NCBI GenBank assembly: GCA_014238205.1
Contig: JABABM010000002.1
Span: 124,001 to 188,000 of the forward strand
Direction: 5' to 3'
Origin: Phycisphaerales bacterium
GTDB taxonomy: Bacteria > Planctomycetota > Phycisphaerae > Phycisphaerales > SM1A02
DNA length: 64,000 bases
The notes under the pieces were generated by a model that saw only the letters and a list, made by a program, of their open reading frames with translations, ran no database searches and had not been told where the DNA came from. Both the position numbers and the translations under genes were made by a program. Below are positions 1 through 64,000 of the stretch, piece by piece; the first letter of the stretch is position 1; every line of letters begins with the position of its first letter.

Positions 1-2
1 TC

Positions 3-191
3 ATTGCGGCAGCCAATCTGAAGCCTGCGCAGCGTGAGTTGATTCAGACTGCAGCTGCTGATGGGCTCAAGCGCATACACCTGCTCGAGCATTCAGATTC
101 ATCGTGGCTTGATGATGATGCTGCAGCTTCGCCCTGGGAAATCGATCCCTACCTCGATACCAAGACGATCTGGCATCCTTCGGCAACTTGA
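3..191 (+). CDS. C-terminal fragment of an unidentified protein
   Basis: An open frame enters from the left edge and stops with TGA at 189-191, leaving about 62 residues of a C-terminus. The end has an acidic stretch followed by DPYLDTKTIWHP. That KTIWHP-type ending vaguely resembles the tails of some aldehyde dehydrogenases, but I cannot confirm a family from this piece. It converges on the lipoprotein gene that ends at 207, with only 15 bases between them. The coding call rests on frame openness and on a sensible gap to its neighbour. Confidence 0.5.
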   Translation: MAAANLKPAQRELIQTAAADGLKRIHLLEHSDSSWLDDDAAASPWEIDPYLDTKTIWHPSAT

Positions 192-206
192 CCTTCGGTT
201 CCCGGA

Positions 207-1187
207 TCAGAGAAGAGGAACCTCGACCAGTCGCGGCGACTGTGGACGACCGCCCTTGGAGGGATCCTGCGGATCATAGAGATCAATGAGCGGCTCGCCA
301 TTGACAAGCCGCTGGGGGAACTGCATCACGAAACGTTCGACTTCCGGGCTCTTTATCCCGGTTGATGCATCCATGGCCCTGTGATCAAAGACTCCAACGG
401 TGACCATGCTCATCTGCCGCGCATCATCATGGTGGAAGAATGCGGGCATACCCTGCTGCCTCAAGGCTCTCGCGTATCCCTCCGCCGCACTTCGCCGTCG
501 AGACGGGGGGTACTCTCCGCTTTCAAAGTCTCCCCAGACAGCGATCTCCAGGGTGTACAGGGTACGGACATCCGGATACTTGATGCGAAGCGAAACCAAC
601 TCGTTGTCGGGAACGGTGCTTGGATCACGTGGGACCTTCAACTCTGCAATCATCGCCTGTGGAAATATCTGGCGATTGTTCACTGTCAGGTTTCGAAGTC
701 TCTGGACATCAGCACGTGCCTCAGGATCCGTCCAGTCCACGTAACTGCCGAAGACTACGAGGGAGCCTCTGGCATCTGGATGTGTTCGAAGACTGGAATC
801 GAGTGATGGGAGCAATGTCCCCAATCTCCTGCGATATTCAACGGCCTGGTCCACATGGCCCGTGGATGTGAACGTGGCAAGAACGATGCCGAAGCCTGAT
901 GACAGATTCCCTGTATTCGAACCTCCTTCAGGCAGATCGACAGGCGATGAACTGGCTCGCTGCTTTCGCTGTGATGCCGAAGCAACTCCAAGCCGGTCCT
1001 CAATCGAATCCCAGTCATGGCCAAGATCACGTTCTGGATTCTTTTCCTTGCTGGGATGCATCCGCTCGGGCTGCGCAGGCGTATCAAATCGAGAATGAGC
1101 AACAGGTCTCACAGGTTCGTTCGACTGGCACCCCATGGAAAGGGAGGCCGTAATGAGCAGGAGCATGGATGTGAATTGTCTTGGCAC
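207..1187 (-). CDS. Predicted lipoprotein of unknown function
   Basis: About 326 residues. I start at GTG 1187 because an AGGAG lies 11 bases upstream and the product then begins with a short basic stretch, a hydrophobic segment and a lipobox (LSMGC), so it should be a lipid-anchored envelope protein. The adjacent TTG at 1190 and the ATG at 1166 are alternatives. After a polar linker (residues 25-90) come two similarly built alpha/beta stretches, near GFGIVLATF and TLEIAVWGDF, suggesting a duplicated SPOR-like fold; that is inference only. It is divergent from the FlgM-like gene across about 290 bases. I do not recognise the family. Confidence 0.7.
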   Translation of the reverse strand: MPRQFTSMLLLITASLSMGCQSNEPVRPVAHSRFDTPAQPERMHPSKEKNPERDLGHDWDSIEDRLGVASASQRKQRASSSPVDLPEGGSNTGNLSSGFGIVLATFTSTGHVDQAVEYRRRLGTLLPSLDSSLRTHPDARGSLVVFGSYVDWTDPEARADVQRLRNLTVNNRQIFPQAMIAELKVPRDPSTVPDNELVSLRIKYPDVRTLYTLEIAVWGDFESGEYPPSRRRSAAEGYARALRQQGMPAFFHHDDARQMSMVTVGVFDHRAMDASTGIKSPEVERFVMQFPQRLVNGEPLIDLYDPQDPSKGGRPQSPRLVEVPLL

Positions 1188-1439
1188 CAAGTTGGATTCT
1201 CCTAGGGAAGGAATCGTATCCTTCCTTTGGCCGATGGGCACCTGGTGCCGTGGGCAGAGAGTTGCCAAATGCCTCCTGGAAGACAAAAAACAGGGGTTCC
1301 TGGAATCAGCAAGTTGCACATTCAAGCCCGTGGACGTGGCGGGACGATGTAGGTCTTGGAGACGGGCTTTCCCAGGTGCCCCGCCTCCTTTCGGATTCAG
1401 GGAAGAATCTGCGAATCAGACGATGGATGAGACTGTCAC

Positions 1440-1458
1440 GACCCCGTGATCCGGGGTC
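1440..1458. promoter_or_regulatory. Perfect 7-bp inverted repeat upstream of flgM-like gene
   Basis: GACCCCG and CGGGGTC form a perfect 7-bp stem around a 5-base loop, 19 bases before the ATG at 1478. No T-run follows, so it does not look like an intrinsic terminator. It could be an operator or an mRNA hairpin just ahead of the GAGGAG ribosome binding site. It sits in the 290-base gap between two divergent genes; apart from it I see no clear promoter boxes there. Confidence 0.35.
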
Positions 1459-1477
1459 GGTGAGGAGTTCTATCAAG

Positions 1478-1774
1478 ATGCCAGATATCGCATCAGTAAG
1501 TAATTCGGTGGGCCCACTGCACTCGACTCCGGGTGTAGGAAGGGAGGGAATCGAGCGACCCGCTTCCCTGGAAACTCCGGTTGACCGCCTTGGGCGACAG
1601 GATCGTGTGGAAGTATCACGACATGCGGAGTGGTTCCAGGCACTACGTGAAATGCCGGACATACGGCAGGATCGTGTGGAAGCCATACAGAAGGCCATCC
1701 AGGAAGATGCCTACGTGACGCCGGAGAAGATCGACGTCGCCGTAGAAGGCCTCCTCCAGGATGTGCGTGGCTGA
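1478..1774 (+). CDS. flgM: FlgM-like anti-sigma-28 factor
   Basis: A 98-residue protein, about the normal FlgM size. The C-terminal half carries the FlgM signature, a helix starting RVEAIQKAI followed by a Y-x-[IV]-x-P-E-K-I turn and a final amphipathic helix ending GLLQDV. In known systems this part binds sigma-28 (FliA) and FlgM is exported through the flagellum to release it. The N-terminal half is polar and low in order, as expected. The start ATG 1478 has GAGGAG at 1462-1467. The likely partner is the FliA-like sigma factor at 6442-7383. No flagellar structural genes are visible between them. Confidence 0.75.
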   Translation: MPDIASVSNSVGPLHSTPGVGREGIERPASLETPVDRLGRQDRVEVSRHAEWFQALREMPDIRQDRVEAIQKAIQEDAYVTPEKIDVAVEGLLQDVRG

Positions 1775-1833
1775 GAAACCCACTTTGAAGACCTGAACAG
1801 GTCGGGGCATGCCCGGACGGGTATCCTTCATCC

Positions 1834-2358
1834 ATGCGATCAAGGTCGATCCTCTTATCAGCGTGCGTTGCTCTCGTAGCCCTGCCAGCTTGCCAGCCGG
1901 CCAATACGAGCAGCAAGCGATCGGGAACGGTCGACAAGGTTGCTCAATGGCCTTTCGCCCCTGAATCGATCCGAGTACATCCACTGTCTCGTATCAAGTT
2001 CGAGCCCGGGGACAGGAATCCCCAGGTCCAGGGCAGAGTTGAGTTCCTGGATCAGGATGGATTCTCCACACGAGGAGTCGGTACGCTCAAGATCATCCTG
2101 GCTGGCTCCTCCGAAAGTGGATCTCATGCAGAATCCCGCTGGGAGTGCGACCTCAACAATCTTGAGACGAACAGCCAGTACTACGACGAAGTCACACGCA
2201 CGTACCAGTACAGCCTGTCACTCGACAAAGCTGATGATGTTCCCTTGGAACCGAGTCTTCATGTTGTTCTTACCCTGCCGGATGGACGCATCCTGTCAGA
2301 TGAAGCGGTCATCCATGTAAGCAGGTTGAAGCCGCCATCAGAGGACCTGGATGACTGA
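1834..2358 (+). CDS. Predicted lipoprotein of unknown function
   Basis: 174 residues with a signal peptide (basic start, hydrophobic core) and lipobox LPAC at residues 17-20, so likely lipid-anchored. The mature part begins with a polar linker and then has a beta-rich region (residues 55-165) with phrases such as VQGRVEFLDQDG and HVVLTLPDGR, reminiscent of an Ig-like or transthyretin-like beta sandwich. I do not recognise a family. It follows the FlgM-like gene after 59 bases and its last 21 bases overlap the end of the convergent small gene at 2338-2592. Confidence 0.75.
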   Translation: MRSRSILLSACVALVALPACQPANTSSKRSGTVDKVAQWPFAPESIRVHPLSRIKFEPGDRNPQVQGRVEFLDQDGFSTRGVGTLKIILAGSSESGSHAESRWECDLNNLETNSQYYDEVTRTYQYSLSLDKADDVPLEPSLHVVLTLPDGRILSDEAVIHVSRLKPPSEDLDD

Positions 2359-2592
2359 ATACTGATCCAGGTTCAGGATCGCAATCTCGCCGTCATCGAG
2401 GCGAAGCTCAAGTCGATCCAGCCAGTACTGGTCATCCTTTGCATGGGCAAACCAGGATCCTGTCTTCGCCTGACGACAGCGAATGACAACACCCTCAATG
2501 TCCTGTGTCCATGTTCGATCACGCAGTGGAGTCTGTTGGATGACCCGTACCCGGGTTCCCGCATTGAATCCTTCCGCTTGGTGAGCCATCAT
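2338..2592 (-). CDS. Small conserved-type hypothetical protein
   Basis: 84 residues. The middle reads as a small beta-barrel (GTRVRVIQQTP, then VEGVVI-like and WLDRLELRLDDGEI strands), with a spacing like SH3/KOW-type domains, and it is rich in W, R and D. It lacks a signal peptide and membrane segments, so it should be cytoplasmic. Its 3' end overlaps the 3' end of the convergent lipoprotein by 21 bases. It lies 28 bases downstream of the M16 peptidase-like gene on the same strand, so they may share a transcript. Function unknown. Confidence 0.65.
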   Translation of the reverse strand: MMAHQAEGFNAGTRVRVIQQTPLRDRTWTQDIEGVVIRCRQAKTGSWFAHAKDDQYWLDRLELRLDDGEIAILNLDQYSVIQVL

Positions 2593-2620
2593 TCTCGCAT
2601 CCTAGCAGGGGGGAAGCCTG

Positions 2621-3859
2621 TCATGAAATGGGCGCGTCCAACGAAGCCGGACCGAATGTCACGATCGTCGGAGAGGGGACTGAGCGCTTCTCCAGGTATT
2701 CATTCAACTGCTCCAGGGTTGTATCCTCAACTTCCCCAAGCACTTCCTCCATGCTTCGTGACCGACCCATTGTGAAATAATCACCGGCCAAGGCTGCGGA
2801 TCGAGCCTGGGTTGATTCTCCGCCAAGCACGATTGCACTCTCCAGGCCGATCCGTGCGCGATTGAACTCCTCCAGCGTGACTCCAGCTGCCATTCGATCA
2901 AACTCCTGCAGGCATACGTCCAGTGTTTCCTGCGCACGTTCCGGTGTCGTGCCCGCATAGAGACTGATGGTTCCCTGATCACGACCTGGGCTATATCGAG
3001 CCCCTACGCTGTAGCACAGTGACCTCTTCTGTCGGACCTCGGTAAAGAGGCGGCCACTGGATGTTCCACTCAGGATACGCATCGCCATTCGTTCAATCGG
3101 AGCATCCGGGTGGGATCTGGGTGGAGCATTCCAGGCAACGCCGATGTGCACCTGGTTCGAATCACGCATCTCATGGAGAGTGCCCCCCGCAGCCGTACTC
3201 AAGGCTTTGGATGGATCGGCATTGCCGGACCATCCAGAAAGCGTCTCTTCAAAGAAGTCCAGAGTCGCCAATGGATCAAAGCTGCCTGCAAGCGAGATGA
3301 TGCAGCCTCGAGGAACAAATCCTGCCTGCCAGGCCTCTTTTACATCCTGCTGAATCATCCTTTCAAGCATCGACTGCTCTCCATAACCCGACCTGTTCAT
3401 GGGAGCGGGACGATGCAGTTCCATCAGTCGAATCATTGCTTCCTGCCTCGGATCGTCCTTCAATGATTCAAGGGCCTGGAGGCACAGGCTCCGTGTCGAA
3501 TCCAAGGCTTCTTCAGGCAGGGCGGGGCTTCGTACGATCGATGCGAGGAGCGTGATGGATGCAAAAAGCTCCTTGCCCGTGCATGTTGATGCGATCTCAA
3601 GATGATGCACCCCCACATCGGAATGTCGTTGAAGGCCATGTCGATCGAGGGATTCACTCAATCCTCGACTGTCGAGATTTCCAGCCCCGCGAAAGATCAT
3701 CTCTTCCAGAATGGCGGATACGCCGAGTCGATCACCTGGGTCATTCGAAGATCCAGCCGGCAGCAACCACCGTATTGAACATGATGAAACCGCATCGTCT
3801 GGCTCCATCAAAAGCACCGCGCCGCAGGAAAGTTTGTGAGTGTGGATAACTTTTTTCAC
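2621..3859 (-). CDS. M16 (insulinase-type) peptidase homologue lacking the zinc motif
   Basis: 412 residues, the usual size of an M16B subunit with two repeated halves. The family fold is visible in the N-terminal half (LPAGSSNDP, then GVSAILEEMIFRG at 46-58) and in the C-terminal half (SGRLFTEVRQKRSLCYSV). Active members have HxxEH where this one has ILEEM at residues 50-54, so both histidine ligands are missing while one Glu remains. The conserved R...Y site of the second half is kept. This suggests a non-catalytic partner subunit, as in mitochondrial processing peptidase alpha, or an unrelated binding role. The start is GTG 3859 with AAGGA 8 bases upstream. No active M16 gene lies beside it. 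Confidence 0.85.
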   Translation of the reverse strand: MKKVIHTHKLSCGAVLLMEPDDAVSSCSIRWLLPAGSSNDPGDRLGVSAILEEMIFRGAGNLDSRGLSESLDRHGLQRHSDVGVHHLEIASTCTGKELFASITLLASIVRSPALPEEALDSTRSLCLQALESLKDDPRQEAMIRLMELHRPAPMNRSGYGEQSMLERMIQQDVKEAWQAGFVPRGCIISLAGSFDPLATLDFFEETLSGWSGNADPSKALSTAAGGTLHEMRDSNQVHIGVAWNAPPRSHPDAPIERMAMRILSGTSSGRLFTEVRQKRSLCYSVGARYSPGRDQGTISLYAGTTPERAQETLDVCLQEFDRMAAGVTLEEFNRARIGLESAIVLGGESTQARSAALAGDYFTMGRSRSMEEVLGEVEDTTLEQLNEYLEKRSVPSPTIVTFGPASLDAPIS

Positions 3860-4118
3860 TGATCATCCTTTGATCGAATAACTAGATGAAACGGCACGAT
3901 AACGAATCACGCGTGAGTGATTGCCTGGAATGTCATCGTTCCATCTCTGCGCAACAGGCTGCACAAACTGATGCGCAACACAGCAAATGCTTGTTTTTTA
4001 CTACTGCAAGGCACACTTTATCGACGTACTGCACCTTTGCACGTTTCTTCTTCTTGTTCAAAGCACTGTTGCCCATTGATTTGTGTACATGAATCAACGA
4101 AGTCCGCATAACTTCCGT

Positions 4119-4146
4119 TTGCAATCATCGACGCATACTGTAATTA
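4119..4146 (+). promoter_or_regulatory. Candidate sigma-70-type promoter for the H1-like gene
   Basis: TTGCAA at 4119-4124 and TAATTA at 4141-4146 are separated by 16 bases, close to the sigma-70 pattern, in an A/T-rich stretch about 135 bases before the ATG at 4282. If correct, the transcript has a long leader that includes the hairpin at 4209-4248. The match is by eye only. Confidence 0.35.
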
Positions 4147-4208
4147 TTTCGCGCATTTTTTATGGTCAAGAACAGGTCTTAGTCTGACCGATCGTGTACA
4201 AACTCCAA

Positions 4209-4248
4209 GGAAGCGTTCTTTAAGGGGGGTTTGTGCACCCCCGCTTCC
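4209..4248 (+). promoter_or_regulatory. Structured 5' leader of the H1-like gene
   Basis: GGAAGC at 4209-4214 can pair with GCTTCC at 4243-4248, and inside it G5 (within 4224-4229) can pair with C5 at 4238-4242. Together they form a two-part stem with an asymmetric internal loop. No T-run follows, so it is not a simple terminator. It lies about 20-60 bases ahead of the AGGAGG ribosome binding site and may affect mRNA stability or translation of a protein probably made in large amounts. Confidence 0.4.
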
Positions 4249-4281
4249 CGGAAACGCTAGCGGATACAGGAGGTCAAACTC

Positions 4282-4578
4282 ATGGCCAAGAAACGAAGAA
4301 AAAAAGCGACTCGTAAAAAAGCGACTCGTAAGAAGGCTACACGTAAGAAGGCCACACGTAAGAAGGCCACACGTAAGAAGGCCACTCGCAAGAAGGCCAC
4401 TCGTAAGAAGGCTCGACGCAAGAAGGCCACACGTAAGAAGGCCACTCGCAAGAAGGCCACTCGCAAGAAGGCTCGACGCAAGAAGGCCACACGTAAGAAG
4501 GCCACTCGCAAGAAAGCCCGTCGAAAAACCACTCGCAAGAAAGCAACTCGCAAGAAAGCGAGAAGGCGTCGACGTTAA
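4282..4578 (+). CDS. Histone-H1-like Lys/Arg-repeat DNA-binding protein
   Basis: 98 residues built almost wholly of a pentapeptide repeat A-[T/R]-R-K-K: seven ATRKK units, then ARRKK alternating with runs of two or three ATRKK, ending in a poly-Arg tail. There are no acidic or aromatic residues. Such tails resemble eukaryotic H1 C-termini and bacterial Hc1/HctB-type proteins, which bind DNA non-specifically and compact the nucleoid; DNA binding is inferred from composition. The start has a near-perfect AGGAGG 7 bases upstream and the gene is followed by a strong terminator, so it is probably a well-expressed single-gene unit. Confidence 0.85.
   Translation: MAKKRRKKATRKKATRKKATRKKATRKKATRKKATRKKATRKKARRKKATRKKATRKKATRKKARRKKATRKKATRKKARRKTTRKKATRKKARRRRR
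4303..4563 (+). repeat. 15-base tandem coding repeat
   Basis: The H1-like gene consists of about 17 tandem 15-base units of the form AAGAAGGCCACTCGT with synonymous changes (CGT/CGC, ACT/ACA, AAG/AAA). The first and last units are more A-rich (AAAAAAGCG type), while the middle ones are nearly identical. This suggests recent unit duplication or slippage, so copy number may vary between strains. Confidence 0.8.
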
Positions 4579-4633
4579 ACCGCCCTGGTTGCTGGAGGAA
4601 CGTACCTCCACTCAGAGCATGCACAAGCACAAG

Positions 4634-4669
4634 ACACGGGGCCGATTTCGATCGGCCTCGTGTTCTTTT
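4634..4669 (+). terminator. Rho-independent terminator after the H1-like gene
   Basis: ACACGGGGCCGA at 4634-4645 pairs with TCGGCCTCGTGT at 4652-4663 over 12 bp with one G-U pair, around a 6-base loop, followed by TCTTTT. It lies 56 bases after the H1-like stop and 96 bases before the ferredoxin start, so it separates the two transcription units. Confidence 0.85.
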
Positions 4670-4764
4670 CCAATACTTCTGGAATGATCTTTCCGATGAG
4701 AGTGTGCAAGGATGCTGAATCACTACTAGGATTTACGAACGTATTCCAGGAAGGAACCACAGGC

Positions 4765-5034
4765 ATGACGCACATTATTGCTGAACCGTGCATTGGAACA
4801 AAGGACACTTCCTGTGTGGATGTGTGCCCGGTGGACTGCATCCACCCCACATCGGACTCAAGCAAGTTCAAAGAGTTCGAGATGCTCTACATCGATCCGG
4901 ACACGTGCATCGACTGTGGCCTCTGTGTAGATGAATGCCCCGTCCAGGCAATCTTTCCAGAGGAAGATCTTCCCGAAGAATGGCAGAGTTACATCAAGAT
5001 CAATGCAGACTGGTTCAACGACAACGAGGTCTGA
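4765..5034 (+). CDS. fdxA: Seven-iron ferredoxin ([3Fe-4S][4Fe-4S])
   Basis: 89 residues, typical of the bacterial 7Fe type. The first motif is CIGTKDTSCVDVCPVDC (C9, C17, C21, C25) with Thr where an 8Fe ferredoxin has its second Cys; the second motif is CIDCGLCVDECP (C48, C51, C54, C58). By comparison with the Azotobacter protein, C9, C17 and C58 should hold the 3Fe cluster and C21, C48, C51 and C54 the 4Fe cluster. It is a small cytoplasmic electron carrier. I start at ATG 4765, since AAGGA lies about 10 bases upstream and the family starts just before the first motif. No dedicated redox partner is adjacent. Confidence 0.9.
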   Translation: MTHIIAEPCIGTKDTSCVDVCPVDCIHPTSDSSKFKEFEMLYIDPDTCIDCGLCVDECPVQAIFPEEDLPEEWQSYIKINADWFNDNEV

Positions 5035-5063
5035 TCACCGAGTATCGTTGATTGATCGCACCC

Positions 5064-5474
5064 TCAAGCTGCCGCATCATCTGAAATCGTATCGACATTC
5101 GACGGTGCATCCTGCGGCTCTGTCCAGTCTTCCGCCTGTTGCCCGATGGCCAGCTCACTTGGCATCGTCTTGCGATACCCAAGCTTGCGTACAACCTCCA
5201 GGACATCGGTCCAGGTTGGAAATGTCTTTCCATTGACCCGCTTGAATGTATCGATCGCCTGGATGAACAGGAACTGCTCAGGGTTCATTTCACCCTCTTC
5301 CGCTGTGCGAAGGAAGTCTGTCCTTCGACGGCCAGGACCCCGACGACGTTCAAGGTTCGTCCCCTCATCCTCTGCAAGATCACGTCGGTCAATGCCGCTT
5401 CGGCGATCAACAACGCTCAATGGATTTGGTGGAACCAGTCCACGCCCCGGTCTGGATTCTGCTGATTGGCTCAT
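5064..5474 (-). CDS. Hypothetical protein with Arg-rich N-terminal motif
   Basis: 136 residues. The N-terminal part (20-52) has repeated basic motifs, RRSGIDRRD and RRRGPGRRR. Similar DRR/RRR strings occur ahead of regulatory domains in several bacterial phyla. The second half (62-110) is a compact predicted helical domain beginning NPEQFLFIQAIDTF and containing FPTWTDVLEVVRKLGYRK, which looks like a small winged-helix-type fold; that is inference. The tail is acidic. There is no signal peptide. It converges with the ferredoxin gene, whose stop is 29 bases away. Function unknown. Confidence 0.65.
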   Translation of the reverse strand: MSQSAESRPGRGLVPPNPLSVVDRRSGIDRRDLAEDEGTNLERRRGPGRRRTDFLRTAEEGEMNPEQFLFIQAIDTFKRVNGKTFPTWTDVLEVVRKLGYRKTMPSELAIGQQAEDWTEPQDAPSNVDTISDDAAA

Positions 5475-5623
5475 CGATTACTCCTGGTTTCCTCGCCCCT
5501 GTTTCAAGGGATCGCTACGATGGTTCTCGGCCTACTTGAGCGGGGACTGGACCCTGGTTCAGTATTCAGTGCCGCTGCATGCTTCAAAGGGCCGCCAGAG
5601 GCCATACAGGTGTACCAGACGGA

Positions 5624-6094
5624 ATGAACGGAACTCCGACACGTACCAGAAGGCATGAGCAGGACTCCTCACGAGGGGGACGACATCGCCCTCTTGCAGC
5701 CCTTCTGGCCTGGCTCTTGCCGGGGCTCGGACACATGTATCTCGGACAACGTTTCAGGGGTCGAATGATCCTGATCGGGACCTGCTTCCTTGTTGCCTGC
5801 GGAGTATTGATTGGTGGAATAGATGTCGTAGACATGCAGCGTGACCGCCTTTGGTTCATCGCCCAGGCAGGAACAGGTCCAATTGCCTTCATCCTGGACT
5901 TCCTGAACCAGGCCGTTCTCAAGTCTGCAAGCATTGAAGCACAGGCTCGATTTACAGGCCTTGGGAATCTGAACTCCACCGGCACGCTCTATATCGCCCT
6001 GGCTGGGTTGATGAATGTCGTTGTCATGATTGATGCGTTGGCCGGTCCAGATCGGTTGAACGACTCCCCGGCACGACGGAGGACGGATGGATGA
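5624..6094 (+). CDS. Integral membrane protein, DUF6677-like
   Basis: About 156 residues from ATG 5624; an in-frame ATG at 5579 would add 15 basic residues, and neither has a strong ribosome binding site. The sequence begins with a basic segment, then a motif (LAWLLPGLGHMYLGQRFRG) of the kind found in small membrane proteins with a PGLGH-Y-G signature. Hydrophobic stretches follow near residues 48-65, 88-105 and 123-140. I link it to the planctomycete DUF6677 group from that signature, without a search. Its stop overlaps the start of the next gene, so the two are likely translated together. Confidence 0.7.
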   Translation: MNGTPTRTRRHEQDSSRGGRHRPLAALLAWLLPGLGHMYLGQRFRGRMILIGTCFLVACGVLIGGIDVVDMQRDRLWFIAQAGTGPIAFILDFLNQAVLKSASIEAQARFTGLGNLNSTGTLYIALAGLMNVVVMIDALAGPDRLNDSPARRRTDG

Positions 6095-6330
6095 TCTACT
6101 TGGCGTGGATACCCTTCATCAGTCCAATGAACTGGATCCAGAGCCTCTGGTATCTCCTCCTCATACCACTGGCCCTTGGTATCTCCATGATCTACAAGGC
6201 GATGCGAGTCACCGAGATCCATACATACTGGAAGCAGGTCGGCTCCATGACACTTCAGGTCGTACTTGCCATTGCCGGCCTTGCGATAGTACTCATCCTG
6301 TTCGTGCGATACATCATCCCAATGGCCTGA
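6091..6330 (+). CDS. Small two-helix membrane protein
   Basis: 79 residues with hydrophobic segments at about 14-34 and 53-77, so probably a hairpin in the inner membrane. Its ATG overlaps the stop of the upstream membrane gene in the ATGA arrangement, which predicts translational coupling and a shared role. A short basic, polar loop (YKAMRVTEIHTYWKQ) separates the helices. No family recognised. Confidence 0.75.
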   Translation: MIYLAWIPFISPMNWIQSLWYLLLIPLALGISMIYKAMRVTEIHTYWKQVGSMTLQVVLAIAGLAIVLILFVRYIIPMA

Positions 6331-6441
6331 ACACATCTGGATCCACTCAATTCAAGTTCCCGGACCGACTTGGCCGAATTGAATAGGTTGGGTCTGCCAT
6401 GGAGCGGCGGACCGGAAAAATACAGCCAAGGATGGAAACCG

Positions 6442-7383
6442 ATGCCGACTGCCACGACGCAGCGGGCACGGAGAGAAGCAGCGCGACGAAACACGGCTGA
6501 TCAACGGGAATCGGGCACCAGGAACACTTCCTTGCCTCCCCGGCGATCCAGCCCTGCAGAGTCACTGCATGCTCGAGACCGTGCCCAGAGAACAACCCGC
6601 GAAGACCACAACTGGGTTCAGGAAACCTGGAAGCAATACAAGAAGAAGCCTCAACTTGAGCTTCGAGAACGCCTGATCGTGTTCTACATGAAGGAGCACG
6701 TTCGCCGCATCGCTGAGCGAGTTCGAGCTTCTCTTCCGAGCCACGTCGATGTTGACGACCTCATGCAACAGGGCTTCCTTGGACTGGTCGAGTCGATCGA
6801 ACGGTTCGAGCTTGATCGTGGATTCAAATTCGAAACATTCAGCTCACTTCGAATACGGGGATCGATGCGTGACTGGCTCCGGGCCCAGGATCATCTCCCC
6901 CGACTCATGCGAACCCGATCAAGACAGATAGCAAATGGTCTGGAACGATTCCGGGTAATGCATGGTCGTGAACCCGATATGACAGAACTCCAGGATGTTC
7001 TCGGTCTGGACAATGACGCCTTTGAACAGTGCTTTGCGGATCGCTCGGCTCCAATGGTCGTAACGATTGGAAGCCTGAACAATGGAGGCAGTGGAGGCAG
7101 TGAGGATGATGGAAGTGCGATTGATGCATTGAGGGACCACGCTGATGAAACGCCCCTTCAGAAGATCCAGCGAAAGGACATTCAGCGATGGGTGACAAGG
7201 GATCTGGACAGTCGCGATCGCATGATCATCATCCTCTACTACTACGAAGCCATGACCATGCGTGAAATCGGGAAGGCAATCGGATGCAGTGAATCCAGAG
7301 TTTCCCAGCGACTGGATTCGATCCTCCAGAGGATGCGTGCAAGATTCACTCAGGACATGGTCGCAATGGAGCTGGCTGGTTAA
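6442..7383 (+). CDS. Sigma-28 family RNA polymerase sigma factor (FliA-like)
   Basis: 313 residues from ATG 6442, chosen because AAGGATGG lies just upstream; a TTG at 6370 would add 24 residues. After a basic, low-complexity N-terminus (1-65), sigma region 2 is clear (VDVDDLMQQGFLGLVESIERF, then FKFETFSSLRIRGSMRDWLR). Region 3 (GREPDMTELQDVLGLD) follows, then region 4 with the helix-turn-helix (MTMREIGKAIGCSESRVSQRL). The FETFSSLRIRGSMRDWLR segment matches the FliA/WhiG/SigD type. It should direct polymerase to a motility or other alternative regulon and be held by the FlgM-like protein at 1478. It is longer than typical FliA (about 240) owing to the N-terminal extension and a Gly/Ser/Asp-rich insert (about residues 213-230). 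Confidence 0.85.
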   Translation: MPTATTQRARREAARRNTADQRESGTRNTSLPPRRSSPAESLHARDRAQRTTREDHNWVQETWKQYKKKPQLELRERLIVFYMKEHVRRIAERVRASLPSHVDVDDLMQQGFLGLVESIERFELDRGFKFETFSSLRIRGSMRDWLRAQDHLPRLMRTRSRQIANGLERFRVMHGREPDMTELQDVLGLDNDAFEQCFADRSAPMVVTIGSLNNGGSGGSEDDGSAIDALRDHADETPLQKIQRKDIQRWVTRDLDSRDRMIIILYYYEAMTMREIGKAIGCSESRVSQRLDSILQRMRARFTQDMVAMELAG

Positions 7384-7410
7384 CACCGGCTTCAAGGCTA
7401 TTTTGAATCT

Positions 7411-7435
7411 CCGGATCGCAATATTTTTGCGCCGG
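7411..7435 (+). terminator. Imperfect hairpin after the sigma factor gene
   Basis: CCGG at 7411-7414 and CGCAA at 7417-7421 can pair with TTGCG at 7427-7431 and CCGG at 7432-7435, with a 2-base bulge and a T-rich loop. It sits 28 bases after the sigma factor stop but has no downstream T-run, so it is at best a weak terminator or an mRNA-end structure. Confidence 0.3.
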
Positions 7436-7451
7436 ACGTACCCTTCTTTCC

Positions 7452-7727
7452 ATGAAACGACACGCCATCCTGCTTGGAGCCATCACATGTGCAGTTGGCA
7501 TGAACCTGCTCACTACACGCTGGGGTACGGAACGATCTGCATCCCCAGTCATGACGATTTCGACTTCTGATGTTGAAAGAAGAACCCAGGCCACCGGTCT
7601 CTACGCGGCCCCATGGCTTGAACAGGCACCATGGCTGGCCTTCGGACTGGGCATACTCCTTCCCATGGGGCTGCTCGGAGCCGGTACGTACTTCCTGGTT
7701 CGTCCAGCCAGTTCCGACCCGGATTGA
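7452..7727 (+). CDS. Small membrane protein of unknown function
   Basis: 91 residues: an N-terminal hydrophobic segment (4-20) that could be a signal anchor, a polar loop of about 30 residues, then a second hydrophobic segment (62-84, LAFGLGILLPMGLLGAGTYFLV). Both ends probably face the cytoplasm. It has no strong ribosome binding site and no recognised family. It stands between the sigma factor and the HTH protein on the same strand. Confidence 0.6.
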   Translation: MKRHAILLGAITCAVGMNLLTTRWGTERSASPVMTISTSDVERRTQATGLYAAPWLEQAPWLAFGLGILLPMGLLGAGTYFLVRPASSDPD

Positions 7728-7985
7728 GGAGGGCGGCACAGAGAGGCCCCTGACCCCATAGAAGGCCGCGAGACGACTTCCAGTTGCCGCCATGCAAAGG
7801 CGTGCCAGGTCATGAGAGATTGCCTGAGAGGCTGGATGGGGCTTTCCATGGGCAAATGCGGCCGGTTTGCTTGCCCGGCCTGCTTGAATTGGGTACCGTG
7901 AAGTGTTCCACACCACATCGTGCGAGCGACTGAACAAGGCGGCTGAACTTCCCTTCGCCACACGCAACGAACAACGGAGCCCCCC

Positions 7986-8957
7986 ATGGACAAGATGTTC
8001 TACACCCTCCAGGAAGTCTGTACAAAACTCGGCAAGACCGAGGATGAAGTCCGGGAGATGGTCAGCAGCGGGCAACTCCAGGAGTTCCGTGATAAAGACG
8101 AACTCGTATTCCGTGTGGAACAGATCAACCTGCTTACAGGTGTCGATGAGGAGTCGGGAGATGTCATTGTCGACCTCTCCGGTTCGTCTGGATTTGACGG
8201 CAGTGGCCTCGACCTCACTGGTGACATGGATAGTGAAATAGACCTGTCCAATACAAGTGATGGCAATGCCGGGACACCCGTACCCACCCCTTCCCCGCCA
8301 CATGCTTCAAGTGAACCGGAACCTGGGGCCGCCTCCAGTGAACTTGGTTTGACTGGTGAAAGCGGCATGGACCTTGGTGATACGGGCACCGCTGCCGGAC
8401 TGTCGGCTTTCGATACGGGAGCAGACATAGCTGGCGGAGAGGATGATGCTGCCGAAACTCGCGTTGGTGATGGTGTCGACGATGATCTGACACTTGAGAC
8501 TGTCGGTTCAGGATCTGGCCTCCTCGATTTGACCAGGGAATCCGATGACACCTCCCTCGGAGCTGAGCTTCTTGAAGAGGTCTATACAAGCGACGACGAT
8601 CAGTTCGACATTCCAGCAAACGCATCCGGGCTCTTTGAAGCCTCTGCTCCGGACGATACCGCTGTTGCAAGTGCATCAGCTCCGTCGCCTGGGCGGGCAA
8701 TGCCGACTGCAGCCGGGTCCTTCATGATGCAGGAATCCTATGACGGGGCTGGGTCAGGACTCGGCGTTGGAGCCGCCATCGGCGGCATCGTCGCACTCGT
8801 GGTGCTGTTGATCATCCTCACCGTTCAGGTCAGTGGAACAACCTCAGCCCTGGCAATAACAATTGCCGAAGGACTCTGGATGTGGACTGGTGGCCTTGCT
8901 GGTGTCGCCATCCTTGCCATCCTTGCGGGCATGTTCATCGGCCGCGCCTCCGAATAG
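7986..8957 (+). CDS. Membrane-tethered MerR/excisionase-type HTH protein
   Basis: 323 residues in three parts. Residues 1-50 form a short helix-turn-helix of the MerR/excisionase type (FYTLQEVCTKLGKTEDEVREMV, then a winged basic/acidic stretch with QLQEFRDKDELVFRVEQI). Residues 55-250 are a long, acidic, Gly/Ser/Asp-rich linker. The end has two hydrophobic helices (about 258-280 and 294-318) that should anchor it in the membrane. The DNA-binding end should be cytoplasmic. Partners and targets are unknown. It precedes the phosphatidylserine decarboxylase gene by 19 bases and may be co-transcribed with it. Confidence 0.8.
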   Translation: MDKMFYTLQEVCTKLGKTEDEVREMVSSGQLQEFRDKDELVFRVEQINLLTGVDEESGDVIVDLSGSSGFDGSGLDLTGDMDSEIDLSNTSDGNAGTPVPTPSPPHASSEPEPGAASSELGLTGESGMDLGDTGTAAGLSAFDTGADIAGGEDDAAETRVGDGVDDDLTLETVGSGSGLLDLTRESDDTSLGAELLEEVYTSDDDQFDIPANASGLFEASAPDDTAVASASAPSPGRAMPTAAGSFMMQESYDGAGSGLGVGAAIGGIVALVVLLIILTVQVSGTTSALAITIAEGLWMWTGGLAGVAILAILAGMFIGRASE

Positions 8958-8976
8958 AACCGCAGGCGAGGGCAGC

Positions 8977-9657
8977 ATGCCTCTGACGAAATATGGAATA
9001 CGTGAATGGGGAATCGCCACGATCGTGGCGTTGCCCTTGATGCTGCTGTTCATCGCTGGCGACTGGCTCCCCTTTTCCGGCTGGATCCTTGCTGGACCGA
9101 TCGCGCTGGGCTGGTTTGTCGTCGCAGCCTTTTTCCGGGATCCAATTCGCCGGATACCGAAGAACCTTGCTCCGGGCAGCATGTTGTCTCCTGCGGATGG
9201 TGTCATCTCCGCCATCGAATACGTAGACAGCCATGAAGCGACGGATGGAAATGCGGCCGTGATTCTCCGTATCTTCCTCAGCGTGCTGAATGTCCACATC
9301 AATCGCGCACCGTGCGATGCAACCGTGATGGGCACGATCTACAGGAAGGGCATGTTTCTCAATGCACAGACACCGGAATCCGCCAAGGTCAACGAATCGA
9401 ATGTCATCCTTCTCGAGTTTCCCGGTGGCGAATCCTTCGGCATGCGACAGGTTTCAGGAATGATCGCCCGTTGCATCGTCTGCCCACTGGCCAAGGGTGA
9501 CCAGCTCATCCAGGGACGCAAGTGGGGAATGATCAAGTTTGGTTCGACAACTGAACTCATCCTTCCAAGGCCCGATGATGTGCAGGTGGGCATTGAGGTC
9601 GGAGACAAGGTGAAGGGCGGCAAGACGCTTATTGCCCTGCTGCCTGAGAAGAGGTGA
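8977..9657 (+). CDS. psd: Phosphatidylserine decarboxylase, short (Asd/PSD-II) type
   Basis: 226 residues; makes phosphatidylethanolamine from phosphatidylserine at the inner membrane. Features in order: two N-terminal hydrophobic segments (11-28, 35-52), the FFRDPIRRIP motif, LSPADGVISAI, LNVHINRAPCD, and the self-cleavage site MIKFGST, where cleavage between Gly189 and Ser190 would give the pyruvoyl group. Length and FGS rather than LGST mark the short bacterial/archaeal type. I start at ATG 8977, after a GGCGAGGG-like site. No pssA gene is adjacent. Confidence 0.92.
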   Translation: MPLTKYGIREWGIATIVALPLMLLFIAGDWLPFSGWILAGPIALGWFVVAAFFRDPIRRIPKNLAPGSMLSPADGVISAIEYVDSHEATDGNAAVILRIFLSVLNVHINRAPCDATVMGTIYRKGMFLNAQTPESAKVNESNVILLEFPGGESFGMRQVSGMIARCIVCPLAKGDQLIQGRKWGMIKFGSTTELILPRPDDVQVGIEVGDKVKGGKTLIALLPEKR

Positions 9658-9982
9658 GCTGATCCCCTATTCAGTTCGACTTCATGGAGCCGGATTGTCG
9701 ATACAACTCACATGAGCCTGCTTCCAGCGTCCATGACCACATCGTTCATCCAGGCAGCACACGCCAGGATCTTCTCCTTTCGCAAGAAGTCTCCGGCGGG
9801 GCATGGGGCTGGAAAATCCGATCGAGAAGTCGAATACGCCCAGGGCGGCATCGACCATGTTGACCTTGCAGAAGCTGGCCAGAAGTTGATCGGCAACTCC
9901 AGCAAAGCATCGAGACAGTGTGGAAGTGAAGACCCGCAGGTGGAAACGCCTGCACTGAGGCGGGTCGACCTGACAGCCTGAC
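9658..9982. other. 325-base stretch without a convincing gene
   Basis: It lies between the convergent psd and metG genes. Open frames exist on both strands (plus strand 9712-9981; minus strand up to 9905 and beyond), but none has a good start, recognisable motifs or clearly protein-like composition, and they overlap one another. I see no terminator with a T-run and no tRNA. It may be a decayed gene or simple spacer. Confidence 0.5.
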
Positions 9983-11548
9983 TCAGTCCGTGGAAGCAGC
10001 TTGTTCAAGCCGTGGGAACAAGGCAACCTTCTCGACCTTCGTCCCGGCGGCAAGTCCTCCCCAGGCGGCCCTCGTGACAAGATCGCCTCGCTGTGGTTCG
10101 ATGTCGAGATTCCAGGCAGACCAGAGGGCCTCCATGCGTTCCGGTATGGCTGCTGCAAGAAGACAGGAAGCAATTCGAAGCGCTTCTGCGCACCGGTAGA
10201 GAATGCCCCCGACATCCGGCATCGACTCCGGATCCTTTGCCAGCTTGAACGGCTCCGTTTCGTTTATGTACCCATCGACTCTGCGGATGATGGCCATTGC
10301 CTGGTTGCATGAACCGACAAGGTCAAAGTCTTCCATGGATGCGATGCTGGACTCGACAAGAACAGACACGGCATCCGCCCATCCATCGAAAGATGGGTCG
10401 GGATCTGCAGGCACGAGTCCTTCGAAATACTTTCCAATCATCGCTGAAACACGGCTCGTGCAGTTGCCGATCGTGTTCACAAGATCCGTCGTATAGACAT
10501 CGTGGAAGTGTTGGCGGGAGAAATCCGCGTCAGTGGAGCCAAGGGGGCCCTGTGTGACCAGGTACCATCGAAGAGCGTCCTGCCCATACGTGCTGCAATA
10601 CCCCTGGAGCGACTCCAGGTCGATGAAGTTGCCAAGCGACTTGGACATCTTCTGCCCTTCGCTGATCCAGAAGGAATGCGCATAGACACAACGAGGCAAT
10701 GGAAGATCAAGTGCCATGAGAATGGCCGGCCAGATGACCGAATGAAACCAGAGAATCTCCTTGCCGACGATGTGGTAATCAGCTGGCCAGAATCGACTCC
10801 TGTCTTCACCAGTCTCCTTGTCTGAAGCAAGGCCGAGCGCAGTCACGTAGTTGAAGAGGGCATCGATCCAGACATAGATGACATGCTCTTCATTGCCTGG
10901 AACAGGAATACCCCATGTGAAATTCGTTCGACTGATGGGAACATCGTTGAGCCCTTCCTTGAGCCTGCCAAGCATTTCATTCCGACGTGCCTCGGGCCGC
11001 ACGAAGCCGGGCTCATCCCTGTACAACTGCTCGATTCGATCCTGGAAGGAACTGAGTCGGAAATAGTAGTTCTGTTCCGTGGCTCGAATGAGATCCTGGC
11101 CACTGATGGGGGACTTGAACTCGAGTTCACGAGCCTTGGTCTCCGTGTAATACTCCTCCTGCCCCTTGTCGTACCAGCCCTCGAACTCGCCGAGGTAGAT
11201 CGCATCACGATCGATGAGTTGCTGTACGAAGGACTGCACCTGCTCCTCATGGTGGGCATCCGTTGTTCGAATGAAATCGTCATTCGAGATTGAAAAGAGG
11301 TCCAGGACCTCCCGGAAGACTGCAGAGTTCCTGTCCGCCAGTTCCCGTGGTTCGATGCCCTGTTCAAGTGCTGATGTTTCCACCTTCTGCCCATGCTCAT
11401 CCGTTCCAGTGAGAAAGAATACGTCCCGGCCGAGAAACCGTTCGAACCGGGCGTAAACGTCGCAGACAGTGCTGGTATAGACATGCCCGATGTGCGGATG
11501 TGCGTTGACGTAGTAGATTGGAGTCGTAATGGAGCGGGTTTTGGTCAC
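9983..11548 (-). CDS. metG: Methionyl-tRNA synthetase
   Basis: 521 residues. Charges tRNA-Met with methionine. The class I motifs are clear: HPHIGH at 18-23 and KMSKS in the SEGQKMSKSLGNFID stretch near residue 315. The insert between the Rossmann halves lacks the CxxC zinc knuckle and has the GWYxxxxEEYYTE form, so it belongs to the zinc-free short type. The C-terminal dimerisation/tRNA-binding domain of longer enzymes is absent. The start is GTG 11548 (MTKTRSITTPIYYVNA), fitting the family N-terminus. It is divergent from the secreted protein gene at 11692. Confidence 0.95.
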   Translation of the reverse strand: MTKTRSITTPIYYVNAHPHIGHVYTSTVCDVYARFERFLGRDVFFLTGTDEHGQKVETSALEQGIEPRELADRNSAVFREVLDLFSISNDDFIRTTDAHHEEQVQSFVQQLIDRDAIYLGEFEGWYDKGQEEYYTETKARELEFKSPISGQDLIRATEQNYYFRLSSFQDRIEQLYRDEPGFVRPEARRNEMLGRLKEGLNDVPISRTNFTWGIPVPGNEEHVIYVWIDALFNYVTALGLASDKETGEDRSRFWPADYHIVGKEILWFHSVIWPAILMALDLPLPRCVYAHSFWISEGQKMSKSLGNFIDLESLQGYCSTYGQDALRWYLVTQGPLGSTDADFSRQHFHDVYTTDLVNTIGNCTSRVSAMIGKYFEGLVPADPDPSFDGWADAVSVLVESSIASMEDFDLVGSCNQAMAIIRRVDGYINETEPFKLAKDPESMPDVGGILYRCAEALRIASCLLAAAIPERMEALWSAWNLDIEPQRGDLVTRAAWGGLAAGTKVEKVALFPRLEQAASTD

Positions 11549-11691
11549 AGAGCGGCAGTATAGCCGTCAGCAACAAACTTCCCAGAAGCAGAGCTTGATG
11601 CCATGACTGCACAAAATCACGAAATCAAGCCGATTCCGTCTCTTTGAGAGAGCTACCATGGGCGCATGCCGAACGCTTGGAGATGCTGTTG

Positions 11692-13608
11692 ATGCATACG
11701 AAACTGATCCTTGCCTGTCTCTCGATGCCGGTCCTTTTCGCATCACCTGCTCATGGGCAGGATGCCCTCGGAGATGGACACGCGCTCGATGGGAACCTCA
11801 GCACAAGAGGTTCCCGGAACTCCATGACCACCCGGAGTCGCTCTGAACAGGGCCGGTTCACAATGGGGCAGAACCCCCTGTCCGGTCGTGGATACCAGAA
11901 TGCCGTCGGATACCACTCCAACAGTGACTTCCAGAGAGCCAACAACGAGATGGCCATGTATGCCGATTCGCTCTACAACAATCCCTGGTACTGGGAGCAT
12001 ATCGGCAGCCTTTCGACGAGCCTGGCCACAAGTGGCGGCAGTGGCGGGCTGGGAAGGACGGCGGCAAACTCCGGAGGCGGGTACTACAACCCCTTCTTCT
12101 TCAATGCCAGCGCATCCAACCCTTCCTCGTCACGAGTTGAAGTCGGGAAGCGGATCGGAGACTTTGGTCACTTTGAAGCCGGGGAGGGCATGCACAGGGA
12201 AGCCGCTCCAGGAGGCGTAGACAACCTCATGGACACGCAGATGACTCGACCAGTTGTCTACGGCATTGGACAACCAAACAGGTTTCTGCGTGATGATCGA
12301 CGCAGCAGCGTTCTTCGAAGCATGTACAGCCTTCGTGATCTGAATACGGATACTGATTACATCGGAGTTGGAGTAAGTTCAGGCGACATCCCAGTTCGGT
12401 ATGCCGCATCACCATTGAGCGGCGTGACTCCGGCATCATACGGAACTTCATACGCGGACATGGGACTCTCTCCCTTGGACACTGCCCGGATTCAAGAGGA
12501 CTTCCGACTTGGCAGGGACTATGAACCCATTGGGAAGTCCTATCGTCCCGATATAGAAGGATCACTGGCATACACGTCTCGTATCACGAATGAATCCAAT
12601 GGTTCACGGCTGGAAAACAGGACTGACACGACCATCGATGACCTCCTTGGCGTCGTGGCGAACCGGTACCAGGAGGCACTTGGAAGCAGTACTCCATCGA
12701 GCGCCACCATGCTTGAGAATGAGTATCGAAATGTACTCAACATGGTCGCCGGCGGATACGGGGAAAGCGAAGCTGGCCTTGGACGGGAGCCATCCAGCAT
12801 CGCCGGTATTCCTGATCCTGCCACGCAAATCGGTTTCAATGAAGAACTCGACCTGCCATCCGAGCCGCCGACTCCACCAACACTGGACACGCCGCCGGTA
12901 CTTGAGACTGGCGAACTGACGCCGCCGGAACAGGCCCCGATGCCACTTGACAAGTTTGGCCTCATCCTTCGACATGGTCAACAAGTCGGCAATCTGTCTG
13001 AAGAAGATGGCAGCCGGCGTTCGGAACTGATTCTTGCTGCCCAGGAAAAACTGGCTGATGGAGAATATCTCTGGGCCGAAAGGCGGTTCAACCGGGCCCT
13101 GCGACTCACACCGGGCCACCCACTTGCAACCGCAGGTCTGGCTCACTCGCAACTGGGCGGAGGACTCTACCTTTCTGCAGCATTGACGCTGCAGAGCCTG
13201 ATGGGCTTCCAACCCGAAATGATCGATGTCGTCTACAGCGAGTCGCTGCTTCCTTCATCCGAAGACATGGACCGGATCATCCTTGAACTCAACAATCGAG
13301 TGAAGGGTGACACCGACAGGGATCGCTATGCATTTCTCCTGGCCTATATCGGTCACCAGCTGGACAACCCGATGATGATTGAACGGGGCCTGAACATAAT
13401 GCGGTCAATCCAGGACGACAAGGCTTTTGTAGATCTCCTGGAGGCCATCTGGATTCCACAACCAGAGGATATTGACCTCGGCGATGAAGCTCCTGAACTG
13501 CTCCCCCTGGAACCTGTTTCCGGACCGGACACCGGGGTGGGCGCAAAGGAAGATTCCATCGAGGACACTCTTCCCAGTTCGGAAGATGTCGAGCAAGGCA
13601 CTCCCTGA
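11692..13608 (+). CDS. Large secreted protein with C-terminal TPR-like region
   Basis: About 638 residues from ATG 11692, chosen since a GGAG lies about 10 bases before it and a clean signal peptide follows (cleavage likely after SPAHG). ATGs at 11683 and the TTG-type upstream frame are less likely. The N-terminal half (30-330) is low-complexity, rich in Gly, Ser, Asn and Tyr, with GGGYYNPFFF. Residues 400-430 are a Pro/Thr-rich spacer. The C-terminal third (450-600) looks helical and TPR-like (EKLADGEYLWAERRFNRALRLTPGHPLA). It is probably a periplasmic or surface scaffold; I do not recognise the full architecture. Confidence 0.75.
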   Translation: MHTKLILACLSMPVLFASPAHGQDALGDGHALDGNLSTRGSRNSMTTRSRSEQGRFTMGQNPLSGRGYQNAVGYHSNSDFQRANNEMAMYADSLYNNPWYWEHIGSLSTSLATSGGSGGLGRTAANSGGGYYNPFFFNASASNPSSSRVEVGKRIGDFGHFEAGEGMHREAAPGGVDNLMDTQMTRPVVYGIGQPNRFLRDDRRSSVLRSMYSLRDLNTDTDYIGVGVSSGDIPVRYAASPLSGVTPASYGTSYADMGLSPLDTARIQEDFRLGRDYEPIGKSYRPDIEGSLAYTSRITNESNGSRLENRTDTTIDDLLGVVANRYQEALGSSTPSSATMLENEYRNVLNMVAGGYGESEAGLGREPSSIAGIPDPATQIGFNEELDLPSEPPTPPTLDTPPVLETGELTPPEQAPMPLDKFGLILRHGQQVGNLSEEDGSRRSELILAAQEKLADGEYLWAERRFNRALRLTPGHPLATAGLAHSQLGGGLYLSAALTLQSLMGFQPEMIDVVYSESLLPSSEDMDRIILELNNRVKGDTDRDRYAFLLAYIGHQLDNPMMIERGLNIMRSIQDDKAFVDLLEAIWIPQPEDIDLGDEAPELLPLEPVSGPDTGVGAKEDSIEDTLPSSEDVEQGTP

Positions 13609-13610
13609 AC

Positions 13611-14567
13611 TCACTCTGCAGGTGCTGTGAATCTTGCCACGAAGAGGCCCGGCCCACTTGCTCCCATGTCAGTGCGAAGTTGATGGATTCGAACACCTTC
13701 ACATCCACACTTGGAAGCCCAGGACTCGATTTCATCTCTTGAGAAACCCAGGTGCACGTGCCCCATTGAATCTCGATACAAGGAACGATCATGTTCGACC
13801 ATGTCGACGATGATCACCGGTCCTCCCGGCTCGACGATCCGAAGAGCCTCCTTGATGACTGCGGGAGGATCCTCGATGTGATGCAGAACAAGTGAAATCA
13901 AGGCGGCATTGACAGAGGCATCCTCCAGCGGCAGATCCGTCAACTCAGCCTTGTGGTACCTGATGTGTTCATACGACTCCAGGCGGCTGGAAGCCGCCTC
14001 AAGCATGCCTTGTTCACGATCGATGGCCTCGATACCAGAAACCCATGGAGCAAGTTCTGCCGCCGAAGCGCCCGTGCCGCAGCCGAGATCCGCCACGACC
14101 CAGCTGGGATCAAGCAGTGATAGCATCGGCTCGAACTGTATGGCCGACCCGAACAGGTCGCTTCGTAACTCTGCCCATTCTCCCCCAAGAGCCCCGAAGA
14201 AATTTCGACTGTCGACACTGCGGCGTGAAATGACTTCCGTCGCGCGGCGGGCGTCTTCTTCACACTGAGGATCCACTCGACATTCATCTTCTGCCAAGGA
14301 CCAGATCTCCCTGGCTTTCTCGTCCAGTGACGAGGAGGAACGGCGATAGAGGCTGGCCGTTCCCTCGCTGCGTCGAACGACCCAGCCAGAGTCGAGCAAT
14401 CGCTTCAGGTGACGTGAAACGGTTGATTGTGGAAGTTGGAGTGCACTGGACAACTCGCCAACACTCAGTTCCCGGCCATCAAGAAGATACAGGAGTCGCA
14501 GACGTGCGGCATCAGTGAGCGGATCGAGCCACTGCAGGAGGGTACGGCCACTGACAACATCACTCAC
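13611..14567 (-). CDS. ArsR-family regulator fused to a methyltransferase
   Basis: 318 residues. The N-terminal 85 residues are an ArsR-type winged helix (LSVGELSSALQLPQSTVSRHLKRLLDSGWV). From about 130 comes a class I SAM-dependent methyltransferase with motif I (VVADLGCGTGASAAEL), motif II acid (IEAIDRE) and later motifs (VNAALISLVLHHIEDP, EPGGPVIIVDM). Fusions of this sort are known in bacteria, sometimes linked to methionine or SAM-cycle regulation; the regulon here is unknown. Its GTG/ATG start overlaps the stop of the upstream TPR lipoprotein by 4 bases, so the pair is translationally coupled. It converges with the secreted protein at 13608, a 2-base gap. Confidence 0.88.
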   Translation of the reverse strand: MSDVVSGRTLLQWLDPLTDAARLRLLYLLDGRELSVGELSSALQLPQSTVSRHLKRLLDSGWVVRRSEGTASLYRRSSSSLDEKAREIWSLAEDECRVDPQCEEDARRATEVISRRSVDSRNFFGALGGEWAELRSDLFGSAIQFEPMLSLLDPSWVVADLGCGTGASAAELAPWVSGIEAIDREQGMLEAASSRLESYEHIRYHKAELTDLPLEDASVNAALISLVLHHIEDPPAVIKEALRIVEPGGPVIIVDMVEHDRSLYRDSMGHVHLGFSRDEIESWASKCGCEGVRIHQLRTDMGASGPGLFVARFTAPAE

Positions 14568-15232
14568 CGAGTATCACTCGAGGGCATCGCCAGAGTCGGG
14601 CCGGGAATAACTCCATAGGAACGCAGCCGTTCCTGAACTGTCGCATTTGATGGATCAACTTCCCACCCCGTGCGAAGGTATCGCTTCGCGGCATCAAGAT
14701 CACCCATCTGTTCAGACATGGTCGCAGCCCTGAGGTATGGATCGACAGAAGAGGCGTCGTCTACAACCATTGCCCTTGCAACGAATTCACGTGCAGAATC
14801 AGGATCATTTGTCATCAACGCATACTCGCCAAGAAGAAGCCAGTCGCTCGAATCCTTTCTCGCCTCCGCCCGATCCCCAAGGAATCTGAAGAGCGAGTTG
14901 TAGTCCTTCTGCTGGTACATGGTCTCGGCAAGATCGAGGGCGATCTGTCGGTTGGATGGCTTCAAGGTATGCGCTACCTCAAGCGCCTGCCTTGCCTCCG
15001 ACAAGTCCCCTGTATGCATGGCACTCAGGCCATACCCATACTGGTCTCGCCAACTCCCGGGAGATTTGGCTACGAGCTGACCATACAGTTGTTCTGCCTC
15101 GGACCAACGACCCTGCCATACGGCATCGTTCGCCTGGTCTCGCATGGTCATCGTTGTTGTTGCTGTTTCGCATCCAAACAATGTCCCCGCAAGCAGGGCC
15201 ATCATCACGATGTGATTTCTTGAGTTCGCCAT
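14564..15232 (-). CDS. TPR-repeat lipoprotein
   Basis: 222 residues with a signal peptide and lipobox (LFGC at 18-21). The mature protein is made of TPR-like helical pairs (AVWQGRWSEAEQLYGQLVAKSPGS; MHTGDLSEARQALEVAHTLKPS; QMGDLDAAKRYLRTGWEVDPS), about five units. It is probably a periplasmic scaffold for protein contacts. It is first in a two-gene unit with the ArsR-methyltransferase fusion, with overlapping stop and start, an unusual pairing of an envelope lipoprotein with a cytoplasmic regulator. Confidence 0.85.
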   Translation of the reverse strand: MANSRNHIVMMALLAGTLFGCETATTTMTMRDQANDAVWQGRWSEAEQLYGQLVAKSPGSWRDQYGYGLSAMHTGDLSEARQALEVAHTLKPSNRQIALDLAETMYQQKDYNSLFRFLGDRAEARKDSSDWLLLGEYALMTNDPDSAREFVARAMVVDDASSVDPYLRAATMSEQMGDLDAAKRYLRTGWEVDPSNATVQERLRSYGVIPGPTLAMPSSDTR

Positions 15233-15312
15233 TTCGCTGCACTCCCTTGCTGCGTTGCGTTAACCCATCATACGGAACAGATCGATGGCAGGCCAGCGAG
15301 TAGCATGCTTTC

Positions 15313-15750
15313 ATGGAACACTGCTTGGAAGATCTGGAACCGTCTGCCCCACCGCGTCCCGTTGTTCTGCTCTGGCATGAGGCTGGTCAATCGCCACCAC
15401 ATGTGGACTGGATGATTGCCAGGAATGCCTCAGGGCACGGCCCCCTGCTGACATACCGGCTTCCTGAAAGGCTCGATACCCTCGCAACACGTTCTACGAC
15501 CCAAGCCCACAGGATCCAGGACCACCGTCCTCGCTACCTGAGGTGTGACGGGCCCCTTGGTCAAGGCAGGGGGCAAATACGGAGAATTGCCACGGGCAGC
15601 ATGCGGATCAAGGAGGTCGCACCTGGGGGAACCTGGCTCGAAATAGCATGGCACACCGGACCTGCCTCCGGACAACGGCAGGTGCTTTCCCTCGTTCAGG
15701 AGAGCGGGAATGGATGCCAGGTCCGTTGTGGGGCATGGAAGAATGGCTGA
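15313..15750 (+). CDS. LigD 3'-phosphoesterase-like protein, stand-alone
   Basis: 145 residues. The layout matches the small proteins related to the 3'-phosphoesterase domain of bacterial DNA ligase D: a strand with His (VVLLWHEAGQSPPHVDWMI, residues 18-36), then TYRLPE, HRPRYLRCDGPLGQGRGQIRRI. The metal-binding pattern H...H-x-D is kept in modified form (H22, H30, D32). In LigD this domain trims 3' ends during non-homologous end joining. No ligase, primase or Ku gene is nearby, so it acts alone or its partners lie elsewhere. The family assignment is by eye and of medium certainty. Confidence 0.65.
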   Translation: MEHCLEDLEPSAPPRPVVLLWHEAGQSPPHVDWMIARNASGHGPLLTYRLPERLDTLATRSTTQAHRIQDHRPRYLRCDGPLGQGRGQIRRIATGSMRIKEVAPGGTWLEIAWHTGPASGQRQVLSLVQESGNGCQVRCGAWKNG

Positions 15751-15826
15751 ACAGTGAATTCTTCTGCATGCATTTGATCGGTCGGGTATCAATTGAGCAT
15801 CAGATCCGATGCAAGAGGCTCGAACC

Positions 15827-16231
15827 ATGACTGACATACCCATCGAGGATGCAGAAAAACATTTCAGGAATCCGGACCTCCCCCCGGACGATCTCCCCAA
15901 GGAGGGAGAAGCTCCTGTGGAAGATGAGGTCATCGAGGTTGTTCATGACAGCCCGGGAGGCCTGAGGAAGAAGATAAAGACATTCGGAAAAGGCGCCCGG
16001 CACGAAGACAACTGGTCAAGAACTCCGAATGCCACGGGCGAAGGGGCAATTCATGTCCAGACCTTCTTTTCGAAACTGACACAGGATTCCATGACATACA
16101 TGGATCAATCCATCAATGAATGGCTTGATGAACATCCTGAGTACGAGGTGAAGTTCGTCAATACGAGCATCGGAACGATGCGTGGGAAGCAAGGTCCCCA
16201 GGAAGTCATCATCTGCCAGGTCTGGGTTTGA
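15827..16231 (+). CDS. Hypothetical protein
   Basis: 134 residues from ATG 15827; an ATG at 15809 would add six residues. The N-terminal 40 residues are acidic and proline-rich. A basic stretch (LRKKIKTFGKGARHEDNW) and a C-terminal alpha/beta part follow (HVQTFFSKLTQDSMTYMDQSINEWLDEHPEYEVKFVNTS, then EVIICQVWV). The last part, a helix leading to strands that describe variation or binding, resembles small sporulation- or flotillin-unrelated dodecin-size folds, but I cannot name it. No signal peptide; cytoplasmic. Confidence 0.65.
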   Translation: MTDIPIEDAEKHFRNPDLPPDDLPKEGEAPVEDEVIEVVHDSPGGLRKKIKTFGKGARHEDNWSRTPNATGEGAIHVQTFFSKLTQDSMTYMDQSINEWLDEHPEYEVKFVNTSIGTMRGKQGPQEVIICQVWV

Positions 16232-16241
16232 GCAGACGCTC

Positions 16242-16499
16242 CTATGATTCCTTCTTCTTTCGGTATGTACTGCGGCGTGTGGCGTAGTCCGCGGGGGCAA
16301 TCGGCAACATTGGTTCTTCTCCTCTTTCCCATTGAGCATGTAGTTGCTTGAGAAAGGGGACACACCATTGGCACCCCGTGCCTGCACCAAGGCATTCGCT
16401 CAACTGCGAAGCAACACCGGGCTTTTCACGATTCATGAAATGAACGAGCTTGCGCAACGGAACCCGGTGGCAGAGGCATACATGGTCATCTGGTTGCAT
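16242..16499 (-). CDS. BFD-type [2Fe-2S]-binding protein
   Basis: 85 residues. The pattern C8-x-C10 ... C43-x-x-C46 (VCLCHRVPLRKLV and GTGCQWCVPFL) is that of the bacterioferritin-associated ferredoxin fold, which binds a [2Fe-2S] cluster with four Cys. In other bacteria Bfd releases iron from bacterioferritin; here no bacterioferritin is nearby, so the partner is unknown. An extra Cys at 36 and a 30-residue tail ending in basic residues differ from Bfd itself (about 64 residues). It lies 22 bases downstream of the ... opposite-facing hypothetical gene's partner region and upstream of nothing on its strand; it may be read through from no kinase transcript, as the kinase lies farther right. 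Confidence 0.75.
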   Translation of the reverse strand: MQPDDHVCLCHRVPLRKLVHFMNREKPGVASQLSECLGAGTGCQWCVPFLKQLHAQWERGEEPMLPIAPADYATRRSTYRKKKES

Positions 16500-16521
16500 T
16501 GAGATCAGGCTCCAACCCTCC

Positions 16522-18546
16522 CTATCGGCCAGGATGAGGTGGCTCCAGTGGAATCAGGGTCACTTCCCCGGCAAGCGTCCCATGGGCGATGAAGGCCCCT
16601 CCTGGACCGAGTGCATAGGGCACATCTGTGATGGGCAGGGGCATGGATGGAGTACGCAGTTCATTCGTGGCAAGATCCACGACGTACATCGTGCTTGACT
16701 CGATAGCCAGGATCCCGCCGCCTGCAGGATCAAAGCTGCCCGATACGAGCTGTCCCATGGCGACCACACGCCGATCTGGGGCCGTGGAGCCATCCGTCGA
16801 GAAACTGGTGACCGAACCTGAACTGTCAAGCACGAGAATGCTGCCATTGCCTGGATCGATCAAGAGATCCAGTTGTTCCCCAGGAAGGTCCAGGTCGTAC
16901 CTGTGAGCCTCCTTCGGCCCTGAATCGATCGTCCAGACCGTCAAGCGAGAATCAGTGCTCCCGGCAAGATGAGTTGCTGCTCCGAATGCCAGGAAGGTGA
17001 AGTTCCCCGTCGTGGAAGTAACCCGGCCGAGGGATCGGCCGGAAGGAGTAAAAAGACTCATTGAGAAGTCAGGAAAGGCGATCGCGATGATCGATCCATC
17101 ACTGTTGATCGCCAATGACACTGGATCCCGGCGAGGCAGTTTCCATCGTTGATCCCGGCCCTGGGCAAGATCAATGACGACCATCTCCCGAGACCCTGCA
17201 ACGGCAAGGACTCGACCATCCAGGCTCATGGACATCAGCATGGGAGACAGCTCCCCCGTATCCCCTGTTGGTCGACGACGAGTATCCGGCAGCGACCATG
17301 CAGCGACAGCATCGCTTGACGCTGCGGCAATGATGTCATCCGAACCGGAGGTGACCAGCAACATCGCTGGTGAATCGAGCCCACGCAATGCGAAAGGTGC
17401 CACAGGATGAAACTCGTTTGGACTGCTTGCTCTCGCCTCGTCACGCTCGGATTCCGCCTGGATTCGCAGTGACTGCTCCTGGTCGATCTGATCCTGCAAT
17501 GAAGCCTCACGAACTGCATTAAGCCAGCCTGGAAGCAGGGTCATGGCAAGGATGGCTGCGACCAACGCCACGAGAACAGCAGCCCCTGCAAATATGGGGG
17601 TGCGATGCCTCCGGGTGAAGAGACGGAGGCGGTACGCAAGGCTGGGTCGCCGGGCAGATATGGGCTCATGCTTCAGGTACCGGACAATATCCCGTCCAAG
17701 TTCACCTGCCGTGGCATAGCGACGAGATCGTTCCTTCTCGAGACAGGTGAGCATGATTGTTTCAAGATCCGGCTTGATCGATGCATTCAATCGACGTGGA
17801 GTGAGGGGGACATCTTCGCGGATGGCACGCATCGCCTCGAAGATGGGCTGGCCCTCCAGATCATGGGGAAGGCGATCCAAAAGCAACTGGTAGAGCAGAA
17901 CACCCAGGGCATAGACGTCACACCGCCCATCAATATCCTGCATCGCCATGTCCACCTGCTCCGGGGCCATGTACTGGACGGTTCCCACGAGACGACCTGC
18001 TTCCGTATGCATGTTCTTCGCGTCTATTTCCACTTCGGATACGCGAGCGACGCCGTAGTCGATGACCTTCGGCATTCCCTGCTCATCGACAAGTATGTTC
18101 GCTGGTTTCAGATCCCTGTGAATCACCTGCCTCTGATGACCATGATCGATTGCAGCGCAGACTCGTACGAAGATCTTCAGTCGATCCTCGATGTCTGCAT
18201 CGCGTTCATCAAGGTAGACATCAAGCTCTCTTCCGCCTGGAATATGTTCCATGACGAAGTACGGCTTCTCGCCACTGCCGTCATCCCAGGTTCCTGCATC
18301 GAAGACCTGCGCGATGCCCGGATGCCGCAGTTTGCCGAGTATCTCGACCTCCTGCTTGAATCGGCGGAGAGTGGAAGGTGGGAAGACTGTTCCCTTCAGG
18401 ACCTTCAGAGCAACGAGGCGCTTCGGCTGCTTCTGCATGGCGGCATAGACAACCGACATTCCCCCCTCGCCAAGCAACCTGACTATTCGATAGCCTGCTA
18501 TCTCTGCTGGTAGATTTACCTGGTTTTCACCACCTGGTTCAAGCAC
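16522..18546 (-). CDS. Ser/Thr protein kinase with C-terminal propeller-like sensor
   Basis: 674 residues. A Hanks-type kinase domain covers about 17-295: G-loop GEGGMS, Lys48 in VALKVL, HRDLKPANILVD (HRD 143-145), DYG at 163-165 in place of DFG, and MAPEQ near 194. A membrane segment follows at 317-340, a short coiled region (345-370), and then a 300-residue beta-rich region with repeats like SLDGRVLAVAGSREMVVIDL and NSDGSIIAIAF, suggesting a WD40/PQQ-like propeller outside the membrane. This is the common planctomycete receptor-kinase plan. It lies 22 bases upstream of the Bfd-like gene and 36 bases downstream of a second kinase gene, all on one strand. Confidence 0.92.
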   Translation of the reverse strand: MLEPGGENQVNLPAEIAGYRIVRLLGEGGMSVVYAAMQKQPKRLVALKVLKGTVFPPSTLRRFKQEVEILGKLRHPGIAQVFDAGTWDDGSGEKPYFVMEHIPGGRELDVYLDERDADIEDRLKIFVRVCAAIDHGHQRQVIHRDLKPANILVDEQGMPKVIDYGVARVSEVEIDAKNMHTEAGRLVGTVQYMAPEQVDMAMQDIDGRCDVYALGVLLYQLLLDRLPHDLEGQPIFEAMRAIREDVPLTPRRLNASIKPDLETIMLTCLEKERSRRYATAGELGRDIVRYLKHEPISARRPSLAYRLRLFTRRHRTPIFAGAAVLVALVAAILAMTLLPGWLNAVREASLQDQIDQEQSLRIQAESERDEARASSPNEFHPVAPFALRGLDSPAMLLVTSGSDDIIAAASSDAVAAWSLPDTRRRPTGDTGELSPMLMSMSLDGRVLAVAGSREMVVIDLAQGRDQRWKLPRRDPVSLAINSDGSIIAIAFPDFSMSLFTPSGRSLGRVTSTTGNFTFLAFGAATHLAGSTDSRLTVWTIDSGPKEAHRYDLDLPGEQLDLLIDPGNGSILVLDSSGSVTSFSTDGSTAPDRRVVAMGQLVSGSFDPAGGGILAIESSTMYVVDLATNELRTPSMPLPITDVPYALGPGGAFIAHGTLAGEVTLIPLEPPHPGR

Positions 18547-18582
18547 GACTCAGGCTCCTGGCAACCGGTCGGCTCGCGGATA

Positions 18583-19473
18583 TCACTCGCGAGTATCCTC
18601 GTCACCCACGATCTCCGGAGCTGGCTCCGAGGGATTCTCCAGGACATCCTGGATCAGTTCCAGTCGGTTGACAACGACTTCCATGGAAGCCGGGCGATCA
18701 TCCGGATCCAGTTGAACACAGTCCATGATCTGCCGTGAGAGCAGCGGATGAATGCGGGGGTTCTTTTCATGAGGAGGAACGGGTGGCTTGATGTCCTCGG
18801 CTGCAATGGTTCCCGAGTAGAGCGAATCGCTCTCTCCCTTGGGAGGCAGTGCCGTTGGGATCACTTCACGGACAAGCACCCAGTACATCATTGCGCCAAA
18901 GTTGTACACATCGGTCTTCGGTGTAATCGCCTGCCGGTGAGCCTGTTCGGGGGCCATGTACCCTGGCGTACCCTGGATTCGCTTCTTCACGGTGCCGATG
19001 AGACACGCCTGGCCAAGATCGATGATCTTGACCGTCTTGTCTTCCGTCACGAGTACATTCGTCGGCTTGATGTCGGCATGTACATATCCACGACCATGCA
19101 TGTGAAGCAGTCCTTCCGCCACCTGCCTGAACAGCTTTATAGCATCCGTGTAATCGGTTGGAAGGCTGTTGTCGAGCGTCACGGCATCCACCAGTTCCAT
19201 GATGAGAGATACCGACTGCAGTTTGAACAACTTCCTGTGCCGAATCAACTTGATCATCGAACGAAGGGACGGATGGTCGAACTTCGAACCAGCCTCATAC
19301 TCGCTTTCAACCTGCTCGATGAACCGAAGGTCCTTGCCTTCTTCTCGAACGACATGCTTCAGTGCCCAGACCTGCTTGGTCTTCATGTCCTGGACAGCAT
19401 AAAGGTGTGATTCCGCACCCTCGCCAATCTTGGCGAGAATCCTGTAGTTACCAATCTGCTGAGCTGATGACAT
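18583..19473 (-). CDS. Small soluble Ser/Thr protein kinase
   Basis: 296 residues, a kinase domain with almost nothing else. Seen: G-loop GEGAES, Lys39 in WALKHVV, catalytic HADIKPTNVLV (132-142, HAD in place of HRD), DLG at 152-154 in place of DFG, MAPEQ at 173-177. The catalytic Asp, Asn and metal Asp are all present, so it may be active despite the changed Arg and Phe; HxD kinases that lack the Arg usually do not need activation-loop phosphorylation. No membrane segment; a polar C-terminus with PEPAPEIVGDED. It is directly upstream of the membrane kinase and may work with it. Confidence 0.9.
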   Translation of the reverse strand: MSSAQQIGNYRILAKIGEGAESHLYAVQDMKTKQVWALKHVVREEGKDLRFIEQVESEYEAGSKFDHPSLRSMIKLIRHRKLFKLQSVSLIMELVDAVTLDNSLPTDYTDAIKLFRQVAEGLLHMHGRGYVHADIKPTNVLVTEDKTVKIIDLGQACLIGTVKKRIQGTPGYMAPEQAHRQAITPKTDVYNFGAMMYWVLVREVIPTALPPKGESDSLYSGTIAAEDIKPPVPPHEKNPRIHPLLSRQIMDCVQLDPDDRPASMEVVVNRLELIQDVLENPSEPAPEIVGDEDTRE

Positions 19474-19597
19474 GAACGTGGATACACAAAGGGGGTAATG
19501 GCTACCCCCGGCTCAGCATGAAATCGACACAGGGCCGACTGGAAGAGACGGAGGGGGGAAATGAAGCCGTTTAGGGTATCCCGTGACGGGATGCTGA

Positions 19598-20272
19598 TCA
19601 ACGAGCCACGTTAAGTAACTGCTCAGCGAGCCTGGAATACTCGAAGTACCGCCCCGGGCTGTTGATGCCGGGGGCCAGGTCCCCGTGGAGGCGGATTGAG
19701 GTACTTGGAATGCCCAGTTCCTGCTGGAGCCGCTGGACAAGTCGGATGAGTTGGGCCATTTGCTGGTCTGAGAAGGGCCTTCGATCGCCATTTCCCACCA
19801 AGCAGATCCCTATTGAATGCCCGTTGTGAAGATCGCCCTCGGGCCCGATGACATGAGCCCCAGGAAGCTGGTAATCCCACCGATAACCAGCGTGAACCTC
19901 TCCATCAGCGAGGCCATTGCCATTTCCAATCAGGAAGTGATAGCCCAGCCCCTGGTACCCGAAGCCAAGGTGCTGCCTGTGCACAGTCTCAGGAGTACCG
20001 AATGCCGCGCCCAGGTGGTGAATGACGATTCCAGTCCACCGCTTCTTATCAAGTGGGGTTGCAAGATCGAACAGTGAATCATGGCCTGCCGCGTTGACCT
20101 CATCAAGGTCCCTGAGATTCGTCAGTGGAAAGCCACGCGTCGTCATCGATCGGCTGTCGAGACTCAGCAGGCCGATCGCGATGCTCATAGCCGCAATGAA
20201 ACTCGCCCAGACCACTTGGGTCCGGCGAGCGATCGCTGGCTTCGCTCGGGATGTCGAAGGGAAAGTTGCCAC
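19598..20272 (-). CDS. Amidase_2 / peptidoglycan-recognition-type amidase homologue
   Basis: About 224 residues if started at GTG 20272; the true start is uncertain, since GTG 20356 or further upstream is also open. A basic N-terminus leads to one membrane segment (VVWASFIAAMSIAIGLL), so the enzyme domain should be periplasmic. The domain shows GIVIHHLG, a GLGYHFLIGNG loop, HSIGICLVGNGD and LHGDLAPGINSPG. The two zinc His are present, but the third ligand (Asp in AmpD, Cys in PGRP-type enzymes, in the [DC]-P-G motif) reads Ser here. It should bind or cut the muropeptide amide bond. A small lipoprotein gene lies upstream. Confidence 0.85.
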   Translation of the reverse strand: MATFPSTSRAKPAIARRTQVVWASFIAAMSIAIGLLSLDSRSMTTRGFPLTNLRDLDEVNAAGHDSLFDLATPLDKKRWTGIVIHHLGAAFGTPETVHRQHLGFGYQGLGYHFLIGNGNGLADGEVHAGYRWDYQLPGAHVIGPEGDLHNGHSIGICLVGNGDRRPFSDQQMAQLIRLVQRLQQELGIPSTSIRLHGDLAPGINSPGRYFEYSRLAEQLLNVAR

Positions 20273-20399
20273 CGGCGTGTCTTTGTTGCTCCTGAACCTT
20301 ATATATCGTGCGCCTGGTTGAAGTTCCTTGAGCAGAAACGCCGTGAACAGGGTCACAAGGTCCGATATCGACGGGAGTTGTACGAATTTCGTCGGTTCG

Positions 20400-20600
20400 T
20401 CAGGGATCGAGACGACGCTGAAGTGCCGGGGTCGGGTTTCCGAACACATCCGGATCCTCTGTCGGCTGTGGTCCATGCCGAGCTTCGTCGTATTCCGAGT
20501 ACTGGTGACGCGGCAACTTCTCTTCGAACAGTGGTCGGTAGCAACCCGCCATGAGCAGGATTGAAGCAAGGAACAGCAGCAGGAAAGCAATGCGAATCAT
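20400..20600 (-). CDS. Small lipoprotein
   Basis: 66 residues from ATG 20600, with GGAGGAG about 13 bases upstream. A hydrophobic signal (IAFLLLFLASILLMAGC) ends in lipobox LMAGC at 16-20. The mature part of about 46 residues is polar and charged with a proline-rich tail (QPTEDPDVFGNPTPALQRR). An upstream in-frame ATG at 20657 would overlap the neighbouring lipoprotein gene and would break the signal. Function unknown; it sits between the coiled-coil lipoprotein and the amidase gene on one strand. Confidence 0.75.
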   Translation of the reverse strand: MIRIAFLLLFLASILLMAGCYRPLFEEKLPRHQYSEYDEARHGPQPTEDPDVFGNPTPALQRRLDP

Positions 20601-20610
20601 CGGGTTGATT

Positions 20611-21252
20611 CTACTCCTCCAGCTGACTGGGAACACGGACTTCAACCGTCGCATCATGATCTACGCCGGTATGGGCATCGGTAAATCTCGCAGACACGTG
20701 AATTCCACTGTACTCACCCGAAAGCGGGGCAGGCCGAAGCGGGATCTCGACCTGGTAGGACGCACCGAGTACTCCTGCTCTCCAGGCATCGCGGATCTCT
20801 GCCGGGGAAAGTGACACGCGACCCAGTTCGATCGACTCCGCGTCAACCGGCATGAAACGCGCAACCGCCTCGAGACTGCCGGTGAGTTGGATCGGTCGAC
20901 CCCTGCCATCAATAGCGGTGACATGCAGATCAAGCGTGATGAGGCCATCGGCTGCAGATTCCCTTCGCACGCTGCTCAACCTGGAAAGTTCGATTTCAGC
21001 AACACGTGGAACATTGAGAAGCGTGACGGTATTCCCGCCGGATTCGTGTGCAACCTCAGAAAGTTTTGCTTCCAGCTCCGAAACCTGGTGCCTGGACATT
21101 TCCAACTCTTCCTTGAGTTGATGCACCTCTTCACGAAGGCGTGCGCTTGCCTTTCGGCTCCTGCCATCACAGCCTGATGCAAGAATCACGATGACAAGTA
21201 CCAGCAGTGGGGCCATGCACCGGCAAGGCATGCTCATGACGCAGCGAATCAC
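20611..21252 (-). CDS. Coiled-coil lipoprotein of unknown function
   Basis: 213 residues. The start is GTG 21252, whose GTGA overlaps the clpP2 stop, predicting coupling; internal ATGs a few codons later are alternatives. A signal with lipobox (LASGC) is followed by a coiled coil (about 33-70, [28 protein letters not shown]) and a beta-rich domain (75-205) with [11 protein letters not shown] and [19 protein letters not shown], plausibly an envelope sensor or scaffold. No family recognised. Being joined to clpP suggests co-expression only. Confidence 0.8.
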
Positions 21253-21857
21253 GCGTCGTCTTTACCCGGAAGCTTTTCGATGATTTGATCAACCAGCCCG
21301 TACTCAGCCATGTCCTCGGCACTGAGCCAATTGTTCCGCTCGCAGTCGGAGGCAATGGTGTCACCCGACTTGCCGGTCTGGTTGGCGTAGATGCCGTAGA
21401 GCTGATCACGCAGGCGAAGCATCTCCCTCGCCTCTATTTCTAGGTCGGTCGCCTGCCCTTCCAGGACGCCTCCGAGCAGTGGCTGGTGCATGAGATTCTT
21501 CGAGTGAGGGAGACAGCAACGCTTCCCCTTCGTGCCGGAGCATGAAATCAGGGAGCCCATCGAGGCTGCCTGCCCAATGATGAAAGTAGCTACGTCACAG
21601 GGAATGAAGTTGATCGTGTCGATTATCCCAAGGCCAGCTGTCACACTCCCCCCTGGACTGTTGACATAGAGGCTGATATCCGTATCAGGATCCTCGTTTG
21701 AAAGGAACAACATCTGGGCCACGATGAGGTTGGACATCTCGTCGTGAACGGGTCCGGAACAGAAGATGATCCGGTCCTTCAGAAGCCGGGAGAAGATGTC
21801 ATAGGCCCGCTCTCCGCGGCCCTCCTTCTCGATGACGATTGGAATCAAACTGGACAT
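21249..21857 (-). CDS. clpP: ATP-dependent Clp protease proteolytic subunit, second copy
   Basis: 202 residues. Ser99 (GQAASMGS), His124 (NLMHQPL) and Asp171 ([10 protein letters not shown]) make a full catalytic triad, so it should be active. It forms the barrel that degrades proteins delivered by ClpX or Clp[13 protein letters not shown] is the substrate-binding strand. It follows clpP1 by 26 bases on the same strand; two adjacent, divergent copies may form a mixed ring, as known for other phyla. No clpX is in the window. Confidence 0.95.
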
Positions 21858-21883
21858 GAATGATGCTCGCGCCGACCTGGTCG

Positions 21884-22573
21884 TCAGGACGCGTCCTTCT
21901 TCGTATCAGGTGTGTGCTCGAATACTTCATCAACAAGACCGTATGCCTTTGCTTCCTCTGAAGTGAAATACTTGTCTCGCTCTCCATCAGCTGCAACAGT
22001 CTCGTACGGCTGCCCGGTGTGCTGGGCAAGAATACGATTAAGTGTTTCCTTGGCCTTGATGATCTGGTCCGCCTGGATCTTGACATCACTCGTCTGACCG
22101 TAGACACCTCCATACGGCTGATGGATCATCACCTTGCCGTGAGGAAGGATATGCCTCTTCCCCTCGGCCCCTGCCGCAAGCAGAACAGCCGCACCCGAAT
22201 ACGCCCGGCCGATGCAGTAGGTCGCCACATCGGACGAAATGAATCGCATCGTGTCATACAAGGCAAGCGTGTCATCGACGGATCCGCCCGGGCTGTTGAT
22301 ATAGAGGTTGATCAACTGGCCCCGCTTCTGGTCTTCGAGGTAGAGCATCTGCATCATGACTCGAAGAGCGCTGGCCTGGTTGATCTCCCCGGCGATGAAG
22401 ATGACCCGGTTTTCCAGGAGAAGTTCATCCAGGGTCATTTCCCTGGTTCGCTGGTAGGAACCAGCTGCAATGGGATCAACGCCTGCCGGCCTCTGGAGCA
22501 TCGGCAGCATTGCTGGCATTTCGAGGGTGGGTCCCGTGCGTTCCATCATGTATGTCGTTCCTTGGGTGGGCAT
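21884..22573 (-). CDS. clpP: ATP-dependent Clp protease proteolytic subunit, first copy
   Basis: 229 residues, longer than usual because of a 45-residue N-terminal extension ([16 protein letters not shown]...). The triad is Ser126 (GRAYSGAAV), His151 (VMIHQPYGG) and probably Asp196 (ADGERDKYF). The active-site loop GRAYSGAA differs from the usual GQAASMGA, marking this copy as the divergent partner. [11 protein letters not shown] is intact. It is first in the unit clpP1-clpP2-lipoprotein. Its N-terminal extension may be processed or may change docking of the unfoldase. Confidence 0.95.
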
Positions 22574-22621
22574 CTCGTCGGTGGGGGGGCATGATAGCCG
22601 GTCCGGTCGATGATGATCATG

Positions 22622-23701
22622 CTACAGATCGAACTCCGATTCGTAGTCGCGCGAAGGGTGGTTTGGCTGAGGTCCAGTGGTCTCACCTGGATCTTCGGGC
22701 CCGCTGCCAGGAAGAATGATCCTGAACAGTGCCCCCCCGGGATCTGAGGCTTCCAGTTCAACCCGGCCACCGTGGTCTTCGACAAGCTGCCGAGTCACGG
22801 GCAGTCCAAGGCCTGTCCCACGCTGCCCCTTCGTCGAGGCAAATGGACGAAACACCTCCTCGCGGCGGCTGGGTTCGATACCCGGTCCATTGTCCTCAAC
22901 AACGATCCAGGCCTCCTCTTCCTCCTCACTCCAGCCCGCCGACAGAAGCACACTGCCTTCCTTGGAGGGAGCCGCCTCGACTGCATTCAGGAGCAGGTTG
23001 AGAATTGCCTGGTGAAGAGCATTCGAATCGTATGGGACCGGTGGCATGTCCTCTTCGATGACCAGGTCGATCGTGACACGCTTTCTGACGGCAAGGGGGT
23101 GGACAAGTTCAACAGCTTCCTCGAGGACAGGGGTCAGCAATTGACGCACCGGCTCAAGGCCTCGGGTGCGAGCGTAGGCAAGCATGTTGTATGTCAGGTC
23201 ATAGATTCGATCGAGATTCCGACTGAGGATCGGCCAGCCCTCACGTGCAAGCTCAAGGTCGCCACGGTCTATTGCCAACTCGATCGCACTGGCTCCACCA
23301 CGCAGGCCCTGGAGAATATTCTTGATGGCATGACTGATCGACGCGACAGTCTGTCCGACTGAAGCCAGTCGTTCCTGCTCAAGTGAACCGACCGGGCCAC
23401 CGATGTCTCTTGAAGCATCTATGAACTGGTACCTGGATGAACCACACTGCAGTGCATCACCCGGCTTGATGGGGGTACGACCGTCGATGCGTTCATCATT
23501 CACGAACGTACCATTTGATGAGTCGAGATCCCTGACATACCACGAGTCGCCATCGGGAGTCAGTTCCGCATGACGGCGGCTGATGGACGTATCCGTCGAG
23601 GGCAACGCCTCCGTCGAACGGCCGATGAGTTGGGGCTCATCCACCGGAAGAGGAAAGACCCGACCGCGATCCGGCCCCTCGATGACCTGCAACATGAGCA
23701 T
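22622..23701 (-). CDS. FHA-domain histidine kinase
   Basis: 359 residues from ATG 23701; ATG 23695 is close and no strong ribosome binding site decides. An FHA domain (1-100) shows GRS at 27-29, SRRH at 41-44 and SSNGT at 61-65, which bind phosphothreonine peptides. A histidine kinase follows: the H-box has His124 (SISHAIKNILQGLRGG), N-box LNLLLNAVEAAP, and G boxes DNGPGIEPSRREEVF and GTGLGLPV. There is no membrane segment and no receiver, so it is a soluble sensor that may answer to Ser/Thr kinases like those at 16.5-19.5 kb. It is divergent from holA with 60 bases between starts. Confidence 0.92.
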   Translation of the reverse strand: MLMLQVIEGPDRGRVFPLPVDEPQLIGRSTEALPSTDTSISRRHAELTPDGDSWYVRDLDSSNGTFVNDERIDGRTPIKPGDALQCGSSRYQFIDASRDIGGPVGSLEQERLASVGQTVASISHAIKNILQGLRGGASAIELAIDRGDLELAREGWPILSRNLDRIYDLTYNMLAYARTRGLEPVRQLLTPVLEEAVELVHPLAVRKRVTIDLVIEEDMPPVPYDSNALHQAILNLLLNAVEAAPSKEGSVLLSAGWSEEEEEAWIVVEDNGPGIEPSRREEVFRPFASTKGQRGTGLGLPVTRQLVEDHGGRVELEASDPGGALFRIILPGSGPEDPGETTGPQPNHPSRDYESEFDL

Positions 23702-23761
23702 GGTCGAAATGGTACGGGGTTCGGCTCTGACGGGAGTCCGTGGCGAAGATACCATGGCTGG

Positions 23762-24808
23762 ATGGCCCGCCGAAGCCCATATGCACCCCCGCGATTCGAC
23801 GCCTCGATGCGTGTCGTCGTCCTGCGTGGCAAGGATGCGTTCCTTGTACAGGAATACACGCGACGCTTCATTGCGACTGTCGAAGAAGCCCATGGGGTTG
23901 TGGAGCGTTTCGAGTTCGACGGCGACAGTGTTCAGCCGGCTGATGTTCTTGATGAACTCCGCAGCTATGGCCTGCTCCAGGAACACAAGGTCGTCATCGT
24001 CGACCACGCCGATCAATTTCTCGCTGCCCAGGGATCAACCGGAAAAACCGGTACACGGCGATTGCTTGAACGATACCTCGAGTCCCCGGTTGAATCCGCC
24101 ACGCTGCTGCTTCGTGCCGAGACCTGGAAGGCCGGGAAGATAGACAAGCGGATCGCCGAGATCGGCTTGATGCACAAGATCGATCTTGATGATCGAGCGG
24201 ACCTTCCCTTTGCAATGAAGTGGTGCCATGGTCGAACCAAAAAGGCGCATGGTGCCTCCATCGAGGATGATGCAGCTGCGCTGCTCCTGAAGAGAATCGG
24301 GCTTGACTTCGCACGCCTGGATTCCGAGTTGGCGAAACTGGCTGCTCTCGTGGGTGAGGATGGAGTCATTACCCGGCAGCACGTGATCGAGATGACCGGA
24401 ATCAGCAGGGAAGAGCAGGCCTGGGCGATCCAGGACGCAGTGCTGTCTGGTAAACCTGAACGAGCGATACGGACACTTCGTGAACTGCATGAGGTTTCAA
24501 GACAACCTGCGGAACTCATTCTCTGGTCCCTGGTTGATCTTCTTCGGAAGTTGCACGGAACCTCGGCTCTGCTTCGTGCAGGGCACGAATCCGGTGATAT
24601 TGTTCGTCGGCAGCGTCTCTTTGGCTCCAGCCGGGACCGTGTACTCCAACTCGCTCGTGCCGGAGAACCTGCCAGGTGGTCTTCGATGCTTCGAGAAACG
24701 CTTCGTCGCCAACATGGAATTCGGAGTGGATATGGGCGGAACGAACGAACTCTTGAAGGAATCACCGTTCGAATTGCCGATACGTTGAATACGCTCGCGG
24801 CAGGATGA
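23762..24808 (+). CDS. holA: DNA polymerase III delta subunit
   Basis: 348 residues from ATG 23762, after which MARRSPYAPPRFDASMRVVVLRGKDAFLVQEY runs into the family core; the open frame extends further upstream without a start that fits. Delta is the clamp-loader subunit that opens the DnaN ring. Seen are a first strand with LRGKDAFL, VVIVDHADQFL, and a middle part ITRQHVIEMTGISREEQAWAIQDAVLSGKPERAI, typical of the delta C-terminal collar. dnaN and dnaE occur elsewhere in the window, each in another operon. Confidence 0.85.
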   Translation: MARRSPYAPPRFDASMRVVVLRGKDAFLVQEYTRRFIATVEEAHGVVERFEFDGDSVQPADVLDELRSYGLLQEHKVVIVDHADQFLAAQGSTGKTGTRRLLERYLESPVESATLLLRAETWKAGKIDKRIAEIGLMHKIDLDDRADLPFAMKWCHGRTKKAHGASIEDDAAALLLKRIGLDFARLDSELAKLAALVGEDGVITRQHVIEMTGISREEQAWAIQDAVLSGKPERAIRTLRELHEVSRQPAELILWSLVDLLRKLHGTSALLRAGHESGDIVRRQRLFGSSRDRVLQLARAGEPARWSSMLRETLRRQHGIRSGYGRNERTLEGITVRIADTLNTLAAG

Positions 24809-24862
24809 TCGACCCACCGGGGTCGATGGCCAGGATGGCCTTCATCGATACAGGACGTATTC

Positions 24863-25708
24863 ATGAGCGCTGGACACCACGTGACGATGTGCTTTCTTGC
24901 CGCTGCGACGGCGTCAGGCTGTGGCCCCCGGGCTGTAACGCTGGATGAACCTCGACAGGATTCCGTTGCAGTCATCGATGCGGCCTCCGTGCCTGAAGTT
25001 GGCCACGAGACACCTCCTGCCGCCGACAGAGAAAGTGTCGAACGACTCCCGATGCGCCAACTGCTTGCAGCCGCTTCCGGATCGATTCTTCACCCGGATC
25101 ATGACATGACCGGGGAGGAGATTGCGAGTCTCAGTTCCGAGGACCGCCAGCTCCTTGAAACGATGCAGACCTGGTTTGCCGATGTCGGGGAGGACCTCGG
25201 CAATGGCCAAGACCCCTGGGTGGTCATGGAGGCAGCTTCGGATTCACTGCAGAAGCAGTTGAAGAGAAACCCGGAACTGAAACTTCCCTCCGTTGCACTC
25301 TGTACCCGGGTTGGAGTATTTGGTGATTACGACGAATGGGGAAACAGAACCGGGAATGAAACGTACACATTCATTGCGCATGCTGGACAACCCGTGATCA
25401 TCTACGCGGAAATGGAAGGCGTCTCCAGCAGGCTTGACGAGCAACGTCTCTGGGAAACAATCACGAGCCAGCACCTGGTCATCTACAGTGACCGGGACGG
25501 AATACCCCTCTGGGAAGAACAGTGGCAGACCGCGTCCGATCGAAGCCAGGTACGACGGAAGAATTACTTCACCACCCAGATCGTGGAACTTCCCCCTGCA
25601 CTCTCTGCTGGGAACTACCACCTCAGGCTGCGTGTTCGCGATGAGAGGAGCGGCGAGGAGACTGAACGGCGTATTCAGTTCACGATGTCGTCGGCTCGGA
25701 GAAAGTAG
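24863..25708 (+). CDS. Predicted lipoprotein of unknown function
   Basis: 281 residues; the signal is weak but ends in a lipobox-like TASGC at 17-20. A polar linker and a helical region (65-135) precede a beta-rich C-terminal part (145-275) with LCTRVGVFGDYDEWGNRTGNETY, HAGQPVIIYAEMEG and ALSAGNYHLRLRVRDERSG. The last looks like an Ig-like or beta-sandwich domain with an added response to external binding. I do not recognise a family. It converges with sucD, with an 8-base gap. Confidence 0.7.
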   Translation: MSAGHHVTMCFLAAATASGCGPRAVTLDEPRQDSVAVIDAASVPEVGHETPPAADRESVERLPMRQLLAAASGSILHPDHDMTGEEIASLSSEDRQLLETMQTWFADVGEDLGNGQDPWVVMEAASDSLQKQLKRNPELKLPSVALCTRVGVFGDYDEWGNRTGNETYTFIAHAGQPVIIYAEMEGVSSRLDEQRLWETITSQHLVIYSDRDGIPLWEEQWQTASDRSQVRRKNYFTTQIVELPPALSAGNYHLRLRVRDERSGEETERRIQFTMSSARRK

Positions 25709-25716
25709 AGCACCCC

Positions 25717-26673
25717 TCAGGCACTGAGTACATCCAGGCCCAACGCCTCCGCCATGGATGAACCAAGCCGCGCGGGACTCTCGCTGACGAGAACGCCACA
25801 TGAATCAAGCGCCTCCATCTTGGCGCTGGCCGTGTCATCTGCTCCACCGATGATCGCACCTGCATGTCCCATCCTCTTCCCTGCAGGAGCAGTGCGACCA
25901 GCAATGAAGGCCGCGACAGGCTTGTTCATGTTGTCACGAATCCATTCGCCGGCAAGCGTCTCATCCGAGCCACCGATTTCGCCGATCATGACGACGCCGT
26001 CCGTCTCGGGATCGTCATTGAACATCGACAACAACTCGATGAAGTTCAGTCCCTTGACAGGGTCGCCACCAATCCCGATGCAGGTCGTCTGACCGATGCC
26101 AAGCATGCTGGTCTGCCACACGGCCTCGTATGTCAGGGTCCCGCTTCTGCTGATGATTCCGACGGCCTTGCCTGAAGAGGCGTCTTGCTTCGCCGTGTTG
26201 ATATAGCCGGGCATGATTCCGATCTTGCAGCCGCCTTCGAAGGTCGAGGCGGGACCATCGCCTCCGACGTGCCGGCCTGGCGTGATGATTCCCGGGCAGT
26301 TGGGACCGATGAGGTGGGTCGCCGGGTGCTCGGTCATCTGTTCCCTGGTTCGAATCATGTCCTGGACTGGGATCCCCTCGGTAATCGCGCACACGACCTG
26401 AACCCCGGCTTCGGCTGCTTCGAGAATCGACGCGGCTGCAAATCGAGGTGGAACGAAGATCATCGAGGCAGTTGCACCTGTTGCTTCGACTGCCTCGGCA
26501 ACCGTGTCAAATACCGGCAGGCCGTTCGCGTCCTGCTGGCCACCCTTGCCTGGAGTCACTCCACCTACAAGCTGCGTGCCGTAGTCAAGGCAACCCTTCG
26601 TGTGAAACGCGCCAGATGCACCGGTGATTCCCTGGCAAAGTACACGTGTAGAACCATCAACAAGAATAGACAT
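25717..26673 (-). CDS. sucD: Succinyl-CoA ligase alpha subunit
   Basis: 318 residues; with SucC it interconverts succinyl-CoA and succinate with nucleotide phosphorylation in the TCA cycle. The CoA-binding part has [13 protein letters not shown] and GVTPGKGG; the phospho-histidine is His270 in [11 protein letters not shown]. It is longer than the common 290 residues, partly from a stretch of about ten extra residues near 133-147 ([16 protein letters not shown]). The sucC gene, normally just before sucD, is not in the window. Confidence 0.93.
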
Positions 26674-26745
26674 GAACGCGGTGCTCCTCGTGAGGGCGGA
26701 AAGTGTAGTCGATAGAAGACCGCATGCAGCAGTCCCTCTTCCAAA

Positions 26746-27102
26746 TCACCCGTCCGCCTGATTCACCGGGCTTTCGAGGTTGATTCCGATTCGGCTGAGT
26801 ATTCGCTTCTCGATCCTCCAGAAGTATGCAAACTGCCCGAAGAGTGCTCCTATGGCGACGAGGATCACCTGGTAGACAAGCAACATTCCAAGAATACGAA
26901 TCGGCCAGTAGACCACTCCATGCATCATGTCGGGTGAGACTCCCAGCAGGACCAGCAGTGGCCTCGAAAGCAGCATGGAAAGTGATCCCGTGATACCGAA
27001 GACGATGAAGACAATCACCAGCTGGGTCGTGGATTCAACCTTGAAGATGCGATTCAGAGTTTCCATTCCCGGACTGTACATGCCATTGAACTTCTTGACC
27101 AT
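26746..27102 (-). CDS. DUF6787-like membrane protein
   Basis: 118 residues with two hydrophobic segments (about 27-50 and 67-90) and a short polar C-terminus with FWRIEKRILSRIG. The order (basic N-terminus, T-x-Q-L-x-[VI]-[VI] strand, S-rich turn, P-[IV]-x-[IV]-x-[GA] ... Y-x-[VI]-[IL] and a final FWxxExRxL motif) is like the DUF6787 group, but that is an eye match. Function unknown. It is divergent from purM with a 53-base gap. Confidence 0.65.
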   Translation of the reverse strand: MVKKFNGMYSPGMETLNRIFKVESTTQLVIVFIVFGITGSLSMLLSRPLLVLLGVSPDMMHGVVYWPIRILGMLLVYQVILVAIGALFGQFAYFWRIEKRILSRIGINLESPVNQADG

Positions 27103-27155
27103 GCCTGCTTCTCTCTCGAGGTTTCAAGGGCTGAATGGGCTACACTGCGTGGACC

Positions 27156-28253
27156 ATGACGGCCGTCGAACAACCTGACACCGGCCTGACCTACGAGCAG
27201 TCCGGCGTCAACATCCAGGCAGGCGATGAGCTTGTCGAGCATATCCGGAGCATCGTTACCAGGACCCACAGTCCGCGTGTACTCGGGCCCCACGGTGCTT
27301 TTGCAGGGATGTTCCGCCTGGACTTCAATGAGAAGATCTTCAAGCGGAACTACAAGGAGCCCGTCCTCGTCTCATGCACCGATGGCGTTGGAACGAAGCT
27401 GAAGATCGCGACGACGCTTGGGATTGTCGACACTGTCGGACTTGACTGCGTGGCGATGAATGTCAATGACCTGATTGTCCAGGGTGCAGAGCCCCTCTTC
27501 TTCCTTGATTACATCGGTCTTCATTCCCAGGATCCGAGGGAAACAGCAAAGATCATCGAAGGGGTGGCTCGTGGATGCGAACTTGCAGACTGTGCTCTCA
27601 TCGGAGGTGAGTGTGCCGAGATGCCTGACATCTACGGACCCGGAGAATTCGATCTGGTTGGATTCTCTGTCGGCGTCGTTGAGTTGGAACGTGCCATTGA
27701 TCCCAGTCGCGTGCAGCCCGGTGATGTCCTGATCGGCCTTGCCAGCAGCGGCATTCATTCAAACGGGTATACGCTTGTCCGTGCGATCATCGATTCCGCA
27801 GGGCTCGACCTGAAGTCGGTTCATGAAGATGGGCAGAATCGTTCTGGTGAAACACGAACCCTGGGTGAAGTGCTCCTGGAACCCACGAGAATCTACGCCC
27901 GGTCGATTACCCACCTGCTCAGGCACTACAAGGTGAAGAAGATCATCTCGATGATGGCTCACATCACTGGCGGGGGACTCCCGGGGAACCTTCCACGTGT
28001 CCTGCTGGACGATATCGATGCCGTCATCAAGCGGGACAGTTGGACCATCCCGCCCATATTCGACTTCCTGGCCCGGCACGGGAATGTTGAACCTGACGAG
28101 ATGGATCGCGTATTCAACATGGGAATCGGATATGTCCTTGCCGTACGACCCGCATTCGTCGATTCGATCATCAAGCAGTTGACCAAGGATGGTGAAGAAG
28201 CAATGGTCATCGGCAGCATAGAAAAGGGCCAGGGCCGGCTGCGGTGGGCCTGA
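27156..28253 (+). CDS. purM: Phosphoribosylformylglycinamidine cyclo-ligase
   Basis: 365 residues; makes AIR from FGAM in purine synthesis. Typical motifs: TYEQSGVNIQAGDELVEHI at the start, VSCTDGVGTKLKIA, VGLDCVAMNVNDLIVQGAEPLFFLDY, LIGGECAEMPDIY, FDLVGFSVGVVE, IGLASSGIHSNGYTLVR and HITGGGLPGNLPR. ATG 27156 fits the family N-terminus better than ATG 27135. It is the only purine-synthesis gene in the window. Confidence 0.95.
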   Translation: MTAVEQPDTGLTYEQSGVNIQAGDELVEHIRSIVTRTHSPRVLGPHGAFAGMFRLDFNEKIFKRNYKEPVLVSCTDGVGTKLKIATTLGIVDTVGLDCVAMNVNDLIVQGAEPLFFLDYIGLHSQDPRETAKIIEGVARGCELADCALIGGECAEMPDIYGPGEFDLVGFSVGVVELERAIDPSRVQPGDVLIGLASSGIHSNGYTLVRAIIDSAGLDLKSVHEDGQNRSGETRTLGEVLLEPTRIYARSITHLLRHYKVKKIISMMAHITGGGLPGNLPRVLLDDIDAVIKRDSWTIPPIFDFLARHGNVEPDEMDRVFNMGIGYVLAVRPAFVDSIIKQLTKDGEEAMVIGSIEKGQGRLRWA

Positions 28254-28287
28254 GCCCCTGCCGGACGGATCTCCCTGGAGCCACTCG

Positions 28288-29115
28288 ATGATTGAAGCAT
28301 TACTTGCCCTGACACTCGTTGCACCAGGCGTGGTTGCCGAAGACGGGCCCACGGCGCAGGAGGTCATCGCACAGGCAAAGGCTCCGCTTGGTTTCAATGT
28401 CGCAACAGGGGCCTGGCTCATACGACTCCGTGGAAACTCCTCCTTCGGCGGCTCGCAGGAACTTTCCCTCGACGACCAATTGGGCATGGATGACAGGGAA
28501 ACCACGTTCCGTGGAGAGTTCCGGGTAGGGCGAGACGATTGGGGTGTCTGGATCATGGGGGCCGACTTCGACACCTCATCCTCGGGTTCCTTCGATACCG
28601 CGGGATCCTGGGATGGTGCTGCATTTTCCGTGGGCGATCCGTTCCGATCGAGTTTCGACATGATGAACATTGCCGTCGAGGGGCAATGGAATCCACTCGA
28701 CCTGATCGGTGAAGCAAACACGCACATACCCATGTTCCTCACTGTCGGCCCGCACCTTGGAATCCTCTACAGCGACATCAAGCAACACCTCTCCTTCAAC
28801 AACACGGCATCAGAGGAGCAGGGCGAGTTCACTTCCCTCTACGCGGGCGGACAGGCGATCATCCGAATGGACACGATGGACCGACTGCCGTGGTTGCAGA
28901 AGATCGAATTCCGTGCAGGTGGGGGATTCGGGGCAGCTCTTGGGCATGACGGGGGAACAATGTTCCACGCCCGTGCCGACATGCGATTCTATTTCATGAA
29001 GAACTTTGCGGTGCTCTTCGGCTATCGACTCCTTGAACTCAATGTTGAAAAGGGTGACTGGAAGCCCTCGCCCAGTCTCCAGGGACTTTTTGTAGGCGCA
29101 TCAATCGAGTTCTGA
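28288..29115 (+). CDS. Outer-membrane beta-barrel-type protein
   Basis: 275 residues with a signal peptide (IEALLALTLVAPGVVAE). The rest has regular alternating hydrophobic strands with Gly/Ser/Asp turns (GFNVATGAWLIRLRGN, DWGVWIMGADFDTSSS, AVLFGYRLLELNVEKGDW) and ends in Phe (GASIEF), as outer-membrane barrels usually do. By composition it should be an 8- to 12-strand barrel of unknown transport role. It follows purM by 34 bases and precedes a metallophosphoesterase by 9 bases. Confidence 0.75.
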   Translation: MIEALLALTLVAPGVVAEDGPTAQEVIAQAKAPLGFNVATGAWLIRLRGNSSFGGSQELSLDDQLGMDDRETTFRGEFRVGRDDWGVWIMGADFDTSSSGSFDTAGSWDGAAFSVGDPFRSSFDMMNIAVEGQWNPLDLIGEANTHIPMFLTVGPHLGILYSDIKQHLSFNNTASEEQGEFTSLYAGGQAIIRMDTMDRLPWLQKIEFRAGGGFGAALGHDGGTMFHARADMRFYFMKNFAVLFGYRLLELNVEKGDWKPSPSLQGLFVGASIEF

Positions 29116-29124
29116 GGTCCGGCC

Positions 29125-29988
29125 ATGGCAAAGAGGCGAACTTCTCGAAGCAGTCATTACCGCCGCGCCCGACTCAGGCACTTTTTCCTCACACGAGGCC
29201 TGAACAGGATCAGCGGCGATCGTCTTCGGCAGCGACGCCGTTCCGATGGCGTCCAGTTGAGGGAACTCCGGGTCGACATTCCAGGGTGGCCCGTTGAACT
29301 TGACGGGTTGAGTATTGCCCATGTCAGCGACCTTCACATCGGTGACCTGATGTCAGTCAATGACGCCGTACGGATCATCGAATCCCTTGGAGACATGAAT
29401 CCAGACGTAGTCTGCAACACGGGTGATGTAGTCGACCTGGACTGCTTGAACCTTTCCTCCTTCTTCCAGGCAACGGCTGCATTGCAACCGTCCCTGGGCA
29501 ATTACCTCGTTCTTGGAAACCACGATGAACTTGATGACCCTGCTTCCGTGGCTTCGCAGGCCGAGGAAGCCGGCATCAGCGTTCTCAGGAACACCGTTGC
29601 CACGGCCAGTGACGGCGAGCGAACCCTCCGTGTCGGTGGGATCGATTGGGCACGGTCATCGTCTGCATGCCGGGATCAAGTCAATGCAGCAGGGGCGGGG
29701 AATATCGACCTGCTCCTTTCCCACAACCCAAAGGCGTTTGATCGTGCTGCGGAACTTGGCATACCCCTGACACTCTCCGGGCACACGCACGGCGGGCAGA
29801 TCGCACGGAAAAATCGACCGAATGCGAATCTCGCGCTCGCCATGACGCATCGAAGAAATGCAGGCCTGTATGAGAAAGGTGACAGCCGACTCTTCGTCAC
29901 GGTTGGAGCCGGCGACCTGTTTCCCCTGCGAATGAACTGCCCGGCGGAAATCGTGCTTCTCAGGATTCACCGTCTCGAAGCCGGTTGA
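29125..29988 (+). CDS. Metallophosphoesterase (calcineurin-like)
   Basis: 287 residues. The five motifs are present: ISIAHVSDLHIGD, CNTGDVVDLD, LGNHDELDDP, LLLSHNPKAF and LTLSGHTHGGQ. The arrangement fits the YaeI/LpxG-like group, which in several bacteria cuts UDP-diacylglucosamine in lipid A synthesis or acts as a general phosphodiesterase; the substrate here is not established. A basic N-terminus (MAKRRTSRSSHYRRARLRHF) lies before the domain with no clear membrane segment. Its 3' end overlaps the end of rdgB by 29 bases (convergent). Confidence 0.88.
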   Translation: MAKRRTSRSSHYRRARLRHFFLTRGLNRISGDRLRQRRRSDGVQLRELRVDIPGWPVELDGLSIAHVSDLHIGDLMSVNDAVRIIESLGDMNPDVVCNTGDVVDLDCLNLSSFFQATAALQPSLGNYLVLGNHDELDDPASVASQAEEAGISVLRNTVATASDGERTLRVGGIDWARSSSACRDQVNAAGAGNIDLLLSHNPKAFDRAAELGIPLTLSGHTHGGQIARKNRPNANLALAMTHRRNAGLYEKGDSRLFVTVGAGDLFPLRMNCPAEIVLLRIHRLEAG

Positions 29989-30592
29989 GTTCAAGAGCCA
30001 TCGCCCTGGCTGCCGACCCACGATGCGATCGGGCATTCTTGTCATCAGACGCCAGCTCCGCGCTCGTGCATCCTTCGTCTGGAAGATACAGCAGTGGGTC
30101 ATATCCAAAGCCGTTCTCTCCTGCTGGATCATCCGTGATGACTCCCTCGAATGAACCTCCTGTCTCAGCGAGAATGGACCCATCCGGGTCGGCGAGGCAC
30201 ATCATGCAGACGAATCTCGCTCCACGATCGGACTCGGGGATGTCAGTCATGGCATCAAGCAACTTCACATTGTTGGCTGCATCACGCTCGGCCCGGGTTC
30301 CATCGACACCGGCCCAGCGAGCGGAGTGAACTCCAGGTTGGCCTCCAAGTGCATCGACGACCAGGCCCGAGTCGTCTGCGAGGCAACGTATTCCCGTGGA
30401 TTGTGCATAGCCCACCGCCTTCAACCGGGCATTCCCCTCGAAGGTGTCTTCATCCTCTGCAGGTTCTGGATACGTACCCGGGAGAGAATCAAGTCCAACA
30501 ACCTCGAACCCCAGTGGCTCAAGCACCTGGCGAACCTCGGATAATTTGTGGGAGTTCGACGTGGCAAGGAGAATTTGGTTCGAGCGTGACAT
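29960..30592 (-). CDS. rdgB: XTP/dITP diphosphatase (non-canonical purine NTPase)
   Basis: 210 residues from ATG 30592; an upstream frame adds 40 residues of poor composition and would overlap queF. Removes ITP, XTP and dITP from the nucleotide pool. Motifs: LATSNSHKLSEV, DEDTFEGNARLKA, RCLADDSGLVVDALGGQPGVHSARWAG, NGFGYDPLLYLPD and SHRGSAARAM. It follows queF by 5 bases, so the two are co-transcribed. The queF-rdgB pairing has no obvious functional reason. Confidence 0.95.
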   Translation of the reverse strand: MSRSNQILLATSNSHKLSEVRQVLEPLGFEVVGLDSLPGTYPEPAEDEDTFEGNARLKAVGYAQSTGIRCLADDSGLVVDALGGQPGVHSARWAGVDGTRAERDAANNVKLLDAMTDIPESDRGARFVCMMCLADPDGSILAETGGSFEGVITDDPAGENGFGYDPLLYLPDEGCTSAELASDDKNARSHRGSAARAMALELNRLRDGES

Positions 30593-30597
30593 CGGGC

Positions 30598-30966
30598 TCA
30601 GCCGCGGGCCCAGTCCGAGGGCACCTTGCCGTGGCCTGCAACAATCCTGCTCCGAATGCCGCCTCGGCCCCGCCATTGCGTCACGACCTGGAGCCAATGT
30701 GGTTTCATGCACTCGACGAGATCATCACGGATCCGATCAGTGACTGCTTCGTAGTAGATTCCCTCGTTCCTGAATGACTGGAAGTAGAGTTTCAGGCTCT
30801 TGAGTTCCACGCAGGATGGTCCCGGTTCAAATCGAATCGTCACTGTTCCGAAATCAGGATGACCCGTCACCGGGCAGACCGAGGTGAACTCCTCGTTGAC
30901 ATGCTCGATGAGCAGCGGGGTTTCGGTTGGAGTCGGGAAGGTGTCAAGCAGTGATGTATCCGGCAT
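30598..30966 (-). CDS. queF: NADPH-dependent 7-cyano-7-deazaguanine reductase, short type
   Basis: 122 residues; reduces preQ0 to preQ1 for queuosine synthesis. The type I pattern is present: FTSVCPVTGHPDFG with the catalytic Cys, CVELKSLKLYFQSFRNEGIYYE as the NADPH and preQ0 motif, and KPHWLQVVTQW... with a RGGI tail. It is shorter than average (about 150) but complete in motifs. No queC, queD or queE is in the window. Start ATG 30966 (MPDTSLLDTFPTP). Confidence 0.92.
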   Translation of the reverse strand: MPDTSLLDTFPTPTETPLLIEHVNEEFTSVCPVTGHPDFGTVTIRFEPGPSCVELKSLKLYFQSFRNEGIYYEAVTDRIRDDLVECMKPHWLQVVTQWRGRGGIRSRIVAGHGKVPSDWARG

Positions 30967-31013
30967 GTGCGACAGGATATCGCATAGCTGGATCCAGCTG
31001 CTGGCTGGGGTCT

Positions 31014-32027
31014 CTACCGCCGCATTTCGTACTTCAACATCAAGCTGATGACCTTGGCCTGCTCAATGTTCAACTGAAGTGATGACCGGAATGCGTCTCG
31101 CGCTTCCAGGCGAGCTTTTTCATCCGTCCTGTCACTCAGAAGCCACCTGTTCAAGGCACTGCAGCCAAGTCCGTTGTATGCACGCCATTCATCTTCATCT
31201 ATTGCAATGGAGGCACGATAGGCTTCCTCTGCTTCCTCGTACTCACCAAGGCGGAAGAGCGCCCAGCCCTTTCGTTCCAGGGAAGAGCCATCCGCCCGCA
31301 GCTTCTGAATGGTGTCGGCAACGTTGATCACCTCCCTGTATCGCTTCTGGCGTACAAGCATGTTCAGAAGATTGACCATCAACTCCGGGGTCGGCTGCAT
31401 TCGCTCGGATGCCGCGACATAGGCCTCTGCGGCATCTGCCCAGCGATCAACTCGCTCATAGGCAACGCCAAGGTTGACCCAGGCGGGTCCATTGCCTGGG
31501 TCGACTTCAACCGCCTTCTCTGCGAAGACGATGGCGTGGTTCGGCTCGTTCATCTGCAGGTAGGTTGTTGCAAGATTCAGATTCGCCTTGGGAGAATCGG
31601 GATCGATGGTCAGCGAGCGGTGGTAGGCGCGAACCGCCTCAATGAACCGCTCCAGCATCTGCAGAGCTACGGCATGGCCAAACTGGGCGTTGAAGTTTCG
31701 AGGTTCCAGTTTCGCTGCTCGTGCGAAGGCGGGTTCAGCCTTTGAATACGATCCCTGTTCTATGTAGACCTCACCGATGCCGATGTACGCAGGAGCCGAG
31801 GTCGGGTCGTCTTCAAGAACATCGTGGAAGAGGGCCAGGGCGGAGTCGTAATTGCCCTCTGCGGCCTGCTCGCCGGCCTTGGAAATCACCGCACTGATGG
31901 CTTCCTGGTCGACGGTTTCCGGAATCGTTCCTATCGGCTGGCGAACCTCCGGTGAACCGATGCCCAACTGGGTGCAGCCAGCGGGCAGAGTCGCTGCCAG
32001 GACTAGGATGAAGGAACGAGGCGACAC
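31014..32027 (-). CDS. TPR-repeat lipoprotein
   Basis: 337 residues from GTG 32027, chosen since GGAG lies 10 bases upstream and a clean signal with lipobox (LPAGC) follows; the ATG at 32069 would put extra polar residues in front. Five or more TPR units are visible (AEGNYDSALALFHDVLEDDPTS, EQGSYSKAEPAFARAAKLEPRN, FIEAVRAYHRSLTIDPDS, NHAIVFAEKAVEVDPGN, RVDRWADAAEAYVAASERM). It ends with LQLNIEQAKVISLMLKYEMRR. It lies between transketolase and queF on one strand, and its envelope partners are unknown. Confidence 0.85.
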   Translation of the reverse strand: MSPRSFILVLAATLPAGCTQLGIGSPEVRQPIGTIPETVDQEAISAVISKAGEQAAEGNYDSALALFHDVLEDDPTSAPAYIGIGEVYIEQGSYSKAEPAFARAAKLEPRNFNAQFGHAVALQMLERFIEAVRAYHRSLTIDPDSPKANLNLATTYLQMNEPNHAIVFAEKAVEVDPGNGPAWVNLGVAYERVDRWADAAEAYVAASERMQPTPELMVNLLNMLVRQKRYREVINVADTIQKLRADGSSLERKGWALFRLGEYEEAEEAYRASIAIDEDEWRAYNGLGCSALNRWLLSDRTDEKARLEARDAFRSSLQLNIEQAKVISLMLKYEMRR

Positions 32028-32109
32028 GCTTCTTGTGCTCCATGTAAACGAACAGCCACCGTGCCTCATCGGCCCGATCGAAGAAGCCTCTGCAGCAACA
32101 GCCGACTGA

Positions 32110-34068
32110 TCAGGCGGTCACGAGGCCGAGGATAGATGCGGCATGCTTCGTAATGGATTCGTGATTGAGCCCGCACTGCTTGAGGATTTCACGCTCACCC
32201 TTGGCCGACTTTGGAATACGGGTCACGCACATCTGCTCGACCGTAAACGCGTCACCGGATCGGGCACAGGCTTCGGCTACAGCCGAGAAGAGGCCCCCGC
32301 CATAGTTGTCCTCGATGACCAACACCATTCCGCCATTGTCGTTGGCAAGGTCCAGAAACTCCTCCTCCTCGAATGGAAGGGAGTAGAGGTCCACGAGGGA
32401 AGCATCGATGCCCAGCTTGTCGAGAGCATCGAGGGACTTGTTGCACTCGTGCAGCATGTACCCCGCGCTGGCTATGAGGAGATCGCGGCCCTGCGTAAGT
32501 ACTTCCATGCCGCCAAGCGTGAACTCGGTTTTATCGTCGTAGAGAAACTCCACGTCGGGGCGATGGGTACGCATGTAGCACATGCCATCATGCTCGGCCA
32601 TTGCCATGGTCAAGCCGTAGGCCGCGTAGGCGTCGGCGGGCTGCAGGGTCCAGCAGCCCGGGTCACCATTGTGATTCCGTACGCTGCCAAGACTGCGGAA
32701 CCAGGCAACATCCGGCAGGGACATCTGGCTGGGCCCGTCAGCGGCAAGTGATATCCCGGAGTGTGACCCAACCAGTTTGATGTTGGCGCCGGAGTTCATT
32801 GCCATTTCAATCTGGTCGTACGCGCGAGTCAGGAATTTGGCGAAGGATGAGCAGAACGGAATCTTCCCTGCTGCGGCAAAGCCGAGGCCGGCACTGATCA
32901 TGTTTTGTTCCGCGATCTTGCACTCGTTGAACCGATCCGCGATCTGTTCGTCGTCGCGGAACCATTGCGCGAATGTCGAGTTGCAGACATCGGCATCCAG
33001 GGTGACGATGTTCGTGTTCGCATGACCCAGTTCCCTGAGAGCGACACCATAGGCTCGTCGTGTTGCATAACTGCCGGACTCGAGAACACCTTCCATTCCG
33101 AAGGAACGAAGGGCATCGGTGAAGTTCGACAGGGGGCGACAGGTCGGCTCGGGTTTTGACTCGATGGTCGGGGGATAGATCATGAGATCGCCGCCCTCCA
33201 GGGAACCAATGAGCGATGCTCCTGTCTCTTGAAGCTCATCGAGGGCCGTGGCGAGGCCATCACCGCTTGCCGGCTTTCCGTGCCAGCCATCGCCCTGCAT
33301 CGATGGCGAACCCCAGCCCTTGGTTGTCCTTGCTACGACCGCCATCGGCCCATGGCCCCCCTCGATGAACTGGTCGAATGTCGACCTGATGGCTTCCGGA
33401 TCGTGGCCATCTATATCCAGTACATGGAACCCGGTGGCTTCAAGCCGTGCCTTGATCTTGTCCGGGGACTGCTGGTCACTGACCGAGCCGGCCTGTCCAT
33501 AGGCATTGCAGTTGAAGATCGGAAGGAGGTTCTCCAGGCGATGATCCATGATGTAGTCAAGTGCTTCGGTGATCTGGCCTTCCCGGGATTCGCCGTCTCC
33601 GATGATGCAGTAGATTCGTTGATCAAGACCGTCGAGTCGTGCAGCCTGCGCAAGCCCGGCAGCAACGGAAAGCCCCTGGCCGAGCGAGCCTGTTGCAGCG
33701 TCGAAGAAATGAAATCCTTCCCTTGGATTGGGGTGTCCATCCAGCGGCGAGTCGCTGCTTCGGAAACCTTCGACGTCACTCAGTGTCGCTGGGCGTAATG
33801 CATCACCTGTACCGACGGTCGCACCCAGATCGATGAACGCTGCGTAGACGGACGGCACGGCATGTCCTTCTGAAAGCACGAGTCGGTCGGAGGTCGAGTA
33901 GCCAGGATCCTCTGGAACCCATCGCATGCTGTGGTACATGAGTACCGTGACGATCTGGCCCAGGCTCATGGCCGTCGTCGGGTGACCACTTCCAGCGGCA
34001 CTGCACATCTCAAGCGCCAAGGAATCGAGTCGAATCGCCTTGGCGTGGACGGCTGCTTCAAAGGACAT
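32110..34068 (-). CDS. tkt: Transketolase
   Basis: 652 residues, the usual full length. Moves two-carbon units between sugar phosphates in the pentose phosphate pathway. The thiamine diphosphate part has GSGHPTTAMSLG and the metal-binding GDGESREGQITEALDYIMDH...NCNAYGQ. The pyrimidine domain has DADVCNSTFAQWF, ECKIAEQNMISAGLGFAAAG and FCSSFAKFLTRAYDQIEM, and the C-terminal domain has VIEDNYGGGLFSAV. The start is ATG 34068 (MSFEAAVHAKAI). The gap to dnaN upstream is about 260 bases. Confidence 0.95.
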   Translation of the reverse strand: MSFEAAVHAKAIRLDSLALEMCSAAGSGHPTTAMSLGQIVTVLMYHSMRWVPEDPGYSTSDRLVLSEGHAVPSVYAAFIDLGATVGTGDALRPATLSDVEGFRSSDSPLDGHPNPREGFHFFDAATGSLGQGLSVAAGLAQAARLDGLDQRIYCIIGDGESREGQITEALDYIMDHRLENLLPIFNCNAYGQAGSVSDQQSPDKIKARLEATGFHVLDIDGHDPEAIRSTFDQFIEGGHGPMAVVARTTKGWGSPSMQGDGWHGKPASGDGLATALDELQETGASLIGSLEGGDLMIYPPTIESKPEPTCRPLSNFTDALRSFGMEGVLESGSYATRRAYGVALRELGHANTNIVTLDADVCNSTFAQWFRDDEQIADRFNECKIAEQNMISAGLGFAAAGKIPFCSSFAKFLTRAYDQIEMAMNSGANIKLVGSHSGISLAADGPSQMSLPDVAWFRSLGSVRNHNGDPGCWTLQPADAYAAYGLTMAMAEHDGMCYMRTHRPDVEFLYDDKTEFTLGGMEVLTQGRDLLIASAGYMLHECNKSLDALDKLGIDASLVDLYSLPFEEEEFLDLANDNGGMVLVIEDNYGGGLFSAVAEACARSGDAFTVEQMCVTRIPKSAKGEREILKQCGLNHESITKHAASILGLVTA

Positions 34069-34328
34069 GCGGAACTCCTCGTTCTATCCATGGCTGGCAT
34101 GGGGGGGGATAGTCACAAACTCGGCTTCGCCGGACCTCTGTAAGCCCGTGCGATGCGTTTCCTGCGCTCCATGGAGCGTGAAAGCTTCGTTGTTGGGGTC
34201 CTTTGGCCCTGGGGAGGAGGGAAGTATCGCATGGGAGCCTCGGCACGGCAACCAGTTTTGCGGGAGGAATCAGGGTTGGGGTGGTACACTCACCGTGATG
34301 TGACTCGAAGAAGAAGGGAATGCTGCAA
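34069..34328. other. Intergenic region between divergent tkt and dnaN
   Basis: No gene seen. It must carry promoters for both genes. A TACACT at 34285-34290 could be the -10 box for dnaN, about 40 bases before its start, but I see no -35 at the right distance. G-rich runs occur near 34100 and 34215-34222. Confidence 0.4.
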
Positions 34329-35441
34329 ATGAAGGTGATATGTGATCAATCCGCCCTGGCTGAAGCTCTGGGTATTGTTGGTGGAGTTGTTGCAACTCGA
34401 ACCCCAACCCCTGTCCTTACATGCATCAAGATGCATGCCGATGATGGTCGACTGACACTTACCGCAACAGACAAGGAAGTAGGCCTTCGGCTGGTCATGG
34501 ACCAGGTCGAGGTCGATCAGCCGGGTGAATCCCTGATTCCTGCAGATAAGCTCATCCAGATCATCCGGGAATGCCAGGAGCCGACGGTTACCCTTGAAAG
34601 TGAAAAGCAGGCTCTATTCATTCGTTCAGGAGAATCCACCTTCAAGATCTATGGATTTGATCCTGCAGAGGCGCCCCCGGTCAAGGTGTTCGATGAAGGC
34701 AAGATTGATTGCGAAATCGGCGCCGGAGAGCTCCTTCTCCTGATCACACGCAGCCTGTTTGCCGCCGCAGACGAACATTCCAGGTATGCGATCAACGGCG
34801 TACTTCTCGAGCGAAAAGGGAAGAACATCAACATGATCGCAACGGATGGGCGGCGGCTTGCCGTAGCCTCCGGCAGCGCCTCTTCGGGCAGTGGTGATTC
34901 CAGCTGCATCGTCCCCAGCAAGGCGCTTGGCATCATGCGACGACTGCTCAAAAATAACGATGCCACGGTACGACTCGCGATAGATGAGAACCAGATTCAT
35001 GTCCATGTCGATGATGGGGGAGGGCAAGCCTCCCTTTCAAGCACACTCGTGGAAGGACGGTTCCCGCCCTTTGAGGATGTCATCCCGAAGGACCAGGACA
35101 AGAGAGTCGTCTTTGATCGGGATACGCTCCGCGCTGCCGTCAGGCAAGCTGCTCTTCTCACCAATGAGGATTCCAGGAGCGTCCGAATGCACTTCAGCAA
35201 CAAGCAACTGGTTCTCACGAGCCACGCACCTGAAATGGGCGAAGCAGAGGTTCACCTGGACCTCCCGGAGTACGACGGTGAGGAGATCGAGATTGGATTC
35301 AATCCAAACTATCTTTCCGATGCGCTGAAGGTCATCGACCAGAAGGAAGTCGTCTTCGAAATGAAGGCATCGAACAAGCCGGGAGTCATACGAACTGGCA
35401 AGGAGTTCACCTATGTCCTCATGCCGGTAAACCTGTCCTGA
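34329..35441 (+). CDS. dnaN: DNA polymerase III sliding clamp (beta subunit)
   Basis: 370 residues from ATG 34329 (MKVICDQSALAEAL), preferred because AGGG lies about 9 bases upstream, while ATG 34320 would be only 3 bases from it. Three clamp domains are seen: LTCIKMHADDGRLTLTATDKEVGLR, SLFAAADEHSRYAINGVLLERK ... ATDGRRLAVAS, and FNPNYLSDALKVI with the C-terminal YVLMPVNLS (usually MPMRL). It forms the ring that keeps polymerase on DNA. It is not next to dnaA or recF here and ends at a strong terminator. Confidence 0.96.
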   Translation: MKVICDQSALAEALGIVGGVVATRTPTPVLTCIKMHADDGRLTLTATDKEVGLRLVMDQVEVDQPGESLIPADKLIQIIRECQEPTVTLESEKQALFIRSGESTFKIYGFDPAEAPPVKVFDEGKIDCEIGAGELLLLITRSLFAAADEHSRYAINGVLLERKGKNINMIATDGRRLAVASGSASSGSGDSSCIVPSKALGIMRRLLKNNDATVRLAIDENQIHVHVDDGGGQASLSSTLVEGRFPPFEDVIPKDQDKRVVFDRDTLRAAVRQAALLTNEDSRSVRMHFSNKQLVLTSHAPEMGEAEVHLDLPEYDGEEIEIGFNPNYLSDALKVIDQKEVVFEMKASNKPGVIRTGKEFTYVLMPVNLS

Positions 35442-35473
35442 TCGCGAGCTGCTGCAACCAGCACTGAATACGA

Positions 35474-35508
35474 ACGAGGGCTGCCATCAGGCAGCCCTCG
35501 TGTTCATT
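35474..35508 (+). terminator. Strong hairpin terminator after dnaN
   Basis: ACGAGGGCTGCC at 35474-35485 and GGCAGCCCTCGT at 35490-35501 form a perfect 12-bp stem with an ATCA loop, followed by GTTCATTT. It stands between the convergent dnaN (stop 35441) and the redoxin gene (stop 35527) and may serve both strands. Confidence 0.85.
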
Positions 35509-35526
35509 TACCTTGCTGGAGATCTG

Positions 35527-36279
35527 TCAGGGCTTGCGTCCCGGACCACGACCGCGTGGCTTTCGTCCCTTGCCGCCATCCTGGTACTTCACCGAGCAGC
35601 CCCATGGGCGAACGGTATCAGGTGCGACGTCCGTACCGGAAACGGAACTTCGAACGGCATTGATGACGTAGTTGGTCGCCTTGTCGTTCTTGTCGAAATT
35701 CCTGTCATCCGTGATCGCGCCCGCGTAGATGAGCTTGCCCTCGGGATCGATTACGAACATGTGCGGCGTGGTGCGAGCTTCGTAGATACGGCCGACCGCT
35801 CCATCGTAATCAAGCAGAACCGGAATCTCGCTCATTTCCTGCTTCTCGAGAAACTCATCGCTCTGCGTGATGATGAACTCCTTGGGCTGATTCGATGTGG
35901 AGTTGATCGCCAGGTAGACGAACTCCGGGTCAATCTGCCTGACCTTCTTCTGAATATCCTCGACGACGCCCTCGTCATAGATTCCACGACAATACGGGCA
36001 CCCGGGATTGAACCACTCGATCACAACGTAGCTGCCAACGTAACCCGACAACTGGTGGGCCTTGCCCTTGGTGTCCTTGAGTGCAAAATTCGGGGCTTGC
36101 TTGCCAACCTTTGCAACCACCGGCTTCTCTTCCTTGTCCGCCTTCTCTTCTTCCTGAGCGGGCGGGGACGGCTTCGCAGGAAGTGGTGTGACCTGGGCGG
36201 GGGCCAGCATTGCCGGTGCGCCGATCGCAAGCAGCATTGTTGCCACCAGCAGTCGCATAGTCGGGTTCAGTACGTTCAT
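35527..36279 (-). CDS. Secreted redoxin/thioredoxin-like protein
   Basis: 250 residues with a signal peptide (about 1-28) and a charged linker (40-56, rich in E and K). The AhpC/TSA-Redoxin domain (57-210) starts GKQAPNFALKDTKGKAHQLSGY and has the active-site pair C94-P-Y-C97 in FNPGCPYCRG, then TPHMFVIDPEGKLIYAGAI. The C-terminus is rich in Arg, Gly and Pro. It should do thiol-disulfide exchange or peroxide reduction in the periplasm. Its start overlaps the stop of the DsbD-alpha-like gene (ATGA), so they are coupled. Confidence 0.88.
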   Translation of the reverse strand: MNVLNPTMRLLVATMLLAIGAPAMLAPAQVTPLPAKPSPPAQEEEKADKEEKPVVAKVGKQAPNFALKDTKGKAHQLSGYVGSYVVIEWFNPGCPYCRGIYDEGVVEDIQKKVRQIDPEFVYLAINSTSNQPKEFIITQSDEFLEKQEMSEIPVLLDYDGAVGRIYEARTTPHMFVIDPEGKLIYAGAITDDRNFDKNDKATNYVINAVRSSVSGTDVAPDTVRPWGCSVKYQDGGKGRKPRGRGPGRKP

Positions 36280-37148
36280 GGTGCACTCCTCCTGTTGACT
36301 GGGCCTTCTCTTCCTGCTCCTTGTTCCGCAGGCGGAACAGGCATGCTAAATGCAAAGGAGGGATCATGCCGCTCATCGCCAAAGAGCAGCAGGCCCTCTA
36401 TTCGAGGTTTACCCCCAAGGCTGTTGCCTGGTTCAAGCCTGTAGGGGATACGAACAAGGAATTCACTCGTATCCCCTGAAATGCGTGCTTCATCGAGAAT
36501 TACCCCGGGAACCTCCACTGGAATGAAACTGGGAAGTCCCATGTCCCCCAATGGGCCCTTGATCACGACTTCCGTGGCCGCAAGGGATATCGAGGTGCCG
36601 GGTCGATCCGCCAAGGGGAGAGGGATGCAGCGAGTGGCATATGAAAGCAGTGATATCGGGGACTCACTTGTGTCCTTGGACACCTTCAGCTCGATTCCAC
36701 GTGCCGTCTCTCCTCGCCAACAGGCCTTCCTGCATGCAAGCCACTGGGCTCTCATGGTGATGGCCAGTGCTCCCTCTGGGCACTCATCCGGCACGGTGAC
36801 CGGTACGAGGAAATGCGCCCTCCCTTTGTACCCATAGGACCTGCCGGCAGGGTCATCGAAGGTACTGGGTCGAGGATAGAGAGTGTCACCGATGATCAGG
36901 CCGTGAGTTTCCTCAACGTGGATTTCGGTTGGAGTGCCGCCGGCCCCGGGGCTCTTCCAATAGATATGGAATCCCTCTGGTATTTCCAGCGTGCAGAGAA
37001 CCATGAGCGTTTCCCCGGGTCGTGCAGCCGCCTGCCCTGCCTGGCAGGTCATTCGAACATCCGGAACGCTGCTGGGGACTGGCTGAACAAAGCTGGGTCG
37101 AGTCAGCATCAGGAAACCGGCGGCAAGTGTTGCAAGGATGTACTGCAT
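36276..37148 (-). CDS. DsbD-alpha-like (disulfide reductase N-terminal domain) secreted protein
   Basis: 290 residues with a signal peptide (IL...FVQP). Residues 30-160 match the periplasmic N-terminal domain of DsbD/ScsB-type proteins: PGETLMVLCTLEIPEGFHIYW, SYGYKGRAHFLVPVTVP and MRAQWLACRKACWRG, with C139 and C143 as the likely redox pair. The second half (170-290) is beta-rich (GTSISLAATEVVI, EVPGVILDEARISGDTSEFLV). DsbD's membrane and thioredoxin domains are missing from this gene. It is coupled to the downstream redoxin gene, so electrons may pass to it. It is divergent from the rhodanese-like gene, 54 bases apart. Confidence 0.85.
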   Translation of the reverse strand: MQYILATLAAGFLMLTRPSFVQPVPSSVPDVRMTCQAGQAAARPGETLMVLCTLEIPEGFHIYWKSPGAGGTPTEIHVEETHGLIIGDTLYPRPSTFDDPAGRSYGYKGRAHFLVPVTVPDECPEGALAITMRAQWLACRKACWRGETARGIELKVSKDTSESPISLLSYATRCIPLPLADRPGTSISLAATEVVIKGPLGDMGLPSFIPVEVPGVILDEARISGDTSEFLVRIPYRLEPGNSLGGKPRIEGLLLFGDERHDPSFAFSMPVPPAEQGAGREGPVNRRSAP

Positions 37149-37202
37149 GGAGATGAACCTCGTACACTACTGTAGTACTCGAAAGAACAGATGAGTCCGA
37201 CC

Positions 37203-37643
37203 ATGCGTCATCAATCCATTGCATTTCTCCTGCTTGTAGCTTCCCTCGCATCCTTACAGGGTTGCGCAAAGGAATACAGCGACCGAGACATCGTCTTTCT
37301 CGATGTCGAACAGGCCCAGGTCCTGGTGGAGAATCGGGAAGTCTCGCTCTTCACGAAGCCAAGGGAAAACACCTGGCTTGATCCACGCTCAGTGGAGAAG
37401 TATTCGACCGGCCACATCCCCGGTGCCATCAACATGCCCTACAGGAATGTTGCCGAGAAGTGGGAGGAGTTGAAAGCCTATGGATTCATCGTGGTCTATG
37501 GAAACGCTTACAACGATCCGCTGGCAGATGCCATGAGCAAGACGCTCATGGAAATGGGGCTGACCGAGGTGCGCACGCTTCGAGGTGGTCTCCAGGCATG
37601 GACGAATGCCGGCAACCCCGTCACGAAGGGACGTCGTCCCTGA
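37203..37643 (+). CDS. Rhodanese-like lipoprotein lacking the catalytic Cys
   Basis: 146 residues from ATG 37203 (MRHQSIAFLLLVASLASLQGC) with lipobox LQGC; ATG 37191 is an alternative. The rhodanese fold shows in YSTGHIPGAINMPYRN, YGFIVVYGNAYNDPLADAM and EVRTLRGGLQAWTNAGNPV. The active loop, usually VVYCxxGxRS, reads VVYGNAYNDPL, so the sulfur-carrying Cys is Gly and sulfur transfer is unlikely. It may be a binding domain only. It lies beside the redox genes and 23 bases before the MBL hydrolase gene. Confidence 0.85.
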   Translation: MRHQSIAFLLLVASLASLQGCAKEYSDRDIVFLDVEQAQVLVENREVSLFTKPRENTWLDPRSVEKYSTGHIPGAINMPYRNVAEKWEELKAYGFIVVYGNAYNDPLADAMSKTLMEMGLTEVRTLRGGLQAWTNAGNPVTKGRRP

Positions 37644-37666
37644 GGCAACCTGTCCAGGGCTGTGCA

Positions 37667-38584
37667 ATGACCGAATCGATTCACTACCTCGACCTGGATT
37701 ACATGGGTGTTCGGGGAGCCATTGGTGCATACCTCGTTTCGGATGGAACATCGAACATGCTCATCGAGGCGGGGCCGGGCAATACGGTTCCAGCCCTTGA
37801 ACGAGCGCTTGGCGAGCATGGACTGCGGATCGAAGATCTCCACGCCTGCTGCCTCACTCATATCCATCTCGATCACGCCGGGGCGGCAGGACACCTTGCA
37901 CGACGAGGCGTACCGATACACGTCCATTCATTCGGTGCGAAGCACATCATCGACCCATCGAAACTGCTTGCCAGCGCCGGTCGCATCTACGGCGACCAGA
38001 TGGACACACTCTGGGGAGAAGTCATCCCGTCCGCAGCATCGATGGTCCATGGACTTGATGACGGAGATGTCGTGAAGGTGGGTGATATCGAACTCATTGC
38101 CATCGAAACCCCGGGCCATGCGCGGCATCATCTCGTATTCCAGTTCAACGCCGGCAGTGACGTGGCCTGCTTTACGGGCGATGCAGCCGCCATGCTCATC
38201 CCGGGCACCGGGTACGTATCGGTCCCGATGCCGCCTCCGGAATTCGATCTGCCCACATGGATGTCCACGATTGATTTGCTGCGATCGGGGCCCTGGTCGA
38301 GATTGATGCTGACGCACGGAGGAATCATTGAAGAGATCGATCGGCATCTCGACCAGCTTGTTGAATCGATGAACAGGCAGGTCAAGTGCATCAAGGAAGG
38401 CCTTGCGGAAGGACTCGGAAACGAGGAACTGCTTGGCCGCTACAGGGACTCGCTCCGTGATGAGGCGACCTCGCTGGGAGCAAGTGCATCCCAGTTCGAC
38501 GACTTCGTCACCACCAGCCTGCTGGGAATGAACATCTCGGGTGTTGATCGATACTTGCAGCTTCAGTCCGAAGATGCGGCCTGA
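37667..38584 (+). CDS. MBL-fold metallo-hydrolase
   Basis: 305 residues from ATG 37667, which is not preceded by a strong ribosome binding site. The zinc motif THIHLDHAG (H65, H67, D69, H70) is complete, with later ligands in ETPGHARHHLVFQ and FTGDAAAM. The C-terminal 80 residues are helical and acidic (IIEEIDRHLDQLVESMNRQVK). It is a glyoxalase-II/hydroxyacyl-type hydrolase by family, but the substrate cannot be told; the link to rhodanese may hint at a persulfide dioxygenase-like role. Confidence 0.88.
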   Translation: MTESIHYLDLDYMGVRGAIGAYLVSDGTSNMLIEAGPGNTVPALERALGEHGLRIEDLHACCLTHIHLDHAGAAGHLARRGVPIHVHSFGAKHIIDPSKLLASAGRIYGDQMDTLWGEVIPSAASMVHGLDDGDVVKVGDIELIAIETPGHARHHLVFQFNAGSDVACFTGDAAAMLIPGTGYVSVPMPPPEFDLPTWMSTIDLLRSGPWSRLMLTHGGIIEEIDRHLDQLVESMNRQVKCIKEGLAEGLGNEELLGRYRDSLRDEATSLGASASQFDDFVTTSLLGMNISGVDRYLQLQSEDAA

Positions 38585-38596
38585 GACCCCTCCTGC

Positions 38597-38615
38597 AGGC
38601 TCTGGAGCCTCATTT
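38597..38615 (+). terminator. Weak hairpin after the MBL gene
   Basis: AGGCT at 38597-38601 and AGCCT at 38606-38610 flank a 4-base loop and are followed by CATTT, 13 bases after the stop codon. The stem is short and the T-run is weak, so this may not end transcription. The rest of the 166-base gap up to 38751 shows nothing clear except the GAGGAGAG site ahead of the next gene. Confidence 0.3.
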
Positions 38616-38750
38616 CAGCCCGAGAGGGGGGTTTCCACTTGCTCAAGGCCCCTTTTCGACCTAATTTCCATTGCTCAAAGGTCTTACGAACCCTGTCATT
38701 GCACATGGCTTGGTCTCCAAGGATGACCAGGCTTCAGAGGAGAGAAATCG

Positions 38751-40313
38751 ATGTTTACACGTGTAGCTGCTGGTTGCCTTGTTGCAGGCCTGTGCCTGGT
38801 CGCGGCATCTGAATTTTCGGTTGAGAAACAGCACCCCGCCGCCTCCGATGACATCACGACTCTCATGAGAAACGGCGAATCGCGTGGGAACAGTGGACTT
38901 GCAAGCATTCGCATTGCGAATGGACTTTCAAGGCCCGTGTTTGTTACTCATGCGCCAGGCGATGAATCTCGACTATTCATAGTCGAGCAGCGATCGGGTT
39001 CAACGGGGCGAGTCCGGATCTACGACCTCGACAGCGAAGAAATGCTTTCAGGCTACTTCCTGACGCAGAGCGTGAACACGTCCAGCGAGCAGGGGCTTCT
39101 TGGATTGGCCTTCCATCCCGATTACTACAACGGCTCCCCGTACGTCTACATCAACTACACGTCCGGCTCATCGACCTACATCAAGCGGTTCACGGCGACG
39201 AGCAACGATCCGAACTCGAACACGGTCAACGCGAGCAGCGGAACCACGATCATGAATTTCTCCCAGTCGTACACGAATCACAACGGCGGCTGGATCGGGT
39301 TCGGGCCGGACGGGTACCTCTACATCTCGACGGGTGATGGTGGCAGCGCGGGCGACCCCGGAAACAACGGGCAGGACATCACGAACGAACGGCTCGGCAA
39401 GATGCTCCGGATCGATGTCGACAGCGGTTCTCCATACTCCAATCCCGCCGACAACCCCTTCGTCGGAATCACCGGTGATGATGAAATCTGGTCCTACGGG
39501 CTTCGAAATGCATGGCGTTGCAGTTTCGACAAGGACACCGGCGACCTCTGGATGGGTGATGTCGGTCAGTACAACTGGGAAGAGGTTTCCTTCCAGCCGG
39601 CAAGCAGCGCTGGCGGCGAGAACTACGGCTGGCGGTGCTATGAAGGTGACCACGCCTACAACACGAGCGGATGCGACTCCGCATCAACAATGGAGTTCCC
39701 CGTCTTCGAGTACAACCACAGCAGTGGTCGCTGCTCGATCACCGGCGGCTATGTCTATCGTGGCCAGGACATTCCCTGGATGGACAGTTTCTACTTCTTC
39801 GGAGACTACTGCTCCGGCGAGACCTGGATCTTCAGGCTCGTTGGTGGAAACGTGGTCGACTACGAGGAAATCACGAATCAACTTTCACCCAGCGTTGATG
39901 GCTACAACATCGGCTCCATCACCTCCTACGGGGAGGATGCCCGTGGAGAACTCTACGTGTGCGACCTTGGCGGTGAGGTCTTCAAGATCATCCCGACCGA
40001 ACCACCCGCAGCTGAGGCGGCATGCTGTTTCGGAACGGACAACACCACCTGCGTCAACGCAACCGAGGCCCTGTGCAACACGGTGAATGGAGACTGGCAT
40101 TCGGACGAGGACTGCCTCAACACGCCGGACCTGTGCCTGCAACCGGATTGCCCGACCGACTGCGACTCGGATGGAGTGACCAATGTCAACGACCTCCTTG
40201 CGATCATCGCAGGGTGGGGCGGCAGCACCGGCTGTGATCCGACTGGAGATGGCCAGATCGATGTCAATGATCTGCTGCAGGTCATAGCCCAGTGGAACAT
40301 TGTCTGCGAGTAA
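38751..40313 (+). CDS. Secreted PQQ-type sugar dehydrogenase with dockerin-like tail
   Basis: 520 residues with a signal peptide and AGGAGAG 7 bases before the ATG. Residues 50-410 match the glucose/sorbosone dehydrogenase (GSDH, Hhip-like) beta propeller: RPVFVTHAPGDESRLFIVEQ, EQGLLGLAFHPDY, NHNGGWIGFGPDGYLYISTGDGG, DDEIWSYGLRNAWRCSFD and GENYGWRCYEGD. Cys-rich residues (about 425-470) lead to two calcium-loop units (DCDSDGVTNVNDLLAIIAGWGG and DPTGDGQIDVNDLLQVIAQW). The PQQ cofactor is expected from the family. The tail may anchor the enzyme at the surface or guide sorting; no cohesin is present here. Confidence 0.9.
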   Translation: MFTRVAAGCLVAGLCLVAASEFSVEKQHPAASDDITTLMRNGESRGNSGLASIRIANGLSRPVFVTHAPGDESRLFIVEQRSGSTGRVRIYDLDSEEMLSGYFLTQSVNTSSEQGLLGLAFHPDYYNGSPYVYINYTSGSSTYIKRFTATSNDPNSNTVNASSGTTIMNFSQSYTNHNGGWIGFGPDGYLYISTGDGGSAGDPGNNGQDITNERLGKMLRIDVDSGSPYSNPADNPFVGITGDDEIWSYGLRNAWRCSFDKDTGDLWMGDVGQYNWEEVSFQPASSAGGENYGWRCYEGDHAYNTSGCDSASTMEFPVFEYNHSSGRCSITGGYVYRGQDIPWMDSFYFFGDYCSGETWIFRLVGGNVVDYEEITNQLSPSVDGYNIGSITSYGEDARGELYVCDLGGEVFKIIPTEPPAAEAACCFGTDNTTCVNATEALCNTVNGDWHSDEDCLNTPDLCLQPDCPTDCDSDGVTNVNDLLAIIAGWGGSTGCDPTGDGQIDVNDLLQVIAQWNIVCE

Positions 40314-40400
40314 TACGAGTACCCTTAGATAAACCTGTAGCACTTTGATGGTCCGCCTGGGGGGGCAGGCCTGTACTTCCAACCTGAAGGAGAGAACCCC

Positions 40401-42728
40401 TTGTCCCCTGCAACACACCTGAAGATTCTCGGCGCTGCTTGTGCCGCATTCGTGCTGGCCACCCTGGCCATTGCCGACCCCTCAGCCACCTCCATCGTTC
40501 CCGACAAGGATGCGCTGGAACACGAACACGCACCAAATCGTCTGTTCGTGCGGTTTCGCGAGGTTGAAAATGTCGCATCCCGCCACGCCATCCTTGCGGA
40601 TGTCGGTGGCGAAATCACCATGACATCAAAGCTTGTTCCCGGGCTGTTCTGCATCGAAACCGAACTTTCAACGGAAGAGGCCCTCAAGCGACTTGAGTTT
40701 CGGGGTGACGTGCTCCGGTACGTCGAGCCGGTCTACATCGTGCACGCCCTGGATACGATTCCGAATGATCCCCTGTGGGGAGACCTCTACGGCATGGACC
40801 AGATCCGTGCTCCCCAGGCCTGGGATGAGCATACCGGCGACCAGGAGTTCATCGTCGCCGTGATCGATACGGGTGTTGACTACAACCATCCCGATCTCGT
40901 TGACAACATCTGGACCAACCCGGGCGAAATTCCGGGCAACGGCCAGGACGATGACGGCAACGGGTACGTCGATGATGTTCACGGATACGACTTCTACGAC
41001 AACAACTCCGACCCGATGGACGGCAACGGCCACGGAACCCACTGCAGTGGAACCATCGGCGGTGTCGGCAACAATGGCATCGGTGTGGCCGGGGTGAACT
41101 GGCAGTGCCGTATCGTTGCAGCCCAGTTCCTGGGCTCCGGCGGCAGCGGAACGATCGAGGGCGCCATCAACGCCATCGAGTATTGCGCCGCCAATGAGTT
41201 CAAGGTGTCCAACAACTCCTGGGGTGGCGGCGGCTTCTCCCAGGCCATGTTCGACGCCATCCAGTCCGCGGGTGACAACTTCGGGCACATCTTCTGTGCC
41301 GCAGCCGGCAACAGCGGTTCCAACGGAGCCTCCTACCCCGGCGCACTCTCCTGCGACAACGTCATCTGCGTTGCCGCCACGGACAGCAACGAGAACCTCG
41401 CAAGCTTCAGCCAGTACCACATCACCGAGGTCGACCTCGGTGCACCCGGCGTCGATGTTCTCAGTTCCACGCCCGGAAACAACTACAGTTACTACAGCGG
41501 CACCTCGATGGCCACGCCACATGTGGCTGGCGGAGTCGCCCTGATCTACTCGGTCATGGGCAACGCGTCCGCGGTCGAGGTCAAGGACATCATTCTTTCC
41601 ACGACCCGTCCCATTCCCGCCCTTGATGGCAGGTGTGTCACCGGTGGCGTGCTGAATGTATTCGACGCGCTTGGAGCAACCTTCCTCGGGCCACAGATCA
41701 CCATGAGCTCAAGCGTGCCCGCTGAACTTGATCCTGGAATCCAACTCCAGGTCAGGGTGCTCGTAGATCCTCGTGAAGACGACCTGGTCGATGGATCGGT
41801 GAAGCTTCGATATCGAAGCAGCGGCAGCGGCGTCTGGTCGATGGCCGACATGGAGTCCGATGGGCCTGGCGGCGTATGGGTTGCATATGTACCGGCAATG
41901 GAATGTGGTAACTCTCCCGAGTTCTATGTCAGTTGCGAAGGTGCGGTTTCCGGCCTTGTCGAACACCCCTCGGGTGGAGCGAACAATGCCTACAACTGGC
42001 TCGTCGGATCTCTGTTGATCGCCCTGGAAGACAATGGCGAAACCAACGGCGATTGGGTCGTCACAGGTGATGCCATGGACGGCCAGTGGAACAGGGGTGT
42101 TCCGGTCAACTGTGACCGAGGCGACCCACCGTCGGACGAAGATGGATCCGGTTCCTGCTGGCTCACGGACAACTCCTCTGGCGATGGATGCAACAGTGAT
42201 GTCGACGAGGGCTCAACCGTTCTCACCTCCGGTGTCATCGATCTGGCGGGAATCGACAGTCCTGTCCTGTCCTATGCACGCTGGTTCAGCAATACGTATG
42301 GCGCTGCACCGAATACAGACACGCTCGTCATCGAATACTCGACCAATGGTTCGACCTGGTCAAACCTCGAAACGGTCGGCCCCAATGGCCCCGACGTAGA
42401 TGGTGGATGGGTCAGGGTGGAGTGGAATCTCGACGACATCATCGGTGGCGCAGAACAGATGCAGTTGCGGTTCACCGCATCCGACATCGGTTCAACTACC
42501 CAGTCGGTCGTCGAAGCCGGTGTTGACGGAATCGTGGTCAGTGCAACCGACTGCGACGATGTCGGCACGCCTGGCGATGCAACCGGCGATGGAATCGTAG
42601 ATGTCAATGACATCCTCGCGGTCATCGCAGCCTGGGGCCAGTCCTGCAATGGCTGCCTCGAGGACCTCGATGGAAACGGCACCGTCGACGTCTCAGACCT
42701 CCTGTTGGTGATTGCCAACTGGGGTTGA
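40401..42728 (+). CDS. Secreted subtilisin (S8) protease with dockerin-like tail
   Basis: 775 residues starting at TTG 40401, with AAGGAGAG 7 bases before it. A signal and pro-region (1-115) precede the S8 domain with the triad Asp156 (AVIDTGVDYNHPD), His211 (DGNGHGTHCSGT) and Ser369 (YSGTSMATPHVAGG), and oxyanion Asn304. The linker and beta-rich part (430-730) lead to a C-terminal pair of calcium loops (GDATGDGIVDVNDILAVIAAWG and DLDGNGTVDVSDLLLVIANWG). The DxDGNGxxDVxDLLxVIxxWG repeat is the dockerin-like type known in Phycisphaerae. It is 87 bases after the PQQ-enzyme gene, and both share the tail. Confidence 0.95.
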   Translation: MSPATHLKILGAACAAFVLATLAIADPSATSIVPDKDALEHEHAPNRLFVRFREVENVASRHAILADVGGEITMTSKLVPGLFCIETELSTEEALKRLEFRGDVLRYVEPVYIVHALDTIPNDPLWGDLYGMDQIRAPQAWDEHTGDQEFIVAVIDTGVDYNHPDLVDNIWTNPGEIPGNGQDDDGNGYVDDVHGYDFYDNNSDPMDGNGHGTHCSGTIGGVGNNGIGVAGVNWQCRIVAAQFLGSGGSGTIEGAINAIEYCAANEFKVSNNSWGGGGFSQAMFDAIQSAGDNFGHIFCAAAGNSGSNGASYPGALSCDNVICVAATDSNENLASFSQYHITEVDLGAPGVDVLSSTPGNNYSYYSGTSMATPHVAGGVALIYSVMGNASAVEVKDIILSTTRPIPALDGRCVTGGVLNVFDALGATFLGPQITMSSSVPAELDPGIQLQVRVLVDPREDDLVDGSVKLRYRSSGSGVWSMADMESDGPGGVWVAYVPAMECGNSPEFYVSCEGAVSGLVEHPSGGANNAYNWLVGSLLIALEDNGETNGDWVVTGDAMDGQWNRGVPVNCDRGDPPSDEDGSGSCWLTDNSSGDGCNSDVDEGSTVLTSGVIDLAGIDSPVLSYARWFSNTYGAAPNTDTLVIEYSTNGSTWSNLETVGPNGPDVDGGWVRVEWNLDDIIGGAEQMQLRFTASDIGSTTQSVVEAGVDGIVVSATDCDDVGTPGDATGDGIVDVNDILAVIAAWGQSCNGCLEDLDGNGTVDVSDLLLVIANWG

Positions 42729-42756
42729 GCCATCGGGAACTATCCAAATGCGTTCT

Positions 42757-42788
42757 CCCGGCCCGCCTTCATGGCGGGCCGGGTTCGT
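42757..42788 (+). terminator. Strong hairpin terminator after the subtilisin gene
   Basis: CCCGGCCCGCC at 42757-42767 and GGCGGGCCGGG at 42773-42783 make a perfect 11-bp stem with a TTCAT loop, followed by TTCGTT. It stands 29 bases after the subtilisin stop and before the tRNA promoter. Confidence 0.75.
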
Positions 42789-42819
42789 TCCGGGGGCAAT
42801 TGCGGGGGCGAGGGGCTGC

Positions 42820-42825
42820 TATACT
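42820..42825 (+). promoter_or_regulatory. Candidate -10 box for tRNA-Ile
   Basis: TATACT lies 10 bases ahead of the first tRNA base, consistent with a start just before the mature 5' end. The only -35-like hexamer (TTGCGG at 42800-42805) is about 14 bases away, shorter than normal. Confidence 0.45.
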
Positions 42826-42835
42826 TCGCCGTTCC

Positions 42836-42909
42836 GGGCCAGTAGCTCAGCTGGCTAGAGCGCACCCCTGATAAGGGTGAGGTCGGTGGTTCGAGTCCAC
42901 TCTGGCCCA
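42836..42909 (+). tRNA. tRNA-Ile (anticodon GAT)
   Basis: A full cloverleaf of 74 bases: GGGCCAG pairs with CTGGCCC in the acceptor stem, the D arm has AGCTCAGCTGGCTAGAGC, the anticodon loop CTGATAA carries GAT at 42870-42872 between CACCC and GGGTG, and the T arm reads GTGGTTCGAGTCCAC. The discriminator is A and no CCA is encoded. The mdh gene starts 24 bases later, so it may be read from the tRNA promoter. Isolated, not next to tRNA-Ala or rRNA. Confidence 0.96.
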
Positions 42910-42932
42910 TTTCCCGGAAGGAACCAGTACCC

Positions 42933-43883
42933 ATGCCACGTGCCAAGATCAGCATCATCGGAGCCGGCAATGTCGGCGCCACCTGCGCCCACTGGGCCGC
43001 CGCCAAGGAACTGGGTGACATCGTCCTCGTCGATATCCCCGACAAGGTCGGCGTCGCACAGGGCAAGGCCCTCGACCTCTCCTGCTCGGCACCAATCGAG
43101 CGATTCGATTCGGAGATCATCGGCACGGCCGACTACAAGGACACCGAGGGCAGTGATGTCGTCATCGTCACCGCAGGCATACCCCGCAAGCCGGGCATGA
43201 GCCGCGATGACCTGATCGCAACCAATGTCAAGATCGTCAAGTCCGTCTCCGAACAGATCGCAACGCACGCGCCCGATTCCATCGTGATCGTCGTGGCCAA
43301 CCCGCTTGATGCCATGGTCTACACGGCATGGAAGACCACAGGCTTCCCGACCAACCGCATCGTCGGCCAGGCCGGCTGCCTCGACGTGGCACGGTTCCGT
43401 CACTTCATCGCCGATGCCATCGGCGTCTCCATAGAAGATGTCCAGGCACTGCTGCTTGGAGGACATGGTGACGACATGGTTCCACTGCCCCGCTACACGA
43501 GCGTGCACGGCATTCCCGTCCACCAACTGCTCGACGACAAGACGATCAACGCCTGTGTCGATCGAGCCAAGGCCGGTGGCGGTGAGATCGTCAAGCTCAT
43601 GGGAAGCAGCGCGTACTACGCCCCGGCCTCGGGAAGCGTGCAGATGGCCGAGGCCATCATCAAGGACAAGAAGCGAATCCTTCCCTGCGCCGCCTACTGC
43701 GATGCCGAGTACGGCGTCGGTGGCTACTTCGTCGGCGTTCCCTGCATTCTCGGCGCCAACGGCGTCGAGCAGATCATCCAGATCGATCTCGATACCGATG
43801 AACAGGCGCTCATGGACGAATCCGTCTCGCACGTGAAGGATCTCGTCGGCGTCGTTCAGGAAACATTCCCGGAACTGGTCTGA
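42933..43883 (+). CDS. mdh: Malate dehydrogenase (LDH-like type)
   Basis: 316 residues; oxidises malate to oxaloacetate with NAD. GAGNVGATCAHW is the NAD-binding loop, IPRKPGMSRDDL carries the substrate-binding Arg pair, VANPLDAMVY follows, and the catalytic His is in LGGHGDDMVPLPRYT. VGVPCILGANGVE is the conserved C-terminal motif. AAGGAA is seen about 12 bases before ATG 42933. It follows tRNA-Ile by 24 bases and precedes a MOSC gene by 5 bases. Confidence 0.96.
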   Translation: MPRAKISIIGAGNVGATCAHWAAAKELGDIVLVDIPDKVGVAQGKALDLSCSAPIERFDSEIIGTADYKDTEGSDVVIVTAGIPRKPGMSRDDLIATNVKIVKSVSEQIATHAPDSIVIVVANPLDAMVYTAWKTTGFPTNRIVGQAGCLDVARFRHFIADAIGVSIEDVQALLLGGHGDDMVPLPRYTSVHGIPVHQLLDDKTINACVDRAKAGGGEIVKLMGSSAYYAPASGSVQMAEAIIKDKKRILPCAAYCDAEYGVGGYFVGVPCILGANGVEQIIQIDLDTDEQALMDESVSHVKDLVGVVQETFPELV

Positions 43884-43888
43884 GCAGC

Positions 43889-44344
43889 ATGGCCGGTCGT
43901 CTTCTTGAAATCTGGACGTCTCCTGCCGCCGGCAAACCAATGGAATCCCGCGAAGAAGTCCTCGCAGTCGCCGGCAAGGGACTGGAAGGTGACCGCTATT
44001 TCAGCGGAAGTGGATCCTGGACAAGCGGTGATCCGGCTGAGCGTGAAATGACACTCATCGAATCCGAGCAACTGGCCTGGTTTGAAGAGAACACCGGCCA
44101 GGTGCTTGCCTCCTCGGAGTGTCGACGCAACCTCATCACGAAGGGCGTCGCCCTCAATGAACTCGTCGGCGTACGCTTTCACGTCGGTGAAGTGGAGGTG
44201 GAGGGGCTGCGACTCTGCGAGCCCTGCTCCTACCTGCAGGAGAAGACGGGCCTGGACGTGCTTCCTGCAATGGTCGGGCGGGCGGGGCTCAACTGCCGCA
44301 TCGTCACGGACGGCATGATTCGCCCAGGTGACATGGTCGGCTGA
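43889..44344 (+). CDS. MOSC-domain protein
   Basis: 151 residues, a single MOSC domain: ILE..GKGLEGDRYFSG near 30-43, EMTLIESEQ, SECRRNLITKGVALNELVG, VEGLRLCEPCSYL with the Cys thought to carry sulfur or metal, and MVGRAGLNCRIVTDG. MOSC proteins handle molybdenum cofactor or sulfur transfer; a substrate is not known here. Start and end fit a separate gene 5 bases after mdh, so it is probably co-transcribed. It converges with gap, a 2-base gap. Confidence 0.9.
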   Translation: MAGRLLEIWTSPAAGKPMESREEVLAVAGKGLEGDRYFSGSGSWTSGDPAEREMTLIESEQLAWFEENTGQVLASSECRRNLITKGVALNELVGVRFHVGEVEVEGLRLCEPCSYLQEKTGLDVLPAMVGRAGLNCRIVTDGMIRPGDMVG

Positions 44345-44346
44345 CC

Positions 44347-45360
44347 TCAGTCCTTCGAGGCGATCATCTCGAGCATGTCGACGCAGCGGGTGGCATAGCC
44401 CGACTCGTTGTCGTACCAACTGACGATCTTGAAGAAGTGGTCATTGAGCTCGATGCCCGCCGTCGCATCGTAGATGCTGCTGTGCGGGTCACTGATGAAG
44501 TCGCTGGAGACCACCGGGTCTTCCGTATACCCGAGCACGCCGGACATCGGGCCTTCCGAGGCGGCCTTCATCGCGGCATTGATGTCCGCGAGGCTCGTTG
44601 CCTGCTCGGTCTTGAAGGTCAGGTCCACGACCGAGACATCCGCCGTGGGAACACGGAAGGCCATGCCCGTGAGCTTCCCCTTGACTGCAGGCAGGCACAG
44701 GGCGACTGCCTTGGCTGCGCCCGTGCTGGAGGGAATGATGTTCATGTAGGCATTGCGCCCACCCCGCATGTCCTTCTTGGTCGGGCCATCCTGCGTCGGC
44801 TGCGTCGCGGTCACCGCATGGATCGTCGTCATCAGGCCCTCGGCCAGTCCGAAGGAATCCAGGATCACCTTCGTGATGGGAGCAAGGCAGTTGGTCGTGC
44901 ACGAAGCATTGGAAAGGATGGTGTGCGAGGCCGGGTCATATTGACCGCAGTTGACCTTGTGCACGAAGGTGGGGATTTCGTCGGGAGTCTTCGTCGGGGC
45001 GGACAGCAGTACCCGTTTGGCACCGGCCTCGAGGTGCTTGGACGCGGTTTCGTGTGTCGTGAAGAGCCCGGTTGATTCCAGTACATAGTCCACGCCAAGA
45101 TCGCCCCAGCCCAGTTTTGCGGGGTCGCGTTCGCTCAGGCACTTCGTGGAATGAGCCTCGCAGACCAGGGCATTCCCTTCGCCCCGTACGACGTGATCAA
45201 AGCGACCGTGCATCGTGTCGTAGTTGACCAGGTATGCAAGGTTCTCGGCGGGCACGAGGTCATTGATCGCAACGACCTCGATGTCGCCACGACGCAGGGC
45301 CTCTCGATAGACAAGACGCCCAATACGCCCGAACCCGTTGATGCCAATGCGAATCGCCAT
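44347..45360 (-). CDS. gap: Glyceraldehyde-3-phosphate dehydrogenase, type I
   Basis: 337 residues from ATG 45360, with AAGGA 9 bases upstream; an ATG 11 codons earlier is less likely. [14 protein letters not shown] is the NAD loop, AINDL (Asp) fits NAD use, and the catalytic Cys is in [15 protein letters not shown] near 150. [31 protein letters not shown] and [11 protein letters not shown] complete the set. It works in glycolysis or gluconeogenesis. pgk and tpiA are not beside it. Its gap to the PduO-type gene is 47 bases. Confidence 0.96.
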
Positions 45361-45407
45361 GCCAGTTGTCCTTGAGTAGGAGGGGGACTTCAAAGAAGAG
45401 AGGCAGT

Positions 45408-45965
45408 CTAGGCGCCTCGCCAGGGAGTATCTTCGACATCGTGCAGACGATTTGCTGCACGAGCCATTGCAAACAGGAGATCACTGAGCCGGTTGACCCA
45501 CTTCATTGCATGTTCATTCACTTTTTCAACGTTGTCGAGCGTGACCATTGCCCGCTCACAACGGCGGGCCGCGTTTCGTGCAACATGCAGCCGAGCAGCC
45601 AGGTCGCATCCCCCGGGCAGTATGAACTGCTTCAATTCCGTGTTGTCGCCGTCGATCTCGTCGATCCAGGATTCCGCCTGTGACACATCATCAGCCGTCA
45701 TCCGGTGAATCTTCGACTCATGATCGGTTCCAGGCGGTGTTGCCAGGTCCGCCCCGAGATCGAACAGACGGGACTGCAGGTCGACGAGAATCTCCGCAAG
45801 ACGTGCATCGGCGTCGCCGCACGCGGCCACGGCCATCCCGAGGGTTGCATTCGTTTCATCAGCAGCACCGTAGGCCTGGACACGCGCATCATCCTTGGAG
45901 ACGCGTGGTCCTCCGAAGAGGCCGGTCGTTCCATCATCACCTGTCTTGGTATAGAGGCGGAACAT
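45408..45965 (-). CDS. Cob(I)alamin adenosyltransferase, PduO type
   Basis: 185 residues. [16 protein letters not shown] near the start is the ATP-binding motif, and [52 protein letters not shown] and [18 protein letters not shown] follow. It attaches the adenosyl group to cobalamin. The gene is next to atpG and gap on the same strand, with gaps of 31 and 47 bases, but no other cobalamin gene is near, so the group seems functionally mixed. Confidence 0.94.
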
Positions 45966-45996
45966 GTCAAGAGCGTACCAAGAAGGGCACGGGAAC

Positions 45997-46881
45997 CTAT
46001 TCCAGGGCGGCTACGCCGGAGATGATCTCCGTCAACTCCGTCGTGATCTGGCTCTGGCGAGCCCTGTTGAACTTCTGCTTGAGCAGGCGAGCGAAATCCT
46101 TCGCATTCTCCGTTGCCGCCTTCATGGCGATCATCCGCATGATCTGCTCGCTCACCACGGCATCATTGAACGCCTGGAACAGCACGGTCTTGGCCATGAG
46201 GGGAAGAAGGTCGTCGAGGAGTTCGTCGATCGAAGGTTCAAAATCATAGACAAGCGTGGTTCCCTCGGTCTTCTCCTGTGATTCAGAAGTCATCTCGGGG
46301 CGTGTCATCGGAAACAGCTGCATGAGTTCCGCGCTCTGCCGTGCATTGGAGATGAAGTGCATGGAGGCTATTCGAACCGCGTCGTATTCTCCCGACATGA
46401 AGTGGCGGATGAAGGATGAGGCGATCTTCTCGACCTCCTCGTAAGCTGGAACATCTCCAAGGAAATGCTTGGCCGTCACATCGATCTTCTGGAATCGAAA
46501 GAAGTTCACGGCTTTCTTGCCGGCAACCTCGATGTCCAACTCGACCCCACGCTCCCTGCAGTCCCGTACATGGCCGAGAGCTGTCTTGAGCACATTGCCG
46601 TTGTACGCTCCGCACAGACCGCGATCCGAGGAAATCACGAGCAGCAACTCCCGATTCCTGGTCTCGGTCGGTCCGCTGATCAAGGGAGAGTTGTAATCGG
46701 ATGCCGACGAGGATACCTCGTGCACCAGCTCACGAATACGCTCCGTATAAGGCTTGGTCGAAGCGGCGCGATTTGCTGCCGAGGTGAATTTAGCAGTAGC
46801 GATCATCTGCATCGTCTTGGTGATGCGACCGATCGTCTTGACCGCTGACATTCGCTTCTTGATGACTCGCAACTGGGCCAT
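45997..46881 (-). CDS. atpG: F1 ATP synthase gamma subunit
   Basis: 294 residues. The start (MAQLRVIKKRMSAVKTIGRITKTMQMIATAK) and the end (FNRARQSQITTELTEIISGVAALE) are the paired helices that form the rotor shaft, and LLLVISSDRGLCGAYNGNVLK is the middle motif. The gene would normally stand between atpA and atpD. Here it is flanked by a PhnP-like hydrolase and a cobalamin adenosyltransferase, and no other ATP synthase gene is in the window. Confidence 0.95.
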   Translation of the reverse strand: MAQLRVIKKRMSAVKTIGRITKTMQMIATAKFTSAANRAASTKPYTERIRELVHEVSSSASDYNSPLISGPTETRNRELLLVISSDRGLCGAYNGNVLKTALGHVRDCRERGVELDIEVAGKKAVNFFRFQKIDVTAKHFLGDVPAYEEVEKIASSFIRHFMSGEYDAVRIASMHFISNARQSAELMQLFPMTRPEMTSESQEKTEGTTLVYDFEPSIDELLDDLLPLMAKTVLFQAFNDAVVSEQIMRMIAMKAATENAKDFARLLKQKFNRARQSQITTELTEIISGVAALE

Positions 46882-46917
46882 GGGGGCGAAATGGTATCAA
46901 AAACAAGCCCCGAGTGG

Positions 46918-47769
46918 TCATACCGGGGCCCCGACCCCCGCACCAAGGTGAAGCCCGTCCCAAGCCAGCTTCATTCCCTCCGGAAGAGTGGCATCGACTT
47001 CCGCATGGGATATCTCGTGAGCCATGTGAATGAACCATGTTTCCCGGGCCCCGATGTGCGTCGCCATTGCAACAGCCTGGTCAACGGTCATGTGGGTTGG
47101 ATGATGGCGATGACGGAGCATGTCGAGAAACAGGGTCTGGACACCATCGAGCAGACACAGGGTCTCAGGCGGAATGCTCGAGGCATCCGTGCACCAGGCC
47201 AACGGCAGAATGCTCCTCCCCGGAGGCGGGTCCAGGTGATCAAGGCGAAATCCGAGAATGGGCAGTCGGCCATGGAGTATTCGAAGCGGCGTGATCCGCA
47301 AGCCGTGGAACTCGATGGGCTCACCCGGTTCAAGGACATGGGGAAGAAGCGTGGCGACGAACGATGGATTTGCATTCCGTTCCGACTTGAAGATGTGTGG
47401 GTGGACACGCTGCACATGTTCCATGCTTCGAGCCTCCGCATGGATTGGTATCGGCTCCTTCATGACTGCATTGAACCTGCGTACCTCGTCAAGACCGAAG
47501 AGATGGTCGACGTGGTGGTGCGTATGGAAGATGCCGTCGCACCGGGTGATGTTCTCCCGGAGAACCTGCTGCCTGAGATCGGGCGATGTGTCGATCAGAA
47601 GTACCCGCTCCACGCCAGCGGGATCCGTGAACCTGGCCGCCGCGCTTGTACGGGTTCGCGTATCGCGAGGATCCTCGGAGCGGCAGGTTGCACAGTCGCA
47701 AGCTATTGCCGGGATACCGGCCGAGGTGCCGGATCCGAGCACGATGAACTCGAATGCAGGCTCATTCAT
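46918..47769 (-). CDS. PhnP-like MBL-fold hydrolase
   Basis: 283 residues. It begins with GSGTSAGIPAIACDCATC (the PhnP-type N-terminus with paired Cys), VLLIDTSPDLRQQ, and the metal motif IFHTHHHVDHLFGLDEVR, ending with WFIHMAHEISHAEVDATLPEGMKLAWDGL. PhnP cuts cyclic phosphodiesters; relatives have other phosphodiester substrates. Its start overlaps the stop of the antiporter gene (ATGA), so they are coupled. Confidence 0.88.
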   Translation of the reverse strand: MNEPAFEFIVLGSGTSAGIPAIACDCATCRSEDPRDTRTRTSAAARFTDPAGVERVLLIDTSPDLRQQVLRENITRCDGIFHTHHHVDHLFGLDEVRRFNAVMKEPIPIHAEARSMEHVQRVHPHIFKSERNANPSFVATLLPHVLEPGEPIEFHGLRITPLRILHGRLPILGFRLDHLDPPPGRSILPLAWCTDASSIPPETLCLLDGVQTLFLDMLRHRHHPTHMTVDQAVAMATHIGARETWFIHMAHEISHAEVDATLPEGMKLAWDGLHLGAGVGAPV

Positions 47770-49205
47770 GGGGCCTGTTTGTCCATGCAGCCGGAGAGCC
47801 TGATGATGGTTCGTATCGTCGTTCCCTGCAGCAGCAGGGTAAGAAGGACGGCACCGAATATGACCGGCAACATGAAGTTCTTCAGTTCAGGGGTGACACC
47901 GATGTAGCTTGCCGGCAAAGTCAAGACAAGCGCCAACGTGACACATCCTCTCAAGCCGGACCAGAAGACGACGTGTGACGCCCCACGGGGCCAGTTCTTC
48001 CCGTACGAGATGCCTGCGGGGTAGACGACGATCGCTCGTGAAGCCAGCATGGCCAGATAGACGAACCCGATTGCCATCATCACGGTGCCGTCGAAGAGTT
48101 TGTCGACGCCGATGAACTGCAGTTCGATGCCTACCAGGAGGAAGATCAGGGAGTTGATGATGTAGTCGATGGACTCCCAGAACGTCGAAATGGTCTGAAT
48201 GGAGTCATCGGCATTCTCATCGTGCCATCGCGTTGCGCCGACGATGATGCCCGCGACGATGACAGCAGCCACCCCCGAGACACTTTCGGCTGAAGCAATT
48301 ATGAAGGCCCCATAGGCCAGGACCACCGTGATCGCATTCTCCAGAACCGGGTCACGCGACCATCGCATGAGCAGTACGGCCGCCCAACCCAGCAGTCCGC
48401 CGATCAACAGTCCAAGTGAACTGTATGTCACGAAGGTCAAGGCCCCACTCCAGATAGCCTCCATGAGACCTGCCGTATCATTGACGACCTCGGTGGTGAA
48501 GATGGAGTCGACGGCGTTTTCGATCGTCTCGGCAGGTGTTTCCTGATGCTGAGAAGGGGGAGTCACCTCCTTCCCGTGCATATAGCTCATCCCGGTGAAG
48601 ATCGACCCCCACAGGAGAAAGAAGAGCGTGACGGCAATGCCGTCGTTGAAGAGGCTTTCTCCCTCGATGACCGTTCGGACTCGTGCCGGGATACCGATGT
48701 TCTTGATCACGGCGATGACAGAAACCGGGTCGGTCGGTGACATCATCGCGCCGAACATGAAAGCCGCCACCCAGATCAGGTTCGCCGAGATCATGTCAGT
48801 TGTCAGGAAGTAGCGGATCACGATGCCGACGACGACTGTTGTCACCAGAGTTCCAAGTGCAGTCACGATGACGACGGCAAGCCAGTTCCTGCCAAGAGAT
48901 TTCAGGTTGATCCTCAGCCCTGCGTGGAACAGGATCGGTGGGAGAACGATGTAGAAGACGAGATAGGGTCCAAGGGCTGCTCCTTCTGGAGCGGCCTTGA
49001 AGAAGGCGACGACGAGCCCTGCAACCACAAGGGCCACTGTGTAGGGCATCTTCAGCTTCTTGCTGACGACCCCGACACAGACGGCCAGTGTCAGGAGAAG
49101 CGTGAAGAGGATGATCGAACCAGAAACGGTATGAGGATTCACCGGCGGGTCCGCCTTTGCCTGGTCGGCAAAGGCAAGCAGGGTCGGAATCAAGCCAGGA
49201 ACCAT
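47766..49205 (-). CDS. Na+/H+ antiporter, CPA1 family
   Basis: 479 residues with about 12 membrane segments beginning at IILFTLLLTLAVCVGVV. MMSPTDPVSVIAVIKNIGIP and ESLFNDGIAVTLFFLLWG are the conserved ion-binding helices of CPA1/NhaP-type exchangers, and VFWSGLRGCVTLALVLTLP is the late conserved motif. An insert near 205-245 is a polar loop (HGKEVTPPSQHQETPAE). It exchanges Na+ or K+ for protons at the inner membrane. It is first in a coupled pair with the PhnP-like gene. Confidence 0.93.
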   Translation of the reverse strand: MVPGLIPTLLAFADQAKADPPVNPHTVSGSIILFTLLLTLAVCVGVVSKKLKMPYTVALVVAGLVVAFFKAAPEGAALGPYLVFYIVLPPILFHAGLRINLKSLGRNWLAVVIVTALGTLVTTVVVGIVIRYFLTTDMISANLIWVAAFMFGAMMSPTDPVSVIAVIKNIGIPARVRTVIEGESLFNDGIAVTLFFLLWGSIFTGMSYMHGKEVTPPSQHQETPAETIENAVDSIFTTEVVNDTAGLMEAIWSGALTFVTYSSLGLLIGGLLGWAAVLLMRWSRDPVLENAITVVLAYGAFIIASAESVSGVAAVIVAGIIVGATRWHDENADDSIQTISTFWESIDYIINSLIFLLVGIELQFIGVDKLFDGTVMMAIGFVYLAMLASRAIVVYPAGISYGKNWPRGASHVVFWSGLRGCVTLALVLTLPASYIGVTPELKNFMLPVIFGAVLLTLLLQGTTIRTIIRLSGCMDKQAP

Positions 49206-49244
49206 GAGCGAGAGGATACGCGAATGCTCGCGTTTCAGCGGATA

Positions 49245-50720
49245 TCAGGACGCGGCCAGCCCTGCGACCAGTTCAGCACAGAGACGAACCCCGAACCCGG
49301 TGGGTCCCACGGTGAACAGGTCCGTGTCCTTGTCGGTCGTGGCGGTCCCGGCGATGTCGAGGTGACACCATGGGACATCTTCATCGACGAAATGACTCAG
49401 GAACGCCGCCCCCTGGATGGGATGTGCATTCCGACTCGGGGCCGAGTTCCAGAGATCCGCATGACGTGATCGCATGAATCGTCGATGCGATTCCCACAAC
49501 GGCATTCGCCAGACCCGCTCGCCGGATGCATCGGAAGCGGCTTCGATGCTTCGACGAAGAGTGCGGTCGTTGCACCACATGCCGGCACAGAAATGGCCGA
49601 GACCCACGACGACACCGCCGGTCAACGTGGCGAGATCCACGATTCGCGTCGGCTTCAGCTTGGCGCATGAATACGCAAGGGCGTCAGCCAGTACAAGGCG
49701 ACCTTCTGCATCCGTATTGGTGACCTCGACCGTCACACCGTTGGTCATGGTGATGATGTCGTCGGGGCGGTAGGCCACATCACTGACCATGTTCTCGGCA
49801 CACGGCAGCACGCCGAAGACGCGAACCGGCAGCTTCAAGGTGGCGATGGCCTGCATGGCGCCGAAGACGGCCGCGCCACCGCACATGTCGTACTTCATGC
49901 CCTTCATGCCGTTGCCGGTCTTCAATGAATACCCGCCGGTGTCGTAGGTGATGGTCTTGCCGACGAGGACCAGGCGTTCATCGGACCTGGGCTTCGACGG
50001 ACGATGTTCGAGGATGACCAGGCATGGTTTCTGCGCCGAGCCATGGCCAACCGTCAAGAGGCCGCCCATGCCGAGTTTCCTGGCTTCCGCAACTCCAATG
50101 ACTCGACAATGCAGGCCGGTGGAACGGGCGAGTTTCCTGGCCTGGGACGCAACCCAACCTGGGTGACAGATGTTCGGCGGCGTGGCGGCCAGTTCCCTGG
50201 CGGCATTCACGGCTTCAGCGAGCATGAGCCCGCGGCGAAGGCCCCCACGGACTTCGGAACAGTTGGAGGTCAATACAAGGCGGCCGGCATCGGACGATGA
50301 ATCGGCGGCGGCGCCTCGGTATCTCGTGTACTCCCAGTTGGACAACCCCACGCCTTCGGCGAACGCCTGGCCGACCTCTTCTGGCGAACCGACGCTGGCC
50401 GGCACGATGAGATCAACCTCGATGGCCGCCGCAGTATCCCCACGACGTTCCAGTTCAGCTCGGACATGGGCGCCGGCCGATCGAATGGACTCCAGCGTGG
50501 CCGACGACTTGTCGCCGAGTCCGACGACGAGTACCGAGCCGGATGCTGAAACCGTGCCGGATTGGCCGGAAAATCCAGGCGACTTCATGGCCGTGGTGAC
50601 TGCACCGCCCATGGCCTCATCAAGTTCCTTGAAAGCGGCAGGACGGCGTTGAGTGGATTGGAAGATGGCGACAACCAGGGTCGAACGGCGGGGGGATCCG
50701 GTGCGGATGGTGCGAAACAC
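49245..50720 (-). CDS. pepA: Leucyl aminopeptidase (M17)
   Basis: 491 residues from GTG 50720, picked since GGAG lies 6 bases before it; the open frame runs to 51515 but that part is antisense to thiE. After an N-terminal macro-like domain (FQSTQRRPAAFKEL..., 60-150), the metal-binding part shows LVGKTITYDTGGYSLK, KYDMCGGAAVFG, NTDAEGRLVLADALAY (the M17 signature) and ATLTGGVVVGLG. It removes N-terminal residues from peptides, with two metal ions. It is divergent from thiE with 60 bases between starts. Confidence 0.93.
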   Translation of the reverse strand: MFRTIRTGSPRRSTLVVAIFQSTQRRPAAFKELDEAMGGAVTTAMKSPGFSGQSGTVSASGSVLVVGLGDKSSATLESIRSAGAHVRAELERRGDTAAAIEVDLIVPASVGSPEEVGQAFAEGVGLSNWEYTRYRGAAADSSSDAGRLVLTSNCSEVRGGLRRGLMLAEAVNAARELAATPPNICHPGWVASQARKLARSTGLHCRVIGVAEARKLGMGGLLTVGHGSAQKPCLVILEHRPSKPRSDERLVLVGKTITYDTGGYSLKTGNGMKGMKYDMCGGAAVFGAMQAIATLKLPVRVFGVLPCAENMVSDVAYRPDDIITMTNGVTVEVTNTDAEGRLVLADALAYSCAKLKPTRIVDLATLTGGVVVGLGHFCAGMWCNDRTLRRSIEAASDASGERVWRMPLWESHRRFMRSRHADLWNSAPSRNAHPIQGAAFLSHFVDEDVPWCHLDIAGTATTDKDTDLFTVGPTGFGVRLCAELVAGLAAS

Positions 50721-50780
50721 GCGAGGCTCCGATACACGGGGATGAAGGAGTGGGAAAGGGTCGTGGTACTGTATCGACGC

Positions 50781-51836
50781 ATGAGCATTCCACGCGTCAT
50801 TGATTCCAACTGCAACCGGCTGGCCGAAGCTCTTCGAGTCATGGAGGATCTTTCCCGCTTCATGCTCAATGATCGAGAGTTGTCCGCGGCATTCAAGCTG
50901 ATGCGGCACGAATGCAGGTCCTGGGCCGACCGCTTTCCGGTGGGGTGGCTCACCGCTCACCGGGATGCCGGGAATGATGTTGGAACCGCTACCAGCACCC
51001 CCTCGGAACAGGCACGAAGCGGCTCGTGGGATATTGCGGTTGCCGCAGGGAATCGGGCAGCAGAGGCGCTTCGCAGCATCGAGGAATGCGCCAAGACGAT
51101 CGATGGCGATCTTGCACGCGAATGCGAGGCGATGAGATATCGACTCTACGACCTTGATGCGCAGCTTCGACGCTTCCTTTCCCCGGGACAGCCTCGGCAG
51201 TGGGCCGTCTGCGTACTGCTCACCGAAGCAGCCTGCCAACTCGACTGGTGGACGACGGCATGCGAGGTTGTGCGAGCCGGCGCGGAGTGCATCCAGCTTC
51301 GCGAGAAGGATCTTCCCGATCGAGTGCTCATCGACCGAACCCGCAGGGTGGTCGACATGGCTCGCCCGCAAGGGTGCAGTGTCATCGTCAATGACCGGAT
51401 CGATGTAGCACTTGCCGCTGATGCCGATGGCGTGCACCTGGGGCAGGATGATCTGTCCCTTGCCGATGCACGGCGATGTGCCGGAAACAACCTGCTCATC
51501 GGGATCAGTACCCATGGACTTGAAGAAGCCAATGCAGCCGTCCAGTCAGGTGCGGACTACTGTGGAGTCGGACCCATGTTCACGGGAAATACTCGGCCGG
51601 AACTTGAACCGGCCGGGCCGCAACGACTCGTTGAATTCCTGGATCATCATCCCGATGCGGCACACCTGGCCATTGGCGGAATAACACCTGATCAAACACG
51701 GGTCCTGGCAGAGGTGGGGTGCAGGGGAGTTGCTGCATGCGATGCAATATGTGGAAGCCCTGATCCAGGTGAGATAGTGCGGTCCATGCGTGATTGCATC
51801 CAGGCCGGCGCGGAGTCGGCGACCGCGGACGCCTAG
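50781..51836 (+). CDS. thiE: Thiamine phosphate synthase with N-terminal domain
   Basis: 351 residues from ATG 50781. The C-terminal 190 residues are ThiE: IQLREKD, VNDRIDVALAADADGVHLGQDDL, GISTHGLEEANAAVQSGADYCGVGPMF and LAIGGITPDQ. It joins the thiazole and pyrimidine parts to thiamine phosphate. The N-terminal 145 residues start RVIDSNCNRLAEALRVMEDLSRF and form a helical domain known in other ThiE fusions, of unclear role. No TPP riboswitch was seen in the short leader. Its stop overlaps the stop of rpiB (convergent). Confidence 0.92.
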   Translation: MSIPRVIDSNCNRLAEALRVMEDLSRFMLNDRELSAAFKLMRHECRSWADRFPVGWLTAHRDAGNDVGTATSTPSEQARSGSWDIAVAAGNRAAEALRSIEECAKTIDGDLARECEAMRYRLYDLDAQLRRFLSPGQPRQWAVCVLLTEAACQLDWWTTACEVVRAGAECIQLREKDLPDRVLIDRTRRVVDMARPQGCSVIVNDRIDVALAADADGVHLGQDDLSLADARRCAGNNLLIGISTHGLEEANAAVQSGADYCGVGPMFTGNTRPELEPAGPQRLVEFLDHHPDAAHLAIGGITPDQTRVLAEVGCRGVAACDAICGSPDPGEIVRSMRDCIQAGAESATADA

Positions 51837-52321
51837 TGGGCAGCCCCACCCGTGGTTTCGCCGCATGTGCCGATCGAGTCGATCTTTCGAACCCTGGCTT
51901 CATGTCTTCCGCCCTCGAACTCGGTCGACAGCCATGTATCGAGTATCGAACACATCATCGAAACATCCAGGCAGGAGGCGCCCATGCAGAGAACATTTGC
52001 ATCGTTGTGTCTCCGGCTCATTTCTGCGGCATTCGCATCTGAAACAAGTGCAGCCCGAATACCGCGAACGCGATTGGCCGCCATCGACATGCCTATTCCA
52101 CTTCCGCAGACAAGAACGCCGGCGTCGGCATTCCCATGGAGTATCGCGGTCGTGACCTCGCCTGCCGCATCGGGATAGTCGACTGGTTGCTCCAGATCCT
52201 CTGGACGGCCGACGATGTCGACCTGGTGCCCGGAGGCGACAAGGTGCTCCTTGATGGAATCAACCACCCCATGGCCACGGTGATCGGATGCAATTGCAAG
52301 TGTTCGAATATTCACAGTCAC
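51833..52321 (-). CDS. rpiB: Ribose-5-phosphate isomerase B
   Basis: 162 residues. IASDHRGHGVVDSIKEHL is the start, DYPDAAGEV and the catalytic-Cys loop VLVCGSGIGMSMAANRVRGIRAALVSDANAAEMSRRHNDANVL are typical. It interconverts ribose 5-phosphate and ribulose 5-phosphate. Its GTG start overlaps the upstream phosphatase stop by one base (TAGTG), so they are coupled. Confidence 0.94.
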   Translation of the reverse strand: MTVNIRTLAIASDHRGHGVVDSIKEHLVASGHQVDIVGRPEDLEQPVDYPDAAGEVTTAILHGNADAGVLVCGSGIGMSMAANRVRGIRAALVSDANAAEMSRRHNDANVLCMGASCLDVSMMCSILDTWLSTEFEGGRHEARVRKIDSIGTCGETTGGAAH

Positions 52322-52767
52322 TAATCCTCTTCGTTCATCAAGGCTTCGAGTCTTTCCGGGATCAGGGTCATCAGGCGATCGCCGAGTGAATCATAGGTCG
52401 ACTGCCCCATCCCGATCGGGTCGGGCAGTTCACCCTTGGGGTCAAGTGGCTGAATCCGTTCGATTGCATCCGGGTCGTCTTCCACGAGTGCCCTTGCCGC
52501 TCTCACATGCGAATTCGTCATTCCCAGGACCAACGAGGCCTTCCTGATCATCTCGGCCGTCAGGCAGGAAGAAAGGCCTTCATGTGATATGCCCATGCGC
52601 TCCAGTGTCTCGATGGTCTCCATGGATGGCATGGCCCCTTCGAACGCAGCAACGCCGGCAGAAGCTATGAAAAGGTCATCCTTGCCTGCCATGACATGCC
52701 TGCATATGGCTTCTGCCATGGGGCTGCGACACGTATTCCCCGTACAGATGAAGAGAATTGTTTTCAT
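52321..52767 (-). CDS. Low-molecular-weight protein tyrosine phosphatase
   Basis: 148 residues. FICTGNTCRSPMAEAI holds the C-x5-R loop (C8, R14), and LPDPIGMGQSTYDSLGDRL holds the acid Asp. Members of this family include protein-tyrosine and arginine phosphatases; the Thr in the TGNTCRS loop (instead of the Ile of many tyrosine phosphatases) is a hint at arginine phosphatase, which is inference. It is coupled to rpiB, an arrangement seen in many bacteria. Confidence 0.92.
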   Translation of the reverse strand: MKTILFICTGNTCRSPMAEAICRHVMAGKDDLFIASAGVAAFEGAMPSMETIETLERMGISHEGLSSCLTAEMIRKASLVLGMTNSHVRAARALVEDDPDAIERIQPLDPKGELPDPIGMGQSTYDSLGDRLMTLIPERLEALMNEED

Positions 52768-52882
52768 GTGCCCCTGTCCTCTGAACCGGCCTGATCATAC
52801 TTGATGACGAGGATGGATCCCTTCAGGGTTGCAATGAAGGCGTGCTTCCTGTTGAATGAGCCTTGGTACAGGAAGATATCGG

Positions 52883-53485
52883 GTGGAGTCCCACCCAGTT
52901 GGAGTCAACAAGGTGGAATTCATATCCGAGGGCGAAGTGGCCGAGCTCCTGCAGAGCCATGGAATTGCCAAGGTTTCAGAGGACGAAGATCACGTCTACT
53001 GCCGCATGGGCGACGAGGCGGCATCGCATCATGTGCACCTGTGTGTTCCTGGTACAGACGCCGAAGCGAGGGAAGGCGCCCAGGTCTACGATATCGAAGC
53101 TGACCGGATGGAGAGTGTGCTGAACCACATTCTTCACAAGTTGCACCACAACCAGTTCATTCTCATTCCTGTCGGCAAATGGAGAAGCGTCTTCGATGCT
53201 GTTGCCTTCAGTCTTGCCGGGAACGAGGAATGGCAAGCGGTTGATGCCGCTGCAACGGTCGAACTCAATACGCGAGACCCGCTGCTTGCCGATGCAGGAG
53301 ATCTCCACCTGCTTTGTGATCTCGTTGGCGCAATCATCCGCGATGCGGAAACTCCAGACCATGGACTCATGATGATCACTGCCGGCGTTCCAGTTGTTAT
53401 TGAAATAGTGTCCGCCGGAGGCGTTCGAATGAGCTTTGGAAACGGGGCCGTAGCGGAGGAGGTAGCCGAAGCGTTCTCATCCTGA
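52883..53485 (+). CDS. Hypothetical protein
   Basis: 200 residues from GTG 52883, preferred because AGGA lies 9 bases upstream; ATG 52856 has no such site. Two similar halves can be seen. The first has VNKVEFISEGEVAELLQSHG and NHILHKLHHNQFILIPVGKWRSVFDAVAFSLA. The second has a strand-rich part (AGDLHLLCDLVGAIIRDAETPDHGLMMITAGVPVVIEI). No signal peptide. Function unknown; the length and the AEx pattern suggest a planctomycete-specific family. Confidence 0.7.
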   Translation: MESHPVGVNKVEFISEGEVAELLQSHGIAKVSEDEDHVYCRMGDEAASHHVHLCVPGTDAEAREGAQVYDIEADRMESVLNHILHKLHHNQFILIPVGKWRSVFDAVAFSLAGNEEWQAVDAAATVELNTRDPLLADAGDLHLLCDLVGAIIRDAETPDHGLMMITAGVPVVIEIVSAGGVRMSFGNGAVAEEVAEAFSS

Positions 53486-53518
53486 ACACGAACGCCCCCC
53501 TCGGCATGCTCCATTGAC

Positions 53519-54175
53519 ATGAGCCAAGATGAACCTGTCAGAACGAAGTCGCTGGCGTCGCTGATACAGCATGCCGGGTGCGCGCTCGATGCCGGAAACT
53601 GGTTCGAGGCGGAACGCCTCGCAGAGGAAGCCCTCCAGGCTGCAAGGACGCGGGAAGACTGGGCTGGAATGGGTGAAATCATCGACATCATCCAGGCTGC
53701 CAGGCTCGGACGGCGTGACCCTGCTCTGGTGAAGGGGCCCGTGAACATATTCGACGAACCCTACGAAGAGGGCGCTGTTCTTGAACCAGGTCGATGGCTT
53801 CTTCAGCCGCCGCTGGTTGGTGCTGATGCAAGGCGACTGAGAGTTGCAACACTCGAAGCCGACGTGCCGGTCCTGGTCCTCTGCCGTGAACCAACGACAC
53901 GGGCCGACCTGATTCCACTTGTCGCAATTGCTCCAGGTACAACGATACGAACCCAGGTGAAACCACCAGCCAACGAGAAGAAGCCGACTGCAACGTGGTT
54001 CCAGTCGGCACTGAATGCTCTTGGCCAGGCCGCCATTGACACTGTTGACCCCGGCCTTGTCGTTGACCGGCGTATTGATGCGTTGCTCGGGGCTCTTGAT
54101 GCCATTCCAGATCATGACGGCCTGCATGATGCCCTTCTTCAAGCATGCAATGAAGCCGCCAGCCAGGGCGATTGA
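53519..54175 (+). CDS. Hypothetical protein
   Basis: 218 residues. The N-terminal part (10-60) is helical and TPR-like (AGCALDAGNWFEAERLAEEALQAART), then a beta-rich central region (ARRLRVATLEADVPVLVLCREPTTRADLIPLVAI) and a helical end (SALNALGQAAIDTVDPG). No signal and no membrane segment. It is 33 bases after the previous hypothetical gene and may be in its operon. Family not recognised. Confidence 0.7.
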   Translation: MSQDEPVRTKSLASLIQHAGCALDAGNWFEAERLAEEALQAARTREDWAGMGEIIDIIQAARLGRRDPALVKGPVNIFDEPYEEGAVLEPGRWLLQPPLVGADARRLRVATLEADVPVLVLCREPTTRADLIPLVAIAPGTTIRTQVKPPANEKKPTATWFQSALNALGQAAIDTVDPGLVVDRRIDALLGALDAIPDHDGLHDALLQACNEAASQGD

Positions 54176-54266
54176 ACACCTCCGCAGCGACTCGAGAAGG
54201 GTCGCAGCAGTCAAGGGTGTATGATCAGCAATGCCGTCAGCCAGACGGTCAGCAGAGGATCGCGAA

Positions 54267-55145
54267 ATGACCGTTTCCAACAGCGACCCGGCTCCGACGG
54301 AACATGATGGAACCATTCAAGCTCAACTTGCGCCCGGATACTGGATCCGAGCCCTGCTCATCGGGCTGGTGTGCCTGGTTCTGGGCCTCTGGGGACTCTA
54401 TGACTACATCTACGCGATACCTCAACGGGAGGAGGCCGCCCAGCGAAGGGAACTCGCCCAGGCTGTGAAAGTGGTCATCGATGATCAGGCGGCAAACCCG
54501 GAGACATATGAAACTGCAATGGAAGGCATCAACGCCAGCCTTTCGAAGCACGCGGCCCCGGTCTCCCCCGTAATGGACACAACGGCCTCCATCACCAGTG
54601 ATGCTGGCTGGCAGACCGCACTTGTACTTTGGAAATCAACCCTGGAAGCATTGCAGGATCCCGGAAGCCGGACTTCTTCAAGAAGCCGGGACCTCATCCC
54701 GGATGCCATTGTCGAAGTGGAACGATCCAATACCGCATATGGCGACATCCAGGCTCCGTCCGCCTACGACCGACCGATTCAATGGATGTTCATCGTCTCG
54801 TTGGTCTTTGTTCCGTACTACCTCCGGCAACTCATGCTTCATTGTGGAAAGACCTACACCCTGGACCAGGGCGGTAATTTTCATGGGCCGCATGGAACCG
54901 TTCAAGCTGACGAGATCGCTGATATCGACATGAGCCGGTGGATGAAGAAGTCCGTCGCCCAGCTTGTTGATTCCAAGGGGCAACGGACAAAGCTCGATGC
55001 CTACATCTACAAGGATCTGCACCTGATCATCGGTGCGATAGCGCACAGGCTCCATCCCGACAAATGGGCGCCTGATGCAAAGATCGTAAAAGATCCGGAG
55101 GAAGCAGATTCGACGACAGGCGGCAGTGAAGAACAGAATCAATAG
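54267..55145 (+). CDS. Two-helix membrane protein next to lptB
   Basis: 292 residues from ATG 54267 with AGGA 8 bases upstream; ATG 54231 has no such site. Membrane segments at about 27-48 (ALLIGLVCLVLGLWGLYDYIY) and 175-193 (WMFIVSLVFVPYYLRQ) flank an external-side or cytoplasmic region of 125 residues. The C-terminal part (200-270) resembles a PH-like beta domain (TYTLDQGGNFHGPHGTVQADEIADIDMSRW). It lies 26 bases before lptB. Its place fits a partner for the ABC ATPase, but it is not LptC by sequence. Confidence 0.75.
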   Translation: MTVSNSDPAPTEHDGTIQAQLAPGYWIRALLIGLVCLVLGLWGLYDYIYAIPQREEAAQRRELAQAVKVVIDDQAANPETYETAMEGINASLSKHAAPVSPVMDTTASITSDAGWQTALVLWKSTLEALQDPGSRTSSRSRDLIPDAIVEVERSNTAYGDIQAPSAYDRPIQWMFIVSLVFVPYYLRQLMLHCGKTYTLDQGGNFHGPHGTVQADEIADIDMSRWMKKSVAQLVDSKGQRTKLDAYIYKDLHLIIGAIAHRLHPDKWAPDAKIVKDPEEADSTTGGSEEQNQ

Positions 55146-55171
55146 AGGAGCCGGACAGCGCTGGAACATAC

Positions 55172-55906
55172 ATGTCGCTTCTTCAAGCCAACAATCTGGT
55201 CAAGAGCTACTCCGGCAGGCGGGTCGTGGATGACGTCTCGTTCAAAGTCGACGAGGGAGAAATAGTCGGACTTCTTGGTCGTAATGGAGCCGGAAAGACC
55301 ACCTCATTCCGAATGGTGATTGGAATGATCTCGCCTGAAGCCGGAAACGTGGTCTTCGATGATGAGAATGTCACCGGACTTCCCATGTACCAACACGCAA
55401 GGCGAGGCATCGGGTACCTGAGCCAGGAGCCGAGCGTCTTCCAGAGATTGAGTGTCTCGGACAATCTCATGGCTGTTCTCGAAACAACCGACCTCGACAA
55501 GACCGCACAGCGGGGGAGATGCAACGAACTCCTTGAGCAGTTCGGTCTTGAACACAAAAGTGGTGAGCAGGCCAGGACGTGTTCTGGTGGAGAACGTCGT
55601 CGACTGGAAATTGCGCGGGCCATGGTTTCAAGACCTCGCCTTCTGCTCCTGGATGAGCCGTTTGCCGCCGTGGACCCACACACCGTCGAGGAACTGCAGA
55701 CAGAGGTGAAGGAACTGACGAAGCAGGGTATTGCCGTGCTCGTTACTGACCACAATGTGCAACAGACTCTCCGCATATGCGACCGGGCCTACATCCTCCA
55801 TTCGGGCAAGAATCTCCGTGAGGGGGACCCCCGCTCAATCATCAATGATCCGATCGTCAAGGAGGCATATCTCGCCTCGACGTTCCGGGGTGACGAGTTC
55901 GATTGA
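55172..55906 (+). CDS. lptB: LPS export ABC transporter ATPase
   Basis: 244 residues; the ATPase that drives LPS transport from the inner membrane through LptFG. Walker A GRNGAGKTTSFRMV, Q-loop GYLSQEPSVFQRLSV, signature CSGGERRRLEIARA, Walker B LLLLDEPFAAVDP and the switch His in VLVTDHNV are all seen. GYLSQEPSVFQRL with SDNLMAVLE is the LptB type. No lptA, lptC, lptF or lptG is beside it in the window. Confidence 0.94.
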   Translation: MSLLQANNLVKSYSGRRVVDDVSFKVDEGEIVGLLGRNGAGKTTSFRMVIGMISPEAGNVVFDDENVTGLPMYQHARRGIGYLSQEPSVFQRLSVSDNLMAVLETTDLDKTAQRGRCNELLEQFGLEHKSGEQARTCSGGERRRLEIARAMVSRPRLLLLDEPFAAVDPHTVEELQTEVKELTKQGIAVLVTDHNVQQTLRICDRAYILHSGKNLREGDPRSIINDPIVKEAYLASTFRGDEFD

Positions 55907-55926
55907 AGAAGTGCTAGGGTGTGTGC

Positions 55927-56415
55927 ATGCAGACGCGATTCCTGTTCCTTGTTCTCCTGCTTCTGGCTCCCGCTGGTTGCGTGCGTCGAACACTCCAGAT
56001 CACCAGTGAACCTCCCGGCGCACTGGTCTGGGTCAACCATCGAGAAGTTGGCAGAACGCCCCTTGAAATCGACTTCACCTACTACGGCACCTACGACGTG
56101 CAGTTGGCTCGCGAAGGGCACGAACCCATCCTGACATCTGCTGACGCTTCGCCTCCGGCCTGGGACATCATCGGGCTCGATTTTGTGTTTGATGTGGCCC
56201 CATTCCAGTCACACAGCAAGGTTGAGTGGCATTTTGACCTTGAGGAGAGAGATGGTGACCTCGATGCACTGGTTGAGAGAGCAAGGGAGCTTCGTTCAAG
56301 AGTCCATCCCGAGGGAACCATGCAGAACGTGACCGTTGGTCGAGATGGACTGCCTGAGGGCGAGCAGGGCCAGAATGACCCCGGGGCAGTGGATCAAAAT
56401 CCGGACTCTCTCTGA
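55927..56415 (+). CDS. PEGA-domain lipoprotein
   Basis: 162 residues from ATG 55927, with TAGGG about 6 bases upstream; GTG 55921 is an alternative. Signal and lipobox (LLAPAGC at 12-18) lead to a PEGA domain (22-70: LQITSEPPGALVWVNHREVGRTPLEIDFTYYGTYDVQLAREGHEP). The rest is hydrophobic and then polar with a charged helix (LDALVERARELRSRV). PEGA domains bind surface or cell-wall parts. It is 20 bases after lptB, so probably co-transcribed. Confidence 0.88.
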   Translation: MQTRFLFLVLLLLAPAGCVRRTLQITSEPPGALVWVNHREVGRTPLEIDFTYYGTYDVQLAREGHEPILTSADASPPAWDIIGLDFVFDVAPFQSHSKVEWHFDLEERDGDLDALVERARELRSRVHPEGTMQNVTVGRDGLPEGEQGQNDPGAVDQNPDSL

Positions 56416-56491
56416 ATTTCTCGACGACGACGGAAACCAAGCTGATAATGCAGCATTCTCACCCGGTGGGGTGGCGAGTTGGAGGTGAACC

Positions 56492-57388
56492 ATGCACAGA
56501 TCAACCAATCCTGTTCTTGTCGGGCTCTGCCTGTTCCTGGCAACATTCGCCGTGGGTGGTCCGCCGGAAACAGACGGGCCTGCGAGTGAAGTCGCTGCTG
56601 AGCCCGCGGGCCAGGCTCGGGAAGAACGAACCCTGCTTCACATTGATCCTGATATCGACGAACACTCAAGTCGTGCGGATCTCTGGAATGAACTGGTCAA
56701 GACCGCCATTGCTGCCTCGGAACTCCGACAGGAACTCTCAAGGGCCCGGATGAAGACTGCTCAAATCGAGCGGGAACTGGATGCCCTGCGACAGTTCATC
56801 CTTGACCACGAGGAGTTCGGGCCTGACTACGAGGAATACGAGAAGATCCGTTCCATAGCAGAGCGAGAATCCCGGCTCCGTTCGGCAAGGGAACGACGGG
56901 CGAAGCTTGATGCCCAGCGAAAACTACGGTTGTCGGAAACCGAGCGTCGTCGGGATCTCGAGGAGGCCGTGCGACTCGAGGCGGAGCGGGACAAGCACTA
57001 CGCCAAGGTGGGATTCGGCCCCATCGGATTGGACATCTACCTTGGTCGCTCCTCGTACTTCTACGCACCCGTGGATGTGTCCCAGTCCCAGGTCATCTAC
57101 AACCCTTCCATTCCATCCAGCGGACAAGCCTCCACTGAAATGGAGATCAACTACAGTGAAATGACGATTTCAGGCAGCTTCCTCAATGCATCGGCGGAAA
57201 CCCGCAATGTCGGGATCGCCATCACGTTCTTCGATGAACATGGAAATCAAGTCGGGGCTGAGATCATCCAGGTGGAAAATGCAAGATCAAATGTCCCCTA
57301 TCCCTTCACTTCAGAAATCAAGATGGCCTTGAACCGACCATTCTCAACCCACTCCTCCTATGTGCTCTATGCCGATCCTGTCCAGTAG
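56492..57388 (+). CDS. Secreted coiled-coil protein of unknown function
   Basis: 298 residues with a signal peptide (NPVLVGLCLFLATFAVG), a long coiled coil (about 65-175, with SELRQELSRARMKTAQIERELDALRQFI and RAKLDAQRKLRLSETERRRDLEEAVRLE), and a C-terminal beta-rich part (180-298, MTISGSFLNASAETRNVGIAITFFDEHGN). The last part reads like an Ig-like fold used in exchange with surface partners. Its end overlaps the start of the next gene by 20 bases. Function unknown. Confidence 0.8.
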   Translation: MHRSTNPVLVGLCLFLATFAVGGPPETDGPASEVAAEPAGQAREERTLLHIDPDIDEHSSRADLWNELVKTAIAASELRQELSRARMKTAQIERELDALRQFILDHEEFGPDYEEYEKIRSIAERESRLRSARERRAKLDAQRKLRLSETERRRDLEEAVRLEAERDKHYAKVGFGPIGLDIYLGRSSYFYAPVDVSQSQVIYNPSIPSSGQASTEMEINYSEMTISGSFLNASAETRNVGIAITFFDEHGNQVGAEIIQVENARSNVPYPFTSEIKMALNRPFSTHSSYVLYADPVQ

Positions 57389-57794
57389 GAAACCCAGTCG
57401 AAGAAACCTGTTTCCACTGGCCATCATGGGACTGGCTGTCGGAATATGGCTGTGGAGTGCCCGCGAGAATGAGCAGGTTGATGCATCCGTCGCTGCGGTG
57501 ATTCAACATGCCGCTGAAGCTGTATGCAACCAGCAAGCCATGCCCGGGGCCCTCTCCTGGCCGACGCCAGACTTGAAGAGGAGCTTCATCTCATCGATCC
57601 AGCCCAGCTGTGAACAAGCAGGGATCACTCCTGGGGGACTGGATGTACATGTCACTCGCGGAGATCATGGGGATTTCGATGGGCATGCCACCCACCAGGC
57701 CCTGGTGCTGCTTGCCGGGCAATCCCTCCTCCGGCTTCGGCTTGTAGTCCTCGATGAGGACCACGTCACCGTCATCGGGTGGTCAATACCCTGA
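57369..57794 (+). CDS. Small membrane-anchored hypothetical protein
   Basis: 141 residues from ATG 57369, overlapping the end of the coiled-coil gene by 20 bases. A basic start (RKPSRRNLF) leads to one membrane segment (17-33, PLAIMGLAVGIWLW) and an external part with two Cys (C56, C82) that may form a disulfide. The end is beta-rich (LDVHVTRGDHGDFDGHATHQALVLLAGQ). No family recognised. It is 12 bases before the aminotransferase gene. Confidence 0.6.
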   Translation: MPILSSRKPSRRNLFPLAIMGLAVGIWLWSARENEQVDASVAAVIQHAAEAVCNQQAMPGALSWPTPDLKRSFISSIQPSCEQAGITPGGLDVHVTRGDHGDFDGHATHQALVLLAGQSLLRLRLVVLDEDHVTVIGWSIP

Positions 57795-57806
57795 CGAGGG
57801 TATCCT

Positions 57807-58754
57807 GTGTGGTTCATGGACGTATGGCTCAACGGACAACTTGTACCTTCCGACCAGGCGAGTGTCGCCGTCTTCGATGCCGGCTTTCAGCATGGTGTCG
57901 GACTGTTTGAAACACTGTGCGTGTACAACGGTCGACTCTTCCGCCCCATGGAACATGTCCAGAGACTTGTTGCCTCGGCAAAGCATCTTCGCCTGAGTGA
58001 GAAGATCCAGGTCGATCCTCTCATCGAGGCACTCGAAACAACCGTTGCCCACAACAAACTCGACCAGGCCCGGATTCGACTGACCATTACCGGGGGCAAC
58101 CTGAACATGCTGCAGTCGGGAGCCACCAATGAGCATGATCCGACTGTGCTGGTTGTCGCCCAACCTCCAACACCGTACCCGGATGCATTCTTCGAAAAGG
58201 GCATCGGGGTCACGATTGCTCCCGGACGACTGTCGCCCTGGCTTCCAAGCGCGGGTCACAAGACGCTGGATTACTGGAGTCGTATTCTTGCGCTCCAGGA
58301 GGCAGCTGCCTGTCGGGCCGGTGAATCACTCTGGCTGACGCCGGAAGCGAACGTGGCGTGTGGATCTGTAAGCAACATCTTCCTTGTACGGGATGACGCC
58401 TTGTTGACGCCGCCGACTCGAACGGAAGCACCAGTGGAATCGCCATCACCTGTTCTGCCGGGTGTAACTCGTGGTGCTGTTCTTGAACTGTCTGCAGGAA
58501 GAAACATCGAGCGTCGGAACATCTCCCTTGATGATCTTGTTGCTGCAGACGAGATCTTCCTGACCAACTCGAGTTGGCAGATTCTTCCAGTGACATCTCT
58601 TCTTCTTCGTACGAAGAAGGAGGGAGAGGATGGAGGCAAGGATTCCTTCAGCCTGGAGCAGCGACCGGTTGGGGAGGATGGATGTGTAGGCCCGGTCACA
58701 AGCGACCTGAGAACCGCCCTCCTGGCCCTGATTGACCGCGAGACATCATCCTGA
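57807..58754 (+). CDS. Class IV aminotransferase (BCAT/ADCL/D-amino-acid type)
   Basis: 315 residues from GTG 57807, with GAGGG 6 bases upstream; ATG 57816 is an alternative. PLP-binding Lys is in AGHKTLDYWSR, and VAVFDAGFQHGVGLFETLCVYNGRLF, RIRLTITGG, ACGSVSNIFLVRDD and LPGVTRGAVLEL are family motifs. Whether it acts on branched-chain amino acids, aminodeoxychorismate or D-amino acids cannot be settled; the GLFET and SNIF pattern leans to ADC lyase or D-amino acid aminotransferase. A C-terminal insert with charged residues is unusual. Confidence 0.9.
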   Translation: MWFMDVWLNGQLVPSDQASVAVFDAGFQHGVGLFETLCVYNGRLFRPMEHVQRLVASAKHLRLSEKIQVDPLIEALETTVAHNKLDQARIRLTITGGNLNMLQSGATNEHDPTVLVVAQPPTPYPDAFFEKGIGVTIAPGRLSPWLPSAGHKTLDYWSRILALQEAAACRAGESLWLTPEANVACGSVSNIFLVRDDALLTPPTRTEAPVESPSPVLPGVTRGAVLELSAGRNIERRNISLDDLVAADEIFLTNSSWQILPVTSLLLRTKKEGEDGGKDSFSLEQRPVGEDGCVGPVTSDLRTALLALIDRETSS

Positions 58755-58795
58755 AGAATGAGTTCCGGGTCGTATCGAGGGCTACAATAGGCAAC

Positions 58796-59080
58796 ATGGG
58801 AACCCCCCCCCAATTCCGGTTCGTGACGCCTGGCAGCGCCCGGGCGGCTGAGGCCTTTCGAAGAATCAACCAGCAGCCCAGCTGGGTGACGAAAACGGCC
58901 GCCCTCGTATTTCTCCTGGTCATCGGGATTCCGGTACTCCTGCTCATCGTGGTGGCGACGATCGCGGCAACCGTGGTCTTCGGAATCCTCGGCCTCTTGA
59001 ACGCCCTCTCGGGCTTGTTCAAGGGCGGCCGAACTCCCGAGGCGAAGCGGAAGAATGTACGAGTCATCAACAGGGACTGA
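58796..59080 (+). CDS. Small membrane protein of unknown function
   Basis: 94 residues with one long or two close hydrophobic segments (about 34-72, ALVFLLVIGIPVLLLIVVATIAATVVFGILGLLNAL), between polar ends. The end is basic (RTPEAKRKNVRVINRD). It lies 41 bases after the aminotransferase gene and 40 bases before the preferred dnaE start, so it may be in their transcript. No family recognised. Confidence 0.7.
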   Translation: MGTPPQFRFVTPGSARAAEAFRRINQQPSWVTKTAALVFLLVIGIPVLLLIVVATIAATVVFGILGLLNALSGLFKGGRTPEAKRKNVRVINRD

Positions 59081-59120
59081 GTTGTCCCCGGCCCGGCGTG
59101 GAGCGATGTACCCTGTAGGG

Positions 59121-62100
59121 ATGCAATTCGCCCACCTGCACCTGCATACCGAATATTCACTGCTTGACGGTGGAAATCGCATTGACCGGCTCATGGACCG
59201 TGTTGCCCAGCTGGGCATGACTTCCGTCGCGATCACAGATCACGGGAACCTGTTTGGCTGCATCGAGTTCTACCACGCTGCGAAGAAGAGAAACCTGAAG
59301 CCGATTCTCGGCATCGAAGCCTACGTCGCACATGGAAGTCGACATGAGCGGGGCGGAGGCAACTCGAACCCGCGCATGGCCGGGGGGCACCACCTTGTTC
59401 TGCTTGCAGAGAACAATACCGGGTGGTCGAACCTGCTGAAACTCAGCAGCGATGCTTACCTTGAAGGCTTCTACTACAAGCCCAGGATGGACCGGGAGAC
59501 CCTTGAGCAATGGGGCGAAGGTCTCATCGCCATCAACGGGCATCTTGGCAGTTCACTTGCAGACGCCTTGACCAAGTTCCATGAAACAGGCCTTGATCAG
59601 TACTGGGACGAAGCTGTCGAAGAGGCGTCGTGGCACGCCCATGCCTTCGGGACCAACGCGGATGGTGAATCCTGCTTCTTCATCGAGTTGCAGCGAAACG
59701 GTGTCAAGGCGCAGGAGAACATCAATCCTCTGCTCGTGAAACTTGCCAGGGAACTTGATCTTCCGCTCGTCTGTGACAATGACGTGCACTTCCTCGAGGG
59801 GGAGGACCATGACGTCCATGACACCCTCTGCTGTATTTCGATGCAGAAGATGAAGGATGATGAACAGAGGTTCAGGTATCCCGCCGACCTCTACCTCAAG
59901 AATCATGAGCAGATGGCATCACTTTTTGAAGACCTGCCCGAGGCCATTGAATCCACTGCCGGGATCGCGGAACGATGCTGCGTAGAACTCGATTTCAATG
60001 CCTCGCACGTCCCCCTTGTCCGAGCTAATGGGCCGGAGAAGATCCCTCCCTACGAGGGCGGGGGTCTGACCGAGTGGTTTTCTTCCTGTTGCAGGCTCTT
60101 TGAACTGCTTCCTTACGACGCATCGACGGATCCGGGTGTAAGCAAAAGCGAAGTTCAGAGTGAATGCGACGCCGCCCTTCGAAAGCTCTGCGAAGCAGGT
60201 CTTCTCTGGCGATATGGTTCCGACGGCATCACAGATGCCATCCGTGAACGTTGCGATCGGGAACTCAACATCCTCGAGAGCAAGCAGATCAGCGCCTACT
60301 TCCTCATCTGCTGGGACTTTGTCACCTGGGCCAGGCAACGTGGAATACCGGCCAACGCCAGGGGAAGCGGGGTGGGAACCATGGTCGGGTATGTCCTGGG
60401 CCTTTCAAATGCCTGCCCTGTTGAATATGGATTGCTGTTCGAACGATTCACGGATCCCGATCGAAGTGAATACCCCGACATCGACATCGACATCTGCCAG
60501 GATGGACGAGCGGATGTCATCAACTACGTTCGAGACAAGTATGGTCACGTGGCCCAGATCATCACCTTCGGACGACTCAAGGCCAGAGCCGCCATCAAGG
60601 ATGTCGCACGAGTTCATGGACTCAGTGCACAGGAGGGGCAGCGTCTTGCAAATCTCATCCCAAGCGAGTTGAACATCACGATTGATGATGCGCTCAGCCG
60701 AGAGCCGGATCTCGTGACGGAATGCCAGCAGAACCCGGTTGTGCGGGGAATCATCGACCAGGCCCAGTCGCTTGAGAACCATGCGCGACATGCGGGAGTT
60801 CATGCGGCGGGTGTCGTCATCGCCACCCAGCCTCTCGACACGATAGTTCCCCTCTGCCGCGCAACCGGCAGCGAGGATGTCATGACACAGTGGGATGGGC
60901 CGACCTGTGAATCCGTGGGCCTCCTGAAGATGGATTTTCTCGGGCTGAGAACACTCTCCACGATCGAACTTGCGAGGAAGCATGTCCGTGAACAATTCTC
61001 GGATGAGGAAATATGGATGGCGGTTGGAAGGGAGGCTGGGGTTGGTGCGCACCCACTTGATCTCGATCGACTGACGTACGACGATCAGAAAGTTCTCGAC
61101 ATCTTCCGTCGAGGTGACACTTCCGGGATCTTCCAGTTTGAATCTTCGGGAATGAGGCGGTTGCTCCGTGACATGGTCCCTGATCGTCTCCTCGACCTGA
61201 TTGCCGCCAACGCTCTCTACAGGCCCGGTCCCATGGCGCTCATGTCGGAGTACTGCGAGAGAAAACATGGCTCCAAGAAACCGGAATCGATCCATCCCGT
61301 CGTCGATGAGTTCACGAAGGAAACCTATGGGATCATGATCTACCAGGAGCAGGTCATGCAGATCCTGCATGGCCTCGGCGATGTTCCATTGCGGGATGCC
61401 TATTCCCTCATCAAGGCGATCAGCAAGAAGAAGAAGAAGGTCATCGAGGCGCAGCGGGTGGTCTTCCTCGCTGGAGCTGGCGCGAAGGGCATGGAGCAGG
61501 CCAGGGCCAATGATCTGTACGATCTCATTCTCAAGTTTGCAGGCTATGGCTTCAACAAATCCCATTCGACGAGTTATTCGATCGTCGCGTACCAGACGGC
61601 ATACCTGAAGACCTGGTTCCCAGTCCAGTACATGGCCGCCGTCCTGACACTTGAAAGTGGTGCGAAGAAGACGGAGGACTGGGCTCCATACCTGGAAGAC
61701 TGCAGGCGTACGAGGTTCCCGGATCACGTCGACGAGGCGCCGAACATCGGTATTGACATCCATCCGCCGGACATCAATGTCTCCCAGGCCGACTTCACGG
61801 TTGCCTGGGATGACTCCCAGCCTCGGACGAACTGCTGTGGGCATATCAGGTTCGGGCTCGGGGCCATCAAGGGTGTCGGCCGGGCCGCAATCGATGCCGT
61901 CCTTGCCGAACGTGACAAGGGCGATCCCTTCACGAGCCTGCATGATCTCTGTGCAAGGGTTTCATCCCGAGCCGTGAACCGAGCAACGCTTGAAGCCCTC
62001 ATTGAAGCAGGTGCCCTTGATTCACTTCATGGGGATGGAAAACGTGCCTCAATGATCGCGTCGGTTGAAGATGCGGTTTCCATCGGGCAATCTGCCGCCG

Positions 62101-62930
62101 CCGACCATGCTGCCGGGCAGAACACGATGTTCGACATGTTCCAGGAGAACCAGGCAGCTCCAGAGGTTCGACTCCACGACATCCCCCCCTGGGACCAGGC
62201 TGAAATGCTCACGCGTGAGCGTGCCTGCCTCGGTTTCCATGTTTCCGGTCACCCACTGGATACCCTCGAGCAGGAAGTCATGGCCTACTGCACCACGGGA
62301 CCTGCTGGAGTAAAGGATCTCACGCAGGATGAAGGTGTGATCCTGGCTGGGCTCATCACGGATACCAGGACGATCCTGTTGACCAATGGCCGGAATGCCG
62401 GCCAGAAGATGGCCGTCCTGACACTGCAGGACAGGGTTGGAAGCATCGAATGTGTCCTGTTCGCTGATGCATATCGGGAGTTCGGTGGGCTTGTCCAGAC
62501 AAACACCCTGGTCTTCGCCGAAGGTCACGTGGACCACAAGAGAGGCGAACCGCAGGTAATCCTGGCAAAGCTGTATTCAACAGAAGAAGCTGCCAGGGGA
62601 CTGACCGGGTCCATCGAGATTGATCTCACTGCTGCCGTGAACCCCGAGGGTGGGGGCGTGGAAGCAGCAACCCTTGAGGAAATCAAGGGAATACTCAGGA
62701 GCAATACCGATCCAGCACATGCCGGTCGCAAAGCCGGGGTGTCTCTCCGCCTCCCGGTTGACGGGCACGTAATCCAACTTCAATCGGACTTCCGTGTCGT
62801 TCTGGACGAAGGCATGATGGCGGACCTGCGACAGGTTCTTGGAAGAAGTGGCGCGGTCCGCATTCGCGGACGAAGACCGCCATCCGCTCCCCCGAGGAAG
62901 TCGTGGAAGAAGCGAAAGAGTTCCACTTGA
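59121..62930 (+). CDS. dnaE: DNA polymerase III alpha subunit
   Basis: 1269 residues from ATG 59121 (MQFAHLHLHTEYSLLDGG), which matches the family start; ATG 59106 would add five residues and neither has a good ribosome binding site. The PHP domain has HLHLHTEYSLLDG and ITDHGNLFG. The palm has the acidic motif EYPDIDIDICQDGRADVI and RHAGVHAAGVV, QWDGPTCESVGLLKMDFLGLRTLSTIE. Then GYGFNKSHSTSYSIVAYQTAYLKTWFP, a helix-hairpin-helix (AIKGVGRAAIDAV) and an OB fold (ILAGLITDTRTI). It is the replicative polymerase, of the DnaE1 length. Confidence 0.97.
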   Translation: MQFAHLHLHTEYSLLDGGNRIDRLMDRVAQLGMTSVAITDHGNLFGCIEFYHAAKKRNLKPILGIEAYVAHGSRHERGGGNSNPRMAGGHHLVLLAENNTGWSNLLKLSSDAYLEGFYYKPRMDRETLEQWGEGLIAINGHLGSSLADALTKFHETGLDQYWDEAVEEASWHAHAFGTNADGESCFFIELQRNGVKAQENINPLLVKLARELDLPLVCDNDVHFLEGEDHDVHDTLCCISMQKMKDDEQRFRYPADLYLKNHEQMASLFEDLPEAIESTAGIAERCCVELDFNASHVPLVRANGPEKIPPYEGGGLTEWFSSCCRLFELLPYDASTDPGVSKSEVQSECDAALRKLCEAGLLWRYGSDGITDAIRERCDRELNILESKQISAYFLICWDFVTWARQRGIPANARGSGVGTMVGYVLGLSNACPVEYGLLFERFTDPDRSEYPDIDIDICQDGRADVINYVRDKYGHVAQIITFGRLKARAAIKDVARVHGLSAQEGQRLANLIPSELNITIDDALSREPDLVTECQQNPVVRGIIDQAQSLENHARHAGVHAAGVVIATQPLDTIVPLCRATGSEDVMTQWDGPTCESVGLLKMDFLGLRTLSTIELARKHVREQFSDEEIWMAVGREAGVGAHPLDLDRLTYDDQKVLDIFRRGDTSGIFQFESSGMRRLLRDMVPDRLLDLIAANALYRPGPMALMSEYCERKHGSKKPESIHPVVDEFTKETYGIMIYQEQVMQILHGLGDVPLRDAYSLIKAISKKKKKVIEAQRVVFLAGAGAKGMEQARANDLYDLILKFAGYGFNKSHSTSYSIVAYQTAYLKTWFPVQYMAAVLTLESGAKKTEDWAPYLEDCRRTRFPDHVDEAPNIGIDIHPPDINVSQADFTVAWDDSQPRTNCCGHIRFGLGAIKGVGRAAIDAVLAERDKGDPFTSLHDLCARVSSRAVNRATLEALIEAGALDSLHGDGKRASMIASVEDAVSIGQSAAADHAAGQNTMFDMFQENQAAPEVRLHDIPPWDQAEMLTRERACLGFHVSGHPLDTLEQEVMAYCTTGPAGVKDLTQDEGVILAGLITDTRTILLTNGRNAGQKMAVLTLQDRVGSIECVLFADAYREFGGLVQTNTLVFAEGHVDHKRGEPQVILAKLYSTEEAARGLTGSIEIDLTAAVNPEGGGVEAATLEEIKGILRSNTDPAHAGRKAGVSLRLPVDGHVIQLQSDFRVVLDEGMMADLRQVLGRSGAVRIRGRRPPSAPPRKSWKKRKSST

Positions 62931-62944
62931 TTCACCGAGCCTGT

Positions 62945-64000
62945 TCAGGCTGCGATATCCCAATCCGATTCGTCAAAGGAATCATCCGGCCATTCAAGCT
63001 CTGATCGCTTGTGCACCCGAAGTATTCTTGCAAGCTGCTCGGCCAGGACCGAACGGAGCGCGTCGAGCACGCCCGCCATTTCATCCGTGAATGGAGACGT
63101 GTCCTTTCGAAAGAATACGAGAACCGCCAGTGGTTCACTGCCGAACATGCACGTGCAGGCGACAACTTCGGATGAGTCGAACAGTTCCGCTTCCACACCA
63201 TCGCACATGGCGAACTCGCCGGCATCATCGAACTTGAGCAGGCCTACGTTTCCCGTCATCTGGTGGCAGACGGCCGAGCCGAGTTCCTCCAGTGACTGGA
63301 GGATGTTCCTGTCCTGCCACTCGTAGTTGACATAGGCTCCGATTCCGTAGTCACCCTCCGATTCACGCAGGTAGACCACCCCATTCGTCGGCCCGATCTT
63401 CTCAAGCATGTATTCCAGTGATGTTCGAAGCATCTGCTCGACATCAAGCTCCTGGCCGATGAGTGTGCGGAACTCCGTCATCATTTCGACCAGGGAGAGC
63501 TGGTCCTTGATATTCGTATAGGCGGAAGCGAGATCTCCGCACAGCACGTCCACCTGGTTTGACATCGCGTCCTTTGTTTCACGAAGCTGCTCGCAGGCGT
63601 CGGCAAGCCGGGCAAGACGTTCCTCTCTGCATTTGTCCGCTCGGCTCGCTGCAACTGCTCGATCAACACGTTCCGGGAGTTCCTTGAGATGCTTGGGAAG
63701 GTGAAGGTAGTCGCATGCACCTGAACGGACGGCGGAAATGGTTGTTTCTGAGTTAACGGAAGGGGACCAGACAATGACCTGTCGCCAGGTGGATGGCGAA
63801 CGGGCATCTTCAACCAGTTCCAGCACTCCCGGGGAAAGGCCTGCATCAACAAGAAGCAGATCGACATCCGGAGTCAGTTGTTCACGTGCCGATTCTTCCG
63901 TAGCTGCCTCGATGACACGGTGGCCTGCCTCGGCCAGGATGTCCTTGATGCGGCCTGCCGCTCCAACATCCGCGGTGGCAACCAGCACAACCGCCGGACC
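62945..64000 (-). CDS. Receiver-domain and GAF-domain signalling protein, 5'-truncated
   Basis: At least 347 residues; the frame is still open at the right window edge, so the true start may be outside. Residues 1-115 form a receiver: VLVATADVG, phospho-acceptor Asp in DVDLLLVDAGL, and Lys in YLHLPKHLKEL. A coiled linker (120-180) and a GAF-like sensor (165-325, LVEMMTEFRTLIGQELDVEQMLRTSLEYMLEKIGPTNGVVYL) follow. There is no output domain, so it may act by protein contact. It is convergent with dnaE with a 14-base gap. Confidence 0.85.
   Translation of the reverse strand, partial: GPAVVLVATADVGAAGRIKDILAEAGHRVIEAATEESAREQLTPDVDLLLVDAGLSPGVLELVEDARSPSTWRQVIVWSPSVNSETTISAVRSGACDYLHLPKHLKELPERVDRAVAASRADKCREERLARLADACEQLRETKDAMSNQVDVLCGDLASAYTNIKDQLSLVEMMTEFRTLIGQELDVEQMLRTSLEYMLEKIGPTNGVVYLRESEGDYGIGAYVNYEWQDRNILQSLEELGSAVCHQMTGNVGLLKFDDAGEFAMCDGVEAELFDSSEVVACTCMFGSEPLAVLVFFRKDTSPFTDEMAGVLDALRSVLAEQLARILRVHKRSELEWPDDSFDESDWDIAA

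Follow-up and report, generated by a model that had tools for sequence, protein, structure and literature searches.

The MerR-fold protein CbpM binds the J-domain of CbpA through an interface of five acidic against seven basic residues, and it is described in the same source as a soluble coiled-coil dimer without DNA-binding residues (PMC4063869). RocS, as reported in PMC11500499, consists of a MerR-type winged helix-turn-helix (HTH) domain, a coiled coil and a C-terminal membrane-binding helix, and tethers DNA. In B. subtilis, the rodZ gene adjoins pgsA and is co-transcribed with it, and RodZ overexpression is reported to have left pgsA mRNA unchanged (PMC5073135). Among the matches listed by a literature search, as far as their listed content goes, there was no report on the family considered here, whose members join an HTH domain to an acidic linker and a C-terminal membrane anchor.

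The gene lies in a 64,000-nucleotide stretch (the window) of a Phycisphaerales genome assembly of 2.44 Mb, where a query with its protein gives a single match at E ≤ 10; its parts are listed in Table 1. The closest named relatives are metagenome genomes of the Phycisphaerae and Phycisphaerales, the nearest having 90% protein identity and no indel. Compared with this relative, the gene carries 136.5 synonymous versus 38.5 non-synonymous differences. Because dN/dS is 0.054 overall and 0.007 for the membrane part alone, with zero amino-acid changes in the linker motif, the open reading frame at 7986-8957 is, by sequence comparison, a real gene under purifying selection. No family in Pfam or NCBIfam spans the whole protein; a Pfam scan at E ≤ 10 returned HTH_17 and AMPK_alpha_AID and nothing else, and thus no HTH_25 (PF13413, the mark of RodZ). 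Further, the viral contigs searched hold no relative, a profile search of solved structures returned one designed repeat protein, as a chance-like match to the HTH domain, and nothing else, and a promoter and terminator scan gave counts no higher than in shuffled sequences.

Table 1. Features of the HTH gene and of its neighbours; positions refer to the window unless a locus is named.
Feature	Position	Strand	Evidence or remark
Whole gene, encoding an HTH domain, an acidic linker and two predicted membrane helices	7986..8957	+	ATG start, 323 aa
MerR/excisionase-type winged-HTH domain, residues 1-54, acidic helix 2 (TEDEVREM)	7986..8147	+	profile, fold, charge and column tests
Acidic linker, low-confidence, probably disordered, residues 55-253	8148..8744	+	model pLDDT, composition
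Near-invariant linker peptide VGSGSGLLDLTRESDDTSLGAELLEEV, residues 173-199, proposed docking motif	8502..8582	+	alignments, dN/dS, motif search
Conserved juxtamembrane segment ESYDGAGSG, residues 250-258	8733..8759	+	alignments
Predicted membrane helix 1 (model 254-283; hydrophobic core 259-277)	8745..8834	+	model, hydrophobicity
Predicted membrane helix 2 (model 297-322; hydrophobic core 301-319)	8874..8951	+	model, hydrophobicity
psd, phosphatidylserine decarboxylase, order-specific neighbour, thought to lie outside the ancestral operon	8977..9657	+	PF02666
Small one-helix protein, example copy and relatives	L097:6976-7407	-	upstream of HTH gene

Several other genes of the window lie upstream on the same strand. 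A lysine/arginine-rich repeat protein is encoded at 4282-4578 (KKATRKKATRKKA...), which we take to resemble a histone H1-type nucleoid protein. A FliA/WhiG-type sigma factor is found at 6370-7383, two genes upstream of the HTH gene; across 60 loci, no sigma-factor cluster is among the printed recurrent neighbours of the HTH gene. The gene directly upstream (7452-7727) encodes a 91-residue protein with hydrophobic stretches and has no Pfam or NCBIfam match.

The protein query matches 96 of 101 genomes from its own genus, family and order, including its own genome. A 30-row profile matches 190 of 198 Phycisphaerae genomes and every one of the 155 with a completeness of 90% or more and a contamination of 5% or less; the gene is a core gene of the Phycisphaerae. 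In a sample of the phylum, the same profile matches 160 of 294 genomes. Because its matches outside the class cover the N-terminus and are weaker (E from 5e-13 to 0.009), some relatives there may have been missed, and some of the matches may be other HTH_17 proteins. All 19 proteins examined from other classes contain the HTH domain and an acidic stretch. One of them (L127:5614-6537, minus strand) has two tandem HTH domains before its acidic linker. The loci compared below were picked from the listed matches, not at random, and one, L118, enters no count, as its cut contig contains no HTH open reading frame.

AlphaFold2 predicts that residues 5-51 form a β-α-α-β-β-α winged helix with a block pLDDT of 82-92. 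The PF12728 (HTH_17) profile aligns to residues 5-46 of the window copy with 18.3 bits, below its cut-off of 27; four relatives of the same family exceed the cut-off (G072, 33.6; G068, 33.0; G062, 31.3; and L134, 35.7 bits), and further scores in the family are 29.9 and 29.8 bits above it and 17.7, 21.0 and 18.9 bits below it. The five best Foldseek rows are two of BldC, two of Xis and a TniQ-Cascade chain (E 0.025-0.035), with a TMt of 0.74-0.82 for the BldC and Xis rows; RacA and CbpM are also among the top rows, whose E-values are weak throughout (0.025-0.055). VIA-align Z-scores are 7.4 for BldC, 6.2 for CbpM and 5.6 for RacA, middling by the tool's own note. The predicted winged helix, the BldC and Xis rows and the relatives above the HTH_17 cut-off agree with the MerR/excisionase-type domain proposed in the first-pass annotation, and the HTH fold, whose loss in homologues that annotation had named as counting against it, is retained. 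Since the structural matches are weak or middling and span BldC, Xis, RacA and CbpM, the predicted fold alone does not choose between DNA binding and protein binding.

The charge of the domain is more informative. As controls, we used the listed best HTH_17 match outside the family, one per genome, from 29 of the 31 relatives' genomes (L257 from G006 was unused and G003 gave no locus). The HTH net charge has a mean of -4.1 across 30 loci of the order, with none above 0, and a mean of +4.2 across the 29 controls, 28 of which are at 0 or above; the remaining L255 (net -6) is included in this mean and absent from the column test. That test has 28 controls, 30 members from the order, 26 from the rest of the class and 18 from other classes, leaving out L094, L114 and L132 for their start pattern. 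At four columns, namely 24 (93%), 35 (96%), 38 (86%) and 41 (96%), at least 85% of the controls have a basic residue. The respective K/R frequencies are 7%, 100%, 0% and 0% in the order, 0%, 92%, 0% and 0% in the other class members, and 83%, 67%, 6% and 94% in the other classes. Moreover, columns 19-21 are D/E in 77%, 93% and 90% of the order versus 4%, 4% and 0% of the controls, while K or R occupies columns 14, 17, 23 and 43 in 87-100% of the order members versus 0-18% of the controls. That the control-basic columns contact DNA is deduced from the controls, with no mapping onto a structure. On this basis, the usual basic face appears to be largely gone in the Phycisphaerae, because columns 24, 38 and 41 are lost and only 35 is kept, and to persist in part elsewhere in the phylum.

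This pattern of charge argues against DNA binding by the Phycisphaerae domain, and it weakens, within the class, the initial proposal of a transcription factor or DNA-tethering protein: the loss of columns 24, 38 and 41 counts against that proposal and the retention of column 35 counts for it. The main rival to the adaptor reading developed below is a tether in which the HTH domain would hold the chromosome and the helices the membrane, as with RocS and RacA. The fold matches include RacA and BldC, the similarly arranged RocS is reported to tether DNA (PMC11500499), and the gene's single copy in its own genome fits as well. Further, most relatives from other classes retain a basic residue at columns 24, 35 and 41, as the class itself does at column 35. 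Against the tether, the class has next to no K/R at columns 24, 38 and 41, the domain and its linker are both acidic, and the predicted model has no coiled coil between the HTH domain and the anchor, where RocS and RacA have one. We consider a chromosome tether rather unlikely for these reasons. In the other classes, where columns 24, 35 and 41 stay basic, the domain may bind DNA or RNA; a DNA-binding fold may have changed its use within one phylum, as these relatives keep more of the basic columns.

The linker is predicted to lack stable structure, with a block pLDDT of 42-55 up to residue 250 and no helix in the model except at residues 186-188. The window copy has 3 K/R versus 44 D/E in this region, which bears out the acidic linker of about 200 residues that had been proposed, and the sum over the 30 order loci is 84 K/R versus 1166 D/E. 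Within it lies the best-conserved stretch of the whole protein, the peptide GSGSGLLDLTRESDDTSLGAELL. In 80 aligned sequences, residues S175, G176, S177, G178, L179, D181, L182, T183, G192 and A193 are invariant; one locus with masked bases (L214) was left out of one family alignment (A4). The peptide has a pLDDT of about 50 and thus no confident structure in the model. When used as a query, it matches in 39 of 41 class genomes at E ≤ 10 and in 36 of 41 at E ≤ 1e-4; 32 of these 36 strong matches lie inside the family match, and the other four have no listed family place. Three weak matches are chance-like: a second one in each of G065 (E 0.4) and G105 (E 0.8), and the only one in G110 (E 1). 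Conservation of this kind in a disordered stretch is expected of a docking site, and we infer that the peptide is a candidate docking motif.

Shorter copies of a related pattern, SG[ILMVFAS].L, are enriched beyond the conserved peptide. With the peptide cut out, the 30 order linkers have 40 copies versus 3.7 in shuffles, the other class proteins have only 12 copies in 10 of 28 proteins versus 2.3 (largest shuffle 10), and the linkers of other classes have 41 copies in 8 of 19 versus 1.9; with the conserved motif included, the count is 71 versus 5.5 in shuffles. In addition, six other-class proteins have SDSDV arrays, amounting to 33 copies.

The two C-terminal anchor helices of the first-pass annotation are predicted in the window copy (Table 1), where the model ends the protein one residue past the second helix, and they are kept across the class. 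Two hydrophobic segments are found at all 30 order loci (window included) and at 26 of the 28 other class loci, with the two exceptions scoring one and three. Among the 19 other-class relatives, 18 have one hydrophobic helix; the nineteenth (L126) was mis-trimmed and counted as helix-less, and its sequence has one hydrophobic stretch near the C-terminus. The juxtamembrane residues D253, S257 and G258 are invariant in 30 rows, and in 80 rows S257 remains invariant and G258 is conserved in at least 90%.

Downstream, the ATG of psd (PF02666, 122.8 bits) begins 19 bp past the end of the HTH gene, which confirms the placement of the gene just ahead of a lipid-synthesis gene. The linkage is conserved inside the order, where, counting the window, 25 of 30 loci have psd beside the HTH gene; family f2 accounts for four of the five exceptions, and psd is present at 7 of the 12 order loci read with 6-kb flanks. 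Elsewhere in the class, within flanks of up to 6 kb, it is present at none of 28 loci, so that the conserved linkage to psd, named as a check in the first-pass annotation, was seen in the order alone. Moreover, 24 of 198 class genomes have no psd match, and all 20 of those listed keep the HTH gene; nine of them are from family f2, of which ten members were sampled, and the tenth (G089) carries psd on another contig, unlinked to the HTH gene. These counts bear directly on the suggestion that the protein senses the membrane state. A membrane-bound transcription factor that sensed lipid state and controlled psd would account for the 19-bp spacing and for the adjacency within the order. It would have to do so after losing three control-basic columns in the class, at loci outside the order that lack psd nearby, and in psd-less genomes. 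A sensing role tied to psd is therefore not supported, and we rate such a regulator as very improbable, mainly on the psd-less genomes and the order-limited linkage.

Across 60 loci, the recurrent neighbours of the HTH gene are psd, a small protein and an OmpA-domain lipoprotein. The small protein has one N-terminal hydrophobic helix and a conserved ARxxxYDxxL stretch, and the two copies that were scanned match neither a Pfam nor an NCBIfam family. The lipoprotein combines a coiled coil with an OmpA domain (PF00691, 54.4 bits), and from its family we take it to bind peptidoglycan. At the 28 class loci outside the order, the small protein is upstream in 23 and the lipoprotein downstream in 23; both are present in 18 and at least one in all 28, always on the strand of the HTH gene. 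In other classes, 12 of 19 loci have at least one partner, and the small protein is upstream in 10 of 19; a weak lipoprotein-profile match at L123 (upstream, E 0.00055) was left uncounted. Since linkage to psd was seen in the order alone, and the small protein and the lipoprotein recur in the rest of the class and in other classes, the psd link looks secondary, and the older link would be to envelope proteins.

In the order itself, this operon link is broken. Of 61 relatives' genomes, 58 have a near-full-length lipoprotein match, with E no higher than 2.6e-64 (9.6e-71 for G000:C66, in the source genome), and neither partner gene is nearby in the 8 neighbourhoods of the order lipoprotein that were read. 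The small-protein profile finds nothing in the source genome. Of 101 genomes, 49 give a match to it, but a weak one (E from 2.5e-8 to 0.008); no such match adjoins the HTH gene in the listed places, the nearest being about 9 kb away (G020), and these matches enter no count. Tandem weak matches were also observed away from the HTH gene in three genomes of the order (G071:C65:98679-99280, G057:C6:71585-72150 and G068:C22:119704-120243).

A layout of HTH domain, membrane anchor and adjoining lipid gene also recalls rodZ beside pgsA, and the protein could be a cytoskeletal adaptor of the RodZ type, whose HTH domain would hold MreB at the membrane. In favour of this, 60 of 61 class genomes have an MreB match with E ≤ 3.4e-60, whereas in the remaining one, G151, which is 74% complete, the best E is 2.7e-14; MreB was found in 273 of 294 phylum genomes, and the source genome has no HTH_25 match at E ≤ 1e-3. 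However, G422 (L134) and G519 (L132), both about 99% complete, carry the HTH gene and the small protein and have no MreB at E ≤ 1e-30; for G519 this was deduced by elimination, since neither listing of genomes names it. At E ≤ 1e-3, 48 of the 61 class genomes have an HTH_25 match, which exceeds the cut-off in 36, so that the two kinds of protein coexist. Further, the protein has nothing after its two helices, unlike RodZ, in which an extracytoplasmic part follows the transmembrane domain. Because the MreB-less genomes keep the gene and HTH_25 coexists with it, MreB looks to be no obligatory partner, a replacement of RodZ is weakened, and we regard a RodZ-type role as quite improbable. As a separate observation, the source genome (G000) combines a full MreB with the lack of an HTH_25 match at this threshold, and so do four genomes of family f2 (G061, G066, G070 and G074).

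Our preferred explanation, held at somewhat less than even confidence, is a membrane-tethered adaptor that docks partner proteins and was ancestrally encoded in an envelope operon. The two C-terminal helices would anchor it in the inner membrane, and the N-terminal winged HTH domain would lie on the cytoplasmic side, carried by a long, disordered tether of negative charge. In the Phycisphaerae, the domain would make no DNA contact; instead, its acidic helix-2 surface would hold a protein with a basic surface, a grip modelled on CbpM holding a J-domain. The linker peptide and the weaker SG-x-x-L repeats would dock further partners. Ancestrally, the genes would have stood in the order small one-helix membrane protein, HTH protein and OmpA-domain coiled-coil lipoprotein, an arrangement which suggests that the HTH protein forms the cytoplasmic end of an assembly spanning the envelope. 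In the order of the source genome, the envelope neighbours would have been lost or moved, with psd downstream instead. The adaptor reading is weighed down by the basic residues of the HTH domain: the retention of column 35 and the apparent gain of columns 14, 17, 23 and 43 lower its likelihood and raise that of the tether. The broken operon link in the order also counts against it.

Overall, the protein probably has a basic cellular role, because the gene is in all 155 high-quality class genomes and the linker peptide is conserved like the fold. A broader version of the adaptor reading, which we find doubtful, is a phylum-wide envelope scaffold, in which a protein-binding MerR-fold head on a multivalent acidic tether, originally accompanied by the small protein and the lipoprotein, would organise the envelope or division. 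Planctomycetes are described as having lost ftsZ and other usual division genes, and in Planctopirus limnophila the reported number of essential, phylum-specific proteins of uncharacterised function is 108 (PMC10632474). The family and its two proposed ancestral neighbours make a short list of testable candidates.

The locus shares some traits with each of the known systems and differs from each in others. The HTH_17, excisionase and BldC proteins have a similar fold, whereas the class has lost three of the four columns that are basic most regularly in the controls. RodZ likewise has an N-terminal HTH domain, a membrane helix and, in Gram-positives, an adjoining phospholipid gene, but its domain is described as Xre-like with one transmembrane domain (PMC5073135), versus a MerR-type domain and two predicted helices here. 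RocS and RacA begin with a MerR-type winged HTH domain, and RocS also ends in a membrane-binding part; both bind DNA and have coiled coils, in contrast to the three lost basic columns of the window protein, and RocS uses an amphipathic helix rather than two predicted transmembrane helices. CbpM is encoded beside cbpA and has neither a membrane anchor nor a long acidic linker, only Glu22 and Glu26 of its named acidic residues lie in the part aligned here, and its NCBIfam model (PRK10265) scores the window protein at 14 bits (E 0.035) against a cut-off of 138. The CbpM domain is nonetheless a MerR-type winged HTH with an acidic helix 2, as in the window protein, and the two have 9 of 24 residues in common from helix 1 through helix 2.
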